In this document: positions 1-64,000 of the stretch, piece after piece
How the letters are laid out: each line of letters opens with the position of its first letter
Position numbering within the stretch: the first letter of the stretch is position 1
Translations under genes and position numbers: made by a program
Notes under the pieces: model-generated
Databases searched by the model: none
What the model was told of the DNA's origin: nothing
The model's input: the letters and a program-made list of their open reading frames with translations, nothing else
Origin: Hufsiella ginkgonis
Lineage (GTDB): Bacteria; Bacteroidota; Bacteroidia; Sphingobacteriales; Sphingobacteriaceae
DNA: 64,000 nucleotides
Direction: 5' to 3'
Assembly (NCBI RefSeq): GCF_009834915.1
Contig: NZ_WVHS01000001.1
Location: 682,001-746,000, forward strand

Positions 1-326
1 TCATCGTCAAGAGTAGTACGATATCTTTCAAAAGCTTTTACGTCCGAAGCAAGCAGGTAGTTATGTCCCTGGTCGAGATTTTTAAGATACCTGTCGAAGA
101 TCACCGACGAAAGCGAATCGTTCAGCGGCACGTTTTTATAATGATATTTTTCAAAGAGATCCACGAGATTCTTTACTATTACTTCCTGCTGGAGATCAGC
201 CTTAAGGTTATTTGATCCCGGAACATCGGCCACTACCCGTGGGTTGGCCTTACATGCCAATGCGGCAAGGATAAACAGGGCCAGAACTTTATTTTTTAAC
301 ATTTCCTTGAACGATTTAAAATCCAT
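1..326 (-). CDS. prc: Carboxy-terminal processing peptidase (Prc/Tsp), N-terminal part
   Basis: The gene starts at the ATG whose complement lies at 324-326 and runs off the left edge, so only about 108 residues are visible. The N-terminus MDFKSFKEMLKNKVLALF leads into a hydrophobic stretch ending at a Cys (ALAC), which suggests a lipoprotein or signal peptide. The rest contains LVDLFEKYHYKNVPLND and VIFDRYLKNLDQGHNYLL, the pattern of the N-terminal domain of Prc/Tsp proteases that precedes the PDZ and S41 serine/lysine protease domains. Family members cleave periplasmic or envelope proteins from the C-terminus. The catalytic domain is outside the window, so activity cannot be judged. Confidence 0.8.
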   Translation of the reverse strand, partial: MDFKSFKEMLKNKVLALFILAALACKANPRVVADVPGSNNLKADLQQEVIVKNLVDLFEKYHYKNVPLNDSLSSVIFDRYLKNLDQGHNYLLASDVKAFERYRTTLDD

Positions 327-376
327 TAGATAAGAACACTAGCGAAATTGATACCAGTTTTTAAATTAAACAAAAA

Positions 377-405
377 AGAGGCAGTTAAATTACTGCCTCT
401 CTTGT
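377..405 (-). terminator. Rho-independent terminator of the TPR gene cluster
   Basis: AGAGGCAGT (377-385) pairs perfectly with ACTGCCTCT (392-400) across a 6-nt loop. On the minus strand the stem is followed by a T-run, seen as the A-run at 371-377 on the plus strand. It lies after the stop of the 503-1600 gene and before the Prc gene, so it separates the two minus-strand units. Confidence 0.75.
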
Positions 406-502
406 AACAAGTTTATACCCAAATTTAATGTTAAATGTTCGTGGGAAGTGTTAAATATTGTTAAACACGTAACCATTACCCGCTATTTTAACATTAACGT
501 GA

Positions 503-1600
503 TTATTGCACATTGCTCAGCAGCGTTGTCCGCAAGCGGCTATATTCCTCTATGGCAGATCCAGCAGCCGTATAATCGCCCATTTTCCGGTAGATCTCTC
601 CCATGTCGCCCTTTATTTCTACCAAACGGGCGAGGCAGTTATTCCGGAAAGCCAGCGATTCCGCTTCCTTAAAGTCAATAAGCGCATGAAAGCTATCGCC
701 TTCCTGGTTTTTTATTGCGGCTAACTGGGCGAGGAAGGTTACATGGGCCTCTACATCATTCAATGTAAGCGACAGCGTGTTTCCTTGCAAACAGTACCAT
801 TTCGCTTCAGAATAACGGCCCTGGAGGTAATACACCCTCGAAAGTGCGTTAAAACAGCTCATTCTTCCTGGTTTGTTTCCCCTGAACATGGGCAATGCTT
901 TCCAAAGAAGCAGTTTTTCAGCCTCAGCATAATTTTTCTGTGCGCATTTCAGTGTCGCAATGGTCACGTAGGCCGATGCTGCGGGGATATGTTTACCGGC
1001 CGCCTGGTTTGCTGCCGCGATGCTGGTGTAATAGTCTACGGCATCACCAGTCCGTCCCGAAAGACGCGCAAGTTCCGCCAGGGCGACAAGCACCGGGTTC
1101 GCCGTACGCAGGGATTTATCAAACGGTTGATCCCGGATGGCAAGCGACTGCCGGAGTAACGTGAATGACTTTTCGAGGTTTCCTTTAACCGCATAATAAA
1201 CCGCAAGCGCGTTAAATACCAGCGCCTGGTTTTTGGTATCTGCGGCGTATCCCAGTGAACCCGACAGTTGTTCTATATCCTGAAGGTTGCCCTCGTTTAC
1301 CGTGGTGTAAATCTCGATATTGGCCAGCAGCGTACGAAGTTGTTTCATTTCCTCGAACGAGCGAACCGTTACCTGTTCCGCCACACGGTTCCTGAAACGT
1401 TCGTCGATCGTCATTCTGCGCACCTTCTCCAGGTCTACCGGCGGCGGAGGCGGGGGCAGGATATACGCTTCCGGACCGATCTTTACCGGTGCCAGGTGCT
1501 TGGATGATGTAACGGCACTTAACGAATCCGTGTTAGCCAGTACGGCGCTTTGTATTCCCGACAGCGGGAGTGCCGCCAGGATAAATAGTTTTTTAATCAT
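503..1600 (-). CDS. Secreted TPR-repeat protein, paralog 3 of a tandem family
   Basis: This 365-residue protein begins with a signal peptide (MIKKLFILAALPLSG...VLA). A proline-rich linker PPPPPPVDLEKV follows, and then helical TPR-like repeats. The best preserved repeat is LQGRYSEAKWYCLQGNTLS, followed by a segment with GDSFHALIDFKEAESLA. The two genes upstream on the same strand carry the same repeat and the same spacing, so the three arose by tandem duplication. Unlike the middle paralog, it has no C-terminal membrane segment. It resembles the periplasmic TPR sensor part of Bacteroidota hybrid kinases, but it has no kinase domain. The function is unknown; protein-protein scaffolding is the likely role. 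A terminator follows at 377-405. Confidence 0.65.
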   Translation of the reverse strand: MIKKLFILAALPLSGIQSAVLANTDSLSAVTSSKHLAPVKIGPEAYILPPPPPPVDLEKVRRMTIDERFRNRVAEQVTVRSFEEMKQLRTLLANIEIYTTVNEGNLQDIEQLSGSLGYAADTKNQALVFNALAVYYAVKGNLEKSFTLLRQSLAIRDQPFDKSLRTANPVLVALAELARLSGRTGDAVDYYTSIAAANQAAGKHIPAASAYVTIATLKCAQKNYAEAEKLLLWKALPMFRGNKPGRMSCFNALSRVYYLQGRYSEAKWYCLQGNTLSLTLNDVEAHVTFLAQLAAIKNQEGDSFHALIDFKEAESLAFRNNCLARLVEIKGDMGEIYRKMGDYTAAGSAIEEYSRLRTTLLSNVQ

Positions 1601-1722
1601 TTCCCTTCTAAAAACTCACGGAAGCCCTTAAATAAGACCCCTCTTATAAAACCCAGCTCAATCCGATGAAAATACGAAGGAATTTTTGAATTCTAAAATC
1701 ACCATCCCGCCTTCCACTGCAC

Positions 1723-2853
1723 CTATTTACGTTTAAACTTCAGGATTAGTATAATAGCGGCAACGATCAACACAAAAATGACAATATATGGCCATATAAG
1801 CTTTACCGGCATTGGATGAGCCACCTTACCCGGCTTTTTGTTTTCCACAATCGCAGGCGGCTCGTTTTCGAAGTTATTAACATAATGCAAAGCCCCGGCA
1901 GCCTGCTTTTTTTCCAGCCTGTCCGCCAAACGCTTCCAGTAAGCGGCTAGCGAGCGTTCTTTTTCCGCCGCAACGGTTTCACCTGTCTTACCATAAAGTG
2001 TGCTGCGCTCGTCATGCACCGAACTCAGCAAGCTCAACAAACCGCCCGAAGTGGCGAGCGATTGAGCCTCGCTAAAATCACGTTGCGCCAGTTGGTAATC
2101 CCCGATGCGTGTTTTAATTTTTCCAAGCTTTACGAGTGATTCCACAATGGCCGGGGTATTACTAAGCGACCTGCCAAGTGTGTTCGCCTGTATAAAAAAC
2201 CATTTGGCCTCCGAATTCCGGTTCATGGTATCGTAAAGATCGCCGAGAACGTTGAAACAGCCCACGCGCGCAGGAGTATTTCCTGCAGAGCGGAAAAGGG
2301 GCAACGCTTGTTTAAGGATCAGTTTTTCCGCTTCGCGGGAGCGGTTTAAGCGGTTCAATATCGCGGAAAGCTGCATATATGCCTGGGCGAGACTGCTCGT
2401 TGAACCGGCATGACTAAACATTGCGACCGCGTCGCGCCCGTATTCCAACGCTTCCGGGTAGGATCTCCGGCGAAAGAACACCATGGAAAGGCCCGCAAAT
2501 AGCTCCCCTTTAAGCACCTTGCTGGCCGCTGACGTGTCAAGCAGCGCTAACGCATCCCTGAAACTTGAATCGGCGCGGCCTAACAGGCTGTTTTTAAGGC
2601 AAAAGTCACCGGTTACGATCTTAACCTCGGCCAGGCCGCGTTTGCTGCCTGAGTGCCTGCTCAATGTGCGTGCGGCCGCAAGTTCCAGGAACATAGAGTC
2701 AGGTTTCGACCGGTAAAAAAATTGCCGTGCTTTCCCGATATGAATATTGATGCTGCTGTCTGCTGCGGAGACGGTTTCGGAGGCCAGTCCGTATGCGCAT
2801 GATCCCGGCAAGCAGGCAAGAAGTATGGCCAACCCCCTTATAAAGATCTTCAT
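1723..2853 (-). CDS. Membrane-anchored TPR-repeat protein, paralog 2 of a tandem family
   Basis: This is a 376-residue protein with a signal peptide (MKIFIRGLAILLACLPGSC, with a possible lipobox Cys), TPR-like helices and a single C-terminal transmembrane segment near residues 350-371 (PYIVIFVLIVAAIILIL) ending in KFKRK. The layout of periplasmic TPRs, one membrane helix and a short basic tail is that of a TPR sensor kinase cut off just before its cytoplasmic kinase. The family repeat is NRNSEAKWFFIQANTLG. It starts 3 bases after the stop of the upstream paralog and so is co-transcribed with it. No partner kinase is encoded nearby. The function is unknown. Confidence 0.65.
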   Translation of the reverse strand: MKIFIRGLAILLACLPGSCAYGLASETVSAADSSINIHIGKARQFFYRSKPDSMFLELAAARTLSRHSGSKRGLAEVKIVTGDFCLKNSLLGRADSSFRDALALLDTSAASKVLKGELFAGLSMVFFRRRSYPEALEYGRDAVAMFSHAGSTSSLAQAYMQLSAILNRLNRSREAEKLILKQALPLFRSAGNTPARVGCFNVLGDLYDTMNRNSEAKWFFIQANTLGRSLSNTPAIVESLVKLGKIKTRIGDYQLAQRDFSEAQSLATSGGLLSLLSSVHDERSTLYGKTGETVAAEKERSLAAYWKRLADRLEKKQAAGALHYVNNFENEPPAIVENKKPGKVAHPMPVKLIWPYIVIFVLIVAAIILILKFKRK

Positions 2854-2856
2854 GAC

Positions 2857-3534
2857 CTAGCGATCAGCGGCAAGGGTTGCCTGGGGTTTGAATAACTCTG
2901 CATTGGCGGTCTTCGGTGAAGTGCTCAATTTCAGGATATTTTTCCTGATCTGCGTCAATGTGGTGGTAAATTTCATTCTGGCGGCGAGGGCAGCTGCCAA
3001 TTTATAATCGCTGAGCGCCAGCTTGTCGTCGTTAATAGCTTCTTTTACCTTCGCCAGTTCCAGGAGCGAGAACAACTCGCCCGAGCCATAACCGATCTTT
3101 TTAGCGGTTGTATTCGACTGGATGAAGAACCATTTAGACTGGGTATATTTCTTTTGCTGGTAATAGCTCCGTCCCAGAACCATAAAGGCGTGAAAGGTAT
3201 TATATGAATCCCCGTAATGAGAGATCACCGGTAACCCGGCCGTAACGATCACCCTTTCGGCAGCCAGTGGATTGCCTTTCCGGAGACTGTCTGCCGCTAT
3301 GGTAACGCACACCCCGATAAGCCGGTTAAACTGCCTGATGTTTTCTTGTCTTGTAATTCCAAGATATAGCATTTGCGAGATGTCGGTAGAGTCAGGCAAG
3401 CTGTCCGCATGCATTACCCGGCGTTCATGTTCGCTTATTGATACAATACCGCAGGGTATAGCATACGCTTTACTTAAAAAGACACAAAACGAAAGAGAAA
3501 TAGCACAACAAATCCTTATCAGGGTGGTTAACAT
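2857..3534 (-). CDS. Secreted TPR-like protein, paralog 1 of a tandem family
   Basis: This 225-residue protein is the shortest of the three paralogs. It has a signal peptide (MLTTLIRICCAISLSFCVFL...AYA). The body carries a single clear family block: AERVIVTAGLPVI, then QKKYTQSKWFFIQSNTTA, then NDDKLALSDYKLAAALA. That block aligns well with the central block of the two downstream genes. It is the promoter-proximal member of the minus-strand cluster and is divergent from the ribonucleotide reductase gene across a 266-base region. No enzymatic motif is visible and the function is unknown. Confidence 0.6.
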   Translation of the reverse strand: MLTTLIRICCAISLSFCVFLSKAYAIPCGIVSISEHERRVMHADSLPDSTDISQMLYLGITRQENIRQFNRLIGVCVTIAADSLRKGNPLAAERVIVTAGLPVISHYGDSYNTFHAFMVLGRSYYQQKKYTQSKWFFIQSNTTAKKIGYGSGELFSLLELAKVKEAINDDKLALSDYKLAAALAARMKFTTTLTQIRKNILKLSTSPKTANAELFKPQATLAADR

Positions 3535-3608
3535 ATGTTGTTTAAAGCAATTGCCGTTCCGTTATTACAAAAGTGTATAAGAAAGTGCCAAAAAAAGGTA
3601 TTTCAGTT

Positions 3609-3698
3609 AGTTTTCCACAGTGCTACCCCTTTAAAATCAATTTCGTTTTGGCTATACAGCACATATGTACTATTTACACTAACTAAATGTGGAAAACT
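3609..3698. promoter_or_regulatory. Inverted pair of DnaA-box-like sites upstream of nrdJ
   Basis: AGTTTTCCACA (3609-3619) and its exact reverse complement TGTGGAAAACT (3688-3698) flank a 68-base AT-rich stretch. Each contains TTTTCCACA, which fits the relaxed DnaA box TTWTNCACA. The distal copy sits just upstream of the candidate nrdJ promoter. DnaA boxes upstream of ribonucleotide reductase genes are established in Escherichia coli (nrdAB). Their role here is inferred. Confidence 0.45.
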
Positions 3699-3725
3699 CG
3701 AATTCGTCGGCATTACCCCGGGCGA

Positions 3726-3733
3726 TAACTTTG
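3726..3733 (+). promoter_or_regulatory. Candidate -7 promoter element of nrdJ
   Basis: TAACTTTG fits the Bacteroidota -7 element TAnnTTTG and lies 68 bases before the nrdJ start. The expected -33 TTG is not matched; AATTC is found at that spacing, so the call is tentative. The leader then contains CCCC and GGGG arms around 3743-3760 that could form a small hairpin. Confidence 0.35.
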
Positions 3734-3800
3734 GTTAAAAACCCCCTAACTTTTTGGGGACATCTATTTCTCTGTTACACAACTACATAAAAAGCACACC

Positions 3801-6800
3801 ATGGGAAAGACACCACTAACAAAATCCGCGAAAGGAGCCGGGGAGGGATTGCGGTTCCAGCGTCTCTTCACCAAAGACGACGTAAATGTTTATGATCTTT
3901 TTAAATACGAGAAACGGTCATCAGTGATACGTAACCCTGCCGGGGATGCCGTATTTGAAATGAAAGATGTGGAGGTTCCCGCTTCGTGGAGCCAGGTGGC
4001 TACTGATATTCTGGCCCAAAAATATTTCCGGAAAGCCGGTGTCCCGCTGGCCGATGGAACAACAGGTTCAGAGAAAAGCATTAAACAGGTCGCCCATAGG
4101 ATGGCGGATTGCTGGAAACAATGGGGAAGCCGATACGGCTACTTCGCTTCCGCGCAGGATGCTGATATATTTTACGACGAACTGGTGTATACCATCGTCG
4201 GCCAGCTGGCGGCTCCTAATTCGCCACAATGGTTCAATACAGGTTTACACAGCGCCTATGGTATAACCGGTAAACCACAGGGTCATTACTTTGTAGATCC
4301 CGGAACGGAGAAATTAGAAAAATCCACTTCTGCGTACGAGCGCCCTCAGCCGCATGCCTGCTTCATCCTTTCGGTAAGCGATGACCTGGTCAATGATGGC
4401 GGTATCATGGACCTTTGGGTACGTGAGGCCCGGATCTTTAAGTACGGTTCGGGTGTAGGTACAAATTTCAGCGCCATCCGCGGCGAAAGCGAGAAACTGT
4501 CAGGCGGCGGTCATTCGTCGGGGCTGATGTCGTTCCTCAAGATCGGCGACCGTGCAGCAGGCGCGATCAAGTCCGGCGGAACTACCCGCCGTGCCGCTAA
4601 AATGGTTTGCCTTGACCTGGAACACCCTGAAATTGAAGGATTTGTTAACTGGAAAGTAGAAGAAGAGAAAAAAGTAGCGGCGCTGATAGCCGCCGGCTAT
4701 TCTTCCGATTACGAAGGCGAAGCTTACCGCACTGTTGCCGGCCAAAACTCCAATAACTCCGTACGTATCCCTAACAGCTTTTTCCACGCTTTACAGGAAG
4801 GAAAGTCATGGGACCTCATCGGCCGTACCACCGGCAAAGTGGTTAAATCCATTTCTTCCGAGAAATTATGGCAGGACATCGCTTTTGCGGCCTGGGCCTG
4901 CGCAGATCCCGGGGTACAGTACGATACCACCATCAACGAATGGCATACCTGCCCCGAAGGCGGACGCATCAATGCTTCGAACCCATGCTCAGAATATATG
5001 TTCCTGGATAATACCGCCTGTAACCTGGCCTCTGTTAACCTGGCACATTTCTTTAATCCTGACACGCTGGTATTCGATGTAAAAGCTTTTGAACATGCCT
5101 GCCGCATATGGACCGTTGTATTGGAAATTTCGGTGTTGATGGCACAGTTCCCGTCAAAAGAAGTGGCACAGCTTTCTTATGATTACCGTACGCTTGGCCT
5201 CGGATACGCAAATCTCGGCGCTATGCTAATGGTTGCCGGAATTCCTTACGATTCGAACAAAGCCCGGGCGATCGGTGGCGCCATCACCGCTGTAATGACC
5301 GGGACAGCCTACGCGACATCCGCCGAAATGGCGAAAGAGCTCGGCGCATTTAAACGGTTCGAAGACAACAAACAACACATGCTGCGCGTAATGCGCAATC
5401 ACCGCTACGCCGCTTACAACGCCAATGAGTACGAAGGGCTCGAAATTGCGCCTCCCGGCATCGATCCTAAATATTGCCCCGACTACCTGCTTTCCGCTGC
5501 CTGCAACGCATGGGATAAAGCAGTAGAAATGGGCGAAATGTACGGTTATCGCAATGCGCAGACTACCGTTATCGCGCCAACTGGCACCATTGGCCTGGTC
5601 ATGGATTGCGATACTACCGGCATCGAACCCGATTTTGCATTGGTGAAATTTAAAAAGCTCTCAGGTGGCGGATATTTTAAAATCATCAACCAGGGCGTAC
5701 CCTCTGCATTACGCAACCAGGGTTACAAGGAGCACGAGATAGAGGCCATTGTGAACTATGCCAAAGGCGCCGCAACGCTGAAAGGCGCTCCGCACATTAA
5801 CTTTGATAGCCTCGCATCAAAAGGATTCAGCCAGGACGAGCTCGAAAAGATCGACAAATCCCTGCTTGCCGCATTCGAGATCGGGTTTGTATTTAACCAG
5901 TGGACATTAGGCGAAGACTGCCTGAAACGCCTCGGGTTTAAACCTGAACAATATAACGCCCCTGATTTCAACCTCTTACGCGCTGTTGGCTTTACACGCC
6001 AGCAGATCGCAGAAGCCAATGAGTATATCTGCGGCACCATGACCATCGAAGGCGCGCCTTACCTTAAAAAAGAACATTACCCGATATTCGATTGCGCCAA
6101 CCGCTGCGGAAGCAAAGGTCAGCGTTATATCCACGCACACGGCCACATTAAAATGATGGCAGCCGCACAACCCTTCCTGTCGGGAGCTATTTCCAAAACC
6201 ATTAACCTTCCCAATGAGGCAACTGTTGAAGAGATAAAGGATTGTTACGAACTTTCCTGGAAGTTGGCTCTTAAAGCAAATGCGCTCTACCGCGACGGGT
6301 GTAAACTATCACAGCCGCTCTCTACCAAATCATCAGACACCAAAGAAGACAAGCTCGATAGCGTGGAAGAAGTGCTTGGTGAAGCAGCAAATGTAAAGCT
6401 CAGCGATCTTACCGCAGAGCAGGTACTGGAAGCCGCCCGCGCCATCCTGGAAAAATCTACCGACACTAAATTTAAGCGCCAGTTGTCATCGGTGGTCGAA
6501 CGTAAAGTACTGCCCGCTAAACGCCGCGGCTTTACCCAGAAAGCGAACGTTGGCGGACAAACCGTCTTTGTCCGCACCGGCGAATACGAAGACGGAACTT
6601 TGGGAGAGATCTTCGTGGACATGCATAAAGAAGGCGCCACCTTCCGCTCGTTAATGAACTGCTTCGCCATCGCGGTTTCTGTAGGCCTGCAGTATGGTGT
6701 TCCGCTCGAGGAATTCGTTGATAAATTCACCTTTACCCGGTTCGAACCATCCGGAATGGTAATGGGTCACGATAATATCAAGACCTCAACCTCCATCATC

Positions 6801-7106
6801 GACTATATTTTCCGCATGCTTGGCTACGAATACCTGCAACGGACCGACCTTGTCCATGTACTCACCGAGCAGCCGGCAGCACTCGAAAATCCGCAATTCG
6901 ATGAAGAAGACGTAAATACAGATCATACCAATGTATATCTACCGGAGTCCAAACCCACAGGCAGCGTGAAACTGAAACCCGTACTGGATATCTCCGGCGG
7001 CGGGCAAAGTGATGCGCCCGCCTGCGGCAACTGCGGCCACATTATGGTAAGATCCGGCACCTGTTACAAATGTTTAAATTGCGGGACGCAAGGCGGTTGT
7101 TCCTAA
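3801..7106 (+). CDS. nrdJ: Adenosylcobalamin-dependent ribonucleotide reductase (class II)
   Basis: This 1101-residue enzyme reduces ribonucleotides to deoxyribonucleotides for DNA synthesis, using a radical generated from adenosylcobalamin. Recognisable class II elements include [20 protein letters not shown] (first redox Cys), [15 protein letters not shown], the active-site segment NPCSEYM with Cys near residue 396, and [16 protein letters not shown] Cys-rich C-terminal tail ([14 protein letters not shown], then [11 protein letters not shown]) follows, typical of the vitamin B12-dependent NrdJ type. The length matches that family. No R2 subunit is adjacent, as expected for class II. A candidate promoter and DnaA-box-like sites lie upstream, and I found no cobalamin riboswitch. 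A terminator follows at 7130-7153. Confidence 0.95.
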
Positions 7107-7129
7107 TCGGAACAGCTGCAATACAATGC

Positions 7130-7153
7130 AAGAGCTCCTTAACAGGGGCTTTT
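7130..7153 (+). terminator. Terminator after nrdJ
   Basis: AAGAGCTCCT (7130-7139) pairs, with two G-U wobbles, with AGGGGCTTTT (7144-7153), forming a stem with a short TAAC loop 24 bases after the nrdJ stop. The T-run is short, at four bases, and forms the end of the 3' arm. Confidence 0.6.
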
Positions 7154-7291
7154 GTCGTTTATAGGCCAGAGCTGATAGCCGATAGCTATTGGTGTTGGCT
7201 TGACGTGGCTCGAAGCAGTCACCAGATCCCAGGCATCTGAAGACTATCCGGTAAAAACCGTTATCACCAGCTTTTTTCTATTTGTTTTTTT

Positions 7292-7309
7292 AATGAACGA
7301 ACATTCATT
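7292..7309. promoter_or_regulatory. Palindromic operator of the TetR gene
   Basis: AATGAACGAACATTCATT is a near-palindrome with AATGAA/TTCATT arms. It lies 12 bases upstream of the TetR start codon at 7322. This arrangement is usual for autoregulated TetR/AcrR genes in Bacteroidota, so the regulator probably represses its own operon. Confidence 0.65.
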
Positions 7310-7321
7310 TATATTTGCTTT

Positions 7322-7912
7322 ATGCGAAATCGTGACGATCAGAAAGAACAGGCAATCCGTGAAAAGGTGATTGAATTGACCGCACAGGAAGGTTTCGACG
7401 GGCTGAGCATGCATAAACTCGCCCGCGCCGCGGGCGTATCTCCTGCCACCATTTACATCTACTTCAAAGACCGGGAAGACATGCTTCTGCAGGTTTTCAC
7501 AGAAGTAAGTGACCAGATGTATAAGGCTACCATAGAGAGCTTCGATCCGGATATGCCGTTTGCCGAAGGGTTACGCGTACAGTGGATCAACCGGGCACAT
7601 TACTTCATTAACCACCCGATGGAAATGCAGTTTCTCGAACAGATGCGTCATTCGCCGCTAAACGAAAAGGCGATGGCACAAAACGCCTCTATGTTTAAGG
7701 AATCCATGCAAAAGTTTGTCCACCAGGCGATCGACCGGAAGGAATTGATCCAACTGCCTTTCGAAGTATACTGGTCGATTGCGTTTGCGCCTATGTACCA
7801 ATTGGTTAAGTACCACGCCCAAGGAAATAGCTCTGCCAGTGAACGGTTTGAGCTGACCGAAAACATTTTGGAACAGGCCCTCCGGCTGGTAATAAAAGCG
7901 CTGACACCTTAA
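7322..7912 (+). CDS. TetR/AcrR family transcriptional regulator
   Basis: This 196-residue regulator has an N-terminal TetR helix-turn-helix at about residues 8-55, with EGFDGLSMHKLARAAGVS and PATIYIYFKDREDMLLQVF, the standard recognition-helix pattern. The C-terminal ligand-binding half is divergent, as usual. The palindrome at 7292-7309 immediately upstream suggests autorepression. A 78-residue gene follows after 9 bases and is probably co-transcribed. No efflux pump is linked, so the effector cannot be guessed. Confidence 0.9.
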   Translation: MRNRDDQKEQAIREKVIELTAQEGFDGLSMHKLARAAGVSPATIYIYFKDREDMLLQVFTEVSDQMYKATIESFDPDMPFAEGLRVQWINRAHYFINHPMEMQFLEQMRHSPLNEKAMAQNASMFKESMQKFVHQAIDRKELIQLPFEVYWSIAFAPMYQLVKYHAQGNSSASERFELTENILEQALRLVIKALTP

Positions 7913-7921
7913 TAAACGATC

Positions 7922-8158
7922 ATGAACCCTTTTGTTGTCCCTATAGAAGAGATCAGGATATTTAAGACAAATATCAGGTATAAAAAAGACCTGCAGGCTA
8001 TTGCAAAATTGTTCGCTGCTACTGGTTGCGCTATGCGCTGGAACGTAGACCTCAAAGAGCCCGACCGGATCCTCCGCGTTGAGCGCTGCCACTTAGCATC
8101 CTGTGAATTGATCGCACTTATTCAACAGGCAGGTTTTTCCTGCGAAGAGATTTTCTAA
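7922..8158 (+). CDS. Small protein resembling an HMA-fold chaperone without the CXXC motif
   Basis: This 78-residue protein follows the TetR gene by 9 bases. The segment IRIFKTNIRYKKDLQAIAKLF followed by WNVDLKEPDRILRVE has the beta-alpha-beta pattern and the WNVDxxxPDxIL signature of Bacteroidota heavy-metal-associated-like proteins. The metal-binding CXXC loop after TNI is replaced by RYKKD, so copper binding of the usual type is unlikely. The only Cys residues are elsewhere (TGCAM, RCHLASC). It may be a ferredoxin-like fold reused for another purpose. Family assignment is by pattern only. Confidence 0.5.
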   Translation: MNPFVVPIEEIRIFKTNIRYKKDLQAIAKLFAATGCAMRWNVDLKEPDRILRVERCHLASCELIALIQQAGFSCEEIF

Positions 8159-8284
8159 ATCACCTGTTTACGGCACCCGGTTATGTACTGACGTGGGATG
8201 ATACCTGTATGGTGATGTTCTGTTTCCTGAATAAATTGTAGCATAACGAAAACATCTTACATAACTATAGCCGTTCAATCGGTT

Positions 8285-8300
8285 TTGGCAGGCTTCTTGC
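8285..8300 (+). promoter_or_regulatory. Sigma-54 (RpoN) -24/-12 promoter match
   Basis: TTGGCAGGCTTCTTGC matches the RpoN consensus TTGGCACG-N4-TTGC at all but one position, and the GG and GC pairs are exactly 12 bases apart. Transcription would start near 8312. That excludes the ATG at 8302 as a translation start and points to the ATG at 8326. Control by an enhancer-binding protein is inferred. Confidence 0.6.
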
Positions 8301-8325
8301 CATGTTTATGAAAAACACAACTACC

Positions 8326-8517
8326 ATGAACTTGAAAAGATTATTCGGCACCATACTCACTATCCTCGGCATAGTTGGGTTGATCTATGCAGCTATCGGT
8401 TTTGTTAACGGCAGTTCAGCTGCTAAACCCTTAATAGTGTACGGAATACTAGGCGTAATATTCTTCTTTACCGGAATCGGCCTGGTAAGATCTACACAGG
8501 ACGTGGCGAAGGCATAA
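8326..8517 (+). CDS. Small two-helix membrane protein
   Basis: This 63-residue protein has two predicted transmembrane helices: residues about 5-25 (LFGTILTILGIVGLIYAAIGF) and about 36-55 (PLIVYGILGVIFFFTGIGL). It ends with a short polar tail. An earlier in-frame ATG at 8302 falls inside the sigma-54 promoter, so the start at 8326 is preferred. It stands alone between the TetR operon and a convergent NlpC/P60 gene and ends at a bidirectional terminator. The function is unknown. A sigma-54 promoter on such a small membrane protein suggests a stress- or envelope-responsive role. Confidence 0.6.
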   Translation: MNLKRLFGTILTILGIVGLIYAAIGFVNGSSAAKPLIVYGILGVIFFFTGIGLVRSTQDVAKA

Positions 8518-8532
8518 AAGATGACCGCATAA

Positions 8533-8562
8533 AAAAGCCGTTTCTAAGGAGAATCGGCTTTT
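8533..8562. terminator. Bidirectional terminator between convergent genes
   Basis: AAAAGCCG (8533-8540) pairs with CGGCTTTT (8555-8562). The stem continues inward as TTCT/AGAA past one mismatch and closes on an AAGG loop. A and T runs on either side let it serve both the 8326-8517 gene and the minus-strand gene ending at 8588. Confidence 0.8.
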
Positions 8563-8587
8563 GTTATTAAGGTATCGGGTTTGCTGT

Positions 8588-9199
8588 TTAATCTTCGTTA
8601 AGCTTTTCGCGCAACGATTCGAGCAGACGGCCCCCTTTATAATAGTAGCGGCGCCAATAAGGCTCATCGAGGTTACTGATCATTACTCCCCGGCTAACGG
8701 AAGAGTGAGCGAACTTGTTATTGCCGATATACACGCCGATATGCGAGATCGAACGGCTCTTTATTTTGAAGAAAACGAGATCTCCTTCTTTTAATTCATT
8801 TTTGTCAACGGGATTCACCATGCTGAAGATATTCCGGGAATTATTACCGATAACCGTGTTGAATACCTTATTATATAGCTGGTAAGCGAACCCGGAACAA
8901 TCCACCCCGCGCTTGGTATCTCCGCCAAGTCGGTAGGGAGTGCCTATCCACTCATAAATGAACTGGAAAAGCTTTACATCGGATGTTTTGGATACCGCCA
9001 CACCCATGATCTGGGAGAAATAATCTTTGGCTAAGTTATCAGGGTCTTCAACTTCTTTAGGAGTTGTTTCAGGAACCGGGGCAGACACAACCCTGGTTAC
9101 TTTACTGGACTTGATTCTTGAATGCCGCTTTTTAGTTTGCGCCTGGGCAGACACAAAAAAACATAATAGCAGCATGGCCGCCAATACTTTTTTACCCAT
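8588..9199 (-). CDS. C40 family (NlpC/P60) cell-wall peptidase, secreted
   Basis: This 203-residue protein has a signal peptide (MGKKVLAAMLLLCFFVSAQA), a basic linker and an NlpC/P60 domain from about residue 72. The catalytic Cys is Cys101 in GVDCSGFAYQLYN and the catalytic His is His153 in ISHIGVYIGN. The later AHSS is the usual third site. Such enzymes cleave the D-Glu-diamino acid bond in peptidoglycan stem peptides in the periplasm. The gene stands alone, with its own promoter at 9278-9308 and the shared terminator downstream. Confidence 0.9.
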   Translation of the reverse strand: MGKKVLAAMLLLCFFVSAQAQTKKRHSRIKSSKVTRVVSAPVPETTPKEVEDPDNLAKDYFSQIMGVAVSKTSDVKLFQFIYEWIGTPYRLGGDTKRGVDCSGFAYQLYNKVFNTVIGNNSRNIFSMVNPVDKNELKEGDLVFFKIKSRSISHIGVYIGNNKFAHSSVSRGVMISNLDEPYWRRYYYKGGRLLESLREKLNED

Positions 9200-9277
9200 A
9201 TTTTTAAACTCGTTTACCAGTTAAAAAACTAAGACAATAAACGCCTCATCATGTGTGCTCCAGCACAGTGTGTATGG

Positions 9278-9308
9278 CAAAATTATGACAAAAAAACCAT
9301 TTATGCAA
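9278..9308 (-). promoter_or_regulatory. Bacteroidota-type promoter of the NlpC/P60 gene
   Basis: On the minus strand, TTG (complement 9306-9308), a 20-base spacer and TAATTTTG (complement 9278-9285) fit the -33/-7 consensus. Transcription would begin near 9271. The palindrome TGTGCT-CC-AGCACA at 9254-9267 then lies at the start of the 5' leader and could act as an operator or hairpin. Confidence 0.6.
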
Positions 9309-9414
9309 CCCTTTTGTCTTCTTTCCGCCTAACGTCCTACTACAACGTAAACTGCCTTACCAAATTGTGACGGAACAAAACATTTCCGTTTTCTTTTTTT
9401 TATCAAGATATAAT

Positions 9415-9422
9415 TAGATTTG
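9415..9422 (+). promoter_or_regulatory. Candidate -7 element of the pdhA operon
   Basis: TAGATTTG fits TAnnTTTG and lies 24 bases before the pdhA start. No good -33 element is present at the expected distance. Just upstream, CGGAA (9371-9375) and TTCCG (9384-9388) form a short inverted repeat that may bind a regulator. Confidence 0.35.
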
Positions 9423-9445
9423 CCTTCCCAAAACAGGACATAGGA

Positions 9446-10441
9446 ATGAGCTCAGTAGAAATCACGAAAGACACTTATCTGCACTGGTATGAACAAATGC
9501 TTCTCATGCGTAAATTCGAGGAGAAGTCAGGTCAGCTTTATGGACAACAAAAGATAAGGGGCTTTTGCCACTTATATATCGGACAGGAAGCAGTACTCGC
9601 CGGCGCAATGTCAGTACTGGGCCCGGGCGATTCTATGATCACTGCCTACCGCGATCACGCACATGCTTTGGCACGCGGGATGAGCGCCAACGAGATCATG
9701 GCCGAGTTATACGGCAAGGCTACAGGTTGCTCAAAAGGCAAAGGAGGTTCGATGCACATGTTCAGCAAAGAGCATAAATTTTTCGGCGGACATGGTATCG
9801 TAGGCGGACAGATCCCGTTGGGTGCCGGTATCGCATTTGCGGAGAAATACAATGGTACCACCAATGTAAATGTTTGTTACATGGGTGATGGCGCAGTTCG
9901 CCAGGGCGCGCTTAATGAAACATTTAACATGGCCATGCTTTGGAAACTCCCGGTGATCTTTGTTTGCGAAAACAACGGTTACGCAATGGGAACTTCCGTG
10001 GCACGTACCACCAATATGGTCGATATTTACAAGATCGGTCTCGGCTTCGACATGCCTTGCGCGCCGGTTGATGGCATGGATCCGGTAGCAGTGCATAACG
10101 CGATGGACGAAGCGGTTCAACGTGCCCGCAACGGCGAAGGACCTACTTTCCTCGAAATGCGCACTTATCGATATAAAGGTCACTCGATGTCTGACCCCGC
10201 AAAATACCGTACCAAAGAAGAAGTAGAGGGTTACAAAGCGAAAGACCCGATCGAGGTGGTAAAAAAAGCGATCCTTGATAACAACTATGCCGACGCAGCC
10301 TGGATCGGGGAGATCGACCAGAAGATCAAGGACATCGTAGAAGAATCAGTTAAATTCTCCGAAGAATCACCATGGCCCGACCCTTCAGAGCTTTACAAAG
10401 ACGTTTACGCACAGGAAAATTATCCTTTCATCAATAATTAA
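9446..10441 (+). CDS. pdhA: Pyruvate dehydrogenase E1 component, alpha subunit
   Basis: This 331-residue subunit uses thiamine diphosphate to decarboxylate pyruvate and passes the acetyl group to the lipoyl domain of E2. Diagnostic segments are the N-terminal MLLMRKFEEKSGQLY, GKGGSMHMFS, the TPP/Mg binding motif MGDGAVRQGALNE followed by ENNGYAMGT, and the phosphorylation-loop-like HSMSDPAKYRTKEEV. The length is normal for an E1-alpha of the alpha2beta2 type. The E2 gene follows 39 bases downstream. No E1-beta gene is in the window, so it must be elsewhere. Confidence 0.95.
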   Translation: MSSVEITKDTYLHWYEQMLLMRKFEEKSGQLYGQQKIRGFCHLYIGQEAVLAGAMSVLGPGDSMITAYRDHAHALARGMSANEIMAELYGKATGCSKGKGGSMHMFSKEHKFFGGHGIVGGQIPLGAGIAFAEKYNGTTNVNVCYMGDGAVRQGALNETFNMAMLWKLPVIFVCENNGYAMGTSVARTTNMVDIYKIGLGFDMPCAPVDGMDPVAVHNAMDEAVQRARNGEGPTFLEMRTYRYKGHSMSDPAKYRTKEEVEGYKAKDPIEVVKKAILDNNYADAAWIGEIDQKIKDIVEESVKFSEESPWPDPSELYKDVYAQENYPFINN

Positions 10442-10480
10442 GCAATCAACACTCACATAGCTAAATCCGGATAAAGAAAC

Positions 10481-12169
10481 ATGGCTGAAGTAGTAAAAAT
10501 GCCGAAAATGAGCGACACCATGACCGAAGGGGTCATCGCGAAATGGCATAAAAAAGTTGGTGATAAGGTTAGCTCAGGGGACCTGATTGCTGAAGTGGAA
10601 ACCGACAAGGCCACCATGGATTTCGAATCTTTCCAGGAAGGCACCTTACTGTACATCGGTGCAGAAGAAGGCTCGGCCGCCCCGGTAGATTCCGTGATCG
10701 CGGTATTAGGTGCAGAAGGCGAAGATTACAAAGCCGCGCTCGAAGGAGCCGGAGCTGCAGCAGCTGCGGCAAAAGAAGAAAAGCCAGCTGCCGAACCGGC
10801 ACCTGAAAAAACAGACGATAAACCTGCTGCGGAAACACCAAAAGAAGAACCAGCCAAAGCTGCGGTGACACCGGAATCGCTCGGTGCTACCGTAATTCGA
10901 ATGCCGCTCCTGAGCGACACCATGACCGAAGGCGTAATTGCCGAGTGGCATAAGAAAGTAGGCGACAAAATTAAAAGTGACGATACCCTGGCGGACGTAG
11001 AAACCGATAAAGCGACCATGGAAGTTACCGCTTACGCAGAAGGAACCCTGCTCTACGTCGGCGTTGAAAAAGGAAACGCCGCTAAAGTCAACGACATCAT
11101 TGCCATCGTTGGGAAAGAAGGTACCGACGTAACCTCATTGCTGGGCAGCGCGCCGGCGGCTGATGCAAAAGGTGATGCAAAAAAAGAAGATGAGCCTGCA
11201 AAGGAAGATGCAAAAGTTGCTGAACAACCGTCACAGGAAGAAAAAGAGCCGGCCGCTACCGCTGATTCGCGCGTGAAGGCCTCGCCTCTCGCCAAAAAGA
11301 TCGCCAAAGATAAAGGAATCGATATCGCACAAGTAAAAGGCAGCGCAGAAGGCGGCAGGATCGTTAAAAAAGATATCGAAGGGTTCACACCTTCCACCAA
11401 GCAGGTGGAAGAGGCTGCACCAGCGCCGGCAGCAAAACCTGCTGGTACAACTTCCACTTCCGTTACTATTCCACAGTTTATCGGCCAGGAAAAATATACA
11501 GAGAAACCTGTTACCCAAATGCGCAAGGTAATTGCCAAGCGCCTCTCAGAAAGCCTTTTTACTGCTCCGCATTTCTATCTCACTATGAGCATAGATATGG
11601 ATGGCGCAATGGCGGCCCGTGCCAAGATCAACGAGTTTGCACCGGTAAAGATCTCCTTTAACGACATGGTGCTAAAGGCGGTGGCCGTCGCCCTGAAACA
11701 ACATCCAAATGTGAATTCTTCCTGGTTAGGCGACAAGATCCGCTATAACGAACACGTAAATATCGGTGTGGCCGTTGCAGTTGAAGATGGTCTGCTGGTA
11801 CCGGTAGTTCGCTTTGCCGATGGAAAAACTTTATCGCATATCTCAGCTGAAGTGAAAGATTTCGCACAGCGCGCCAAAGCCAAGAAGCTGCAGCCCGCTG
11901 ATTGGGAAGGTTCTACTTTCACGATCTCTAACCTCGGCATGTTTGGTATCGATGAGTTTACCGCGATCATTAATCCACCAGACGCTTGTATCCTCGCCGT
12001 AGGCGGTATACAACAAGTGCCGGTAGTGAAAAATGGCGCCGTAGTGCCCGGCAACGTGATGAAAGTAACGCTTAGCTGCGACCACCGTGTAGTTGACGGC
12101 GCAACCGGATCCGCGTTCCTGCAAACTTTGAAAGCGTTATTGGAAGAGCCTGTTAGGTTACTCGTTTAA
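10481..12169 (+). CDS. pdhC: Pyruvate dehydrogenase E2, dihydrolipoamide acetyltransferase
   Basis: This 562-residue protein has two lipoyl domains with lipoylated lysines at K43 and K177 (both in ETDKATM), each followed by an Ala/Pro/Glu/Lys-rich flexible linker. A peripheral-subunit-binding domain follows at about residues 262-302 (SPLAKKIAKDKGIDI...GRIVKKDI). The C-terminal acetyltransferase domain carries the active-site DHRVVDG with His535. It transfers acetyl groups from lipoamide to CoA in the pyruvate dehydrogenase complex. The duplicated lipoyl domain is a common variation. It is co-transcribed with pdhA and ends at the terminator at 12206-12253. Confidence 0.95.
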   Translation: MAEVVKMPKMSDTMTEGVIAKWHKKVGDKVSSGDLIAEVETDKATMDFESFQEGTLLYIGAEEGSAAPVDSVIAVLGAEGEDYKAALEGAGAAAAAAKEEKPAAEPAPEKTDDKPAAETPKEEPAKAAVTPESLGATVIRMPLLSDTMTEGVIAEWHKKVGDKIKSDDTLADVETDKATMEVTAYAEGTLLYVGVEKGNAAKVNDIIAIVGKEGTDVTSLLGSAPAADAKGDAKKEDEPAKEDAKVAEQPSQEEKEPAATADSRVKASPLAKKIAKDKGIDIAQVKGSAEGGRIVKKDIEGFTPSTKQVEEAAPAPAAKPAGTTSTSVTIPQFIGQEKYTEKPVTQMRKVIAKRLSESLFTAPHFYLTMSIDMDGAMAARAKINEFAPVKISFNDMVLKAVAVALKQHPNVNSSWLGDKIRYNEHVNIGVAVAVEDGLLVPVVRFADGKTLSHISAEVKDFAQRAKAKKLQPADWEGSTFTISNLGMFGIDEFTAIINPPDACILAVGGIQQVPVVKNGAVVPGNVMKVTLSCDHRVVDGATGSAFLQTLKALLEEPVRLLV

Positions 12170-12205
12170 AAACGAGCCCTGCGCTACTTTACAGAACTTA
12201 TACCT

Positions 12206-12253
12206 GGGAACGAGATACGAAGCTTTACGCTGACTTATCTCATTCCCTTTTTT
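12206..12253 (+). terminator. Terminator of the pdhA-pdhC operon
   Basis: GGGAACGAGATA (12206-12217) pairs with TATCTCATTCCC (12236-12247) with a single mismatch, and six T residues follow at 12248-12253. It ends 12 bases before the stop of the convergent large secreted-protein gene. Confidence 0.8.
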
Positions 12254-12265
12254 ATGCTCATTACC

Positions 12266-15200
12266 TCACTCTTTTAAAAATCTTGCCCTACCCAGGACCT
12301 TCCCGGATGCCGTTTGCAACTCCGCAATGTACTGACCCGCTTGAAGACCGGAAATATCATGCTCCCGGAACCCCGAAAACGATAGCCGCTTACAACCGAG
12401 CATATCATAGATCACTAGTGTAGCCGGCGGCCCTACCACTAAACTGCTTTGAACATTTATCCTGGTCTTTACCGGGTTTGGATAGACCAGTATCGAATTA
12501 CCCTCCAGGAGACGATCCACCTCTTTCCCGGATTTAAATATTATTTCGAATCGTCCTTCCTCCGCGGCGCTATTATCGGCTTCCTGCGTGAAATTATATG
12601 CTTCTGACCCGGGTATTGGTGTCAATCGCCCGGTCAGCAGGTCATGCAGGAAGAGGTCGTACTTTTCCAGCCCGGGCGATCGGGAAAACTTTAGCGAGGC
12701 GTTTACCTTACCTGGTACCTGTATATTTAACGGGATCCGCATACTATCAACGATACCCGGAATGAAATTGATGGCAAGCTTAACCAGGTCATTACTCAAA
12801 CTTGAAATAGCCGGAAGCGTACCCGGAAAGGCGACCGCATCAAGTTCATCAGTACCTGGTTTACTTTGATCGTTAAACACGATAGCGGTCTCATCGGCCG
12901 CGGTGCCCACGGCCACTTGAATCCTTAACAAAGCAGCGGTCGGTTCCTGGTTGCCCGAACTACTATGCCGCCATCCGGGAGCGGTACTAAGGCTGGGCAG
13001 AAATTTTTTACCTGGTGCAACCAATAACCTGTCAGGCGAAGCGTTCACCGCCTTACATGTTTCGTTAAACGTCACCGAAGCTTCCGGTCCCAGCGCCTTC
13101 ACATAGAACGCCTGTCCCGGTTGAATATAGGGTAATGCCGAAGCTGCTCCCGTTACCGGGCTGTTCACCACCACTCCGTTGCTATACGTAATCATTCCAC
13201 CGCCGGGCTTGATAATAGCTATCATGTCTTGTGTATTCGTCCTGCTTACTTGCCGCCAATCTATCGTTGATGGATACGGGTTCCCGATAACGTGATAGCC
13301 ATTATAAACATCTCCCGCGTTATTGGTATACCCCAGCGTTACTGTTCTGCTCCTTTTGTAAACAGGACCTTTATAGCTAATCACCACGTCTTCCGGCACG
13401 GCATAATTGCCCGATGTAGCATTGAGCTTATGAAAAGGGTCAGACCTGTTTCCCCTAAAATACAGGAAGAAGCCAAATCCCGATCCCACATAGGCTGAGG
13501 TAGCACACCGCTGAAAAATATCCGGCAGCGGGCGGTACGACACCTGTCCCTTCCCCGCCGGCTCATAGTAGGTCTGGATAGTGATCGCCTGCGGCTGAAG
13601 CGGTCCACCCGGATCAAACCCGGAAGCCACCCCTCCGGGCCCGGTAATAAGCACCTGCTCCTGTATTTGGCGAAACACTGACCTATCCGATAACGCGTCA
13701 TCGACCGGTGGCGATAACATCCTCGTTCCACGCATCCCCGCTCCGCCGGAGAGCCAGCATTGAACGGTTACATCGCCAAGCACATCTGCAAACGACGAAA
13801 GAGGGCCGATCGCCGCAGAACCGGTAGCCGACGACAATAGTACCAGGTAGCCGTTGCTGTTAAGCTTGCCGGACAGCACATTCAATTGTTCCTTCACATA
13901 TAAAGTGTTGGCCAGCGTGATGATGCGGCCCGATGTACGATTCAGCTCTATATATTTCAAGGTACGGTTGGACGGGGGACCACCGGGATTAAACCGAAGC
14001 GTGGCATTCCCCCCGGAACCCTGTATATACACCGACGCCTGTTCAGACCCCGTTAACCATCCGCCTTCCTGGATCGATATAGATAAATTAAGAAAAAGCC
14101 GGCTCCCCGAAAGATTGAGCGTACTTACGCTATCGATACGCAGCGTGCCGTCGATGATCAGCGCCGATGCATCAGCCAGCATCACTTCTCCCGCTCCGGG
14201 CATCCGGTTAATCACGAGGTCCTCAAGCGTGAAATTTGCCGCAGATGCCTGCGAAAGACCGATCACAACACGCGAAGTTCCGTTCCCCCTTACCGTGATT
14301 CCAGACGCGGTTCCGGCATACAGGGTTCCCTGGCAAACAAGGTTTCCCTGACCGGGATTACCTCCGTTCACCCCGAGCGTAACGGTGGCATTTGAAGGCA
14401 GCGTGACCGAAGACCCGGCAGCGATCATCAGCTCCGTTCTCGCCGTAAAAGAGTTCTGAAACGTAACGCCGGATGGCCTTATTACCGTGATCTTGTTAAA
14501 CACCGTATTTGTGGTTAGTCTTAGTGAAGTGATCGCCGGGCCCGTCCCGGCAACCGCCAGATCGGCCGTCTCTGCACCCGACAAGCTTCCGTTACCCGCA
14601 ATATTGCCCTTAATGGTAATGGTGTTCATCGAACCGGTCAGCAGCCTGTCGGTCGCCGATACCAAGGCCAGCGGCCCAAGCAACTGCAGCGGGTTGGCCG
14701 TGGTATTGTCTTTAAAGGCGAGGGAAACGGGTCCTGAGGAAGCAGACTTATTAACAGTGATACCCGGGTAGAAAAACATCGAACCGTCTGAGGGAATAGA
14801 GGCATTCTCCGTTCCCGAGAATTTGAAGATGGTCCGCTCCCTTTTATAAAGTTTGTTTATTGTCGCCGGCGAATTCCCGGTAATATTATCCGCGAATGAG
14901 ATCACCATATCATCATCGAATTCCAGCCCATAAAGGTCCAGGTTCAGCTGGCTCAGCGTCCATACGCCTGCACCCGACCAATAACTATGCCCATGAAGGA
15001 AAAGCGTTCCTTTTCCCGAATTACTGTTCCACAATATCAGTTCGCCGAGATTGCGGATATTTCCCTTAATATGCAGCGATGAGCCATTGACGGTAAGGAC
15101 AAGCTTGGCACCCGCTTCGATCGACAGGAACGCGAGCGGATTTGCCGTGATCATGTTGAGGTTTACAATAGTACCGGACCTGATCAAGACAGAATCATTT

Positions 15201-15349
15201 ACCGCCGGAATTATGGCTCCCCATGTAGCTTCGTTACTCCAGTTACCACTTATTTTACTTGATTTTATAGTCGCTACTGCCGTCCCGCGAACGGCTGCCA
15301 ACAGCATAACGATTATCGCCACCGTTAAATATCTTTTCATAACCTCCAT
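12266..15349 (-). CDS. Large T9SS-secreted surface protein with type A sorting domain
   Basis: This 1027-residue protein has a signal peptide (residues about 1-27). A repeat-rich body begins with SGNWSNEATWGAIIPAVNDS, a pattern seen at the start of many Bacteroidota beta-helix surface proteins. A long Ser/Thr/Gly/Asn-rich beta-strand region follows, probably a parallel beta-helix. The last ~80 residues, from SILVYPNPVKTRINVQSS to SGLQAGQYIAELQT and a final KVLGRARFLKE, are a Por secretion-system (type A) C-terminal sorting domain. That predicts export through the type IX system and attachment to the surface. No catalytic motif is visible; adhesion is the likeliest role. Its promoter region is shared with the divergent small gene at 15441. 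Confidence 0.8.
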   Translation of the reverse strand: MEVMKRYLTVAIIVMLLAAVRGTAVATIKSSKISGNWSNEATWGAIIPAVNDSVLIRSGTIVNLNMITANPLAFLSIEAGAKLVLTVNGSSLHIKGNIRNLGELILWNSNSGKGTLFLHGHSYWSGAGVWTLSQLNLDLYGLEFDDDMVISFADNITGNSPATINKLYKRERTIFKFSGTENASIPSDGSMFFYPGITVNKSASSGPVSLAFKDNTTANPLQLLGPLALVSATDRLLTGSMNTITIKGNIAGNGSLSGAETADLAVAGTGPAITSLRLTTNTVFNKITVIRPSGVTFQNSFTARTELMIAAGSSVTLPSNATVTLGVNGGNPGQGNLVCQGTLYAGTASGITVRGNGTSRVVIGLSQASAANFTLEDLVINRMPGAGEVMLADASALIIDGTLRIDSVSTLNLSGSRLFLNLSISIQEGGWLTGSEQASVYIQGSGGNATLRFNPGGPPSNRTLKYIELNRTSGRIITLANTLYVKEQLNVLSGKLNSNGYLVLLSSATGSAAIGPLSSFADVLGDVTVQCWLSGGAGMRGTRMLSPPVDDALSDRSVFRQIQEQVLITGPGGVASGFDPGGPLQPQAITIQTYYEPAGKGQVSYRPLPDIFQRCATSAYVGSGFGFFLYFRGNRSDPFHKLNATSGNYAVPEDVVISYKGPVYKRSRTVTLGYTNNAGDVYNGYHVIGNPYPSTIDWRQVSRTNTQDMIAIIKPGGGMITYSNGVVVNSPVTGAASALPYIQPGQAFYVKALGPEASVTFNETCKAVNASPDRLLVAPGKKFLPSLSTAPGWRHSSSGNQEPTAALLRIQVAVGTAADETAIVFNDQSKPGTDELDAVAFPGTLPAISSLSNDLVKLAINFIPGIVDSMRIPLNIQVPGKVNASLKFSRSPGLEKYDLFLHDLLTGRLTPIPGSEAYNFTQEADNSAAEEGRFEIIFKSGKEVDRLLEGNSILVYPNPVKTRINVQSSLVVGPPATLVIYDMLGCKRLSFSGFREHDISGLQAGQYIAELQTASGKVLGRARFLKE

Positions 15350-15364
15350 ATTGAGAAGGCTAAA

Positions 15365-15390
15365 TTAAAATATTATTTTAAATAAAATAA
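15365..15390. promoter_or_regulatory. Nested AT palindromes between divergent secreted-protein genes
   Basis: TTAAAATA-T-TATTTTAA (15365-15381) is a perfect palindrome. It overlaps a second one, TTATTTTA-AA-TAAAATAA (15373-15390). The whole 15350-15440 gap is very AT-rich and must carry both divergent promoters, so these sites may bind a regulator or simply reflect base composition. Confidence 0.35.
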
Positions 15391-15440
15391 CTATTGATTA
15401 ATTATTATTTATAATTTTACGAAATAATTAATTAAATAAC

Positions 15441-15659
15441 ATGAAACGACTGATCGCTTTGTTATTATTGCTGATAATAACCTGTATGGCAGCGAATACT
15501 TTTGCAGCGGCAGATCCCTGTGACCTGGACCCGTTCTGCGACGATCCTGATTATGGCGAACAGGTTCCGCTCGACAATAGCCTGTGGATGCTACTGGTAG
15601 CTGGGACGATTTATGGCGTCAGGGTATTGGGACAGCAAAAAGAAAGGTCCCCGACCTGA
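15441..15659 (+). CDS. Small exported protein with PID-CTERM-like C-terminal segment
   Basis: This 72-residue protein has a signal peptide (MKRLIALLLLLIITCMAANTFA), a short acidic, Cys-containing mature part (DPCDLDPFCDDPDYGEQ), and a C-terminal VPLDNSLWMLLVAGTIYGV with basic residues after it. The VPxDxxLxxLLxAGxxYG pattern is what I know as the PID-CTERM-type sorting tail of small Bacteroidota proteins. The assignment is from memory of the motif. It is divergent from the T9SS cargo gene. Its stop codon lies inside the strong hairpin at 15645-15672. Confidence 0.6.
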   Translation: MKRLIALLLLLIITCMAANTFAAADPCDLDPFCDDPDYGEQVPLDNSLWMLLVAGTIYGVRVLGQQKERSPT

Positions 15660-15672
15660 CGACCGGGGACCT
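15645..15672. terminator. Strong hairpin overlapping the end of the small gene
   Basis: AGGTCCCCG (15645-15653) pairs perfectly with CGGGGACCT (15664-15672) around a 10-base loop that contains the TGA stop at 15657-15659. No T-run follows on the plus strand. It sits between two converging genes and could terminate or stabilise either transcript. Confidence 0.55.
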
Positions 15673-15693
15673 GTATCTTTGCTAATATTAAAG

Positions 15694-15996
15694 TTACAGC
15701 GCTACTAAATTCGGGTTGTATTTTATGAATTCGGCATATGCACGACTGATGTCACGAACAGAGGTGATCTCCAGGTTATCTCCCCAGGGTGTCCATGAAA
15801 CAAATTTCTTATCCTGCAGGGACGGCGACGCTTTACCGTCTGCTTTGCGGATCGGTGTTTCCTCATAGATACCAAAATTATCAAGCGTGTAGTACTTGAT
15901 CTTCTTGGACCTGCTGCTCAGAATGTGGGATTTCGATAACTTGAATCCCATACTTTTGATCCAATTCCTGATGGAAGATGCTTTGTTAGGTGTCAT
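15694..15996 (-). CDS. Hypothetical protein, 100 residues
   Basis: This is a basic, soluble-looking 100-residue protein with no signal peptide or membrane segment. It starts MTPNKASSIRNWIKSMGFKL, has a Lys/Ser-rich region (SSRSKKIKYYTLDNFGIY) and ends EFIKYNPNLVAL. The gene is complete, with a normal start and a 25-base gap from the strong hairpin at its 3' side. I do not recognise the family. The first ~40 residues could form a small DNA- or RNA-binding helical unit, but this is only an impression from the charge pattern. Confidence 0.55.
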   Translation of the reverse strand: MTPNKASSIRNWIKSMGFKLSKSHILSSRSKKIKYYTLDNFGIYEETPIRKADGKASPSLQDKKFVSWTPWGDNLEITSVRDISRAYAEFIKYNPNLVAL

Positions 15997-16120
15997 GGTG
16001 ATGCTTTTTATTGTTTATCATAGATGTGATTTACAATAGGTTAACATCATTCCTAACGCAATGTTTAAGATTTTTGAAAACAAAAAAACCCCACGATTGT
16101 GGATAAACGCCACAAGCGAA

Positions 16121-16678
16121 TTACCGGTTCGTTGTACCGGTAACCGGTACATCCCGATGTTTGGCGCCATATTGAACAGACGCTGTTTTTACTTCGCCAT
16201 TATCGGCGACCGTTACTTTAAACAAGTAGTCATAGTCTTCGTCCGATAACGCCTTTACGGGTCTTTTGCCCCCGAAAGCTTCTACCAGTTCCAGCACGGT
16301 ATTGGAATGGCCAACAACCAGGACGCTTTTCCCCCTAAAAGCGGCAACGACCTCCTTCGCCAACGCGCCGGGATCTTTGGGATCATACGAGATGATGGTA
16401 AGTCCCGCACGTGCTGCCAGCGGCGCCCCGGTTGCCTGGGTACGTTTATATTTAGTTGAATAGATTGCGGCCACCCGCTGATCTGCCAGGTAAGTATCCA
16501 AGTCCTTTGCGCGCTGCGTCCCAGCGTCAGAAAGCGGCGGATCAGCATTTTTCGGGTCAGAAACATCTTTCTCCGCATGCCTTACTACCCAGACGGTAGT
16601 TTGTGCGAAACTTTTTCCAAAGCCAAGGCAGCCGATGATGAGTAGTAAACGAAGCAGGGCGGTGAAGGATCTTTTCAT
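16121..16678 (-). CDS. Secreted histidine phosphatase (phosphoglycerate mutase-like)
   Basis: With the start at 16678 the protein has 185 residues and a clean signal peptide (MKRSFTALLRLLLIIGCLGFGKSFAQ). An ATG six codons upstream at 16696 is also possible. The catalytic RHG-type motif is VVRHAEKD. Other features are IYSTKYKRTQATGAPLA (the second Arg region) and VLVVGHSNTVLELVEAF (the second catalytic His). Members of this branch-1 family remove phosphate from small molecules or proteins, with the phospho-His as intermediate. The signal peptide places it in the periplasm. The substrate is unknown. It is divergent from the YihY gene. Confidence 0.85.
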   Translation of the reverse strand: MKRSFTALLRLLLIIGCLGFGKSFAQTTVWVVRHAEKDVSDPKNADPPLSDAGTQRAKDLDTYLADQRVAAIYSTKYKRTQATGAPLAARAGLTIISYDPKDPGALAKEVVAAFRGKSVLVVGHSNTVLELVEAFGGKRPVKALSDEDYDYLFKVTVADNGEVKTASVQYGAKHRDVPVTGTTNR

Positions 16679-16750
16679 AATTCCGGTGATTAGCAAACCA
16701 AATATAGTGTCGTGTGCGGGTTATCCAATAAACTTTAACTTTCATCAAAC

Positions 16751-16765
16751 ACTTTAGTGTAAAGT
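16751..16765. promoter_or_regulatory. Palindrome between divergent phosphatase and YihY genes
   Basis: ACTTTA-GTG-TAAAGT is a perfect 15-base palindrome 31 bases before the YihY start and within the roughly 100-base divergent promoter region. Similar AAACTTTA/TAAAGTTT pieces lie on both sides of it. It could be an operator; nothing else supports this. Confidence 0.3.
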
Positions 16766-16796
16766 TTCATTTAACAACCAAACGGGAAAAAGATTT

Positions 16797-17756
16797 ATGA
16801 AGCTCAATAAACAATATTTTAAAGATCTGTGGAAAGTGCTGGTGTGTTCTGCGAACGCTTTTGTAAGTGATAAAGCCTTAAAAATGAGTGCGTCATTAGC
16901 ATACAGCACTATATTTTCGCTTTCACCTTTACTGGTGATCGTGATCTCGCTGGCGACCTTGTTTTATGAGCGCGAAGCCATCCAGGGTACGCTATTTAAA
17001 GAAATCAACGGGCTGGTAGGCAACGATGCCGCCCTCCAGATCCAGCAGCTGATCGAAAAGAGCAGCATTGGCGGAGGTTCGGTAATTTCTCTTACGATCA
17101 GCATCTTTGTGCTGATCCTCGGTGCAACCGCCATATTTACAGAGATCCAGGATTCATTGAATACGATCTGGCGGGTGCGGCCAAAGCCAAAAAAAGGATT
17201 TCAGAAGTTCCTGCTCAACCGGGTACTGTCATTTTCGATGATCATTGGATTGGGCTTCCTGCTGATCGCTTCCCTCCTCATTAATGGCGCCGTTGCATTT
17301 ATCAGCGAACGACTGAGCCATTACCTCCCGCATACCACTGCTGTACTGGTGCTGGTATTTAATGTCGTCCTTACTTTCACCATCGTATCCACGCTCTTTG
17401 CTATCATTTTCAAGTTCCTCCCGGACGTTAAGATCGCCTGGAAAAATGTGAGAACGGGCGCCATCGCCACTGCGCTCCTGTTCATGCTTGGCAGGTATAT
17501 CATCGGGCTTTACTTAACGACCACCGGTACCGGCTCAACTTTCGGTGCAGCCGGATCAGTGATCGTGATCCTCACCTGGGTATATTATACTGCCGCCATA
17601 CTTTATTTTGGCGCAGAGTTTACACAGGTTTACGCCGAGAAATTCGGCGGGAAGATAGAGCCCGCTGAATATGCCGTATATGTTCAGCAGATAGAAAAAG
17701 AAAAGGACGTGGCTGTGCTGCCGCTGCAAAATCCCGATATCAAAAAAGATGATTAA
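16797..17756 (+). CDS. YihY/BrkB family inner-membrane protein
   Basis: This 319-residue protein is of the YihY (formerly RNase BN/BrkB) family. The conserved N-terminal region includes ALKMSASLAYSTIFSLSPLL. About six hydrophobic helices follow, with FTEIQDSLNTIWRV in the middle and YYTAAILYFGAEFTQVYAEKFGG near the end, all typical. The function of the family is unsettled; it is not an RNase. Its stop codon overlaps that of the convergent PBP4 gene by four bases (17753-17756), so no separate terminator exists between them. Confidence 0.9.
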   Translation: MKLNKQYFKDLWKVLVCSANAFVSDKALKMSASLAYSTIFSLSPLLVIVISLATLFYEREAIQGTLFKEINGLVGNDAALQIQQLIEKSSIGGGSVISLTISIFVLILGATAIFTEIQDSLNTIWRVRPKPKKGFQKFLLNRVLSFSMIIGLGFLLIASLLINGAVAFISERLSHYLPHTTAVLVLVFNVVLTFTIVSTLFAIIFKFLPDVKIAWKNVRTGAIATALLFMLGRYIIGLYLTTTGTGSTFGAAGSVIVILTWVYYTAAILYFGAEFTQVYAEKFGGKIEPAEYAVYVQQIEKEKDVAVLPLQNPDIKKDD

Positions 17757-19060
17757 TACCGTTCATAGAGCCAGGTCACGATCCGTTCCATCTCTTTACG
17801 CACATCGGCGGCCGGATTAACGTAATTGTTGTTCATAAACGAGTAGGTTAATCGCTTACCACGCCTGGTGAGGAGATACCCGCTCTGGCTGTAGTTATTT
17901 GACAACGTCCCGGTTTTGGCAAAAACGAACGGTTTCCCACTTTTGTAAAGGTTCTTCAGCGTGCCTGTCTTGCCTCCTGCGGGGAACAGGTCGAACAGCC
18001 GCTCCTGGTTCCCGGCTTTGGCATAGATCTTTTCCAGCAGGAGCACCATGTCCCTTGGCGTAAAAAGGTTCATTCGCGATAGCCCCGAGCCGTCAACCCA
18101 CTGCGGCTTATCAGGAAGGTTGGCCAGGTAGGTTGATGTTACATAATTGATGATCCCGGTTGTATTCATGGGCTTGCCTGCCGCAACGGCACAAGCCAGT
18201 AACAGGTGTTCGGCCAGGAAGTTATCGCTGGGCTGCAGCATATGCTTGTACAGCGTGTCACTTTTGATGCTGTAAAGGGTTCGCACATCCCGGGGCACGG
18301 GCTTACTGACCAAAGCGACCGGCCTTTTGAGCGTATCCTGCAGCAATCTCCGCACCAGTGCCGTATCTACCTTAAAAGGCACAGACTGCATATAACCTGG
18401 AGGCACCGGGACAGCCGGGAAACTGAACTCGTTCGTCATAAACTCACGCCGCACGGAGAACTTCCCTGACGTCTTCAGCGTATCCGTATTCAAAAATACG
18501 TCTAACAGGCCGGGGGATACCCGGAGTTTCGTGCCTTTAGAAGAAAAATGAGCCATATTTTCGAATATCGGGAACTCCGTTATCTCCGGCTGGTAATCGC
18601 CATTGTAGTCGTCCCACATCCAGCCATATCCAAAGAAATTACCGGTATACCTGCCGGTAGCCAGGTAGATCGGTTTGCCAGCGCTCTTCAAAAAGGAAAA
18701 AGCACGGCCGTTATCCAGCGAAGGGTTTAGGAACGACGCATCGGCAGTTCCCCAGCAGATCAGCGAGTCCCGGCGTTCCACGTATTGAAGGGCAGGGATG
18801 GAATCTCCCAGCATGTTAAGTGCCGCGAAAAATGTAAACAACTTGGTGTTGGAGGCCGGCGTGAAATATCTGTCGGCCAGCACCTCGGCCACCATCTTTT
18901 TTTTTACAGGATCATACAACGCAAAACCGGTAAAGTGCGTATTTAAAACAGGAGAGCTGGTCACTATTTTGCGTATACGCGCCGGCCGTACGCTGCTGCA
19001 GCTGGCCAGGTAAATTGAAAATAAAAAAATTACAAAAAAGAATATTCTGCTTAACTTCAT
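17753..19060 (-). CDS. dacB: D-alanyl-D-alanine carboxypeptidase/endopeptidase, PBP4 type (S13), lipoprotein
   Basis: This 435-residue protein has a lipoprotein signal peptide with lipobox LASC (Cys21). The S13 active-site motifs are S70-N-T-K73 in TPASNTKLFTFF, the SxN motif in QPSDNFLAEHLL and KTG in FAKTGTLSN. The WVDGSGLSRMNLFTPRDM segment is also typical of PBP4. Such enzymes hydrolyse peptidoglycan cross-links or the terminal D-Ala in the periplasm. The protein is a little shorter than E. coli PBP4, as in many Bacteroidota. It is convergent with, and overlaps, the YihY gene. Confidence 0.9.
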   Translation of the reverse strand: MKLSRIFFFVIFLFSIYLASCSSVRPARIRKIVTSSPVLNTHFTGFALYDPVKKKMVAEVLADRYFTPASNTKLFTFFAALNMLGDSIPALQYVERRDSLICWGTADASFLNPSLDNGRAFSFLKSAGKPIYLATGRYTGNFFGYGWMWDDYNGDYQPEITEFPIFENMAHFSSKGTKLRVSPGLLDVFLNTDTLKTSGKFSVRREFMTNEFSFPAVPVPPGYMQSVPFKVDTALVRRLLQDTLKRPVALVSKPVPRDVRTLYSIKSDTLYKHMLQPSDNFLAEHLLLACAVAAGKPMNTTGIINYVTSTYLANLPDKPQWVDGSGLSRMNLFTPRDMVLLLEKIYAKAGNQERLFDLFPAGGKTGTLKNLYKSGKPFVFAKTGTLSNNYSQSGYLLTRRGKRLTYSFMNNNYVNPAADVRKEMERIVTWLYERY

Positions 19061-19117
19061 ATATTAAATATACTTAGAATTAACACTACCTGTGCTGCGC
19101 TATCCTCCAAACTAACT

Positions 19118-20371
19118 ATGCAGGCCTTACTTAAGCATCGATCTCCCTTTCACTGTTGCTTTATATTGGCCCTATGGATGTTGGTTACCTCCTTTGCGAC
19201 AGGACAAGGGCTACACCTCGAATATAAGAGACGCCGCCAGACCATCGAATTTAAGATGGTAAAAAACCTGATGATCATCCCCATCATGATCAACGGCAAG
19301 GGGCCTTTTAATTTCGCGCTCGATACAGGTGTGGGTTTATTCATTATCACAGACTCTACGCTCATCGATTCTCTCGCCATCCATACCCTCCGGCAAATCA
19401 AAATTACCGGCTTTGGAGAAGGAAAGGACATCAGCGCTTACGTCACCCCCTCGGTTACCCTGCATATCGGCACCGGAATTTCCGGAAATGTGTCTGCGGC
19501 CATCTTAAAACACGATGCGTTCGATCTCTCCACCTATACCGGTATGCCCGTCCATGGACTGATCGGCTACGAGTTTTTTAACAGTTTCATCGTCAGGATC
19601 GATTACCAGGTGAAAACCATCACCGCATATTCCACCGAAAAACCCTACCGGCTGCGAAGAGGCGCCACCGTCCCCATCACCATCGAAGAGCATAAGCCTT
19701 ACCTTCAGTCGGAGGTTACGCTGTTCTCCGGCAGAACACTACTTACAAAACTGATCATCGACACCGGTGCCGGTCACCCGATCTCCCTGGAAACAGACTT
19801 GGGAAACCCGTTCGAAGTGCCAAAACCGAATATCGCAGGCAACCTGGGCGTCGGCTTAAACGGTCCCATTAAAGGGAATATTGCCCGGATCGGCTCCTTC
19901 AGGCTGGGCAATTATGAGCTTAAGAATGTGATCGCGGCTTTCCCCGACTTTAACGACGTGGGTGCGAAGGTGGGCGGCGTGAACCGTAACGGGAACCTGG
20001 GCAACACCATCCTGAAACGGTTCAACGTGGTATTCGATTACTCGCGCGGACTCATGTACATACGGCCGTCGTACGAATTTAAAGAGGCCTTTGAACACGA
20101 TATGAGCGGCCTGGAGCTCAATGCCGCCGGAAAAGACCTCGACCGCATCATCATTTCGCGGGTAGAGCCGGGCTCCGCAGGCGACGACGCCGGCCTGAAA
20201 AAAGACGATGAGATCCTGGCTATTAATTTTAAACCCGTAAACACGATGTCGCTGCAGGAAATCGACGACCTTTTCAGGTCGAGAAATAACAAAAACCTGC
20301 TGCTCGATATCATGCCCAAAGATGCAGAACAGCGTGAACATGTTGTACTTACCCTCAAGCGACGAATCTGA
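19118..20371 (+). CDS. Retropepsin-like aspartyl protease with C-terminal PDZ domain
   Basis: This 417-residue protein has an N-terminal hydrophobic signal/anchor (residues about 12-30) and two aspartyl-protease half-domains. The first has FALDTGVG (D69-T-G) and the second LIIDTGAG (D215-T-G), so both catalytic aspartates are present within one chain. A PDZ domain occupies the C-terminal ~90 residues (ISRVEPGSAGDDAGLKKDDEIL). The architecture matches the secreted 'aspartyl protease family protein' group common in Bacteroidota. The substrate is unknown. The SNF2 gene starts 6 bases after its stop, so the two are probably co-transcribed although functionally unrelated. Confidence 0.85.
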   Translation: MQALLKHRSPFHCCFILALWMLVTSFATGQGLHLEYKRRRQTIEFKMVKNLMIIPIMINGKGPFNFALDTGVGLFIITDSTLIDSLAIHTLRQIKITGFGEGKDISAYVTPSVTLHIGTGISGNVSAAILKHDAFDLSTYTGMPVHGLIGYEFFNSFIVRIDYQVKTITAYSTEKPYRLRRGATVPITIEEHKPYLQSEVTLFSGRTLLTKLIIDTGAGHPISLETDLGNPFEVPKPNIAGNLGVGLNGPIKGNIARIGSFRLGNYELKNVIAAFPDFNDVGAKVGGVNRNGNLGNTILKRFNVVFDYSRGLMYIRPSYEFKEAFEHDMSGLELNAAGKDLDRIIISRVEPGSAGDDAGLKKDDEILAINFKPVNTMSLQEIDDLFRSRNNKNLLLDIMPKDAEQREHVVLTLKRRI

Positions 20372-20377
20372 ACTATT

Positions 20378-23300
20378 TTGGCTACCCGATCCACACATAC
20401 CCATTACTTCGAAAATTTCTCACCGTTAGACCTGTCGTACGGCTTTATCATCAAACACAGCCATGGAACCGCAGACACCGGCGCCAAAGGTTACTATGAT
20501 ATTCAGCCGGAAAAGATTGCGGTCAATACCGGTGTGTTCAACCTCCATCTTTACCCCGTATCATACCAGGTAAGCCTGGCGCTAAATGATCGTACATTAA
20601 TTATTACGTGCAGCTGCAGAGACTCTTCCAGGTTGTTATGCACACATGCCACACAGGTACTTCTCAACATTTCGAACCGCGACGAGTTACGTATTTTCTT
20701 TGACGAGCAACACCGGCAGGCGGCCCTTACCACGCATGCTAAGGACTATGGGCTTGAAAATGAGAAAGATCTGCAAAACTTCTTCGAGGTCGGGTATGTG
20801 GATAAGTCCCTGCTGATCACGTCAAAAATTAAGGGTCTCGTTCCGGTCACTAACAGCCGCAACACGCTCTTTAAGGACCAACTGCTCCCGGTTATTAACA
20901 AAATCCCCGCTTACAAAACAGGAATAAAACCGGGAACCAACACCGTGCTGATCTTTAAACAGCATAAATACTATAAACATTTCCAGGCGGAATTAGCAGA
21001 AGCTGAAACGGCCAAAAATGGCAAGCTGAAAAATCCGCTGATCACGCTCGACCCGCTTAGCTTTGTGTGGAAAACACAAGATCCTGCCGAGTTAAAGTTC
21101 TATACCGCGATCCTGAAGTTCCAGCATACTTTTGAAACCGGCAGTTTCGAAACTGACCAGGCAGGCTTGAATGCGCTGGTAGCCAACCCATTAAATTTTC
21201 CGGTTTTTTTCCATGACGCCAAAATCGCCGAAAGCATCACTGCGGCCTCCCTCGTACCCGTAAGGCTAAAGACCCTGCAGGCCGATGTAAGGATACAGGT
21301 GGAAGAAAAAAATGACTTCTACGAAATCTCCAGCCAGTTCTACCTCGACCAGATCCCCTACGACATCAACAACCTGCAGGTTAAGTTTGGGTACTTTATT
21401 CATTATTATGGTGTGCTGCATTTCATAAATAACCCGGATTACCTGCGTGTGATCGAATTCTTCAGGAAACACCAAAACCTGCTGGTGATCCACCGGTCTA
21501 AGTTTGAGGCGTTCCGGCAGGAGATCCTGGATAAGCTGGAAAATAACGTGGCCATTACCTACACGTACCTTAAACCGGCCACGCAACAACAGCTAACGGA
21601 AAGCGGTTTCGATGAGGGTACAGAAAAGATCGTCTATTTGTCGAACGTCGATGATTTTATACGGATTACCCCTGTAATGCGGTACGGAAAGGTGGAAGTA
21701 CCCCTATTGTCGAAGAGAAAGATCTATGCCATCGATCCCCACGGGCGTCCCTTTACCGTTAGCCGCAACGAAGCCGAAGAAATTAAGTTCCTGGGAACGG
21801 TGATGCGGCAGCATCCTTATTTTGAGGAGCAAGTGCAGGGCGACGAGTTCTACCTGCATAAAAGCCGGTTTATGGATGAAGGCTGGTTTCTCAACGCCTT
21901 CGAGGAATGGCAGGACCAGCAGGTTACTATCCTTGGCTTCAACGCCCTGAAGAACAATAACCTGAACCCGCATAAAGTAAAGATCTCCATTAGGGTGAAC
22001 AGCGGGCTCGACTGGTTCGAAACTTCCGTGAAAGTGTATTATGGCAAACAAAAAGTACCCTTAAAGCACCTCCAGCGATCGATCCGCAACCGCCACCAGT
22101 TCATCAGGCTGGATGACGGTACCCTGGGTGTGCTTCCCGGGGAGTGGATCGAAAAATTTACCCGTTATTTCCGCGCGGCGGAGGTGGCAGGCGATACATT
22201 GCGGACCCCTAAAATCAACTTCTCCGGTATCCGGGAAATCTATGAAGAAGAAGTCCTGTCTGAAGAAGTGAAGCTGCAACTGGAGCAGTACCAGCAAAGA
22301 ATTTCGTCTTTCGATACCATTAAAGCCGTAGAAGTACCCCGGGAGTTAAAAGGCACACTTCGCGATTACCAGAAACAGGGGCTGAACTGGCTTAATTTCC
22401 TGGACGAATTCGGCTTCGGCGGATGCCTGGCCGATGACATGGGACTGGGGAAAACCATCCAGGTGATCGCTTTCATCCTCTCGCAACGCGGTAAAGATCA
22501 CGCCAATACCAACCTCGTGGTCGTTCCCGCAACGCTCATTTTTAACTGGCAGGATGAAATTGCCAGGTTTGCCCCTTCCATTAAAATACACACCGTATAT
22601 GGGGCCGACCGTGTAACGGATACCAGATCTTTCGACAAGTACGAGGTGATTCTCACTTCGTACGGCACCTTACTAAACGATATCCGTTTCCTGAAACAGT
22701 ACAAATTCAACTATATCTTCCTGGATGAATCGCAAATCATTAAAAACCCGGATTCGCTGCGTTACCAGGCCGCTTGCTCGCTGCACTCACGGAACAGGGT
22801 GGTGATGACCGGCACTCCCGTAGAAAATAACACCTACGACCTCTATGGCCAGCTTTCGTTTGCATGCCCGGGGCTGCTGGGAAGCAAACGGTTTTTCCGC
22901 GATCACTATGCCACCCCGATCGATCAGTTTAAAGATACGAAACGGGCCATCCAGCTTCAGCGGAAAGTGAGCCCGTTCATCCTCAGAAGAACAAAAAAAC
23001 AGGTCGCTACTGAACTGCCGGATAAAACCGAAGTGATCATGTACTGCGAAATGGGGGAATCGCAGCGGAAGGTGTACGACACGTATAAAGAAGAGTACCG
23101 CGATTTCCTGCTCTCTAAGCCGGAGGAGGAGCTCTCGAAATTCAGCATGCACATCTTAAAAGGGCTCACCTTGCTGCGCCAGATCTGCGATTCACCCGCC
23201 CTGTTAAAAGCCGACCGGTATTACGGAAGCTCCTCCTCTAAGATCCAGGCGCTGCTGGATGAGATCGAATCGAGATCCGGCGAACATAAGATCCTCGTGT

Positions 23301-23737
23301 TTTCGCAATTTGTGACCATGCTCGACCTGGTAAAAAAAGAACTGCACGCAAGGACCATTCCTTTCGAGTACCTCACCGGGCAAACACGCAAACGGGCAGA
23401 GAAAGTGGCTAACTTCCGGGAAAATAAAGACGTGCGCGTTTTCCTGATCAGCTTAAAAGCAGGCGGCACCGGTCTCAACCTGACTGAAGCAGATTACGTA
23501 TACCTTATCGACCCCTGGTGGAACCCGGCCGTAGAAAACCAGGCCATCGACCGCAGTTACCGCATCGGGCAGGAAAAACAGGTAGTCGCCGTACGGCTGA
23601 TCTGCCCCGACACCATCGAAGAAAAGATCATGAAGCTGCAGCAAACGAAGAAACAACTGGTGAACGAACTGGTAAAAACGGATACGGAAATGATCAAAGC
23701 GCTCTCAAGAAATGATTTGCTGTCGCTTTTTAGTTAG
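20378..23737 (+). CDS. SWIM-domain SNF2 family helicase
   Basis: This 1119-residue protein has a SWIM zinc-binding motif at C78-x-C80...C88-x-H90 and a long middle region. The SNF2 ATPase domain follows, with Walker A DDMGLGKT at 686-693, the DEAH-box variant DESQ at 783-786 and MTGTPVENN. The helicase C-terminal domain has ILVFSQFVTMLDL, SLKAGGTGLNLT and RSYRIGQ. SNF2 proteins translocate on double-stranded DNA and displace bound proteins; the bacterial role is unclear. The start is a TTG at 20378, because no in-frame ATG lies early enough. Its 3' end overlaps the convergent flippase gene by 8 bases. Confidence 0.9.
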   Translation: MATRSTHTHYFENFSPLDLSYGFIIKHSHGTADTGAKGYYDIQPEKIAVNTGVFNLHLYPVSYQVSLALNDRTLIITCSCRDSSRLLCTHATQVLLNISNRDELRIFFDEQHRQAALTTHAKDYGLENEKDLQNFFEVGYVDKSLLITSKIKGLVPVTNSRNTLFKDQLLPVINKIPAYKTGIKPGTNTVLIFKQHKYYKHFQAELAEAETAKNGKLKNPLITLDPLSFVWKTQDPAELKFYTAILKFQHTFETGSFETDQAGLNALVANPLNFPVFFHDAKIAESITAASLVPVRLKTLQADVRIQVEEKNDFYEISSQFYLDQIPYDINNLQVKFGYFIHYYGVLHFINNPDYLRVIEFFRKHQNLLVIHRSKFEAFRQEILDKLENNVAITYTYLKPATQQQLTESGFDEGTEKIVYLSNVDDFIRITPVMRYGKVEVPLLSKRKIYAIDPHGRPFTVSRNEAEEIKFLGTVMRQHPYFEEQVQGDEFYLHKSRFMDEGWFLNAFEEWQDQQVTILGFNALKNNNLNPHKVKISIRVNSGLDWFETSVKVYYGKQKVPLKHLQRSIRNRHQFIRLDDGTLGVLPGEWIEKFTRYFRAAEVAGDTLRTPKINFSGIREIYEEEVLSEEVKLQLEQYQQRISSFDTIKAVEVPRELKGTLRDYQKQGLNWLNFLDEFGFGGCLADDMGLGKTIQVIAFILSQRGKDHANTNLVVVPATLIFNWQDEIARFAPSIKIHTVYGADRVTDTRSFDKYEVILTSYGTLLNDIRFLKQYKFNYIFLDESQIIKNPDSLRYQAACSLHSRNRVVMTGTPVENNTYDLYGQLSFACPGLLGSKRFFRDHYATPIDQFKDTKRAIQLQRKVSPFILRRTKKQVATELPDKTEVIMYCEMGESQRKVYDTYKEEYRDFLLSKPEEELSKFSMHILKGLTLLRQICDSPALLKADRYYGSSSSKIQALLDEIESRSGEHKILVFSQFVTMLDLVKKELHARTIPFEYLTGQTRKRAEKVANFRENKDVRVFLISLKAGGTGLNLTEADYVYLIDPWWNPAVENQAIDRSYRIGQEKQVVAVRLICPDTIEEKIMKLQQTKKQLVNELVKTDTEMIKALSRNDLLSLFS

Positions 23738-25034
23738 CGGCCTTTAATTTAATGTTAACGTTGTAAAGGTGCTTTATATAAACCGCGCATGGTATTACCG
23801 AGCATAACGTAGTTGACAAGACCGTACCCCATATTACTCCCGGCACGCCATAAGACTTAACTAAAAGAATTGAAAAAGTTAGGTTGGCCATTACCATGAT
23901 CAATGCCCAGAATGCCTGTAACTTTAATTTTTTCAGGCCGTTAAGTAAGGTGGCAATATTACTGTCGATACTATTTACAACTGCCCACAGCCCGAACGCG
24001 GCTAATAAAGCTGCGGAAATCTGCATCTGCCCGGACAACCAATATTTTACCAGGAGGTCTTTTGACAGGCCTATTGCAGCTACGAAGATTACCGCTCCTA
24101 AAAATGCAAAGAACAACGAATTTAAGAATACCCGTTTTATCCATGCCCAATTGCCATCTGAAAATGCCTTGGCGTAAGCGGGCCACAGGCTTTGCAAATA
24201 AACTCCCAGGATTACCATCGGAATGGCGAAAATTTTTGCCGCAACGGTAAATTGGGCGACACCCGCATAGGTGGTGTAATGTGCCAATATCAAACAGTCG
24301 GTTTGGAAACAGATCATCGCCGCCAATTGCAGGAACAACAGGAGGGCACTGTCGCCGGTAAATAGCTTCATTTCTCTCCAGCTGATATTGCGGCTGATGA
24401 ATGCCTGGCTGAATACCTGTTCCTTGTATAGGAACAATACGGAATTCACCAGGGATACGACTACGGGTACCCCGAAATTCACCAGCGCTATCCATTCCAA
24501 CGCTGGATTTTTCATCAGCACAAGCCAAAGTAACAGGAGATAGATTATAGTGCCGGCTAACAACCAAGCATTTGCGGTATAGCTTTTTTGCAAGCCTTTT
24601 TGAATAGCGTAGATTGTGCTGGTGACAAGGTTTACCAGGAAACAGGTAACGGTGATAGCCACTGCCCTAAGAACATTTGCTCCCGGCTGGCGTATATTTA
24701 AAATACCGTCCCATGGTATGTGCGCAAATGACAGCTGCAAAACAATAAGTAAGATGCCGATAAAACAAAACTGGATCATGTAGGCCGTCTTGATAAATTT
24801 TACGACGTCCGCTTTACGATCGGAATTAAATGCGATATAGTTCATCAGGGCACTCCCAAGGCCCAGGTCCAGGAACCCCATTAATCCGACCGATGAGCTG
24901 ATCACCATCCATATCCCAAACGTGTTTTGACCCAGTTTTTCCAGCATTAACGGCAAAACCATGAAACTCCCAATGGCCATTACCGCCTTGTTAACTAAAC
25001 CAATAACAGTGCTTTTAAGGAGGTTTCTAAACAC
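23730..25034 (-). CDS. Polysaccharide flippase, Wzx/MATE-like fold
   Basis: This 434-residue polytopic membrane protein has about 12 hydrophobic helices. The N-terminal pattern is that of the oligosaccharide flippase (PST) family: LLKSTVIGLVNKAVMAIGSF, then GQNTFGIWMVISS and FLDLGLGSALMNYIA. Flippases move undecaprenyl-linked glycan units across the inner membrane. It is the last gene of a five-gene minus-strand operon with a glycosyltransferase 19 bases upstream. The operon is AT-richer than its surroundings. No polymerase or ligase accompanies it in the window. Confidence 0.85.
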   Translation of the reverse strand: MFRNLLKSTVIGLVNKAVMAIGSFMVLPLMLEKLGQNTFGIWMVISSSVGLMGFLDLGLGSALMNYIAFNSDRKADVVKFIKTAYMIQFCFIGILLIVLQLSFAHIPWDGILNIRQPGANVLRAVAITVTCFLVNLVTSTIYAIQKGLQKSYTANAWLLAGTIIYLLLLWLVLMKNPALEWIALVNFGVPVVVSLVNSVLFLYKEQVFSQAFISRNISWREMKLFTGDSALLLFLQLAAMICFQTDCLILAHYTTYAGVAQFTVAAKIFAIPMVILGVYLQSLWPAYAKAFSDGNWAWIKRVFLNSLFFAFLGAVIFVAAIGLSKDLLVKYWLSGQMQISAALLAAFGLWAVVNSIDSNIATLLNGLKKLKLQAFWALIMVMANLTFSILLVKSYGVPGVIWGTVLSTTLCSVIPCAVYIKHLYNVNIKLKAAN

Positions 25035-25053
25035 GGCACATCGATTTAACAGG

Positions 25054-26319
25054 TTAATTGGTAATGTCCCAGGTTTTACGAACTGCCTTAACCTGTAAAA
25101 GGTACGTATTTAAAGCTGAAAGGCTTTTTTGCAGGTCGAATTCAGACTGCATGATGTGGGTGTAAGCTGAATCCGCCAGCGACGTCCTGCCTTCTTCATT
25201 GCCGGTGAGAAGTTCCATTGCATTTTGTATAGATCCAGGGTCTTCGGGCTCGAAATACAGCGCATACTCTCCCATGATCTCGTAATGGCCCTTAAGGTTT
25301 GAACATAATACGGGGCATTTTAGCCGGGCGGCCTCGATCAACGGCATATTAGTAGGCCCTAAAAATGTTGGCATAACCGCCGCTGTTGCGTGCCGGTAGA
25401 ATACAGAAAGCTCTTGGTCGGGTACAAAACCCGGGAATAAGACAGAATCATCCAGTGACAGGTCCGCTACCAACTTTTGGATGTAACCCAGGTTTCCCAT
25501 GTCCGAGCCCGGAAGCACTAATTTGAAGTGACGGTCCGGATCTTCGCCAATGAAAGCGGCGAAGGCGACAATGAGATTATAGTGATTTTTTAACGCCCAA
25601 AACTGGGCCGGATAAATAAAAAATTCATTCGTGATGAGCCCGTACTTATTTAACACCTGCCTGGCCGCTTCTACAGACACCGTTAACTGAAGATCGCTGT
25701 TGCCGAATAAGGGCAATCGCTTGATTCTTAACGGGCTAAGCGAGTAATGATACCTCAGCTCTTCGATGCCGGCATTTGACTCGCACAATATCAACATCGC
25801 TTTGTTGAGTACGTTCGAGTAATATTTTTCCCTCGATTCATGATGCCCGTCCAACGCAAGTTCAGGAAAAGGATAGGTAGATTTGTGAGCAAGATCCCAA
25901 TGGGTGGCAATAAACGGATAATTAAGATCTACCATCTCAGGTTTTAAATGATAAATAATATCGATACCATTTCTTGCCAAATCTCTTTCAATCCGTCTGA
26001 ACTTGATCTTTTCGGGAAGAGACAGCAGGTCGTTTACAAAGGTCAGCGATTTAATAATGCTTTTCAGGCCTTTAGAGACTCGTCGGGCCAGTTTGTTCTT
26101 GGAACTGATATTGAGATACCCTTTTATAAAAACGACCGGCTTTTTAAAGTCGACTTCCGGTTGTGTCTTTTCATAAAACACCACGTTTACGATTTCTATC
26201 GCCTGGTCGAATTCGTAATTGTTAATGCCCGAAAGCAGCGTATTGTAATAGGAGAAGGTTCCGCCGAGGGATTTAGCCAGGTTGACGTCTACAATAACTC
26301 CAACTTTCAACTTATGCAT
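25054..26319 (-). CDS. Glycosyltransferase, GT4-like
   Basis: This 421-residue protein has a two-Rossmann-domain layout. The C-terminal half contains FIYPAQFWALKNHYNLIVAF, VLFPGFVPDQELSVFYRHA and AAVMPTFLGPTNMPLIEAA, where the E of PLIEA is the usual EX7E-type donor-binding Glu of GT4-like enzymes. It transfers a sugar from a nucleotide donor; donor and acceptor cannot be deduced. It overlaps the upstream aminotransferase gene by 8 bases. Local base composition is AT-rich (several 60-base lines are near or below 35% G+C), as in the rest of the operon. Confidence 0.85.
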   Translation of the reverse strand: MHKLKVGVIVDVNLAKSLGGTFSYYNTLLSGINNYEFDQAIEIVNVVFYEKTQPEVDFKKPVVFIKGYLNISSKNKLARRVSKGLKSIIKSLTFVNDLLSLPEKIKFRRIERDLARNGIDIIYHLKPEMVDLNYPFIATHWDLAHKSTYPFPELALDGHHESREKYYSNVLNKAMLILCESNAGIEELRYHYSLSPLRIKRLPLFGNSDLQLTVSVEAARQVLNKYGLITNEFFIYPAQFWALKNHYNLIVAFAAFIGEDPDRHFKLVLPGSDMGNLGYIQKLVADLSLDDSVLFPGFVPDQELSVFYRHATAAVMPTFLGPTNMPLIEAARLKCPVLCSNLKGHYEIMGEYALYFEPEDPGSIQNAMELLTGNEEGRTSLADSAYTHIMQSEFDLQKSLSALNTYLLQVKAVRKTWDITN

Positions 26320-27427
26320 AAAACCCTTTTATTGCTTCTACCACTAAGCCCATCTGTTCCCTGGTAGTGCCCAGGCCGCTGGGTATGTAAAACCCGCATC
26401 TCGCCAGCCGCTCCGCGAACCGGAAACCAGTTTTTTTGTAAAACTCCCGGGAGGCAAACACGGGCTGCTCATGCATGCACCAAAAAAAAGGCCGCGTTCC
26501 AATATTCGCCTTATTTAAATAGGCGACAAGATCCTCTTTTTCTGTTTCTGAAGGAGCGACCAGCCCGAACACCCAGTAAATATTATCTGCATAAGCAGTC
26601 TGTTGTTTGGGAAGCAGGTAGCCTGACTCTTCCAGGAAGCTTAATTCGTCGTGATAATACCTGCCCATTCCACGTTTTCTGTGAATAAAGTCGTCGATCT
26701 GCTCCAGTTGCGCCAAACCCATAGCCGCCTGCATGTTTGTCATCCGGTAATTCCATCCCATTTCGTGATGCACGAAGCGAGGCAAAGCGGGATCGAAGGA
26801 AAGATTTCTTAACTTCCTGCATCTTTCAGCCAGCGCATCGTCATTACAAAGGATCATTCCCCCTTCGCCGGTGGTAATATTCTTGTTTGCGTAGAAACTG
26901 AATATGCTGATATCGCCAAATGAACCACAAGGACGACCATGGCACGTCTGGCCGTGCATTTCGGCAGCGTCTTCAATTACCAGGAGATCGTACTTTTTTG
27001 CAAGATGTACTATTTTATTCATATCAACGGGTAAGCCGTAAATATGTACTACTAAGATGGCCTTTGTTCTCGCGGTTATTTTGTCCTCGATCTCAGCTAC
27101 GTTCATATTCCAGGTTGTCAGCTCACTGTCTACCAATACAGGTACTGCAGCAGCCCTGATGAGGGAGAATGCCGGAGAAATAATGGTGAATGTGGGCATG
27201 ATCACCTCATCTCCGCTGCTGATACCAAGTGCTTTAACTGCCACATCCAACGCAGCCGAACCGCTTGAAACGGCTATACCGTGATTTCTGTGGCAATAAC
27301 GACTATACCGTGCTTCAAACTCTCCTACAAACGGGCCTTCCGACGAAATCCACCCTGTTTCGATACACTCATTGACATACTTCTTTTCGTTGCCGTTGAG
27401 AAACGGAATATTAACCGGAACGCTCAT
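26312..27427 (-). CDS. DegT/DnrJ/EryC1/StrS family sugar aminotransferase
   Basis: This 371-residue PLP enzyme has the internal-aldimine Lys182 in FSFYANKNITTGEGG. The characteristic early segment VSSGSAALDVAVKALGI and the cofactor-contacting VIEDAAEMHG are also present. Family members aminate keto-sugars on nucleotide carriers during synthesis of amino- and deoxyamino-sugars. It overlaps the methyltransferase gene by 4 bases and the glycosyltransferase by 8, indicating translational coupling. With the methyltransferase upstream, an N- or O-methylated amino sugar is a plausible product. Assignment to a particular sugar is not possible. Confidence 0.9.
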   Translation of the reverse strand: MSVPVNIPFLNGNEKKYVNECIETGWISSEGPFVGEFEARYSRYCHRNHGIAVSSGSAALDVAVKALGISSGDEVIMPTFTIISPAFSLIRAAAVPVLVDSELTTWNMNVAEIEDKITARTKAILVVHIYGLPVDMNKIVHLAKKYDLLVIEDAAEMHGQTCHGRPCGSFGDISIFSFYANKNITTGEGGMILCNDDALAERCRKLRNLSFDPALPRFVHHEMGWNYRMTNMQAAMGLAQLEQIDDFIHRKRGMGRYYHDELSFLEESGYLLPKQQTAYADNIYWVFGLVAPSETEKEDLVAYLNKANIGTRPFFWCMHEQPVFASREFYKKTGFRFAERLARCGFYIPSGLGTTREQMGLVVEAIKGFYA

Positions 27428-28185
27428 TTTTTACGGAGCTTATAACATACTTTCCAGGTACTGCTATCAGCGGCTTTGCCGGTTAATAACTCCCCGCAAC
27501 CAATCAATTCAAACCCGGAGGAGCAAGCGATCGCGTCAATCTCGGGTACATTAAAGTGCCTTAATGTATGGATCTCTTTAAGTGACCGGTATTGGCCGTT
27601 GTTTTTATCCCTGATAATAAATTCATAATGCACAGCTACCGTATTTTGCCGGTAGTTCATCACCGGCTCAGCAAGTCGTATAATTTCTACCTTGTCATTT
27701 TCTGCACGCCTGATACCTGCCTGGGGTGGCGAAGCATAAACTGCAGGTGTGTACCAGCTATCAAAAATCAGCACCCCGCCTTGCTTCAGGTTTCTCGATA
27801 TACTGTTAAAACAGGATATTAGTTCCTCGTCTTCCGTTAGATAACACATTACATCAAACAAGGAAACCGCCGCATCATATTCCCTGTCCAGGTCAAAAGA
27901 TACCATATCACATAACAGCGGCTCGAAATTTTGAATCGACTTCATTTTCGATCTTTCTATCATCGGCCTGCTTTTCTCGATACCAGTGACATGATAACCT
28001 GCTTCGGCGAAATAGTGCGAATAATTGCCTGTACCGGAACCCAGCTCTATCAAGGTACCCGCACCCGGGCTCAGGTCCTTTAAAAGTGCGATCACGCACC
28101 CCGACTCTTTCTCATAGTTTTTATCACGGTAAAAAAGATCGTAATAGTTGCTATAATCCTCAAACACATGTTGATTATCAGCCAT
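27424..28185 (-). CDS. Class I SAM-dependent methyltransferase
   Basis: The start is taken as the ATG at 28185 (MADNQHVFEDYSNYYDLFY), which overlaps the cupin stop in ATGGCTGA. An ATG 17 codons upstream would overlap far more. The product has 253 residues. The SAM-binding glycine loop is LIELGSGTGNYS and the post-loop acidic position is in VTGIEKSR. LFDVMCYL is the usual motif near the catalytic site. The N-terminus with YDLFYRDKNYEKE resembles the sugar N,N-dimethyltransferases of DesVI type, which act on amino sugars made by DegT aminotransferases. The neighbouring aminotransferase fits this. The substrate is inferred. Confidence 0.8.
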   Translation of the reverse strand: MADNQHVFEDYSNYYDLFYRDKNYEKESGCVIALLKDLSPGAGTLIELGSGTGNYSHYFAEAGYHVTGIEKSRPMIERSKMKSIQNFEPLLCDMVSFDLDREYDAAVSLFDVMCYLTEDEELISCFNSISRNLKQGGVLIFDSWYTPAVYASPPQAGIRRAENDKVEIIRLAEPVMNYRQNTVAVHYEFIIRDKNNGQYRSLKEIHTLRHFNVPEIDAIACSSGFELIGCGELLTGKAADSSTWKVCYKLRKK

Positions 28186-28603
28186 GACAACTTTTGGTAC
28201 TGTGAACATTAAGCGGCAGGTTATATTGATCGCCACTATAGGGCCCTTGTTTTATTTCTATCAATTCTGAGTCTTCCAGCATTTCAAACCCGTGGCCATA
28301 TCCCGAGAGGAGCATCACATCCCCTGTTTCAATAGTGGTTTCTGCAAAAAAATTGTCGGCCTCATCATATAAAAACACTTTAACGCTTCCTTTTCTTACG
28401 ATGAGTGTCTCGCATGACTGTTTAACCACGATTTCTTCGTGGTTATGCCTGTGCGCGTTAATGAGATATCCTTTAGGCCGGTTCATGTATCCCATTTGCT
28501 GAGGCAATTCCGGAGCTGTAAAGAAAACAATTCCCTCAGCTTTAAAAGCCGACTTAATGATAGTAGCCAGCACACAATTTTCCTTAATTATTTTTTCGAT
28601 CAC
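28178..28603 (-). CDS. Cupin-fold protein of a glycan operon
   Basis: This 141-residue protein has a cupin beta-barrel pattern. The first metal-binding block is AHRHNHEEIVVKQ, followed by LIVRKGSVKVFLYDE, and the second block is GDVMLLSGYGHGFEML. Several His and one Glu are placed to hold a metal. The C-terminal IEIKQGPYSGDQYN is shared by small cupins in surface-polysaccharide clusters. It is not the sugar 3,4-ketoisomerase (FdtA) type, as that signature is absent. It is the first gene of the minus-strand operon. The role is probably in nucleotide-sugar modification. Confidence 0.7.
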   Translation of the reverse strand: MIEKIIKENCVLATIIKSAFKAEGIVFFTAPELPQQMGYMNRPKGYLINAHRHNHEEIVVKQSCETLIVRKGSVKVFLYDEADNFFAETTIETGDVMLLSGYGHGFEMLEDSELIEIKQGPYSGDQYNLPLNVHSTKSCHG

Positions 28604-28815
28604 GGTTTATAAGCTATCAGATGCAAATGGAAGTTAAGGCTGGTGAACCCTTGACAAGTAACACAGGTTATTGATAGCTTGTTTGGAAAATAAACTGGCC
28701 GGCTTAATAAATTCATCTTATAGGTTATTTTCGCAAATATAAAAACATCATTGTTCCCTCATCATTTCTCCCCAGTTTATCTTTCGGCTGCCGCTTGATC
28801 ACCCCGAACGCTCCC

Positions 28816-28845
28816 TTGTTACGCTCCAAAAAAAAACTATCTTTG
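28816..28845 (+). promoter_or_regulatory. Bacteroidota-type promoter of the MATE gene
   Basis: TTG at 28816-28818, a 19-base spacer and TATCTTTG at 28838-28845 match the -33/-7 consensus very well. Transcription would start near 28852, about 120 bases before the MATE start, leaving a leader that holds an 11-codon reading frame. The rest of the 28604-28973 gap shows no other gene. Confidence 0.65.
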
Positions 28846-28865
28846 CACCTCTGAATGTAGGAACT

Positions 28866-28898
28866 ATGAAAGTTTTAGCAGTCCTCCCTGTACGATAA
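28866..28898 (+). other. Possible leader peptide (10 residues) upstream of MATE gene
   Basis: ATG at 28866 opens a frame reading MKVLAVLPVR and stopping at 28896-28898, 14 bases after the likely transcription start. Its position in the leader of a drug-efflux-type gene recalls ribosome-stalling leader peptides. There is no further evidence, and short frames also arise by chance. Confidence 0.25.
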
Positions 28899-28973
28899 GG
28901 ACGAATTCTTCCGCTGATAATTATTAACGCTGTGCGATCCGCAGCTTGTTTTTCCGTTCCTAAAACCGATCAA

Positions 28974-30399
28974 ATGTTATTTTCTAAAACAAAGGGGCGC
29001 AAGCTTTCTTCATTCTTTTCATTACTGAAACAATCGCTGCGTGGCGGCGAAATCGATTATACAACAGGCAGCATCAACCGTTCAGTGGTGCTGCTGGCCA
29101 TCCCGATGATGCTCGAAATGATCATGGAATCGGTATTCGCCCTGGTCGACCTGTACTTTGTAGGGCACCTGCACAATAGCAGCATCGCCATACAGACCGT
29201 AGGTTTGACCGAATCCGTACTTACCATCGTTTACTCCCTGGCGATCGGCATCAGCATGGCTGCCACGGCCGTAGTGTCCCGCCGCATTGGCGGAAAAGAC
29301 CCAGTTGCCGCGGCAAAGGCGGGTATGCAAACGATCGTCATCGCTTTCATGATCAACCTCGTGCTCAGCGTAACCGGGGTTATTTTTGCAAAAGACATCC
29401 TGCACATCATGGGCGCATCCCGGGAGGCCGTGGAGCAGGGCTACCCGTACACCCGCATGATGATGGGAAGCTGCCTGTTCATCATGCTGCTGTTCCTCAT
29501 TAACGGGATCTTCAGGGGCGCGGGCAATGCGTCCATCTCGATGAAAAGTTTGTGGGTAGCCAACCTCACGAACATCGTGCTGTGCCCGGTATTCATTAAC
29601 GGATGGGGACCCGTGCCGGCGTTCGGGCTTAACGGCGCAGCCATGGCCACCACCATCGGCCGCGGGCTGGGCGTTTGCTACCAGTTGTACCACTTGTTCA
29701 ACGGGAAAAGCTCGCTGAAGATCCGTATTTCGCACTTTATACCAGACTGGGCGCAAATCAGGGCACTGCTTGTAATCGCCGCACCCGGCGTTTTACAATT
29801 CGTGATCGGTTCGTGCAGCTGGCTGTTCCTCGCACAGTTGGTGGCAACTACCGGCGGCGACCATGGATCGGCCGGTTACCAGACCGCTATCAGGCTGCTT
29901 ATGTTCTTTATGCTGCCTGCCTGGGGATTGAGTAATGCCGCAGCTACACTGGTGGGCCAAAACCTCGGGGCCAAATTACCCGACCGTGCAGCCACCTCCG
30001 TGTACCAAACTGCGAAATTTAACGTTTGCTATATGGCCGTTATTACCATGATCACTTTGCTTGGCGGCACACATTTCGTGTCCTTTTTTACCAACGATCC
30101 GGCAGTACAGCAGGTAGCCGTTACCGCCCTTCGCATCATGTGTGTCGGCTACATTTTTTACGGGATCGGCATGGTTAATGATCAATGCCTTTAACGGTGC
30201 AGGCGACACCTGGACACCTACCTGGATAAACGTTGCAGGTTTCTGGTGTTTCCAGGTTCCGTTGGCTTACCTGCTGGCGAAATATATAGGAATGGGGCCA
30301 AAGGGTGTGTTCTTCGCCGTACCTGCCGCAGAAATCGGCATGACGATCGCAGCCGTTCTGCTGTTCAGAACCGGCAGGTGGAAGAAGATCAACGTGTAG
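28974..30399 (+). pseudogene. MATE family efflux transporter with a frameshift near its 3' end
   Basis: The start is the ATG at 28974 (MLFSKTKGRKLS), preferred over an upstream GTG at 28932. The first frame encodes about 12 helices with the MATE patterns SVVLLAIPMMLEM and LINGIFRGAGNA. It ends prematurely at 30194 after GIGMVNDQCL. From about 30178, reading one base out of frame gives MINAFNGAGDTWTPTWINV and continues to 30399, which is the expected final MATE region. One extra base in GGTTAATG (30174-30180) explains the break. MATE proteins export cationic drugs in exchange for Na+ or H+. It may be a true pseudogene or a sequencing error. Confidence 0.8.
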
Positions 30400-30401
30400 C
30401 G

Positions 30402-30479
30402 GTTTGACGTTAACATACCACCAATACTGACACACAGGCAGTACGTACAACGTCAAACGTATAACGTCCTGCGTACAAC
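30402..30479. repeat. Short 14-bp-period ACGT-rich repeat with inverted copy
   Basis: The units CGTACAACGTC (30444-30454), CGTATAACGTC (30458-30468) and the partial CGTACAAC (30472-30479) start exactly 14 bases apart. GTTTGACGTT (30402-30411) is the exact reverse complement of AACGTCAAAC (30449-30458), so a hairpin could also form. It lies between the MATE gene and the T9SS type B cargo gene. Confidence 0.5.
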
Positions 30480-30501
30480 CTTTTTTACTAGCTTCGTACG
30501 A

Positions 30502-32955
30502 ATGGAAAAACGCCTCCGTTTATTGTTAATCCTGGTACTCGCCGTCGCAGACGTATTTGCCGAGGGCAGTAAAGAATTGACCGCGAGCGGAGGCTACCGC
30601 GCGTTTTTATATTCAGGACCCGCCGTAAACCTCTCCTACCCGTTCCCAAGTCTCGGCACCGTGAAGGTATATGTTAAACCGGGCGAAATCATTTGTGCCG
30701 GGTCGAGCGCGCAGGGCATAGGCTCGGGTACCATCAATTTCAGGGCACCCGACGGCGCCGCTTACACCAGCGGAGGAGGAGCCACCACCGGGCGCATCGC
30801 CAACCGCAGCCAGGAGGTGGCAGGGCCGTTGCCTGCCGCAGGCGGCTACACTCCTTATACATTAACGGTACTTGCAGGGCAGGAAGGCGTTTGGGAGATC
30901 GACTTTACCTCGCCTACCAACGTCAGCGGTTCAAACCCGGTACCCATCCTGGGCAGCGCCAACTGGACACAGCTTACCAACCAGTATGTGGCCGCGTTTG
31001 ATGTATCCGTTCGCAATGCGGCAGGCGCCTTCGTCCCAGGCAGGGTATATATGAACGTATTCACCGGGATCCTGGGCACCTACGATGTAGGCTTTAACGC
31101 CATTTTCAGGATCCTTACACGGGATGGTTACCAATATACGCTCGACAATAACGGGCAGGCCGGGAACGGCTTTTCATTCTTCGCTAACAACAAAGGTTTC
31201 CGCACCCCTGGTGGTGCGGCATCTTATAAAAGCGTGGACAATCTCGCGTTGCCAAATATCCAGGATCCACGAGCGTTAGATACCCAGTCGGACATTACCC
31301 ACAAGATATTCTTCAACACACCCGCTGCCGACCTTCCATCCTCCGCAAAAACGCCGGGCGGAACTACCTGGCTGTTAACCACGCCCATCACCCCGCAAAC
31401 CACCAACCTTACGTTTAAGGGGGGCGAGGGCACACCCGGCAAAGGCGGCACTTCGCCCATTGGCGGTTATATCGGGTTTGATGCCAACCAGAACGGCACC
31501 TACGTTATTTCCATCGACCTGAACAATAACGGCAGCTTTACCGACGCCATAGACCGTAAGCTCACCGGGAACTCCGTGGCCGGCAACAACCAGGTGCCAT
31601 GGGACGGGCTCGACGGGCTGGGAAACAAGGTTGCCGCCACCGGGACCTCCGCCGTGACAGCCATGATCAGCGTGGTATTGTTTGGCGGTGAGGTACATTT
31701 CCCGTTTTTTGATGTGGAGCGCAACATCAATGGCCTTAAGCTTACCCGCATCAATGGTGCCGGCGCTCCCGATAATACGTTATATTGGAACGACTCACCT
31801 ATCACGGTAGTGGGCACGCCCTCCAACCCCCTGGTGAACCTCACCGGGCTCGACAGCCAGCTGAACGGCCATAAATGGGGTACCGCCGGCGCGGGCGCTA
31901 CCGAGTTTGGCGACGAAAACGGTCTCGATACCTGGGGCTATATTTCCAGCGCCCCTGCCAACCTGCTGGTTACCGGCGGCTTGCGCGAAGCAGACCTGGA
32001 AGTGGCCTCCCTGGACATGTCGCAGGATTGCACCGGAAAGCTGGTGACCTATACGGCAACCGTTAAAAACAACGGGCCCGACGAGGTAACCGGCGCGACT
32101 TTTTCCTTCACCTTCCCGGCCGGGATCACGGGAGTAGCGGTAACGAGCGCTGCCATTTCGGGAACGTCGTCGGTAAACGGACCGGCTACCGGCAGCGGCC
32201 GCTACACCACCACTGTCAACCTGGACAATGGAGCCACACGCAGCTTCACCTTAACGGGCGTCGTTCCTTCGGCACCCGCCGGAAGCATGATCAGCGTGTC
32301 GGCCGGACTTCTTCGCACGGCGGACGTGACCGATCCCGATGCCACCAATCCCGACGACGCCGTTCCCTCAGACATACTCGCCGAGTGCAACGCTGCTCCC
32401 TCAGGCGCCGGATGCAACAACCTCAAAACCGTCGCCACCGCATTCTTGCCCACCTTAGATGCAGGTCCCGACCGAACGGTGGCCAGGAACACCATGGTAA
32501 CCATGGCCGCAAGCGGCACCGGAACGTGGACGCAATCGGGCGCCTCGCCCATCAGTGTCGCCATCGCCGACCAGGCGAATCCGGCCACATTGATCAGCGG
32601 GTTCAAGCTCCCGGGCATCTACTCTTTTACCTGGGCAAACACGAGCGGGTGTACAGATACGGTCCGGATCACGGTAGTTTCTTCTGCAGACGATGAAACC
32701 ATCATCCCCACCATTTTTACGCCCAACGGCGACGGAAAAAACGACACCTTCGAAATACCGGGACTCGAGAACTATCCCGGGTCCATGCTGCATGTGTTTA
32801 ACCGCTGGGGAAACGAGGTGTACCGCTCTGAGAATTACCTGAATAACTGGGATGGCAGCGATCTTGCTGAAGGTACCTATTTTTATGTGCTGGACAGAAA
32901 AGCGCCCGCCGGCACTTTGAAATCATTTAAAGGATGGGTATTTATAAAAAGATAA
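30502..32955 (+). CDS. T9SS type B sorting-domain surface protein with DUF11-like domain
   Basis: This 817-residue protein has a signal peptide ([20 protein letters not shown]). Its long beta-rich N-terminal region is of unknown fold, with a possible Ca-binding loop near [23 protein letters not shown]11-type beta-sandwich follows ([20 protein letters not shown]...[19 protein letters not shown]). The C-terminal gliding-motility-associated (type B) sorting domain has [30 protein letters not shown] and GTYFYVLDR. It is a type IX secretion cargo. It overlaps the SprF-like gene by 22 bases, the usual operon of type B cargo with its dedicated PorP/SprF partner. Confidence 0.85.
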
Positions 32956-33917
32956 CATACCTGCTTTGCGGCAGCCTGCTTGCTGCGGGCATACCGGCGC
33001 GCGCGCAGCAAACCATCCAGTTTAGCCAGTACGTGTTTAACGGTCTGGCCATTAACCCGGCTTATGCCGGTTATAAAGAAGATTGGTCGGCAAGCCTTAG
33101 TTACCGCTTACAATGGGCCGGTATTGACGGCGCACCAAGGACCGGGACCGTTTCGCTGGACGGGCTCACCAACGATCGCAACAAGAATATCGGCATCGGC
33201 GTTATTGTCACTACAGATAAGATAGGGCCGCAAAACACCTCCTCGGTATACGGAAACTACGCGTATCGCGTCCGCTTAGACGAATATGACACCAAACGCC
33301 TTTGCTTCGGCATTGGTATTGGTGCCACTCAATATAGTGTTGACGGCGCCGCGCTTACCGGGACCAGCATCGGCGACGGCAGCATCCCCGCCGGTCATGT
33401 GAGCAAGATCATCCCGGACCTCCGCGCAGGAGCAGCTTACTATTCGCCAGGTTTTTACCTGGCTGCATCGCTGATGAACGGACTTGCCGGCGCCGGGTTT
33501 ATCGATAATACCACCGCCATTAAACAGGTAAGGCATATGTATGTGACCGGCGGCGCACTCATTCCGCTAAATAAGGGCCTCGACCTTAAACCATCTTTTC
33601 TGATAAAAGAAGATTTTAACGGGCCCACCAACCTCGATCTCACGGCCTACCTCGCCTTTAATAAAGTGATCTGGGCCGGCGCCTCCTGGCGCGCGCGCGC
33701 GCCGCTGTTTAACAAAACGAACCTGCAGCAGGGACTCGACCGGAGCGACGTGGCCGCCGCCCTGGTGCAGTTATATTACCAGCGTTTCCGGCTCGGGTAT
33801 TCCTATGATTTTACTACCAGCAAATTGTCGACCCACCAGAACGGCTCGCATGAGATCTCATTTAGCATGGCCTTTAAAAGCCGCGCAGGCAGGGTGTTAA
33901 CTCCCCGATATTTTTGA
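32934..33917 (+). CDS. PorP/SprF family outer-membrane protein of type IX secretion
   Basis: This 327-residue protein has a signal peptide ([24 protein letters not shown]) and the family start [25 protein letters not shown] beta-barrel with aromatic strand ends follows ([35 protein letters not shown]). PorP/SprF proteins are outer-membrane barrels that interact with type B T9SS substrates and help anchor them at the surface. The reading frame begins inside the end of the cargo gene, which couples their translation, and its stop overlaps the next start by one base. Confidence 0.9.
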
Positions 33918-35686
33918 TGATGAAAAGGCTCCTGCTAATATGGCTGATGATTGCGCTGCCGCGGGTTGCCCATGCACAGGAGCAGGTAACCCGGAAACAG
34001 CGCGCCGATCAATTATTTGACCGCTACCTGTATGCCCGCAGCCTCCCGATCTACCTCGACCTGGCAAAAAAGAGGAAACCGGACCCGCAAGTGATCGAAA
34101 GGATCGCCGAATGCTACCTCAAAACCAGCCGCTACCAGGAAGCCGAAGAATGGTACGCCAAAGCGTTGGCCGACCCGCAATCAGCCCCGGGATTGCTGTA
34201 CGCCTACGCCACCGTCCTGCAGATTAATGGCAGGTTCGACCTCGCGAAAACACAGTTCCGGAAATACTACACGGTTACACGCAACAGCAGGGACCTCGCC
34301 GTCAAACTAGCTGCCTGCGATTCGGCTGCGTTGTGGACGGCAGCCACGCCCGGCTTTACCGTTACCAACGTGCAGCAGTTAAACAGCGCATATTCCGACT
34401 GGGGAACCGCATTCTATGAAAATGGCCTGGTCTTTACCTCCGACAGGGTCGACGATACCAAAACCGCTCCCGATACCTTCGGGTGGACCGGCAACGGCTG
34501 GCTAAAACTTTACCAGGCAGATCCTGCCGCCAACGGGCTCAAAGAGTTTCAGCTGCCTTTCGCGAGAAGTGAAAAAGATGAAACCATTTTTCACATCGGC
34601 CCCGCTGCGTTTACCGCGAAGTACGACACCGCTTACATAACGCTCACTACCACGGTGCCTAAGCATCTGCTGCCCACCGATAGACCTGGTGAATCTCCCG
34701 GCGATCGGTTTTATACCAGGCGGCTCGAACTGTTCACCGCCGTGAAAGCGAACGGCAGCTGGCGGAATTTTACCCGCTTTCCATGGCACCAGGTTGGCTC
34801 GTGGTCGGTAGGGCACGCCGCAATTTCGGCGGATGGCAAGCTGCTTTACTTTACTTCCGACATGCCTGGCGGCGAAGGGAAAACGGATATCTGGTACTGC
34901 CAGAAACTCGCCAATGGCAGCTGGAGCAAGCCAGTTAACTGCGGAAAGACCATTAATACCCGCGAAGAAGAGGCCTTTCCCACCATTGGGCCGGCGGGGC
35001 AGCTATATTTTGCGTCGAAGGGATGGCCGGGCATGGGCGGATATGACCAGTTTTCGGCTACCGGCAGCAAAAGTACCTGGACCAATGTCAGGAACCTTCA
35101 TTACCCGATCAATTCTACAGCGGATGACTTCTGGCTCACCACCACCGACGGACGTACCGGGTTCTTCTCCTCTAACCGCACTGGCGGAAATGGCGGCGAC
35201 GACATTTACCGCTTTGAAGCCCTCCCGCAGGAACCTATCGCTGTTATCCAGCCTAAACCGGCCGATCGGCCCCAAACCGTTATCGCCCTGCAAACCGATC
35301 CCCCGATGGGTACCGGCGGCCCGGAAAAAGGCAAAAGCTATGTGCTGAACGATATTTTCTATGACCTCGACCAGTCGTTTATCCGCGCCGATGCCGCGCT
35401 CGTACTTGATCAGCTCGTTATGCTGCTAAAGCGATACCCTGCTATCCGTATCCAGCTTTCCTCGCATACCGATGCGCGTGCGTCCGACGACTATAACCTC
35501 CGCCTTTCTCAGCGCAGGGCGGATGCCGCTATGCAATACCTCGTACAAAAGGGGATCGACCCTGCACGCCTCCAGGCAACCGGCTACGGCGAAACACAAC
35601 CCAGGAACAGGTGTGTTAACGACGTTTCCTGTACAGAGGCCGAGCACCAGCAGAACCGGCGGACGGAGTTCAGGGTATTGCCATAA
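33917..35686 (+). CDS. OmpA-family peptidoglycan-binding protein with TPR and beta-propeller (PorE-like)
   Basis: This 589-residue protein starts at the ATG overlapping the SprF stop (TGATG). It has a signal peptide (MKRLLLIWLMIALPRVAHA), N-terminal TPR helices (ECYLKTSRYQEAEEWYAKAL) and a PD40/WD40-type propeller (GKLLYFTSDMPGGEGKTDIWY, GRTGFFSSNRTGGNGGDDIYRF). The C-terminal OmpA/MotB domain has LSSHTDARASDDYNLRLSQRRADA and GYGETQPRNRC. The combination matches the OmpA-type proteins encoded with SprF and type B cargo, related to PorE, which tie the secretion machinery to peptidoglycan. It is the last gene of the operon. The 219-base gap to the next small gene shows no clear terminator. Confidence 0.85.
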   Translation: MMKRLLLIWLMIALPRVAHAQEQVTRKQRADQLFDRYLYARSLPIYLDLAKKRKPDPQVIERIAECYLKTSRYQEAEEWYAKALADPQSAPGLLYAYATVLQINGRFDLAKTQFRKYYTVTRNSRDLAVKLAACDSAALWTAATPGFTVTNVQQLNSAYSDWGTAFYENGLVFTSDRVDDTKTAPDTFGWTGNGWLKLYQADPAANGLKEFQLPFARSEKDETIFHIGPAAFTAKYDTAYITLTTTVPKHLLPTDRPGESPGDRFYTRRLELFTAVKANGSWRNFTRFPWHQVGSWSVGHAAISADGKLLYFTSDMPGGEGKTDIWYCQKLANGSWSKPVNCGKTINTREEEAFPTIGPAGQLYFASKGWPGMGGYDQFSATGSKSTWTNVRNLHYPINSTADDFWLTTTDGRTGFFSSNRTGGNGGDDIYRFEALPQEPIAVIQPKPADRPQTVIALQTDPPMGTGGPEKGKSYVLNDIFYDLDQSFIRADAALVLDQLVMLLKRYPAIRIQLSSHTDARASDDYNLRLSQRRADAAMQYLVQKGIDPARLQATGYGETQPRNRCVNDVSCTEAEHQQNRRTEFRVLP

Positions 35687-35905
35687 AACACCTCCAATTA
35701 CAGAAGGCGGCAACGAAGTAAAAATCGGTTACCTCCGCATGCCGGGAGCGTTCGACCGGAATGCCGCCTCTAAATAGTTACGCCGCACCAAACCCTGGCC
35801 TGGCTTTATCCGTATACGGAATATATTTAGGAAGTGCTGTTACAATTCCTCCCCCCGGTTCGTCTTAGATATAAATCAATATAATTACGATCAACTCATA
35901 TCACT

Positions 35906-36079
35906 ATGTTACTCCGTTTAAGCCATTTCTTTTTTGGCTCCAGCAGATCAGAGCTCCAGCAATTGCAGCAGCAGGGCGTTCCGTTAACCTACGAACAAAA
36001 GGTTAAAGGCGACCGCATGACCATGCTTTTGCTGATCGGTATTTCTATCGCAGCCACTATTTTGTACAGCTTAGTCTAA
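35906..36079 (+). CDS. Small single-pass membrane protein, 57 residues
   Basis: ATG at 35906 to TAA at 36077-36079 encodes MLLRLSHFFFGSSRSELQQL, then a Gln-rich stretch and a basic patch (QKVKGDRMTM). A C-terminal hydrophobic helix (LLLIGISIAATILYSLV) ends the chain. The N-out or N-in topology is unknown. The start fits local codon use, and the frame is free of stops through 58 codons with a plausible membrane segment. It sits alone between the T9SS operon and the convergent threonine synthase-like gene, 10 bases from the latter's stop. No family is recognised. Confidence 0.5.
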   Translation: MLLRLSHFFFGSSRSELQQLQQQGVPLTYEQKVKGDRMTMLLLIGISIAATILYSLV

Positions 36080-36089
36080 ACAGGCTGAA

Positions 36090-37283
36090 CTATTGACGCA
36101 TCACCTGGTCTAAATATTTATAACCCGACCCGGTGTTTATCAGCAGGACCTTTTCAGCTCCCTGCAGGATTCCGCTCCCTTTTAATTTGATCATCGCTTT
36201 CCAGACTGCCGCGCCTTCGGGACAAAGTAACAGGCCTTCGCGGATGGCCATCTCGCGCACACCCGCTACGATCTCCTCTTCGGTAACCGACAGGGCCATC
36301 CCGCCTGACTCTTCCAGCACTTTCAGCATCAGGTCGAGACCGAAAGGATAAGGTACCGCCAGCCCGTTTGCCACGGACGCCGCCGGCCCGGAATAACTGT
36401 TTGACACTCCCCGCTTGTCATCAAAAGCCTTCACCACCGGCTGGCAGTTTCCTGACTGCACCGCGATCATCCGCGGAAGCGGCCCCGTGATCCAGCCCAT
36501 CTCCTTCATCTCTATAAACGCTTTCCAGATCCCGATCAGCCCGGTGCCTCCGCCTGCAGGATAAATGATCACCTCCGGAAGCTCCCAGTTAAATTGCTCG
36601 GCAATCTCGTAGCCCATCGTCTTTTTACCTTCAATGCGATAGGGTTCTTTTAACGTCGAGATATCAAAAGCGCCCGTTTCCCTGCTGATCTCGCCGGCCT
36701 TCTTCCCGCATTCATTGATCAGTCCGTCTAATAACAGCACATCGGCCCCATGCAGCACGCACTCATCTGCAAAGATCTGCGGCGTAATGGCCGGCATGAT
36801 CACCGTTGCCTTCATGCCGGCTTTGGCGCAATAAGCGCTCAACGCACCCCCGGCATTTCCGGCCGTAGGAACAATACAGGCCACAACTCCCAGCTCCTTT
36901 GCTTTAGATATCGCCATACTCAGCCCGCGGGCCTTAAACGACCCGGTGGGATTGTATGCTTCATCCTTCAGGAAAACCTGCGTAAGGCCGTATTCCGCAG
37001 CCGCTTTTGTTACCTGCATCACCGGCGTAAACCCTTCGCCAAGCGAAACGATGTTTGCCTCGTTAATAACCGGGAGAAATTCGCGGTAACGCCACATGTT
37101 GCCGGGCCTGCCGGCAAGGATGTGCCGGCCGGGAGCGCCCCGGAGGTCATAATTTACCAGGAGAGGCTTTATGCAGCAGGTGGCAAAAGTATTCAGGTGG
37201 TGGGCATCGTACTGTTTTCCGCAGGCGGAACAGGATAGAAAAGTGAGACGGGAACCGGCTTTAGGCGAATGGTACATTTCCAA
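36090..37283 (-). CDS. thrC: Threonine synthase-like PLP enzyme
   Basis: This 397-residue protein has an N-terminal zinc-ribbon-like pattern (FLSCSACGKQYDAHH, with CC at 36-37). The fold-type II PLP site follows, with Lys117 in YNPTGSFKARGLSMA. The phosphate-binding loop appears as PTAGNAGGALSAYCA and another glycine-rich stretch as YPAGGGTGLIGIWKAF. Threonine synthase converts O-phosphohomoserine to threonine. Close relatives act on other substrates, so the exact reaction is not certain, particularly since no hom or thrB gene is adjacent. A LysR gene lies 52 bases upstream, and a palindrome between them may be its binding site. Confidence 0.75.
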   Translation of the reverse strand: MEMYHSPKAGSRLTFLSCSACGKQYDAHHLNTFATCCIKPLLVNYDLRGAPGRHILAGRPGNMWRYREFLPVINEANIVSLGEGFTPVMQVTKAAAEYGLTQVFLKDEAYNPTGSFKARGLSMAISKAKELGVVACIVPTAGNAGGALSAYCAKAGMKATVIMPAITPQIFADECVLHGADVLLLDGLINECGKKAGEISRETGAFDISTLKEPYRIEGKKTMGYEIAEQFNWELPEVIIYPAGGGTGLIGIWKAFIEMKEMGWITGPLPRMIAVQSGNCQPVVKAFDDKRGVSNSYSGPAASVANGLAVPYPFGLDLMLKVLEESGGMALSVTEEEIVAGVREMAIREGLLLCPEGAAVWKAMIKLKGSGILQGAEKVLLINTGSGYKYLDQVMRQ

Positions 37284-37330
37284 AAATACATGCGCCTGCT
37301 ATTACTCTTTTATCGAAAGTTTAAATAGCG

Positions 37331-37347
37331 TATAACTATAAGTTATA
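37331..37347. promoter_or_regulatory. LysR-type palindrome upstream of the threonine synthase-like gene
   Basis: TATAACT-ATA-AGTTATA is a perfect 17-base palindrome fitting the T-N11-A pattern of LysR-regulator sites. It overlaps the last codons of the LysR gene and lies 48-64 bases upstream of the next start at 37283, where an activating LysR site is often found. Confidence 0.5.
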
Positions 37348-38238
37348 TACAGCACTGCAATAGCGGATAAAGTGCTTGGTAAGCGAGAACTCTTCTGAGC
37401 CTTTTCGTTGAATAAAGAAGAAATCGCGGGTAACCTGCAGTCCTGGAATGTTCAGCTGGACCAGTTCGCCGGAGGCCAGTTCCTTAATTACCGATCGCTT
37501 TGGCAGGAAGCCGATACTGGGGTCGGCCAGCAGGAAGTTTTTCAGGGCTTCGGTTCCGCCCAGCCGCACCTTCACCTGCAGGTCGGTGATCTTTATCCCG
37601 TTTTTAAGGAGCGCCTGTCCGAGCGCCGCCAGCGTTCCGGAGCCTCTTTCGCGCAATGCGATGGGCAATGTTACGAGATCTGTAATTGTTAGCGTCTCTT
37701 TTCTCGTTACGTTACTTTGTGCGGCACATACGGCAATAATCTCATCGGTTATAAAATGCTGGTAAGTGATGGCCGTCAGCTTATTTTCCACCTCTACTAT
37801 GCCAAGATCGATCTCGTGATTTAACAGCGCGGTGGTAATATTTTCCGCATTGCGGTTCACCAGGCGGATCTCCAGCTGCGGATGCTGGCGGTGAAACCCG
37901 GAAAGCACTTTGGGAATGATGTACAACGCTACCGTAGTACTGGCGCCTACCACGAGATGGCCGGTGGCGTCAGACTGGTGCTGCAGCGTGCTCATCTCAA
38001 ATTCGAGCTGCCGTTCTATCTGCAGGGCCTGCAGCAGGTAGCTGTTAAGCACCTTACCGGTGGACGTAAGCTCGATGGTGTTCCGTTTCCGCTCAAAGAG
38101 CGAGGCTTTGTAATGCCGTTCCAGCTGCCGGATGTGTTTGCTTACGGCGGGCTGGCTGATAAACAACACCTCCGACGCTTTCGAGAAGCTTAACAACGCG
38201 GCAACTTTCAGGAAAACCTGGTGACTTTGGGATAGCAT
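37336..38238 (-). CDS. LysR family transcriptional regulator
   Basis: This 300-residue protein has an N-terminal winged helix-turn-helix (residues about 1-60: FLKVAALLSFSKASEVLFI, then SQPAVSKHIRQLERHYKASL) and a periplasmic-binding-protein-like effector domain. The effector domain contains GHLVVGASTTVALYIIPKVL and HEIDLGIVEVENK. The C-terminal half resembles the CysB/CbbR/YeiE-like members. It lies directly upstream of the threonine synthase-like gene on the same strand and is the likely regulator of that gene. It is divergent from the TPR gene at 38314, whose promoter is in the short gap. Confidence 0.9.
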   Translation of the reverse strand: MLSQSHQVFLKVAALLSFSKASEVLFISQPAVSKHIRQLERHYKASLFERKRNTIELTSTGKVLNSYLLQALQIERQLEFEMSTLQHQSDATGHLVVGASTTVALYIIPKVLSGFHRQHPQLEIRLVNRNAENITTALLNHEIDLGIVEVENKLTAITYQHFITDEIIAVCAAQSNVTRKETLTITDLVTLPIALRERGSGTLAALGQALLKNGIKITDLQVKVRLGGTEALKNFLLADPSIGFLPKRSVIKELASGELVQLNIPGLQVTRDFFFIQRKGSEEFSLTKHFIRYCSAVYNL

Positions 38239-38267
38239 GCACCTGTAAAATTAGCAATTCCAAATCC

Positions 38268-38297
38268 TTTGCAGGATACGGTAAATTTTTAAATTTG
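38268..38297 (+). promoter_or_regulatory. Bacteroidota-type promoter of the PLDc_N/TPR gene
   Basis: TTTG at 38268-38271, an 18-base spacer and TAAATTTG at 38290-38297 fit the -33/-7 consensus. Transcription would begin near 38304, only about 10 bases before the start codon at 38314, giving a very short leader. Confidence 0.6.
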
Positions 38298-38313
38298 ATT
38301 AATTAACACGACC

Positions 38314-39060
38314 ATGTCTTTCATAAATACCAATTACTATTACGTCATTGTAGGGCTGCAGGCGCTTTGCGTATTTCATTCTTTCCGCAGGGGTACGCAG
38401 GGAAGGTGGTTGTTTGTGATCGTGCTGCTGCCTGTTGTGGGCTGCCTCGCTTATATTTACTCAGAAATTCTCGCCAACCGGCGGGTAAAAACGCCCAATA
38501 TCGACCTGGCAGCCGTATTTAATCCCGGGGCCAGGATCAAAAGACTGGAAGATGCACTCCGCTTTTCAGACACTTTTAATAACAAGATCAGGCTTGCCGA
38601 TGCCTACCTGGAAGCCGGTTACAACAACAGGGCCATAGCCGTATACGAACCGGCGCTTACCGGTGCGTTTGCCGAGAATGAACACGGTCTTTCCCAACTT
38701 GTCATCGCCTATTTTAACGAGGAACGGTACGACGATGCCATCAGGGCTGCAAAAAAAGTGTACCGGGCATCTCAATTTAACCGGTCGAAAGCACATATCA
38801 TTTATGCACAGGCGCTGGAGCGTAACGGTCAGCCGGACCTGGCCGAAAAAGAATTTAAAGCCATGAAGGGGCGTTATTCATGCTTCGAACATCGTTATCA
38901 TTACGGGGAATTCCTGAAACGGGCCGGTCGCCACGGCGATGCGCAACAAGTGTTCGGCGAGATGATGGACGAGGCACCGCACCTGGGCGCGGTAGAAAAG
39001 AAAACAAGCCGCGTTTGGATCAACAAAGCGAAAGAAGAGCTGAAGAAAATGGAAGCGTGA
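38314..39060 (+). CDS. Membrane-anchored TPR protein with PLDc_N-like N-terminus
   Basis: This 248-residue protein has two hydrophobic segments at the N-terminus (TNYYYVIVGLQALCVFHSF, then WLFVIVLLPVVGCLAYIYS) joined by the short basic loop RRGTQGR. This is the pattern of the PLDc_N-type membrane anchor. The rest is soluble and built of TPR-like helices, for example LADAYLEAGYNNRAIAVYEPAL and IIYAQALERNGQPDLAEKEF. TPRs mediate protein contacts; no catalytic motif is present. It has its own promoter and lies 175 bases upstream of kaiC. That gap contains no gene and no clear terminator, so weak read-through into the kai operon cannot be excluded. Confidence 0.65.
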   Translation: MSFINTNYYYVIVGLQALCVFHSFRRGTQGRWLFVIVLLPVVGCLAYIYSEILANRRVKTPNIDLAAVFNPGARIKRLEDALRFSDTFNNKIRLADAYLEAGYNNRAIAVYEPALTGAFAENEHGLSQLVIAYFNEERYDDAIRAAKKVYRASQFNRSKAHIIYAQALERNGQPDLAEKEFKAMKGRYSCFEHRYHYGEFLKRAGRHGDAQQVFGEMMDEAPHLGAVEKKTSRVWINKAKEELKKMEA

Positions 39061-39235
39061 GGCGAGAACATCACTTCAACTACCCCTGCCTTGCGTGGTT
39101 ATAACATAAATTCCGCGTAAAACTACCTGTTTTTACAACCTGGGGAAGTATACCGCGATTTAAGAGTCGATATTTAAGCGGATTTCCGTCGTAATCGTAA
39201 CTTTCACAGATCATATCAAACAACCTCTTTATATT

Positions 39236-40975
39236 ATGGCCAAAATAAAGCCATCGTTACCCGCATCCACGCTTCGTAAAACCCCTACCGGGATCCAGGG
39301 GCTGGATGAAATTACGCTCGGGGGCCTCCCTGCCGGTCGTCCCACGCTGGTATGCGGGAGCGCGGGCTGCGGAAAGACCCTGCTTTCTATCGAGTTTATC
39401 GTACGCGGCGCCACCGAATACAACGAGCCGGGCGTGTTTGTTGCATTTGAAGAAAAAATGGACGAGCTCACGGTAAACGTGGCATCGCTGGGGTTCGACC
39501 TCATAAAGCTCCAGGAAGAAAAGAAGATCCGCCTCGACCATGTACACATCGAACGGAGCGAGATCGAAGAAACCGGTGAATATGACCTCGAGGGCCTTTT
39601 TATCCGCCTCGGTCATGCCATCGACAGCATCGGCGCCAAACGGGTCGTGCTCGACACCATCGAATCGCTTTTCTCAGGACTCAGCAACGAGGCCATCCTG
39701 AGGGCCGAGCTGCGCAGGCTTTTCCAGTGGCTGAAAGAAAAGGGCGTTACCGCCATTATTACCGGCGAACGCGGCGAGAAAACGCTCACCCGCCAGGGCC
39801 TGGAAGAGTATGTATCCGATTGCGTAATATTGCTCGACCACCGGGTGATCCACCAGATCTCCACACGTCGTATCCGGGTGGTAAAATATCGCGGCTCGGT
39901 ACATGGCACTAACGAGTACCCGTTCCTGATCGATGAGCACGGTATCTCCGTATTGCCCGTCACCTCTTTAAAGCTGCAGGGCGAAGTATCATCAGACCGG
40001 GTTTCTACCGGGTTCCACTCGCTCGACCAGATGTTTGGCGGCAAGGGTTTCTTCAAGGGCAGCAGCATCCTGGTATCGGGCACCGCGGGCACCGGGAAAA
40101 CAAGTATCGGCGCTAATTTCATCAATGCGGCATGCCTGCGCGGCGAGCAATGTATCTACTTCGCTTTCGAAGAGTCGCCGGGGCAGATCATTCGCAACAT
40201 GCGGTCGATCGGCCTTGACCTGCAGCAGCACGTAGATAACGGCCTGCTCTTGTTTCACGCCTCCAGGCCAACGTTATATGGGTTAGAAATGCACCTGGTC
40301 TCTATCTATAACATCATCAAAAGACATAAGCCCGCTACGGTAGTGGTCGACCCGATCACCAACCTTATTTCGGTGGGTTCGGTAAGCGAAGTGAAATCGA
40401 TGATGACACGCCTGCTCGATTTCCTGCAGAACGAAGGCATTACCGCTATGTTCACCGCTTTAAGCCGGATCACCAAGATCAACGAAGAAACGGATGAAGA
40501 AGTGTCCTCGCTGGTTGACGCCTGGATCACCGTAAGGGACATGGAGAACAACGGCGAACGTAACCGCGGCCTTTACGTAATGAAGTCGCGGGGAATGCGC
40601 CATTCTAACCAGGTGCGTGAGTTTATGATCACCGGCGACGGACTGAGCCTCGTGGACGTGTATATCGGTCCCGAGGGCGTGTTAACCGGATCGGCACGTG
40701 AAGCCCAGCAGCTGGAAGAACAGACCGGCCAGGTACTGCGCACACATGCCTCGAACCGCAAAGACCGCGAAATAGACCGCAAACGCATGGTGCTCGAAGC
40801 CAAGATCGCCAGCCTGCGGTCGGAATTTGAATCGGTAGAAGAAGAATTGAACAAAGTATATATCGAAGATGATCTTAAAAAAGAGATCATGCGAAAAACA
40901 AGATCAGACATGGCGCGGATACGTGGCGGCGCCAATCGGCAGGGTGATCCTGTAAAGAGAAAAGGCAAAAAATAA
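39236..40975 (+). CDS. kaiC: KaiC-like double-domain ATPase/autokinase
   Basis: This 579-residue protein has two RecA-like KaiC domains. CI has Walker A GSAGCGKT (41-48) and catalytic Glu pair E72-E73. CII has Walker A GTAGTGKT (282-289) and Glu pair E312-E313. Aligning the CII end with Synechococcus KaiC places T419, S424 and S425 at the T426/S431/T432 positions, so the phosphosites are Ser-Ser. The ending [19 protein letters not shown] is typical. A C-terminal extension of about 80 residues forms a probable coiled coil ([20 protein letters not shown]), in place of a KaiA-binding tail. KaiC hexamers hydrolyse ATP slowly and autophosphorylate. Its stop overlaps the kaiB start by one base. Confidence 0.9.
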
Positions 40976-41265
40976 TGGCGACAATAAGCAAACAATGGGA
41001 GCTCAGGCTGTACATCGCAGGCAAAACCCTTAAGTCGATGACGGCCCTTGCCAATCTTAAAAAATATTGCGAAGAACATTTAAAGGGCCGCTACCGGATA
41101 GAGGTGATTGACCTAATCGAACAACCGCAGCTGGCAGAAGGCGACCAGATCTTCGCCATCCCCACATTGGTGCGCAAAGTTCCGGAACCGATACGAAAAA
41201 TTATCGGCGACCTCTCTAACGAAGAAAAAGTACTGGTGGGACTAAACATCCGCCCCTTAAAATAA
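40975..41265 (+). CDS. kaiB: KaiB-like protein, first copy
   Basis: This 96-residue protein is very close in pattern to cyanobacterial Kai[41 protein letters not shown] and [19 protein letters not shown]. The prolines around the fold-switching region ([12 protein letters not shown]) are retained, as is the IIGDLS motif. KaiB changes from a tetrameric to a thioredoxin-like fold and binds the KaiC CI ring. Its start codon overlaps the kaiC stop by one base, so it is translationally coupled. Direct binding to the neighbouring KaiC is inferred. Confidence 0.9.
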
Positions 41266-41269
41266 CCCG

Positions 41270-41596
41270 ATGGGAGAAAAACTGGTTACCGGGGATGATG
41301 AATGTAAAGACGCAAACGAGCCATCCGCTTATGTGCTTCGTTTATTTATTTCAGGCGCTTCACCCAATTCTACGCGGGCGGTATACAACATCAGGCAGGT
41401 TTGTGAAAAGTATCTCCCCGGCCGCTACCAACTGGATATTATCGACGTGCACCAACAGCCGGTCCTGGCAAGGGAAGAGCAGGTGATCGCGCTTCCCTTA
41501 CTGGTGAAATTGTCACCCGAGCCCAAAAGGAGATTGATCGGCGATATGTCTAATACGGCGAAAGTGCTCTCGGGCCTTGGCATCACTATTTCATAA
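41270..41596 (+). CDS. kaiB: KaiB-like protein, second copy
   Basis: This 108-residue second KaiB has a polar N-terminal extension of about 20 residues. The fold then starts at AYVLRLFISGASPNSTRAV. The core motifs are IIDVHQQPVLAREEQVIALP and SPEPKRRLIGDMSNTAKVL. Compared with the first copy it has LPLL for IPTL and lacks one proline of the fold-switch loop, keeping PEP. It lies 4 bases after the first kaiB and 2 bases before the kinase gene. The two copies differ enough that separate roles are likely, for example one for KaiC and one for the kinase. Confidence 0.85.
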   Translation: MGEKLVTGDDECKDANEPSAYVLRLFISGASPNSTRAVYNIRQVCEKYLPGRYQLDIIDVHQQPVLAREEQVIALPLLVKLSPEPKRRLIGDMSNTAKVLSGLGITIS

Positions 41597-41598
41597 TC

Positions 41599-42837
41599 AT
41601 GAGCAATCTGGCCAAAACATACCAGGAGCTGGCAGCCGAACTGCAAGAGCTAAAGATCCAGCTGGAGGAAGCGAATGATACCATTCACGCCATCCGCACA
41701 GGCCAGGTAGACGCCTTTATCGTGCAGGGCGAGGACGGCAGCCAATTATATACTCTTAAGAGCGCCGACCATACCTACCGGATCTTTATCGAGAACATGC
41801 AGGAAGGCGCCATTACCCTTAACCGGCAGGGTTTTATCCTGTACAGCAATTCGCGTTTCGCGGAACTGCTGGGCCAGCCGCTCGAACACGTGATCGGGGT
41901 GCCATTCACAACTTTTGTTCCCAATGATCAAAGAGCCGCTATAGAAAAAGTGATCGATGGAAGCTGGACCCATAATACCCGCTTTGAACTGGCATTGCAG
42001 GGTGCACACAACGAGCTGCTGCCGTTCCAGTTATCGGCCACCGGCCTTTCACTGGACGATGGCGAGTTCCTGAATATCATTCTTACCGACCTCCGCGCCG
42101 TAAAGGAGAGCGAGCGCCTGATAAAAGCCCAGAACGAAGAGCTTGAAATTGCCCGGAAGGCCATGGACCTGAAGGATGAGTTCATCGGCATTGCCAGTCA
42201 TGAGTTAAAAACGCCGCTCACCAGCCTTAAAGGATACTTGCAGCTGATGATCTTTTACAAGAAAGAACCGGTACCTGATATCGTACGCCGGTTTATCGTG
42301 AAAGCCAACGAGTCGGGTAACAAACTGACCACACTGGTAGAAGACCTGCTCGACGTAAGCAAAATAAACGCCGGCAAGCTCGAGTTCAGGAACGAGCGGG
42401 TAGACGTAACCGACCTGGTAACCTCGGTAGCGGAAAACGCCTCGGTCATTTACCCCGATTACCGGTTTGTAAAGAAACTAACCGAAGACTGCAAAGTATC
42501 AGGCAACTTCGAGCGGTTAGAGCAGGTATTGATGAACTTTATCAACAATTCTGTCAAATACTCGCGCGAGCGGAAAGACATCATAATGAGTTCCGTAAAA
42601 GACGGCAATGAGATAGTGATCTCCGTCACCGATTTTGGGATAGGCCTCACGAGCGACCAGCAGGAGCTGATCTTCGAACGCTTTTACCGCGTACAAGACA
42701 AGAACTTCCAGGCAAGCGGCCTGGGCATAGGCCTGTATATCTGCGCCGGGATCGTTAAGGCGCACGATGGAACGATCGGTGTAGAGAGCCGGTTTGGAGA
42801 AGGCGCTACATTTTATTTCAGGGTACCCTGTTTATAA
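41599..42837 (+). CDS. PAS-domain sensor histidine kinase of the kai operon
   Basis: This 412-residue kinase is soluble, with no membrane segment. An N-terminal coiled coil (LAAELQELKIQLEEANDTI, residues 11-29) leads into the IRTGQVDAFIV segment seen in kinases of kai clusters. A PAS domain covers about residues 55-180 (IENMQEGAITLNRQGFILY). The HisKA domain has the phosphoacceptor His201 in GIASHELKTPL. HATPase_c has the N box NFINNSVKYS, G1 DFGIGL and G2 GLGIGLYICAGI. As in SasA-type output, it probably reads the KaiC/KaiB state and phosphorylates a response regulator; none is encoded next to it. It is the last gene of the operon. Confidence 0.85.
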   Translation: MSNLAKTYQELAAELQELKIQLEEANDTIHAIRTGQVDAFIVQGEDGSQLYTLKSADHTYRIFIENMQEGAITLNRQGFILYSNSRFAELLGQPLEHVIGVPFTTFVPNDQRAAIEKVIDGSWTHNTRFELALQGAHNELLPFQLSATGLSLDDGEFLNIILTDLRAVKESERLIKAQNEELEIARKAMDLKDEFIGIASHELKTPLTSLKGYLQLMIFYKKEPVPDIVRRFIVKANESGNKLTTLVEDLLDVSKINAGKLEFRNERVDVTDLVTSVAENASVIYPDYRFVKKLTEDCKVSGNFERLEQVLMNFINNSVKYSRERKDIIMSSVKDGNEIVISVTDFGIGLTSDQQELIFERFYRVQDKNFQASGLGIGLYICAGIVKAHDGTIGVESRFGEGATFYFRVPCL

Positions 42838-42916
42838 ACATGGGCATAGATCTTCGCCTTTTTAACTGGCCGGGCCCGGTAAGCACCACCTCACTGATTG
42901 AACGTTATCGCGGTGA

Positions 42917-43285
42917 TCATTTTTTCTTTGCCCCCGCTTTAGCCTGATTTTCGGCTATTCGAAACTTCACGATCTTCGCAATCAGTTGAGCCGGAACCGG
43001 CTTCGTGTACGGGAACTGTATTGCGCCCTTAGACGTAACATATCCGGCCAGCTCTTCTTCAAACTTTGTGATCGCCGCAGGCATGGGATAAAAGCCCAGG
43101 TGCTTTTTTGCTGCCGCGAAATATACCAGCATGCCATCCTGCTTAAAAGCGGGCATCCCGTAGCTGATCACTTCTTCTGCGCCGGGTGCGGCCTCTTTAA
43201 TAATGGCGCGGGCCTTGTTTAATACATCCTGGATCTCCGGGGAAAAATTTCTTTTGTAATCTTCGAAATCTGCGGGTTTAAGCAT
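42917..43285 (-). CDS. DUF1801 (YdhG-like) protein
   Basis: This 122-residue protein has the DUF1801 pattern: PEIQDVLNKARAIIKEAAPGA, EEVISYGMPAFKQDGMLVYF and KKHLGFYPMPAAITKF, then GAIQFPYTKPVPAQLIAKIV. These proteins have a frataxin-like alpha-beta fold. Some relatives are called iron chaperones, though the evidence is limited. It is monocistronic and convergent with the kai operon across a 79-base gap. The tail is Lys-rich (AGAKKK). The 248-base gap on its 5' side, before the next plus-strand gene, shows no obvious regulatory element. Confidence 0.85.
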   Translation of the reverse strand: MLKPADFEDYKRNFSPEIQDVLNKARAIIKEAAPGAEEVISYGMPAFKQDGMLVYFAAAKKHLGFYPMPAAITKFEEELAGYVTSKGAIQFPYTKPVPAQLIAKIVKFRIAENQAKAGAKKK

Positions 43286-43533
43286 GGTTACCTGGATTAA
43301 AAGTTATAAGGTTTGCGGTGTGGCCTCCGAAAGCATGTCGTCGCTCCGGCGCTTCATAGGCCGAGGCTGGCAGCCACGTCATAATCAGTCAATTAATATT
43401 TAAATTCAATGTACGATTCCCGGGGATCTTAAAAAATACCCCGGCGGTAAGAAAACATCTACGAGCTCGCGGTCACAATCATATTACTTCGTGCCCGAAA
43501 CCAACATCGCTATATTAATTCTAACTTATACCC

Positions 43534-44109
43534 ATGAAGAAGCATATCACCTTACTCGCGCTATTATTCGTTTTCGCAGCTGCGCAGGCACAAACAGCCA
43601 TCCCGGTGGATTCTTTCCTCGGCGTTAAATTCGGCGCCACAGCCGAAGAAGTGGCCAATAAGATGCGGCTTGCCGGAGCCGGAGCGGATAAAAAGAGCAG
43701 CAAAAAAGATTACCTCGTATTCGCCGGCATGCAATACGGCAAATGGAAACCGGAATATGTATATTTCAAACTCTCCAATGGCAAGGTTTTCGAAGGTGGC
43801 GCGTATTTTAAGCCTGCGCAGAACAACCTGGCCATCGCCCTGTACAATTCCATAAAACACTACATATCACTTACTTATAGCGAGGGAACGGACAAGAACC
43901 GCATCCCGGTTACTTATAACGACGGGGAAAACGAGACAGCGGCCATCGAGCTCGGCAATGCGGTATATACCTGTCATTGGGTAGAAGACGTCTCCCGGTC
44001 GAAGTTTAACACCATCGACATGGCCATTAATCCCGACTTGGTTACCCAGCTCTGGTTTACCGAAGCAAAGGAAAGCCTGAAGGGAAACAAAAACATTAAA
44101 AGCAAGTAA
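43534..44109 (+). CDS. Secreted hypothetical protein, 191 residues
   Basis: A signal peptide (MKKHITLLALLFVFAAAQAQ) is followed by PVDSFLGVKFGATAEEVANKM. The GxxFGxTxxEV-type start appears in small periplasmic proteins of unknown function. Beta-strand-like stretches follow (YVYFKLSNGKVFEGGAYFK, AIELGNAVYTCHWVEDV). It ends in a basic tail, KGNKNIKSK. The gene is complete and stands 57 bases before the 2Fe-2S subunit gene. No functional link is evident and no family is recognised with confidence. Confidence 0.6.
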   Translation: MKKHITLLALLFVFAAAQAQTAIPVDSFLGVKFGATAEEVANKMRLAGAGADKKSSKKDYLVFAGMQYGKWKPEYVYFKLSNGKVFEGGAYFKPAQNNLAIALYNSIKHYISLTYSEGTDKNRIPVTYNDGENETAAIELGNAVYTCHWVEDVSRSKFNTIDMAINPDLVTQLWFTEAKESLKGNKNIKSK

Positions 44110-44166
44110 TATCATTCAACCTGGTTTCATTTGGAGGTTTTTTCTATCTTCATGAGGAAAACGCCA

Positions 44167-44640
44167 ATGACCAAACCTGTAACCCTGAACGTTAACGGTA
44201 AAAAGCACACGCTGGAAACCGATCCCGACGCGCCCCTGTTATACGTGCTTCGTAACCAGCTGGCATTAAACGGCCCCAAATATGGCTGCGGGTTACAGCA
44301 ATGCGGCGCCTGTATGGTGCTGCTCGACGGCAAGGCCGAACCGAGCTGCATGATCCCCGTTACTGCCGTAACCAACAAACTTATCGTTACGCTCGAAGGC
44401 CTGGCAAAGGCCGACGGAACCCTGCATCCTGTACAACAGGCATTCCTGGACGAACAGGCGGCACAATGCGGCTATTGCCTTAACGGGATGGTGATCTCGG
44501 CGGTTGCCCTGTTAAAAGCTGCGCCGAATGCCGGCGAACAAACCATCCGCCAGGGCATGCAGCGCGTCCTTTGCCGCTGCGGATCGCAGGCCAGGGTGTT
44601 GCGTGCCGTAAAACGTGCCGTAAAAAACAAGCCCAGATAG
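44167..44640 (+). CDS. 2Fe-2S subunit of a periplasmic molybdo-hydroxylase (IorA type)
   Basis: This 157-residue protein carries two [2Fe-2S] clusters. The N-terminal ferredoxin-type domain has CGLQQCGACMVLLDG and a later Cys in AEPSCMIPV. The C-terminal helical domain has QCGYCLNGM and CRCGSQ. It is the electron-transfer subunit of the xanthine dehydrogenase/isoquinoline 1-oxidoreductase family. The start at 44167 (MTKPVTLNVNG) has GAGGAAAA eight bases upstream. Earlier in-frame starts would add only a short unconserved extension. It has no signal peptide and is presumably exported in complex with the Tat-dependent large subunit 5 bases downstream. Confidence 0.85.
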   Translation: MTKPVTLNVNGKKHTLETDPDAPLLYVLRNQLALNGPKYGCGLQQCGACMVLLDGKAEPSCMIPVTAVTNKLIVTLEGLAKADGTLHPVQQAFLDEQAAQCGYCLNGMVISAVALLKAAPNAGEQTIRQGMQRVLCRCGSQARVLRAVKRAVKNKPR

Positions 44641-44645
44641 TTGCT

Positions 44646-46820
44646 ATGAATACCGGGAGACGTAATTTCCTTAAATCCATCGGCAGCCTTACTATCCTGT
44701 TTTCGCTGGACCATACGCATACCCTTGCCTCGCTGCTACCGGCCGACCCGGAGCTCCCCGGGATCCTGCAGCGCGTGCCGGCCATCAATGCCTGGCTCGA
44801 AGTATTGGCCAGCGGCTCGGTACGTGTGTTTACCGGCAAGATCGAAATGGGGCAGGGACTCTGCACCGCCGTTGCGCAGGTAGCGGCTGAGGAGCTCGAT
44901 ATGGAGATGCGACAGGTAGAAGTGATCATCTCCGAAACCAACGTTACGCCCAACGAGGGCTATACCGGCGGCGGCTCCTCCACCGAAACCAGCGTGCTCG
45001 CCGTAAGATATGCGGCCGCAGCCGCCCGGAAGGAGCTGATGGACCTGGCCGCGCAGGCTTTGGCCGTTCCGGCTGAAGCGCTGCTGATGAATAATGGCCG
45101 CATCGCCGCAAAACAAGGGGGGCGCGCCGTTTCATTCTATGAGCTGCTGAATGGCAAAAAACTCACCGGCGAGGTCAAGCTGCCGCTTACGGTTAAACGG
45201 AAAGAAGACTACCGCCTCTCCGGGAAATCCGTAAAACGCGAAGATTTCAGGCAGATGATCACCGGGCAGTCCATGTATATCCAGGACCTGCGATTCCCCG
45301 GGATGGTACATGCACGAACCGTCAGGCCGCCAGGTTACCAGTCTATGCCGGGCAAAATGGACGAGGCTGCGCTCGCAAAACAAATTCCGGGCCTCCTGAA
45401 AATGGTGGTGAACGGGGGCTTCCTCGGCGTGATCTGCACAGACGAATACCAGGCAGTAAAGGCACAACGTTACCTGGAAGCGAATACCCGCTGGGACGTA
45501 ATTACGCCACCCCGAAGCACCAAAGCATTGCCGGAACAACTCAAAGAGCTGCAGGCTCAAACCAGGACGGTAAAAACCCCTGCCCTGCCGTTCCCGGAGG
45601 ACCGGGTTACGCTAAAGGCCAGTTATTCGAAGCCGTACATTATGCACGGCTCGATTGGCCCCTCGTGCGCCATCGCGCTTTACCACAATAACGAGCTTGA
45701 GGTATGGACACACGGCCAGGGAGCCTATCCCGCCCGCGATACGTTGAGCCGTTTGCTGGGCATCCCAGCTGCCAGTATCCACGTAAAGTGCGTGCGTGGC
45801 GCCGGTTGTTTTGGACATAACGGCGCCGAAGACGCTGCCGCCGAAGCAGCCTTACTGGCAGTTGCCTACCCGGGGAAACATGTGCGCCTGCAATGGTCGC
45901 GCGCCGAGGAACATGCCTGGGAGCCGTACGGAACCGCCATGTGCATGGAACTGGCAGCGGTACTGGAGCCGGGTGGCAGGATCAGTCACTTCCGCAGCGA
46001 TGTATGGTCCGACGCACACAGCACTCACCCCGGTGGCAACCCGGAGCTATTGATCTCCGCTAACTACCTCGCCAGGCCGTTCATCCGTAAGCCGAACCCG
46101 GTTGGCGGCGGCGGTTACCGCAACGCGGATGCCTATTATAACATCCCCAATCAAACGGTAACGGCGCATTTTTTTACCGGCCCCCTGCGTGTTTCCAACC
46201 TCCGCAGCCTGGGTACGTACGCCAATATTTTTGCGCTGGAATCTTTTATGGACGAGCTAGCCGCAAAGGCCGAGACCGACCCCTTCGCCTTCCGGCTGAT
46301 GCACCTCGAAGATGCGCGGGCAAAAGAGACGCTGTTTCGCCTGCAGGAAAAAGTATCCCGTCTGCCGAAGGAAAAGAATACCGCCATCGGCATTGCCTTT
46401 TCGAGGTATAAAAACAACGCGGCATACAGCGCAGTGGCGGCACAGGTGACGCTCGATCCGGCCACGGGTAAGGCGACCGTCAAAAAAATGTGGTGCGTAG
46501 CCGATGCCGGCGAGATCATCAGTCCAGACAATGCCGTTAACCAGCTGGAAGGCGGCATGATCCAGGCCGCAAGCTGGACCCTATTCGAAGAAGTAAAATT
46601 TGAAGGCGGCATGGTTACCAGCAGGGACTGGGCATCGTACCCCATCATCCGCTTTAGCGATGTGCCCGAAGTAGAGGCCGAGATCATCCAGCGTCCCGGT
46701 GAAAAACTATGCGGGATCGGGGAGATCGTAATGGGGGTAAGTGCAGGGGCGATTGGGAACGCGGTGGCGAGGGTAAGCGGTAAAAGGGTAAGAGACCTGC
46801 CAATTTACGGCACTCGCTAA
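44646..46820 (+). CDS. Molybdopterin-binding subunit of a molybdo-hydroxylase (IorB type), Tat-exported
   Basis: This 724-residue protein starts at the ATG of MNTGRRNFLKSIGSLTILF, which contains a twin-arginine motif (RRNFLK). It has the two-repeat layout of the xanthine dehydrogenase molybdenum domain: GKIEMGQGLCTAVAQVAAEEL, YTGGGSSTETSVLAVR, VKCVRGAGCFGHNGAEDAA and the C-terminal GIGEIVMGVSAGAIGNA, whose Glu is the usual catalytic base position. The substrate is an aldehyde or N-heterocycle but cannot be named. Some relatives also have a cytochrome c subunit; none is encoded here. No XdhC-type maturation gene is adjacent. Confidence 0.85.
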   Translation: MNTGRRNFLKSIGSLTILFSLDHTHTLASLLPADPELPGILQRVPAINAWLEVLASGSVRVFTGKIEMGQGLCTAVAQVAAEELDMEMRQVEVIISETNVTPNEGYTGGGSSTETSVLAVRYAAAAARKELMDLAAQALAVPAEALLMNNGRIAAKQGGRAVSFYELLNGKKLTGEVKLPLTVKRKEDYRLSGKSVKREDFRQMITGQSMYIQDLRFPGMVHARTVRPPGYQSMPGKMDEAALAKQIPGLLKMVVNGGFLGVICTDEYQAVKAQRYLEANTRWDVITPPRSTKALPEQLKELQAQTRTVKTPALPFPEDRVTLKASYSKPYIMHGSIGPSCAIALYHNNELEVWTHGQGAYPARDTLSRLLGIPAASIHVKCVRGAGCFGHNGAEDAAAEAALLAVAYPGKHVRLQWSRAEEHAWEPYGTAMCMELAAVLEPGGRISHFRSDVWSDAHSTHPGGNPELLISANYLARPFIRKPNPVGGGGYRNADAYYNIPNQTVTAHFFTGPLRVSNLRSLGTYANIFALESFMDELAAKAETDPFAFRLMHLEDARAKETLFRLQEKVSRLPKEKNTAIGIAFSRYKNNAAYSAVAAQVTLDPATGKATVKKMWCVADAGEIISPDNAVNQLEGGMIQAASWTLFEEVKFEGGMVTSRDWASYPIIRFSDVPEVEAEIIQRPGEKLCGIGEIVMGVSAGAIGNAVARVSGKRVRDLPIYGTR

Positions 46821-46928
46821 TATACTTACGGAAAGTCCATACGTTTTCTTGTTGGTCGAAAAATGCCATAGGGCCTGTAAGACGGCCAGGCATCCTTGCT
46901 TATGGATTTACCTACAGTGGGATAAAGA

Positions 46929-47255
46929 TCATTCATTTCGGCTTGCGGCATCTCCTTCCGCTGCCATCGCCCGCATATCCGCCAGGTACTCCTTGTACTC
47001 GCTTTGCACACATTTCAGGCTGCTGATCACTTCCTCTACGGCACTTTTTGCGGCAGGCTCGTCAACGTGTTTGAGCACCAGCTGGAGCTTATCGATATTT
47101 CCCTGCAGCTGGCCGTCTTCGAGGAAGCAATGCTTAATATAATCGAGCAAATAAAGATCCACGGTGAACCGCATGCCCGGCTTCTTAGCGGCACGCACCA
47201 GGTTAATGATCTCTTCGTCGTTTAAATGCTTGCGGTCTTTGCTTTCTTCTGACAT
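46929..47255 (-). CDS. Hypothetical protein, 108 residues, helical
   Basis: This is a soluble, charged protein with no signal peptide. It reads MSEESKDRKHLNDEEIINLV, then a segment with DLYLLDYIKHCFLEDGQLQG and long helices (KSAVEEVISSLKCVQSEYKEYLADM). Helix-rich composition suggests a four-helix bundle or coiled-coil protein. The gene is complete and lies between the molybdo-hydroxylase and an EEP-fold hydrolase, in the same direction as the latter. I do not recognise a family. The 108 bases to the left and 114 to the right hold nothing recognisable. Confidence 0.5.
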   Translation of the reverse strand: MSEESKDRKHLNDEEIINLVRAAKKPGMRFTVDLYLLDYIKHCFLEDGQLQGNIDKLQLVLKHVDEPAAKSAVEEVISSLKCVQSEYKEYLADMRAMAAEGDAASRNE

Positions 47256-47369
47256 GGCTTTTCACACACCTTTGGATCGGTGCTGTCTTCAATAACCTGC
47301 CGGAGGCCGATTTGTTCTGTTGCTGCCTGTGTTGATTGAAAAAAATGAAAAAAGCAAGACAAGGGGTCG

Positions 47370-48212
47370 CTACTTAATCGTCACATCCGCCATCACGGGA
47401 AAATGATCTGAGGGCATTTTTCCGTGATAGGTATCTGTTAAAATACCCCATTTGGTCGCTTTAATACCTGAGGTGCCAAAAATATGATCGATCACCGCAT
47501 ATCCTTCCAGTTCCTTGCCGAAGGCATTGAATGTGGCGTTATTGGCGTAGGGATATTCCACGTCTTTTACAGTATCATGAAGTATACCCGAATTTGCGAG
47601 GGTTTTGTACCATTCAGATTCGCGGTTACCGTTAAAATCGCCGGTAAGCACTACGGGAGCACTGCCTGCGATCGCGGCGATCTTCTGCAGCATCAGTTTG
47701 CCGCTCTCAACGCGGGCCACCATTCCCTGGTGATCGAAGTGTACGTTAAATACGTAAAATTTTTTTCCTCCTTTTAGCGGCTGCAGGTATACCCACGAGC
47801 AAATCCGGTTACAGCAGGTGGCATCCCAGCCCAAGCCGGGTTTATCGGGGGTTTCCGACAACCAGAAGTCGCCGCTTTTAAGCACCTTAAACTTATCCTT
47901 CCGGTAAAAAATGGCCGAGTGCTCTCCCTTATCACTGCCGTCATCACGCCCTTTACCATAACGCGCGTATTGGGGAAGCCATTTGGAAAGGTCCTCCACC
48001 TGGTTTTGCAGACCCTCCTGCGTTCCAACTACATCGAAATCATGGAACCGGATAAGGTTGGCCACCACCGGGCCACGATTTTCCCAGAAGTTGCCTACGT
48101 CGCCACGGTTATCCAGGCGAAGATTGTAGGTAGCAATGCGAACGGTCTTTTGCGCCATCGCAGGCGAAACAAGCAGCATGGCTGCGGTAAACAGGATCAA
48201 AAGGTGTTTCAT
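47370..48212 (-). CDS. Secreted endonuclease/exonuclease/phosphatase-fold protein
   Basis: This 280-residue protein has a signal peptide (MKHLLILFTAAMLLVSPAMAQ) and the EEP signatures: VRIATYNLRLDNRGD, FDVVGTQEGLQNQVEDL (metal-binding Glu), VVLTGDFNGN and MPSDHFPVMADV (catalytic Asp-His). This secreted Bacteroidota subgroup often sits in polysaccharide loci, but its substrate is not established. Its ATG overlaps the stop of the GH3 remnant (ATGA at 48209-48212), so it was once translationally coupled to an intact beta-glucosidase. Confidence 0.85.
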   Translation of the reverse strand: MKHLLILFTAAMLLVSPAMAQKTVRIATYNLRLDNRGDVGNFWENRGPVVANLIRFHDFDVVGTQEGLQNQVEDLSKWLPQYARYGKGRDDGSDKGEHSAIFYRKDKFKVLKSGDFWLSETPDKPGLGWDATCCNRICSWVYLQPLKGGKKFYVFNVHFDHQGMVARVESGKLMLQKIAAIAGSAPVVLTGDFNGNRESEWYKTLANSGILHDTVKDVEYPYANNATFNAFGKELEGYAVIDHIFGTSGIKATKWGILTDTYHGKMPSDHFPVMADVTIK

Positions 48213-48631
48213 AAACCGGTTAGTGTAAAATCTTTTTCCTGGACGTCTTTCGAGCTGCTTCCCACGAAGACCTTAAAAGCGCCGGGCTCGGCCACAAATT
48301 TAAGGTTCGCATCGTAAAATTTAAGGTCTTCTTCGGTGATCCGGAAAATTACCTCCCTGGTTTCGCCCACGGCGAGACTGATCTTCTCAAATCCTTTCAA
48401 TTGTTTAACCGGGCGGGTACTGCTGCCAACCACGTCGCGAATGTACCGAGCCGGTGGTAGCCTCTCCTCCCGTGAGTAGGTTCAGCTGGCCGATCTTTTC
48501 GTCGACCGTCATTTTTGATAGAAGAGAGGAAATGAAGCTGCTCATTTCCCCGCTGCGGGCTTACTGCCCGTTTGCGCGATAGCGGTGGTAGCCAGCAAAC
48601 TAAGGGCGGCGATAAAGATCTTATTTTTCAT
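48209..48631 (-). pseudogene. GH3 beta-glucosidase remnant with large internal deletion
   Basis: The 5' end encodes a signal peptide (MKNKIFIAALSLLATTAIAQ) and then a stop after PAAGK. One base out of frame, SSFISSLLSKMTVDEKIGQL continues to LLTGGEATTGSV, the start of a GH3 catalytic domain. At about 48440-48448 the sequence jumps to YIRDVVGSSTRPVKQLKGFE, the C-terminal Fn3-like domain of GH3 enzymes, read in a third frame to the stop at 48209. A normal GH3 enzyme of this type has about 750 residues, so roughly 600 codons are missing. It lies between the GH144 gene and the EEP gene in one operon. It cannot encode an active enzyme. Confidence 0.85.
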
Positions 48632-48653
48632 TGGAGTTGGGCACATGACGGTT

Positions 48654-50009
48654 TCATTGTTTTGGCAGGTAGGGACTTGTAAAGCCCAGTTTTTTTAACC
48701 CGTTCTTAACTTCCGGTGCGTTCATAAATAACTTCCAAAGCAAGCCGGAGCGGTAATTTTCGATCATCACAATTATAGGGCCCTGGTCTATGGCCAGGTG
48801 CGATTTGGCGTACCAGTTCTTTTCTTCACTGAATGCGTCTACAAAACCGTACTCGCTCCAGATCTTATCGCCCAGGTCGAAGTAAAAGTGTTTAAGCGCC
48901 TGCATGGAATATTCGGGGGTATACGGGAAGGAAGACAACGCCGCTGTGGGCGAAATTACCCCGAGATCCTCCGACGGGCTGTGGGCCGCATAGCCTACCC
49001 AGCTATCGCTGGCGGTAAGCCCCCAGCAGTTTTCGCCATAGCCCTTGAATTTCTTCGGATTCTCCAGGCAATAGGCCCGGTTAATAAGCGTATGATTTTT
49101 GGTTTGCTCCTGGTAATCGGCGTAGCTATCCTTCAAGCCATTGGGGTCGAGCGCCATAAAGGTGTACTGGCTAAAGAACAGCGGACCTCCATAATCAAAA
49201 CCCAGCGGCAGCTTATAATTAAAATACGTTTTGCCGTTTTTAAAGAAATTGCTTTGCGCCCACCCGCGATGGTACACGTTCGCGTTCACTTCGTATTTCT
49301 GGTTGCTTCCGGAGGCGGCGAGGATATACGTGATCATGCATTCGTTAAATCCCCGGATGGGGAAATTCATGCTCCAGCCGTTGTTGGGGCTCCAGTGCCA
49401 ATACAGTACTTCCTGCCCTTCGCGGGTGAACCAGTTCCATTCCACCTCGTTCCATAAGCCGTTAATGCGGCCGCGCAATTGGTTTTCCACCGGGTTATCC
49501 TGGCTGAAATACTGGCGTGCACAGAGCAATCCTTCAAACAGGTAAGAGGTTTCTACCAGGTCGGCGCCATCATCTTTGCGGCTGAAAGGGATCGTTCTCC
49601 CGGTTTCGCCGTTCATCCAATGGGGGAAAACGCCGTGGTATGAGTCGGCTTTGTCAAGGAACTTTACCATTTTTAACAGGAACCGGGCAGCGCTGTCGCG
49701 GGCGACCCACTTCCGCTCGGCAGCTACGATGACGGCCATAATGCCGAAACCCGTGCCGCCGGAGGTTACCGTTTCCCGGCCATATTCATAAGCGGAGTTG
49801 CTGCGCTCGCGGGCCATGCCGCTGGTAGGGTGAGCGAAGTTCCAGAAGTACCGGAAGGTTTGCTTTTGTACCAGGTCGAGCAGTTCGCTATCTGTCAAAC
49901 CTTTGCGGATCTCCAGGTCCGCGGGAAGCGAATTGTTTGTTTGCGCGCTTACCGGAAAACCGGCGAGGAAAAGGAAGAAGCTGCATACCAGGAAAGGAAG
50001 GTGTTTCAT
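48654..50009 (-). CDS. GH144-type endo-beta-1,2-glucanase (glucoamylase family protein)
   Basis: This 451-residue protein has a signal peptide (MKHLPFLVCSFFLFLAGFPVSA) and an (alpha/alpha)-type domain: DLVQKQTFRYFWNFAHPTSG, GTGFGIMAVIVAAERKW, DDGADLVETSYLFEGLL, YWHWSPNNGWSMNFPIRGFNE and YGENCWGLTASDSW. This is the family that includes the Chitinophaga pinensis beta-1,2-glucanase, which cuts beta-1,2-glucan to sophorose and larger oligosaccharides. The acidic residues in GADLVETSYLFEG and FNECM are plausible active-site residues. It lies 22 bases upstream of the GH3 remnant, the enzyme that would have taken the products to glucose. Confidence 0.8.
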   Translation of the reverse strand: MKHLPFLVCSFFLFLAGFPVSAQTNNSLPADLEIRKGLTDSELLDLVQKQTFRYFWNFAHPTSGMARERSNSAYEYGRETVTSGGTGFGIMAVIVAAERKWVARDSAARFLLKMVKFLDKADSYHGVFPHWMNGETGRTIPFSRKDDGADLVETSYLFEGLLCARQYFSQDNPVENQLRGRINGLWNEVEWNWFTREGQEVLYWHWSPNNGWSMNFPIRGFNECMITYILAASGSNQKYEVNANVYHRGWAQSNFFKNGKTYFNYKLPLGFDYGGPLFFSQYTFMALDPNGLKDSYADYQEQTKNHTLINRAYCLENPKKFKGYGENCWGLTASDSWVGYAAHSPSEDLGVISPTAALSSFPYTPEYSMQALKHFYFDLGDKIWSEYGFVDAFSEEKNWYAKSHLAIDQGPIIVMIENYRSGLLWKLFMNAPEVKNGLKKLGFTSPYLPKQ

Positions 50010-50098
50010 AATGGGTTCGATTTACAAATTCGGGGGCGGTGCGTTACCGGCCAGTTTTGATCCCCCGCCTGCTATTCTCACTTAACGCCAGAATTCCG

Positions 50099-50776
50099 CT
50101 ACAACACTTTCTTCATAACTTCCTGCACCAATCGTTCCATCACGGCGTAGCCGGCTTTATTGGGATGAACGCCGTCCCCGGAATATTCTTTCTTTAACCC
50201 CTTCTGGTCGTCGACCATTGCGGTATGGTAATCAACATAAGGGATCTTTTTGCTTTTCGCGTATGCTTTGATCCAGGTATTAAGGGCGATAATATCCCCG
50301 GCAGGTTGTAATGCCGGTTTCCAGCCGAACTTATTGGCGGGCAATACCGAGCACAATACTACCTTGATCTTGTTCGCTTTTGCGAGATCGGTCATACACA
50401 TGATGTTGTTTTCGGTCATCTCCAGGGTAGAGGGACCGGTATTCCCGGCAATATCATTGGTGCCGCAAAGGATCACCACCGCTTTAGGTTTTAAGTCGAT
50501 CACATCCGCACGGAAGCGCACCAGCATCTGCGGCGACGTCTGTCCGCTAATGCCACGGTCTACATAACCGTTCTGGCTAAAGAAATCGGGTGATGCAACG
50601 ATCCAGCCATCGGTAATAGAATCGCCCATATACACGGCGTTGACAGGCCCAGGCGAGTTTCGTTTAAGCTTCTCGTTATCAGCGCGATAGCGTGCTAAGT
50701 TCGGCCAATCCTGGGCATTTGCAAATGAAGCGGCAAAAAACAGGGATAAGAACAGCGCTACTTTCAGGGTCTTCAT
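50099..50776 (-). CDS. Secreted SGNH/GDSL hydrolase
   Basis: This 225-residue protein has a signal peptide (MKTLKVALFLSLFFAASFANA) and the SGNH blocks VYMGDSITDGW (nucleophile Ser), VVILCGTNDIAG (Gly-x-Asn-Asp) and GDGVHPNKAGYAVM (catalytic Asp-x-x-His). Such enzymes remove acetyl or acyl groups from carbohydrates or lipids in the periplasm. It lies upstream of the GH144 gene with a 90-base gap on the same strand, so it probably belongs to the same glucan locus as a deacetylase. No partner specificity can be deduced. Confidence 0.85.
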   Translation of the reverse strand: MKTLKVALFLSLFFAASFANAQDWPNLARYRADNEKLKRNSPGPVNAVYMGDSITDGWIVASPDFFSQNGYVDRGISGQTSPQMLVRFRADVIDLKPKAVVILCGTNDIAGNTGPSTLEMTENNIMCMTDLAKANKIKVVLCSVLPANKFGWKPALQPAGDIIALNTWIKAYAKSKKIPYVDYHTAMVDDQKGLKKEYSGDGVHPNKAGYAVMERLVQEVMKKVL

Positions 50777-50832
50777 AGAGGGTCGATTTATAAAGTTGGT
50801 CGCGCTAAAGGTAAGGAAAAGCGGGAATTCCC

Positions 50833-51567
50833 CTACCCTTTTAACAGCACCAGCACACTTAGACCGGGAAAGATCTTTTTTAAATTCCCCGGTACATACA
50901 GCTCCGGTTTCAGGCGTATAAACGACCGGCTTGGCACAATCGTGCCAAATAATTTAAACGTGTTCTTTTCAAAATAATCGCCGCGGCGTCGTACCAGGTA
51001 ACCCAGGCCGAAAGAGAACTCGTCAAAATTAAACACGCGCTTGTCCTCGTTATTGTACCGGTTACCGATGCTGCCCTCTGCAAACACGTTTACGTTAGTC
51101 ACACGGACACCAGCCTGGTTACGCTCCGAAAGGTACAGCGCAGAAATACCCGCATGCAAAAACGTATACTCGGGAATTAAGTCACGCAAATAATAATCCT
51201 GCCGCTGGGGAGCGAACTCCAGGTAAAGCCCCATTAAAGGAGCCGGCGTTTCTTTAACCAGGCTGGCCCCGATGGCTGGCTTAAGGCGAAAAGGCTGGTT
51301 TTTGGTGATTATCCTGGTATACAACTGGTCGCGTGAAACCGGCTTCTTTGTCTTGCCTTCCGGCGATATGGAATCTTTCACAGCTTCGAGGGCCTTGCGC
51401 ACCAGGGAATCGAGCTTTATGTTCCTGAAGCTGTCCAGGTCGGTACCGATCAGGATCACTTTGCTGCCCAACTTCATATCGAGCTGCAGCGTATCAGGTC
51501 GGGCATTTTGCCCAAATGCCAGCAACGGCAGGAATAACCAAATGAATAATATAACGCGACAGATCAT
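50833..51567 (-). CDS. Secreted hypothetical protein, likely outer-membrane associated
   Basis: This 244-residue protein has a signal peptide (MICRVILFIWLFLPLLAFGQ). The N-terminal helical part has SFRNIKLDSLVRKALEAV. The rest is rich in alternating beta-strand patterns (LMGLYLEFAPQRQDYYLRDL, TFLHAGISALYLSERNQAGV, FSFGLGYLVRRRGDYF), which suggests a small beta-barrel. It starts 2 bases after the stop of the anti-sigma-like gene and is the last of the sigma-factor operon. An outer-membrane product regulated with the sigma factor is plausible. No family is recognised. Confidence 0.6.
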   Translation of the reverse strand: MICRVILFIWLFLPLLAFGQNARPDTLQLDMKLGSKVILIGTDLDSFRNIKLDSLVRKALEAVKDSISPEGKTKKPVSRDQLYTRIITKNQPFRLKPAIGASLVKETPAPLMGLYLEFAPQRQDYYLRDLIPEYTFLHAGISALYLSERNQAGVRVTNVNVFAEGSIGNRYNNEDKRVFNFDEFSFGLGYLVRRRGDYFEKNTFKLFGTIVPSRSFIRLKPELYVPGNLKKIFPGLSVLVLLKG

Positions 51568-51569
51568 AT

Positions 51570-52232
51570 TCAGAATTTGAATTTAGGTTTAACAGGTACG
51601 CTCCCGGCATAATAAGAAGAATCGGTGCGCACGCTTTTACGGGTACTAAGCGGCGTCTTCCCGCGGTTAAAGGAAATTTTCACGGCCTGTTCCGGTACCT
51701 CGGGCTGACCGCGTTTAAAGGTCACTTTTACAGGATCCGCAACGCGTTCCCCCGGTGCGGCAACCGGGTCGCTGCTGCCTGCCAAAGGGTCTTGCTCAAC
51801 AGGCGTTGCTGTTAATATGCTTGCCGGGTCAGGTGCCCTGTTAGGGCGAAATGCCTCTTGCGGCTCCGGTTGCGTGGCCGCCGTTGGCGCCGCCGCCGGG
51901 TAATGGCCGGTGGTTACAGCCGGCGGCGCAGGTTTGGCAGGTAAATCACGCACCGGTTTGCCTGCCCGTATTGCTGCAACTTCTTCCACCGGCGGCGTTA
52001 CCTTCCGATACTTTTTTGCCACCGGCGAAGGCGGCTGCACCCCGGGCATCAGCCAGTTAAGTACGACAAAGATCAACGCGGCGGTGGTGGATAAAACAGC
52101 CGCGGTTAACCAGTACCGACCCCGGCGACGCGTTTTTTGCCACACCCTTTCTTTATTAAATGCGGGTATAGCCAGCTGGTCGAAATCCAGCATGGCCGAT
52201 TGCAGGTCACGGTCAAATCTTTCTCTTTCCAT
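51570..52232 (-). CDS. Single-pass membrane protein, probable anti-sigma factor
   Basis: This 220-residue protein has a short cytoplasmic N-terminus (ERFDRDLQSAMLDFDQLAIP), one transmembrane helix at about residues 40-62 (YWLTAAVLSTTAALIFVVLNW) and a long Pro/Ala-rich periplasmic region (VTPPVEEVAAIRAGKPVRDL). The C-terminal ~60 residues contain two near-identical units VKVTFKRGQPEVPE and VKISFNRGKTPLST. It overlaps the sigma-factor gene by 20 bases, as is usual for anti-sigma factors. The N-terminus is too short for a classical zinc anti-sigma domain, so the role is inferred from context and topology. Confidence 0.6.
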   Translation of the reverse strand: MERERFDRDLQSAMLDFDQLAIPAFNKERVWQKTRRRGRYWLTAAVLSTTAALIFVVLNWLMPGVQPPSPVAKKYRKVTPPVEEVAAIRAGKPVRDLPAKPAPPAVTTGHYPAAAPTAATQPEPQEAFRPNRAPDPASILTATPVEQDPLAGSSDPVAAPGERVADPVKVTFKRGQPEVPEQAVKISFNRGKTPLSTRKSVRTDSSYYAGSVPVKPKFKF

Positions 52233-52767
52233 GTTGGCTTTTGTCGTGTCTTAATAGTTTCTCTTTCATCAGCTTCCGCGCTTTGTTTAGCTGCGAGCGG
52301 GAGGTGCCCTCGTGAATACCGAGGATTTCTGCAATTTCCGGGTGCGTATATCCCTCAATCGCGTAGAGATTGAGGATGGTGCGATAGCCGGGAGGAAGCT
52401 CGCGAAGCATCGTAAAAATATACTCCGCTTCGATCCGGCCCAGGGCATCATCGTGGTATGGGACTGCCTCATCATCTTCCAGACTGATAAGCGAGAAATT
52501 GGTGACCCGCCTTAGCCGCATCAGGCATTCATTCACGGCGATTCGCTTGATCCAGGCCCGGAGACCTGCCATGTTATGGTATTCGAAGGCGCCGATGGCC
52601 CTGAAGATACGAGTAAACGCCTGCGACACCATATCTTCGGCTTCCGCCTCGTCATTCATGTATCGAAGGCAAAGGCTATACAGCGGACCCGAAAAAAAAT
52701 CAAAGAGCTTTCGCTGAGCCTGGTGGCGGCCCTTCTTGCAATCTTCGATTATTTCGAGCGTGATCAT
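52213..52767 (-). CDS. ECF-type RNA polymerase sigma factor
   Basis: This 184-residue sigma-70 family protein has region 2 (LYSLCLRYMNDEAEAEDMVS, then QAFTRIFRAIGAFEYHNMAGL) and region 4 with a helix-turn-helix (LPPGYRTILNLYAIEGYTHP, then EIAEILGIHEGTSRSQLNKA). It controls a small set of envelope genes in response to a signal passed by its anti-sigma partner, encoded in the overlapping next gene. It starts 1 base after the thioredoxin-barrel gene, so all four genes from 53799 down to 50833 look like one operon. Confidence 0.9.
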   Translation of the reverse strand: MITLEIIEDCKKGRHQAQRKLFDFFSGPLYSLCLRYMNDEAEAEDMVSQAFTRIFRAIGAFEYHNMAGLRAWIKRIAVNECLMRLRRVTNFSLISLEDDEAVPYHDDALGRIEAEYIFTMLRELPPGYRTILNLYAIEGYTHPEIAEILGIHEGTSRSQLNKARKLMKEKLLRHDKSQHGKRKI

Positions 52768-52768
52768 T

Positions 52769-53799
52769 TTACTTACCGATTACAAGCGCCGCCGAAAAAT
52801 AATAGCTCCTGTTCGAGATCCGTCCCGGGCCTTTGGAAATATCGCTCAACCCGATGTCATAACCGGTAAAAGCTTCAAACGACCCCATGTCGGCGCTTAT
52901 GCCAAACCTGGTACCATAATCGAACCGTGTAAAATGACGGTCTGCCAATGGCACATTGCCTGTTGCCCGTTGTGTAGACCAGAGTTTCATGGCGCCATAA
53001 GGGATCACGTTAAATCGAATGGGCTGGAACGCGCCGCCAAACCAGGTATGGTAAGCGATACGCGGGGCCAGCACCACCGGTAGCTCCAGGTAATGCAGGC
53101 TATTGACGGTACCGGCCGTAACGCCTCCTTTTTTATTGAAAAAAATACCCGGCTCTATGGCCAAATGCTTGTTCCACCGACCGAAATAACCCCCGAAATA
53201 ATATCCTGCAGCGGAGCCGGTTTCGCCAGCGGAGCCCTTCAGCGAGTTGGTGCTGATCCCGAATTTAAATGCCGGCTTCCATGCGCTTACCGATGCGTTA
53301 AAAAACAACCGGTCTACCGGCGCAGCTTTCTTAGCGATTATTGCCTGATATTGCGCTTCCGTAAGGCTATCTGATTTTACAGCGAGTGATTTACCGCTCC
53401 CATCGGCGATGCCCTCCCCTACGAACGAACGGAGCTGGCTAAGTTTCATGGCGCCAACTTTCTGCCTGATCAAACCTTCCTCCGGGGAGATGATGATGAA
53501 CGTAGGATACCCCTTTACGTCGTATTTGATACGCAGCTTTTTACCGGGTTCCGTGTCGCCGTCGATCTTTAACGCCAGGTATGCGGGCTCAAACAGCGCA
53601 TCGAGCGAGGGTTCGGGGAAGATATAGTCTTCCATGTACTTGCACGGCCCGCACCAGCTTGCCGTAAAATAGAGAAAAAGTTTGCGGTTTTCTTTTTTCG
53701 CAGTCGCGAGGGCTTCCCGGTAGGTGCCGTTAAAAAAATGAACGGCCAACAAGCCGGCGAGCTCAATAACAGAAGAAAGGTGATAAGGTAAGGTTTCAT
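52769..53799 (-). pseudogene. Thioredoxin-fold protein with C-terminal beta-barrel; signal peptide out of frame
   Basis: The main frame from about 53752 encodes FFNGTYREALATAKKENRKL and the thioredoxin-like active site WCGPC (Cys34/Cys37 from that point), then KYDVKGYPTFIII. A C-terminal ~180-residue porin-like region follows (FGGYFGRWNKHLAIEPGIFF, RISNRSYYFSAALVIGK). This frame has no ATG start. A good signal peptide, MKPYLITFLLLLSS, begins at 53799 in another frame. One lost base between about 53735 and 53765 would restore LLLLSS-AGLLAVHFF. Thus the gene is either inactive, an assembly error, or starts from a weak TTG without secretion. It is operonic with the ECF sigma gene. Confidence 0.65.
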
Positions 53800-53833
53800 A
53801 ACAAAAGGTTTTTTTTCTGTTAATGCCTTATCA

Positions 53834-53855
53834 GGCGCCGGCGTTGCCCGGCGCC
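53834..53855 (-). terminator. GC-rich hairpin between PBP2 and thioredoxin-like genes
   Basis: GGCGCCGG (53834-53841) pairs perfectly with CCGGCGCC (53848-53855) around a 6-base loop. It lies 7 bases after the PBP2 stop on the minus strand. No T-run follows, so it may stabilise or partly terminate the PBP2 transcript rather than end it fully. Confidence 0.5.
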
Positions 53856-53862
53856 GCAATTA

Positions 53863-55704
53863 TTATTTATGGACGGGCGACACGGTTACCGGCGAGTACA
53901 CTCCCGGCAACAGGTTCTGGCTGATCATCCAGTCGACCTGTTCCTTCGGCTTGGTCACTTTCCCTGAAAGATACTGTTCTACCAGGTATGAGGCCATCGG
54001 CGCTGCGTAACTCGCCCCGTAGCCCGCGTTTTCTACAACTACCGCAATAACGATCTTCGGATTTTGCCGGGGCGCGAAACCTGCGAATATCGAGTGGCTC
54101 TTGCCTTTGGTATTTTCCACGGTGCCCGTTTTGCCGCATAAAATAACCCCAGGAATGCGGATCCCTGCCGCCGTACCCGTTTCTACCGCGTCCTGCATGC
54201 CGTCTATCACGGTCTCGAAGTGGGCGGCATCGATGGGAACGAGGTGTTTCTCGATCCGTTGCGCATGGCCAGGTTTTTGATCACCGGTCATCCGCACCAG
54301 GTGCGGGGTAAAATAATATCCCCGGTTGGCAATGATCGACTGCATATTCGCCAGCTGCAGCGGTGTTACTTCCATTTCGCCCTGCCCAATGGCAAGCGAA
54401 ATGATGTCGTTCGGCCCCCAGTTGTCCCGCCCGTTCACATGGTCGTAAAAAGCGCTTTCGGGCAGGAGGCCCCCCTTTTCGTTGGGAAGATCGAGGCCGA
54501 GTTTATTGCCCAGCCCAAAAAGCGAAAGCTGTGCGCGCCAATCGTCGTACGAAGCGCGGGTTCCGGCGTCATTGGCCGTCATCTGTTTTTGGAAAACGTT
54601 ACAAAAGTAGGTATTGCACGATTGCGCGATACCTTTCCGCAGGCGGGTGTAGCCGTCGAAATGTTCGCAATTCACTTTGTGTGCCCCGGCCATAAAGTAT
54701 TGCGGGCAAAAGAACACGTCGTCAGGCGTGATCAGCCCTTGCTGCAGCGCCACCAGCGCCATCACCGGTTTTAACGACGATCCGGGCGCATTTCTGCTTT
54801 GCACGGGGCGATTCAGCATCGGGTGAAGGGGATCTTTGCGCAGCTTCTGCAGGTTATCGCGCGTTTCGGGCCCCGACAACAGGTTCGGATCATACGCCGG
54901 GAAACTCAGGTACGCCAGCACCTCGCCCGTGGCCGGATCGAGGGCAACTACGCTGCCAACTTTGTTTTTCATGAGCGTTTCGGCGAGTTTTTGCAGGTCG
55001 AGGTCGATGCCGGTCACCAATCGCCGCCCGGGCGTGGCCAGGGTATCGTGCGCGCATTCTTCCCACGAACCGCGGCTGCGGCCAAATGAATCGACCTGGT
55101 AATAGCGCACTCCACGTTTTCCGCGCAGCAGGCTGTCATACGCCAGCTCGAGGCCCGAACGTCCGGCAGCTTCGCCGGGACGGGAGTACCCCCGCGCACC
55201 TTTCAGTGCCTGCGGGCTGATCATGTTGGCAAAACCAAGCACGTGCGCGGCAACAGAATCCGGGTAACGCCGCACCGCGCGTACGCGTTCTACAAAACCC
55301 GGGAAGTCCGCCAATTGCCCGATGATGGTCATCATCTGTTTTTCAGGGATAGACTTCAGGAAGGCCGAAGCCGAATGATAAGAATACGCCGCCGCTTTGC
55401 GGAGCCGCTTACGTAACTGTCGCCGCGTAATGCCAAGCAAGCGGCAAAACCTGGCAGTATCCATGGAGCGGACCCTTGCGGGGATCACCATCAGGTCGTA
55501 CCGGGTTTCGTTGATGGCGAGCAGTTTGCCGTTGCGGTCGGTAATAAGGCCGCGCTCGGGATACAATACCTCCTGGCGGATGAGGTACTGGTTATTGGCA
55601 GCATGCTTAAAAAACCGGAAATAACAGCACATACCCAACAGTGCGGCGAAAGCTGCAATTACAACAGGCAACAACATTCGCCGGGGTGAGAACCGCTCAT
55701 TCAT
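53863..55704 (-). CDS. mrdA: Penicillin-binding protein 2 (class B transpeptidase)
   Basis: This 613-residue protein has an N-terminal membrane anchor (LLPVVIAAFAALLGMCCYF, residues 11-29) and then the class B dimerisation domain beginning at YPERGLITDRNGKLLAINE. The transpeptidase domain has the catalytic S309-S-L-K312 (PGSSLKP), the SxN motif S362-C-N364 and K525-T-G527 (CGKTGTVEN). It cross-links peptidoglycan during cell elongation. mreBCD and rodA, its usual neighbours, are absent here, so this may be a relocated or second copy. The gene is on the minus strand behind the serine hydrolase gene. Confidence 0.9.
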   Translation of the reverse strand: MNERFSPRRMLLPVVIAAFAALLGMCCYFRFFKHAANNQYLIRQEVLYPERGLITDRNGKLLAINETRYDLMVIPARVRSMDTARFCRLLGITRRQLRKRLRKAAAYSYHSASAFLKSIPEKQMMTIIGQLADFPGFVERVRAVRRYPDSVAAHVLGFANMISPQALKGARGYSRPGEAAGRSGLELAYDSLLRGKRGVRYYQVDSFGRSRGSWEECAHDTLATPGRRLVTGIDLDLQKLAETLMKNKVGSVVALDPATGEVLAYLSFPAYDPNLLSGPETRDNLQKLRKDPLHPMLNRPVQSRNAPGSSLKPVMALVALQQGLITPDDVFFCPQYFMAGAHKVNCEHFDGYTRLRKGIAQSCNTYFCNVFQKQMTANDAGTRASYDDWRAQLSLFGLGNKLGLDLPNEKGGLLPESAFYDHVNGRDNWGPNDIISLAIGQGEMEVTPLQLANMQSIIANRGYYFTPHLVRMTGDQKPGHAQRIEKHLVPIDAAHFETVIDGMQDAVETGTAAGIRIPGVILCGKTGTVENTKGKSHSIFAGFAPRQNPKIVIAVVVENAGYGASYAAPMASYLVEQYLSGKVTKPKEQVDWMISQNLLPGVYSPVTVSPVHK

Positions 55705-55796
55705 TGATCAAGTATAACGAATATTGGCGGCCACGACGAAAAAAAGGCCGTACAACCGGACCCCGGGAGTACTTCACTGTTCTTAACCCAATGCCT

Positions 55797-57197
55797 TCAG
55801 TCCGGTTTCTGCAACCCGGCGATCTTCTCTTTGGCGGCAGCATTTGCCGGATCGAGCTCCAGCGAGCGCCGGTAGTTTAGCAGCGCGTTCGCCTTATCGC
55901 CTTTGCGGTACCAGGCTTCGGCCAGGCTATCGAACACGTTCCCCGACTTCGGGAACAGCGTGGTATTGTAGCTAAAGACCAGGATGGCGTCATCAAAACG
56001 TTTTTTGTTAAGCAGCACATAGCCGATAGTATTGAGGGTCGATTCGCTTTCGAAATTATACTCGTTGGGGTGGCTGGTTTTTAATTCCCGGTAGGCAGCC
56101 AGGATCTCTGCGCCGGGTGCGGTGTCGATCTTGTCCTGCAGCGCCGTCAACACCACCTTTTTCGGTTGCTGGTATGGCTTTCCGTCCAGTATATTCAGTA
56201 TGGCATTGCTTATGTCGTACAGGTTGTTCTGTTTATTGTTGGTCATCAGTATCATGGTCCTGCCCGAGCGGGCATCGGCGGTAAGCAAGGCCTGGTAGTT
56301 CAGGCTGGTACCATCGTGCGTATGGGTAGCCAACTTATCTCCGTCCATTTCCCCGCCGCCCAGTCCGCATTGCTTACGGGGAGCAAATGGCGTAAGGATC
56401 TCGCGGGTGGAGGCAGGATTGATCAGTGTGAAATTTTCCAGCGCACGTTCCCATTTATAAAAATCACCGGGCGTAACGGCGGTCCAGCCCGAAATCGGGG
56501 AGGTAAGCGGCGATTGCACGAACGCATCGGTATACGATTTCGCCATCAGCGGGGTGTTGTCGTCCGGGTCGACAATGGAAGCGTTCATCTTTAAAGGCTT
56601 CAGCATTTTTTGGGTGACGAAGCTCCTGAACGTCATGCCGCTGATCTTTTCAACGATCAGGCGCTGCAGCAGCGTATTGCTGTTGTTATAAGCATATTGA
56701 GTACCTGGTTCGAAATCCAGGCGGGGAATACTTTTAAGCGAATCAAGAGCCTCGCGGTCGTTACTGATGGTTTTCCACTTCAGGTCCGGTAAACCGCTGG
56801 TGTACTGTAGCAGGTTCTTCACGCGGATAGTTTGGGCCCATGCGGGAAGATCGGGCAGGTATTTTGAAACGGGATCGTTAACCGATAGCTTCCCCTGCTC
56901 TTTCAGCATCATGACGGCGGTGGCGTTAAACTCCTTGGCGATGGAGCCGATATGAAACCGGTATTGATCAGTTAACGGCGTTTTACGCGACGCATCGGCA
57001 TAACCGATCGCCTTGCGGTACACTTCTTTGCCGTGATTTATCACCAGGATACTGCCATTAAAAAGACCAAGGCGGTGGGTGCGGGCAATTAAGGAATCGA
57101 TGGCGGTGTGCGTATCTTGTGCCTGCGCGAGGGTGGTGCACAGCAAAAGCGCCGAAATAATCATGCGCTTATTGGAACTGAACTGTTTATTGAGCAT
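55797..57197 (-). CDS. Class C beta-lactamase-fold serine hydrolase with TPR tail
   Basis: With the ATG at 57197 the protein has 466 residues and a signal peptide (RMIISALLLCTTLAQAQ, residues 11-27). The beta-lactamase/DD-peptidase motifs are S85-I-A-K88 (HIGSIAKEFNATAV), YAYNNSNT (Tyr-x-Asn) and HTHDGTS (the His-x-Gly position). The last ~120 residues form TPR-like helices (FDSLAEAWYRKGDKANALLN, NAAAKEKIAGL). This arrangement is common in Bacteroidota. Members include esterases and D-amino-acid peptidases rather than antibiotic beta-lactamases, so the substrate is open. PBP2 lies downstream after 92 bases. Confidence 0.85.
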   Translation of the reverse strand: MLNKQFSSNKRMIISALLLCTTLAQAQDTHTAIDSLIARTHRLGLFNGSILVINHGKEVYRKAIGYADASRKTPLTDQYRFHIGSIAKEFNATAVMMLKEQGKLSVNDPVSKYLPDLPAWAQTIRVKNLLQYTSGLPDLKWKTISNDREALDSLKSIPRLDFEPGTQYAYNNSNTLLQRLIVEKISGMTFRSFVTQKMLKPLKMNASIVDPDDNTPLMAKSYTDAFVQSPLTSPISGWTAVTPGDFYKWERALENFTLINPASTREILTPFAPRKQCGLGGGEMDGDKLATHTHDGTSLNYQALLTADARSGRTMILMTNNKQNNLYDISNAILNILDGKPYQQPKKVVLTALQDKIDTAPGAEILAAYRELKTSHPNEYNFESESTLNTIGYVLLNKKRFDDAILVFSYNTTLFPKSGNVFDSLAEAWYRKGDKANALLNYRRSLELDPANAAAKEKIAGLQKPD

Positions 57198-57388
57198 AGG
57201 CAATATAAGTACAAGAATACGCAATTATGAGCACTAACGGTTACCCGGATGGTATGATATAATAATATCTAAACATCCGGTCACTGGACCTTTCCTATTT
57301 ATGCAGACACAATTCATCATTTTAAATCAACAAAGATTTCCCTGCTTTCAATTAATATTCAATACTTTTATGGAGCAACTCCACTGCT

Positions 57389-57829
57389 TTGGAAAAGTAT
57401 AAAAAGCGATTCTCTCTAATACTTGCCGACGACCATCCGCTGTACCTGGAAGGCCTCGTATCTGTGCTGCATGGCGAATTTATGATCACCGGTATCGCGG
57501 CAGATGATAAAGAACTCTTTACTCTATTAAAAAGCAGTCAACCTGATGTCACTCTCATCGGCTTAAAAACGCCCGGATCTAACGGCATTAACGCGGTGCG
57601 CGAGATCAGCTTGCTTTACCCGGAAATAAAAATAATCCTTTTTTCTTTAGCTTATGACAAAGCGCTGGAAGAAGAGCTGAAACTGGCCGGGATAAAAGGC
57701 TACCTGCTGCGTGACGTTAATGTAAATACGCTCGCCGACAAAATAAACCGCGTAGCGGCAGGAGAAATGGTTTTTGACTATGATGCTTGCCAGGACCAGG
57801 AGATGCCGCGCTACCGGACCTCCGCCTGA
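57389..57829 (+). CDS. Stand-alone receiver-domain protein lacking the phosphoacceptor Asp
   Basis: This 146-residue protein begins with a TTG codon. Its receiver fold is clear: SLILADDHPLYLEGLVSVL with the acidic pair at 14-15, SQPDVTLIGLKTPGSNGI, IILFSLAYDKALEEELKLAG and IKGYLLRDV. The phosphorylated Asp expected in 'DVTLIDL' is Gly58, and the conserved Lys in 'GYLLKD' is Arg108, so normal phosphorylation is not possible. No DNA-binding domain follows. The gene is probably a signalling adaptor or phosphate-independent regulator, or it is decaying. It stands alone and ends 75 bases upstream of the SDR operon region. Confidence 0.65.
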   Translation: MEKYKKRFSLILADDHPLYLEGLVSVLHGEFMITGIAADDKELFTLLKSSQPDVTLIGLKTPGSNGINAVREISLLYPEIKIILFSLAYDKALEEELKLAGIKGYLLRDVNVNTLADKINRVAAGEMVFDYDACQDQEMPRYRTSA

Positions 57830-57897
57830 CCACGCATAAGCGTTTCGCGCCTTCCTGCTTCCCCGTTTGTCATCCTTTCCTAATCTTTTTAAATACC

Positions 57898-57943
57898 GGA
57901 ACGATTGTTCCAAATTGATCTATCTTTGCGGAACGATTATTCC
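57898..57943 (+). promoter_or_regulatory. Two TetR-type operators flanking the -7 box of the SDR gene
   Basis: GGAACGATTGTTCC (57898-57911) and GGAACGATTATTCC (57930-57943) are near-identical palindromes, 32 bases apart from start to start. TATCTTTG (57921-57928), a perfect Bacteroidota -7 element, lies between them. A bound repressor would cover the promoter on both sides. The TetR gene downstream (58823) is the natural candidate. Confidence 0.75.
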
Positions 57944-57970
57944 AGAATAAAATATAGTCGTACCATAAAC

Positions 57971-58720
57971 ATGAGCAAGTTAGCAAACAAAGTAGCCGTA
58001 GTTACCGGTGCATCAAAAGGTATTGGTGCATCCATAGCAAAAGGGCTGGCCGCCGAAGGAGCCGCCGTAGTGGTCAATTATGCATCGGCCAAAGAAGGCG
58101 CCGATAAAGTAGTGGCAGAAATAGTAGCCAATGGCGGCAAAGCCGTCGCCGTACAAGGCGACGTATCGAAGCAAACCGACGTAGACCGCATTTTTGCAGA
58201 AACACAACAGGCATTCGGTGGGGTGGATATCCTGGTGAATAACGCAGGCATTTACAAGTTCGGCGCGATAGAAGAGGTCACCGCCGAAGAATTTAACCGC
58301 CAGTTCAATACCAACGTACTCGGCTTATTGCTGGTTACACAGGGCGCGGTAAAAAGCTTCGCCGATAAAGGGGGGAGTATTATCAACATCAGTTCGACGG
58401 TAACGCGCATCACCCCGCCGGGAAGCTCCATTTACACGGCCACCAAGGGTGCGGTAGATTCGATCACGCAGGTGCTTTCCAAAGAGCTGGGGCACCGCAA
58501 CATCCGGGTGAACGCCATTAATCCTGGTATAGTGGAAACAGAAGGCACCCACACGGCCGGATTTATCGGCAGCGAGTTTCATTCCAACGCCGTGAGCCAG
58601 ACACCGCTCGGGCGTACCGGCCAACCCAACGACATTGCGCCCATCGCGGTATTTTTAGCTTCCGATGACTCGCGGTGGTTAACCGGCGAAACCATGCTGG
58701 CAAGCGGTGGTGTAAGATAA
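57971..58720 (+). CDS. Short-chain dehydrogenase/reductase (SDR)
   Basis: This 249-residue protein starts at MSKLANKVAVVTGASKGIG. The TGASKGIG cofactor loop is at residues 12-19, ILVNNAGIYKFGA carries NNAG, and the catalytic Ser (NISSTVTR) and Tyr/Lys (IYTATKGAV) are present. The C-terminal IRVNAINPGIVETEG is typical. Classical SDRs of this sort use NADP(H) or NAD(H) on sugars, lipids or xenobiotics; the substrate is unknown. It lies immediately behind two TetR-type operators and upstream of a TetR gene on the same strand, so induction by a small molecule is likely. Confidence 0.9.
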   Translation: MSKLANKVAVVTGASKGIGASIAKGLAAEGAAVVVNYASAKEGADKVVAEIVANGGKAVAVQGDVSKQTDVDRIFAETQQAFGGVDILVNNAGIYKFGAIEEVTAEEFNRQFNTNVLGLLLVTQGAVKSFADKGGSIINISSTVTRITPPGSSIYTATKGAVDSITQVLSKELGHRNIRVNAINPGIVETEGTHTAGFIGSEFHSNAVSQTPLGRTGQPNDIAPIAVFLASDDSRWLTGETMLASGGVR

Positions 58721-58788
58721 CGACACCCGGATTAGACCCGCACGGGACCGCATCCGCTTATACGCCTGCATTTACCTTAAAAATGAAT

Positions 58789-58814
58789 AGCTTTGCCCCA
58801 TAACGGGTAAAGCT
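58789..58814 (+). terminator. Hairpin after the SDR gene, overlapping the TetR promoter region
   Basis: AGCTTTGCCC (58789-58798) pairs with GGGTAAAGCT (58805-58814) with one G-U pair, and TTTTCT follows, which is terminator-like. TAGCTTTG (58788-58795), a possible -7 box for the TetR gene at 58823, lies in the same stem. The element may therefore be terminator, operator or both. Confidence 0.5.
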
Positions 58815-58822
58815 TTTCTGCT

Positions 58823-59404
58823 ATGGCAAGAACCAAGGATTTTGATGAGCGCGAAGTATTGAGTAAAGCCGTCTGTCTTTTCTGGCACAAGGGATATAAT
58901 GGTACGTCGATGCAGGAACTGGTGGACCACCTGGCCATCAGCCGCTCGAGCTTGTATGATACCTACGGCGATAAACACACGCTGTACCTGAAGGCGCTGG
59001 AATTTTACCAGGCCTCTTCGGTTGGGCAGATGTGCGATACCGTAACGAATGCCGCATCGGCGAAAGCCGCCATCCAACAGCTCCTGCGGCTGGTTACCCG
59101 CGATTTACTGAACGACGAGCAAAACAAAGGCTGCTTTATGGTGAACGCAGAGGTAGAAGTAGCGGCACACGACCCGGAGGTAAAAGACATCATCCGCAAA
59201 AATGAGCAGCAGATCGAGGATTCCTTTCACAAAGCGATACAATTAGGGCAGGAAAACGGCGAGATCGCCAACAAACAAGATGCCCGGGCGCTGGCCCGTT
59301 TCTTCCTCAACACGGTAAAAGGGATCCGGGTATCGGCAAAATCCACTACCGACAAAGGCCTTTTCAAAGATATTATCGAGACGGCGATGTCGGTGCTGGG
59401 GTAA
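58823..59404 (+). CDS. TetR/AcrR family regulator, probable repressor of the SDR gene
   Basis: This 193-residue protein has an N-terminal helix-turn-helix: AVCLFWHKGYNGTSMQELVD and ISRSSLYDTYGDKHTLYLKAL. The rest is helical and of the long, tightly packed C-terminal type (NDEQNKGCFMVNAEVEVAAH, ARFFLNTVKGIRVSAKS). It follows the SDR gene, and the two GGAACGATTnTTCC operators upstream of the SDR gene are its likely targets. The TetR-SDR pairing is common in Bacteroidota. The effector is unknown. It is convergent with the membrane protein gene ending at 59461. Confidence 0.9.
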   Translation: MARTKDFDEREVLSKAVCLFWHKGYNGTSMQELVDHLAISRSSLYDTYGDKHTLYLKALEFYQASSVGQMCDTVTNAASAKAAIQQLLRLVTRDLLNDEQNKGCFMVNAEVEVAAHDPEVKDIIRKNEQQIEDSFHKAIQLGQENGEIANKQDARALARFFLNTVKGIRVSAKSTTDKGLFKDIIETAMSVLG

Positions 59405-59460
59405 TAGCCGCTAACTTATTTCGCCGGTCAGCTCCACGTGCTCCGCCATATTTCCGTTCG

Positions 59461-60708
59461 TTACTTGAAACCGAATATGAACGGAAAAACGAATGTTACG
59501 ATCACCGTCCACACAACATAAACGGGCAGGTAGAAAGTAATGATTTTGCCTACTACGTTTATGCCCGCCTTCCCCGACGTTACCGCGAAAAGCTTTACCG
59601 TTACTAAAACCAGGTTTACCAGGATCAGCACATTCCCGCCCAGCACCGCAGCCCGGTTAGGTGTAATGCCGCCTTCGGAGATCCGGAATAAAATGGCCGA
59701 CAACGCCACGCCATTCACCACGATGGTAACAAACGCCAGCAGCAAAAGCACCCAGGCCTCCATCCTGCTTTTGGTCGCTTTCGTACTTTCGGCTACGGAA
59801 AAGAAAATAATAGCCATTACACCGATTAACAACGCATTAAACACGATTAAAAATTGCCGGTCGTTGTATGGGTCCTTGTTTGCATAAACTATAGCGATAA
59901 GGTAAACCACCAGCATCACCAACACCAGCGGGCTGAAGATTTTCGCAATCACCGGTGAAACTTTGCCCACCAGCTGCGGATTGGCCCGGGTAAGGTACGT
60001 ACCCACGATAGGGGCGGCGGCAAGGCCGAAAACACCCACGTTTTCAAAATAGAATTTTTCGATATGGAAGCCGATCAATTCAAAAAGCCCGATAGTTACG
60101 CCGGTCATAATGCCGCCCGCCAGCAGGATAAGCGCGGTGATTACGACCAGGTCGCCGTTATATTTAAGATAGGCGAGTCGTTTTTCCTCGTTATTTCCCG
60201 CCTCTCCAACGAAAGCAAAACCGAGTACCGACCAAAGTAACAGCAGTAAATGCATACAGGATAAGATCAGCGTATCACTGGTCTTCACGTCGGGAAGCGA
60301 ATTGATAAACAGCACCGCGATAAGCGTTACGGCAGCGATCGCGGTAACTTTGCCCGCAGGTAATTTATTCTTCCAGGCGAAATAAGCCGACAACACCGGG
60401 AAAACTACAAAACCAACATTCCGGGGGTAGAAAAAATCTTCTTCAAGGTGAAGAAATGCCGGAAGCTTTGCAACCAGGCCGGCAAAAAGCGATGCAGCAA
60501 TTATCATTACCAGCTCCCGGCCTGTGCCCCAGTTAATGCCATCGCCTTCGTAATTCAGCCTTTCGTACCAATACGCGGCAACCTGCCGATCAGTCAGCTC
60601 CGGGTAGATTTCATTGAATGCCTGTTTAAAGCCGGCACTATTGGAGCGGTACATTTTCTCGAGGCGTGTCGCATCGTCTATGCCGGCGCGTATTTCTTCT
60701 TTCATCAT
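59461..60708 (-). CDS. Polytopic membrane protein, DUF4153-like
   Basis: This 415-residue protein has a soluble N-terminal region of about 60 residues (YWYERLNYEG near its end), then about ten hydrophobic helices (GRELVMIIAASLFAGLVAKL, GDLVVITALILLAGGIMTGV, RQFLIVFNALLIGVMAIIFF, VYVVWTVIVTFVFPFIFGF). The start and helix pattern resemble DUF4153 proteins of Bacteroidota. I am not certain of the family. The function is unknown. The gene has its own promoter at 60755-60784 with an overlapping palindrome, so it is probably controlled by a repressor encoded elsewhere. Confidence 0.55.
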   Translation of the reverse strand: MMKEEIRAGIDDATRLEKMYRSNSAGFKQAFNEIYPELTDRQVAAYWYERLNYEGDGINWGTGRELVMIIAASLFAGLVAKLPAFLHLEEDFFYPRNVGFVVFPVLSAYFAWKNKLPAGKVTAIAAVTLIAVLFINSLPDVKTSDTLILSCMHLLLLLWSVLGFAFVGEAGNNEEKRLAYLKYNGDLVVITALILLAGGIMTGVTIGLFELIGFHIEKFYFENVGVFGLAAAPIVGTYLTRANPQLVGKVSPVIAKIFSPLVLVMLVVYLIAIVYANKDPYNDRQFLIVFNALLIGVMAIIFFSVAESTKATKSRMEAWVLLLLAFVTIVVNGVALSAILFRISEGGITPNRAAVLGGNVLILVNLVLVTVKLFAVTSGKAGINVVGKIITFYLPVYVVWTVIVTFVFPFIFGFK

Positions 60709-60743
60709 TAAATTATTAACATCACTATTGAAATAAAAAAAGT

Positions 60744-60784
60744 ACTTTGTTATGCAAAGTTAATATGCAAAACTGCATTCGCAA
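60744..60784 (-). promoter_or_regulatory. Promoter with overlapping palindromic operator
   Basis: On the minus strand, TTG (complement 60782-60784), a 19-base spacer and TAACTTTG (complement 60755-60762) match the Bacteroidota consensus exactly. The palindrome ACTTTG-TTATG-CAAAGT (60744-60760) covers the -7 box and the start point near 60748, as a repressor site would. It drives the 59461-60708 membrane protein. A PadR-type regulator is a guess from similar sites. Confidence 0.65.
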
Positions 60785-60909
60785 CTTTTTATTAAAAAAA
60801 TTAAGATGATGGGTGGGTACGCGCCTCTTCCGTACATGAAGGCTTACGTGTGGTGCGGCCGCGTATCTTTCCGAACAGGTCTTCCGGAATGACATACGCC
60901 CTTGCGGGA

Positions 60910-61551
60910 TCACGACAAGCTGAAGATCCTTTTTTTGATCGCGTATAAGATCAGACCCGAGCGGCTTTTAATGTGCAGCTTTTGCAGCAGGGAATCGCGG
61001 TAATTGTCGACAGTACGCGGGCTCACGCACATTTTATCGGCAATCTCTTTATAGGTCAGGTCAGAACAGCAGTATCTTAAAAACTCAATCTCTTTGGGTG
61101 ATATTTTAGGGTCTGTATCGTCAGAAAGCACACTGCGCAAAAGCTTGCCCGACACCAGCTCGTTAATGTAAATACCTTTCTCTACCACTGTTTTGATGGC
61201 TTCCAGCAGTTCGCGCGGCCGCATTTTTTTGAGGATATACCCGATAGCGCCGCATCTAACCATTTTAATGATCGCATCTTCATCTTCATACATACTCAAG
61301 GCGAGCGTATAAACGGACGGATGGTGTTCGCGAAGCCAGCCGGTGGTTTCATATCCGTCCATCCGGGGCATATTAATATCCATTAACACCAGGTGGGGCG
61401 CTGGCATACGACCCAGTAATTCTATCAGCTGCACCCCGTGTTCGGCTTCCATAACGATCTCGAGGTCGTCAAATTCACTCAGCAGCGCTGCTATTCCGCG
61501 TCTGAAAAGGGTATGATCGTCAACGATCGCCACCCGGATCTTTTCTTTCAT
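60910..61551 (-). CDS. NarL/LuxR-type response regulator
   Basis: This 213-residue protein has a receiver domain with acidic pair D11-D12 and phosphoacceptor D58 (LVLMDINMPRMDGYE), and a conserved Lys in GYILKKM. The C-terminal LuxR-type helix-turn-helix is at about residues 150-205 (ISPKEIEFLRYCCSDLTYKE, IADKMCVSPRTVDNYRDSL). It follows the sensor kinase gene by 2 bases and is its natural partner, acting as a DNA-binding regulator of unknown targets. All phosphorylation residues are intact, in contrast to the receiver at 57389. Confidence 0.9.
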   Translation of the reverse strand: MKEKIRVAIVDDHTLFRRGIAALLSEFDDLEIVMEAEHGVQLIELLGRMPAPHLVLMDINMPRMDGYETTGWLREHHPSVYTLALSMYEDEDAIIKMVRCGAIGYILKKMRPRELLEAIKTVVEKGIYINELVSGKLLRSVLSDDTDPKISPKEIEFLRYCCSDLTYKEIADKMCVSPRTVDNYRDSLLQKLHIKSRSGLILYAIKKRIFSLS

Positions 61552-61553
61552 AG

Positions 61554-62333
61554 TTATGGGTAGGGTATTACAAAGTTTATCGCAGTTCCGCCCTCCGGCA
61601 CCGCGGAGATACCGGTTTGGCCGTTAAGCGCAGCTACTCTCTTTTGAATATTGAACAGTCCCATGCCTTTTTGCGTGCCGGTAAGTGCCGGGGGATCAAA
61701 CCCCAGTCCGTCGTCGGAGATCTTTACCTGCAGGTGGTTATCCTGGTAGTCTATCCCAATATCGATGGTGGTGGCACAAGCATGTTTAATGATGTTGGCC
61801 AGGATCTCCTGGATTACACGGTAAATGATCAGGTCTTTCCCGTTTGAGCCGGGAGAGGGTAAGTCGGCGCAACGATAGTTCACCTCGTACTTACCCGATT
61901 TTATGATCCGTTCCGCCGCTTTGCGCACGGCTTCATCCAGGCCCATGGCGAGCAATTGCTCGCCATGGATCAGTTTCCCCAGCGACCGAAGCTCGGCCAG
62001 CGATTCGTTGGTGAGGTCGATCGCCGAATCGATCTTATCCCGGGCGAGTTTCCAGTCGCCGGCCTCGATAGAGCCCAACATCAATGCAGTGAGGCTTAGC
62101 AGCTGGCCGATGTTATCGTGGAGATCCGTTCCCACCGTACGCAGGGTTTGCTCTTTCACTTCCAGTTGCGATTGCAGCAGGATCTCTCCAAAATTGGCCA
62201 CTTCAATGGCGTGCAAGCGTTTCTTGCTATGGTAGAAAAGCGCGGTGACGATTATGATCGCTATCAGCAGTATAAAAAACACGCTGATCAGTATCACTAT
62301 GAGATGAATTTCCAGCGGCCTTTCACTACGCAT
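61554..62333 (-). CDS. Sensor histidine kinase, HisKA_3 type
   Basis: This 259-residue kinase starts at the ATG at 62333 (MRSERPLEIHL) and overlaps the preceding membrane-protein gene by 37 bases. One transmembrane helix lies at about residues 11-34 (LIVILISVFFILLIAIIIVT). HisKA_3 has the phosphoacceptor His72 in GTDLHDNIGQLL. The ATPase domain has QEILANIIKHA (N box), DDGLGFD (G1) and KGMGLFNIQKRV (G2). It lacks an extracellular sensor domain, so it probably takes its signal from the multi-TM partner encoded just upstream. Partner regulator: 60910-61551. Confidence 0.85.
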   Translation of the reverse strand: MRSERPLEIHLIVILISVFFILLIAIIIVTALFYHSKKRLHAIEVANFGEILLQSQLEVKEQTLRTVGTDLHDNIGQLLSLTALMLGSIEAGDWKLARDKIDSAIDLTNESLAELRSLGKLIHGEQLLAMGLDEAVRKAAERIIKSGKYEVNYRCADLPSPGSNGKDLIIYRVIQEILANIIKHACATTIDIGIDYQDNHLQVKISDDGLGFDPPALTGTQKGMGLFNIQKRVAALNGQTGISAVPEGGTAINFVIPYP

Positions 62334-62935
62334 AACGATCCGATACATAAGCACATATACAACCAAATATTTAGCGGGGCCATTACCATCCCGAACAACT
62401 TCCTGGCGGCCTGCGGCCCGATCGTTAACAAGTATGGGTAAAGACCTAGCATCACCACGCCTCCGGAGAATATCATGAACGCAACCGCCACCCAAAAATC
62501 CGGGTGGGCGTACACCTTACCCGCACCGGGCGGATCCAGTTTAAACAGCAGGTAAGAGAAGATCGCCAGTAACAGGATGTTCTCCACTGTGATATTGAAT
62601 GCTGGTATAGACCTAAAACCGTTGAGGAAGGATACCGTAAGACTGAACACGAAATAAAGCGGAATAGAATACTGTATTAACGTTTTAAAACGGCCATCAG
62701 GCCCTGCTTTAAGAAAATAGACACAAAGCAACGCGTACTCAAACGGATTATAGAGATGGTATGCCCACCCGAACGACCGGGCTTTACTGGTCGCTACATA
62801 TAACTCGGTTAACAGCGTGAGCGATAGCAGTATCGCCAGGTACAGCGATGGCCGGTACCCTTTTTTATAGGACCAGCAGGCAAGTACCAGGGATAAAACA
62901 ATCAACCCGAGATAAACAAAGGCGTAGATTTTCAT
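62297..62935 (-). CDS. Seven-helix membrane protein, possible sensor partner of the kinase
   Basis: This 212-residue protein has about seven hydrophobic helices (IYAFVYLGLIVLSLVLACW, LYLAILLSLTLLTELYVAT, YSIPLYFVFSLTVSFLNGF, ITVENILLLAIFSYLLFKL, FWVAVAFMIFSGGVVMLGLY, IWLYMCLCIGSLCVVKG). The loop GWAYHLYNPFEYALLCVYF has conserved-looking Tyr/Asn/Glu. Its 3' end overlaps the kinase gene by 37 bases, so the two are translationally coupled. Similar small multi-TM proteins are seen upstream of HisKA_3 kinases in related genomes, but the function is not known. Confidence 0.65.
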   Translation of the reverse strand: MKIYAFVYLGLIVLSLVLACWSYKKGYRPSLYLAILLSLTLLTELYVATSKARSFGWAYHLYNPFEYALLCVYFLKAGPDGRFKTLIQYSIPLYFVFSLTVSFLNGFRSIPAFNITVENILLLAIFSYLLFKLDPPGAGKVYAHPDFWVAVAFMIFSGGVVMLGLYPYLLTIGPQAARKLFGMVMAPLNIWLYMCLCIGSLCVVKGRWKFIS

Positions 62936-62976
62936 GAGTAATAATAATTACGCATGAATATACTAAAAAATGGAAC

Positions 62977-63007
62977 GGGGAGCCGATTATATTAGACAAT
63001 CGGCCCC
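62977..63007 (-). terminator. Terminator of the 63014-63724 gene
   Basis: GCCGATT (62982-62988) pairs with AATCGGC (62998-63004). The stem is extended by GGGG and CCCC around a bulged A. On the minus strand a T-run follows, seen as AAAAAA at 62965-62970. It ends the upstream gene before the membrane protein-kinase operon begins. Confidence 0.65.
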
Positions 63008-63013
63008 GGGGGA

Positions 63014-63724
63014 TTATGGTTTATCAGAATCAGGTACAGGATTGGCTGGCTGGCTCATTCTGGCACGTCTCAACAGCACGTACTGTTTTTTTGGATTTTT
63101 TAATACCTTCTTACCGTTCCCATCTGGCGGAAAACCGTACTCTACGATAAGAGAACCGTCATCTTCGCCGTCTTTTGGCTTGCCCTCAACGAAATTCAGG
63201 TCAAAACCATGACCATCCACCCCTACTAACACAAGTGAAGCGTGCATATCGGCGGCGGCCTCACCTTCCGTCCATTTATCGCCGTTAGGACGTTTGCATA
63301 AGTACATCCGTAGTCCTTCGCAACGTGGCTGGCTTAAGATTCGAAGCACAATCGACCGATCGAACGTGATACCATACAGCAACCCTGTTGCATCAGCAAT
63401 GAATCTTTTTTGATCCGCCCTGAGAGAGGCCGTCTTATCGTCCACCAGGGCAAGCGAATCTGCCCGGGCATCCCTCATAAATTCGACCGCAAGGTCTGCT
63501 GTAATGGGCGTACCAAACCGGTTTCTCTTGGACTCCTTAGGGTTACCAGAACGATCCATCTCGGCCCGGTCAATAACAAGGGGACGATTTCTAAAATTAA
63601 GGTAGGTCTCAAATTCCGGCAGCGTGATTTCGCCTTCCTCAATCGTGCTTTTTCCGTCATTCGTTGCGGGAGGTTGCAGACGGCGTCCCGTTACGGTCCA
63701 TGTTTTGGTGTTTTTTTTACTCAT
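63014..63724 (-). CDS. Soluble hypothetical protein upstream of a sensor kinase locus
   Basis: The start is the ATG at 63724 (MSKKNTKTWTVTGRRLQPP), giving 236 residues with no signal peptide or membrane segment. The centre reads GLLYGITFDRSIVLRILSQ, then RCEGLRMYLCKR, and later ASLVLVGVDGHGFDLNFVEG, an alternating strand-helix pattern. Acidic and Pro-rich stretches are at the C-terminus. I do not recognise a family with certainty. Small proteins with an 'LSQxxCEGxR' stretch followed by 'SLVxVGVD' are familiar to me from this phylum, but I cannot name them. The gene has its own terminator and lies upstream of the membrane protein-kinase operon. Confidence 0.55.
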   Translation of the reverse strand: MSKKNTKTWTVTGRRLQPPATNDGKSTIEEGEITLPEFETYLNFRNRPLVIDRAEMDRSGNPKESKRNRFGTPITADLAVEFMRDARADSLALVDDKTASLRADQKRFIADATGLLYGITFDRSIVLRILSQPRCEGLRMYLCKRPNGDKWTEGEAAADMHASLVLVGVDGHGFDLNFVEGKPKDGEDDGSLIVEYGFPPDGNGKKVLKNPKKQYVLLRRARMSQPANPVPDSDKP

Positions 63725-63919
63725 GAGATTTAGTTTTAGATTGAATACTGAATGATGACAATACAAATTACAGGGCTAGCCGGCGCACTTTTACAGGGTG
63801 ATTAAACGGTAACAAAGGCCGTTTATCAACCGTATTCCTCCACTTAAAACGAACGAGATTTGATGCCTACTACCGGTTGCCGACCGCACTAAATAAATCT
63901 AATAACAAATCGTTAAACT

Positions 63920-64000
63920 ATGCTTTTTTTTAATCAAAATCAACAATTGATTTCGCAGGAAACCCTTGTTACGGAAATTACCGGCTTGCCGGACGAGCCC
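63920..64000 (+). CDS. Start of a gene of unknown function (partial)
   Basis: ATG at 63920 opens a frame reading MLFFNQNQQLISQETLVTEI that remains open for 27 codons to the window edge. The region upstream (63725-63919) is a 195-base divergent intergenic stretch that could carry both promoters. The codon pattern fits coding sequence, but too little is visible to name a family or to be sure the start is right. Confidence 0.4.
   Translation, partial: MLFFNQNQQLISQETLVTEITGLPDEP

Follow-up and report, generated by a model that had tools for sequence, protein, structure and literature searches.

A conserved, probable sigma-54-type promoter before the gene for a predicted 63-residue helix hairpin in Hufsiella ginkgonis

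Is the -24/-12-like sequence in front of a small gene of Hufsiella ginkgonis a promoter for sigma-54 (RpoN), and if it is, where would its transcript start, what would it encode and to which response would it belong? Little is known of the targets of sigma-54 in Bacteroidota, and a promoter conserved before a 63-residue protein without a recognised family is a clean entry point, with an expression condition that can be tested. The window, by which we mean the whole 64,000-nucleotide stretch of DNA that was analysed, contains the following features of the locus:

8286–8290, plus strand: -24 element TGGCA, with GG at 8287–8288; TGGCA in 22/22 close orthologs
8297–8300, plus strand: -12 element TTGC, with GC at 8299–8300; in close orthologs TTG in 22/22 and TTGC in 15/22
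8302–8310, plus strand: alternative in-frame ATGs at 8302 and 8308, both upstream of the predicted +1 and discarded as start codons
8312–8313, plus strand: predicted transcription start (+1/+2), placed by the typical spacing from a -12 element and by a conserved A
ending at 8325, plus strand: predicted leader of about 14 bases
8326–8517, plus strand: gene for the 63-residue two-helix protein, stop codon included
8533–8562, plus strand: terminator-like hairpin AAAAGCCG...CGGCUUUU, from its fold energy

The -24/-12 site and its conservation

At 8285–8300 the window reads TTGGCAGG-CTTC-TTGC, with TTGGCAGG at 8285–8292, four intervening bases and TTGC at 8297–8300. The motif proper, TGGCAGGCTTCTTGC, occupies 8286–8300, the 12-base spacing of its GG and GC fits the sigma-54 phase, and the ATG at 8326 follows 26 bases downstream, all as the original prediction from the sequence had stated. 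The consensus for sigma-54 promoters is TGGCAYRN4TTGCW, from which the window motif departs at two positions, and with up to two mismatches allowed the window holds 28 matches against 30.4 expected. Exact TGGCA-N6-TTGC occurs five times in the window (0.72 expected), four of the five at other sites, and genome-wide there are 45 copies against 67 for the reversed control; among 30 of these 45 places that were examined, six, the window site included, lie outside any open frame of at least 50 residues on either strand. The bare match is weak, and what marks the motif as more than chance is its conservation in orthologs, not the single sequence; the promoter type proposed by the prediction stands on that conservation.

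One genome collection contains 72 relatives of the protein; a simple search found it in 34/100 related genomes and a profile search in 212/301 genomes of the family, with a single copy in the window's genome. Pooling the simple search with the genome collection gave 102 loci, of which 91 were distinct, the window and 90 others. All 22 distinct orthologs of about 70% identity or more, a cut chosen after the list was seen, carry TGGCA-N6-TTG 36–45 bases before the start, which bears out the suggestion that the same promoter be sought before orthologs. Control windows of 60 bases at the same loci contain the motif in 2/2793 cases, with none in the ten successive windows just upstream. Within the close orthologs the flanking columns stay below 0.6 bits and the six bases between the boxes are variable, and since the sequence varies freely between and around the boxes, their conservation is not merely the similarity of close relatives. 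As for the GG/GC pair, whose lack of conservation the prediction had named as counting against it, the close set shows no variation at GG or at the -13 G (22/22 each) and has C in 15/22 (TTGC) and T in 7/22 (TTGT) at -12; among the wider orthologs the pattern is often lost, GGCA-N6-TTG within 60 bases of the start being present in 38/90 and absent from 52/90.

Split by protein identity, the motif is in 36/73 orthologs at 60% or more, in 2/14 at 50–60% and in 0/3 below. A weighted consensus score of at least 14 is reached within 90 bases 5′ of the start at 51/91 loci, compared with 9 to 21 of 88–91 in eight windows further upstream and a mean of 3.4 in shuffles. An independent set, 40 further loci less four duplicates of earlier ones, contributed 36 new orthologs, of which 14 have the motif, against 0/36 in each of five control windows. 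It is present in all six from the two nearest genera (g21, 2/2; g22, 4/4) and unevenly elsewhere (g19, 4/10; g14, 2/11; g15, 0/3; g17, 1/5; g4, 1/1). The motif is absent from 14/15 named Flavobacteriales orthologs and from 7/7 in Algoriphagus, and with 52/90 orthologs lacking it the link between promoter and gene is not universal. Taken with the comparison of close orthologs, we consider it very probable that a sigma-54 promoter precedes the small gene.

Several variants were seen at individual loci. By eye, some motif-less members of the new set keep GG and TTG with a different base following GGC. Across genus g14 (L281–L291) the motif is found in 3/15, and in place of GGCA most retain an AAACAAA stretch and, near -30, a TTTTGT box. 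Six Algoriphagus orthologs (L060, L061, L064, L066, L070, L077) have TGGCATGATTGTGGA at about -43 upstream of the gene, possibly a variant with GG replacing GC. In two Chitinophaga species (L073, L074) a TTTGACT-N-AGTCAAA-like palindrome abuts the -12 box on its 3′ side.

Two other readings of the site bear on this assignment. The housekeeping sigma factor could read the gene from a TAnnTTTG box, the -24/-12 match being chance; two studies describe promoters of this kind as the norm for the phylum (PMC7366714, PMC6847099), and the absence of the sigma-54 motif from more than half of the orthologs would fit. Yet no TAnnTTTG-like site with at most one mismatch occurs at 8159–8325, TAHHTTTG is found in 0/39 orthologs with the sigma-54 motif and in only 4/52 without it, and the 22/22 conservation would be left unexplained, making this reading very unlikely. 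A switch of the motif-less orthologs to TAHHTTTG was also considered and was not borne out, either by that strict test (4/52) or in the new orthologs (0/22). Alternatively, the inverted repeat TGGCAGGCTTCTTGCCA, which has perfect five-base arms and which a pattern scan lists as terminator-like at 8286–8302, could be the operator of a dimeric regulator or the terminator hairpin of the upstream gene. Against this, no T run follows it, and GGCA-N7-TGCC occurs in 1/23 of the close set (the window alone) and 5/91 overall, compared with 23/23 for TGGCA-N6-TTG; we regard it as highly improbable.

The sigma-54 reading also accords with a search for the strict consensus TGGCAN5TTTGCA, which has 30 exact places in 14 genomes (control, 18). 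Eight of the 30, in eight genomes, precede the small-protein gene, and no second downstream gene turns up more than once; otherwise the sole place seen repeatedly lies within a 254-residue frame, in three genomes. On this modest evidence, no strict-consensus sigma-54 target in the branch would be more constant than this gene. At two further loci (L305, L327) a strict consensus between genes is followed by tiny frames of 43 and 57 residues, each with one hydrophobic stretch.

Transcript, start codon and protein

Counting from the motif's first base, +2 and +3 of a sigma-54 transcript are expected at offsets 27 and 28. Offset 27 is A in 36/39 sequences and offset 28 is A in 32/39, although the distance from motif to ATG varies; these bases played no part in selecting the sequences. 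The spacing typical of -12 elements leads us to infer a transcript start near 8312. Three in-frame ATGs are available, at 8302, 8308 and 8326, and such a transcript would leave the first two outside it. The original prediction had preferred 8326 to 8302 and did not mention 8308; its choice holds against both. In none of the 90 other orthologs do the nine codons before the aligned methionine include an open in-frame ATG, 48/90 have a stop within eight codons 5′ of it, and GTG or TTG occurs there in nine, so that comparison, together with the predicted +1, argues for 8326 as the start. This codon has A at -3 and -6, and the ATGs at 8302 and 8308 have G and T at -3; A at both positions favours initiation in Flavobacterium johnsoniae (PMC6847099).

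The protein is predicted to form a helix hairpin, with helices at residues 3–28 and 33–56 and a mean pLDDT of 90.9, and an alignment of 54 family members has 19 invariant residues. From the hydrophobicity of its sequence, the hairpin most likely sits in the inner membrane. The window protein has no match at cut-off in Pfam (the best, DUF373, scores 17–18 bits against 28.3) or NCBIfam; other members of the family have weak Pfam matches, listed without cut-offs. A literature search covering titles and abstracts returned no naming of the family or its promoter.

Upstream lie a TetR-type regulator gene (7322–7912) and a frame of 78 residues with no family assigned, and downstream an NlpC/P60 gene on the opposite strand. 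Further upstream, a long frame at 3801–7106 resembles, by eye, a B12-dependent ribonucleotide reductase. The region 8515–8575 folds at -17.7 kcal/mol (z -3.88), better than all shuffles, and because of the hairpin at 8533–8562, which a pattern scan for terminators did not call, the gene is probably transcribed alone. The claim of a lone small two-helix protein thus agrees with the structural model and, probably, with the transcript.

Together these elements suggest a simple unit. Eσ54 would sit at the -24/-12 boxes (8286–8300) until an enhancer-binding activator opens the complex, transcription would proceed from near 8312, and translation from 8326 would yield the 63-residue hairpin, most likely in the inner membrane. 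As a whole, this one-gene sigma-54 transcription unit is the explanation that we think likely, with good confidence.

RpoN, its activators and the regulon

The window's genome has one strong RpoN match and six strong activators, of which five carry a receiver domain and the sixth (L005) lacks it. RpoN is present in 93/100 genomes, so its presence does not discriminate. One genome that has the promoter (G012) has only three activators, orthologs of L004, L005 and L008 at 85, 85 and 82% identity, and the activator of this promoter is likely one of these three types. L005 itself (G000:C21:217013-218252) lies 3–4 kb upstream of groES (G000:C21:220964), and the receiver-less activator lies at this distance upstream of groES in 7/7 genomes having both listed.

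An activator binding site upstream of 8285, which the original prediction proposed looking for, did not emerge: over 29 upstream regions the last 120 bases stay at or below 0.57 bits in every column, and neither palindromes nor dyads rise above shuffles, though the same script on grpE detected GACA-N3-TGTC in 10/27 regions (shuffle maximum, 6). A scan of a few intergenic regions adjoining activator genes returned nothing useful. A site seemingly shared with grpE, groES and lon (TGACGT, seen by eye) was dropped as counts did not support it.

In F. psychrophilum, which has three activators, mapped sigma-54 promoters precede genes for GroESL, Lon, DnaK, GrpE-DnaJ, HtpG, ClpB and Skp and the gliding operon, and the regulon is described as serving envelope stress and the quality control of proteins (PMC9723704). 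A scoring-matrix survey agrees, assigning the phylum's chaperones and proteases to sigma-54 (PMC12316311). We counted the promoter type at 30 of the loci found for each of grpE, groES and htpG, with one grpE locus (L167) left out. [N]GGCA-N6-[TC]TG precedes grpE in 27/29 loci (controls 0, 0, 1 and 0 of 29; minus strand 4/29), groES in 11/30 and htpG in 8/30. In the window's genome grpE and groES have this motif type and htpG is without it, and a frame recognised by eye as Lon has TGGCATATCCATTGCA 88 bases 5′ of its start.

The small gene could accordingly be grouped with the heat-shock targets grpE and groES, with which it shares this promoter type and which are among the published F. psychrophilum targets (PMC9723704). 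Against this, CTGNCAG occurs in 13/27 grpE and 8/11 groES regions and in 3/39 regions of the small gene, which is chance level (shuffles mean 1.2, largest 5), and it is not among the top dyads there; the -12 box is of TTGA type at grpE and of TTGC/TTGT type at the small gene. With the promoter class shared and CTGNCAG not, the small gene probably belongs to the sigma-54 regulon outside its heat-shock part, and we judge a place within that part unlikely. At grpE itself, TGACA-N3-TGTC or CTGNCAG often stands exactly 26 bases upstream of TGGCA across the class (L145, L143–L172), and CTGNCAG is also found upstream of groES; the element is a candidate operator of the heat-shock activator or of a repressor.

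Because the F. psychrophilum regulon comprises chaperones, Lon and envelope stress genes, a stress role is plausible, and the gene, like other sigma-54 targets of this phylum, may be expressed in response to envelope or protein-folding stress. By this analogy we give an envelope or protein-quality stress role somewhat less than an even chance, and the gene is put forward as a new candidate for a known regulon of stress type. More speculatively, the unnamed family could be what sigma-54 targets most constantly in its Sphingobacteriaceae branch, a membrane hairpin made under stress and acting on the envelope or on a membrane protein complex, with its promoter swapped between sigma-54 and another sigma factor across the phylum; this fuller picture is tentative and we would not bet on it. 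Were the stress role true, the phylum's envelope response would have a small effector unnamed in the literature searched. The conserved promoter moreover fixes the start codon and could serve as a compact reporter for assigning activators.

Comparison with known sigma-54 systems

In enterobacteria, pspG is a lone small membrane protein gene with its own sigma-54 promoter. The small gene here would share this arrangement, and the original prediction had named an envelope or phage-shock-type response. The two systems differ in that the window protein matches no family, Psp families included, at the Pfam or NCBIfam cut-off, and PspA has no match at E <= 0.001 in the window's genome. With no PspA match, phage shock is not supported and a PspG-like protein is exceedingly improbable; the envelope half of the proposal stays plausible by analogy to F. 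psychrophilum (PMC9723704).

With the F. psychrophilum regulon (motif SM4; PMC9723704), the locus shares phylum and promoter class; that species has three activators, and three conserved activator types make up the smallest set here (G012). No gene named in the published table consulted could be matched to the small-protein family, and named Flavobacterium orthologs of the small gene are without the motif, unlike the window gene.

Against sigma-54 promoters in general, the locus differs in a purine (A/G) after TGGCA in 23/23 close sequences, in a T at -12 in 7/23 and in the empty activator-site search of the 29 upstream regions. It shares with them the invariant GG and G, the 12-base phase, TTG(C/T), a short predicted leader and, by comparison of genomes, the accompanying RpoN and activators.
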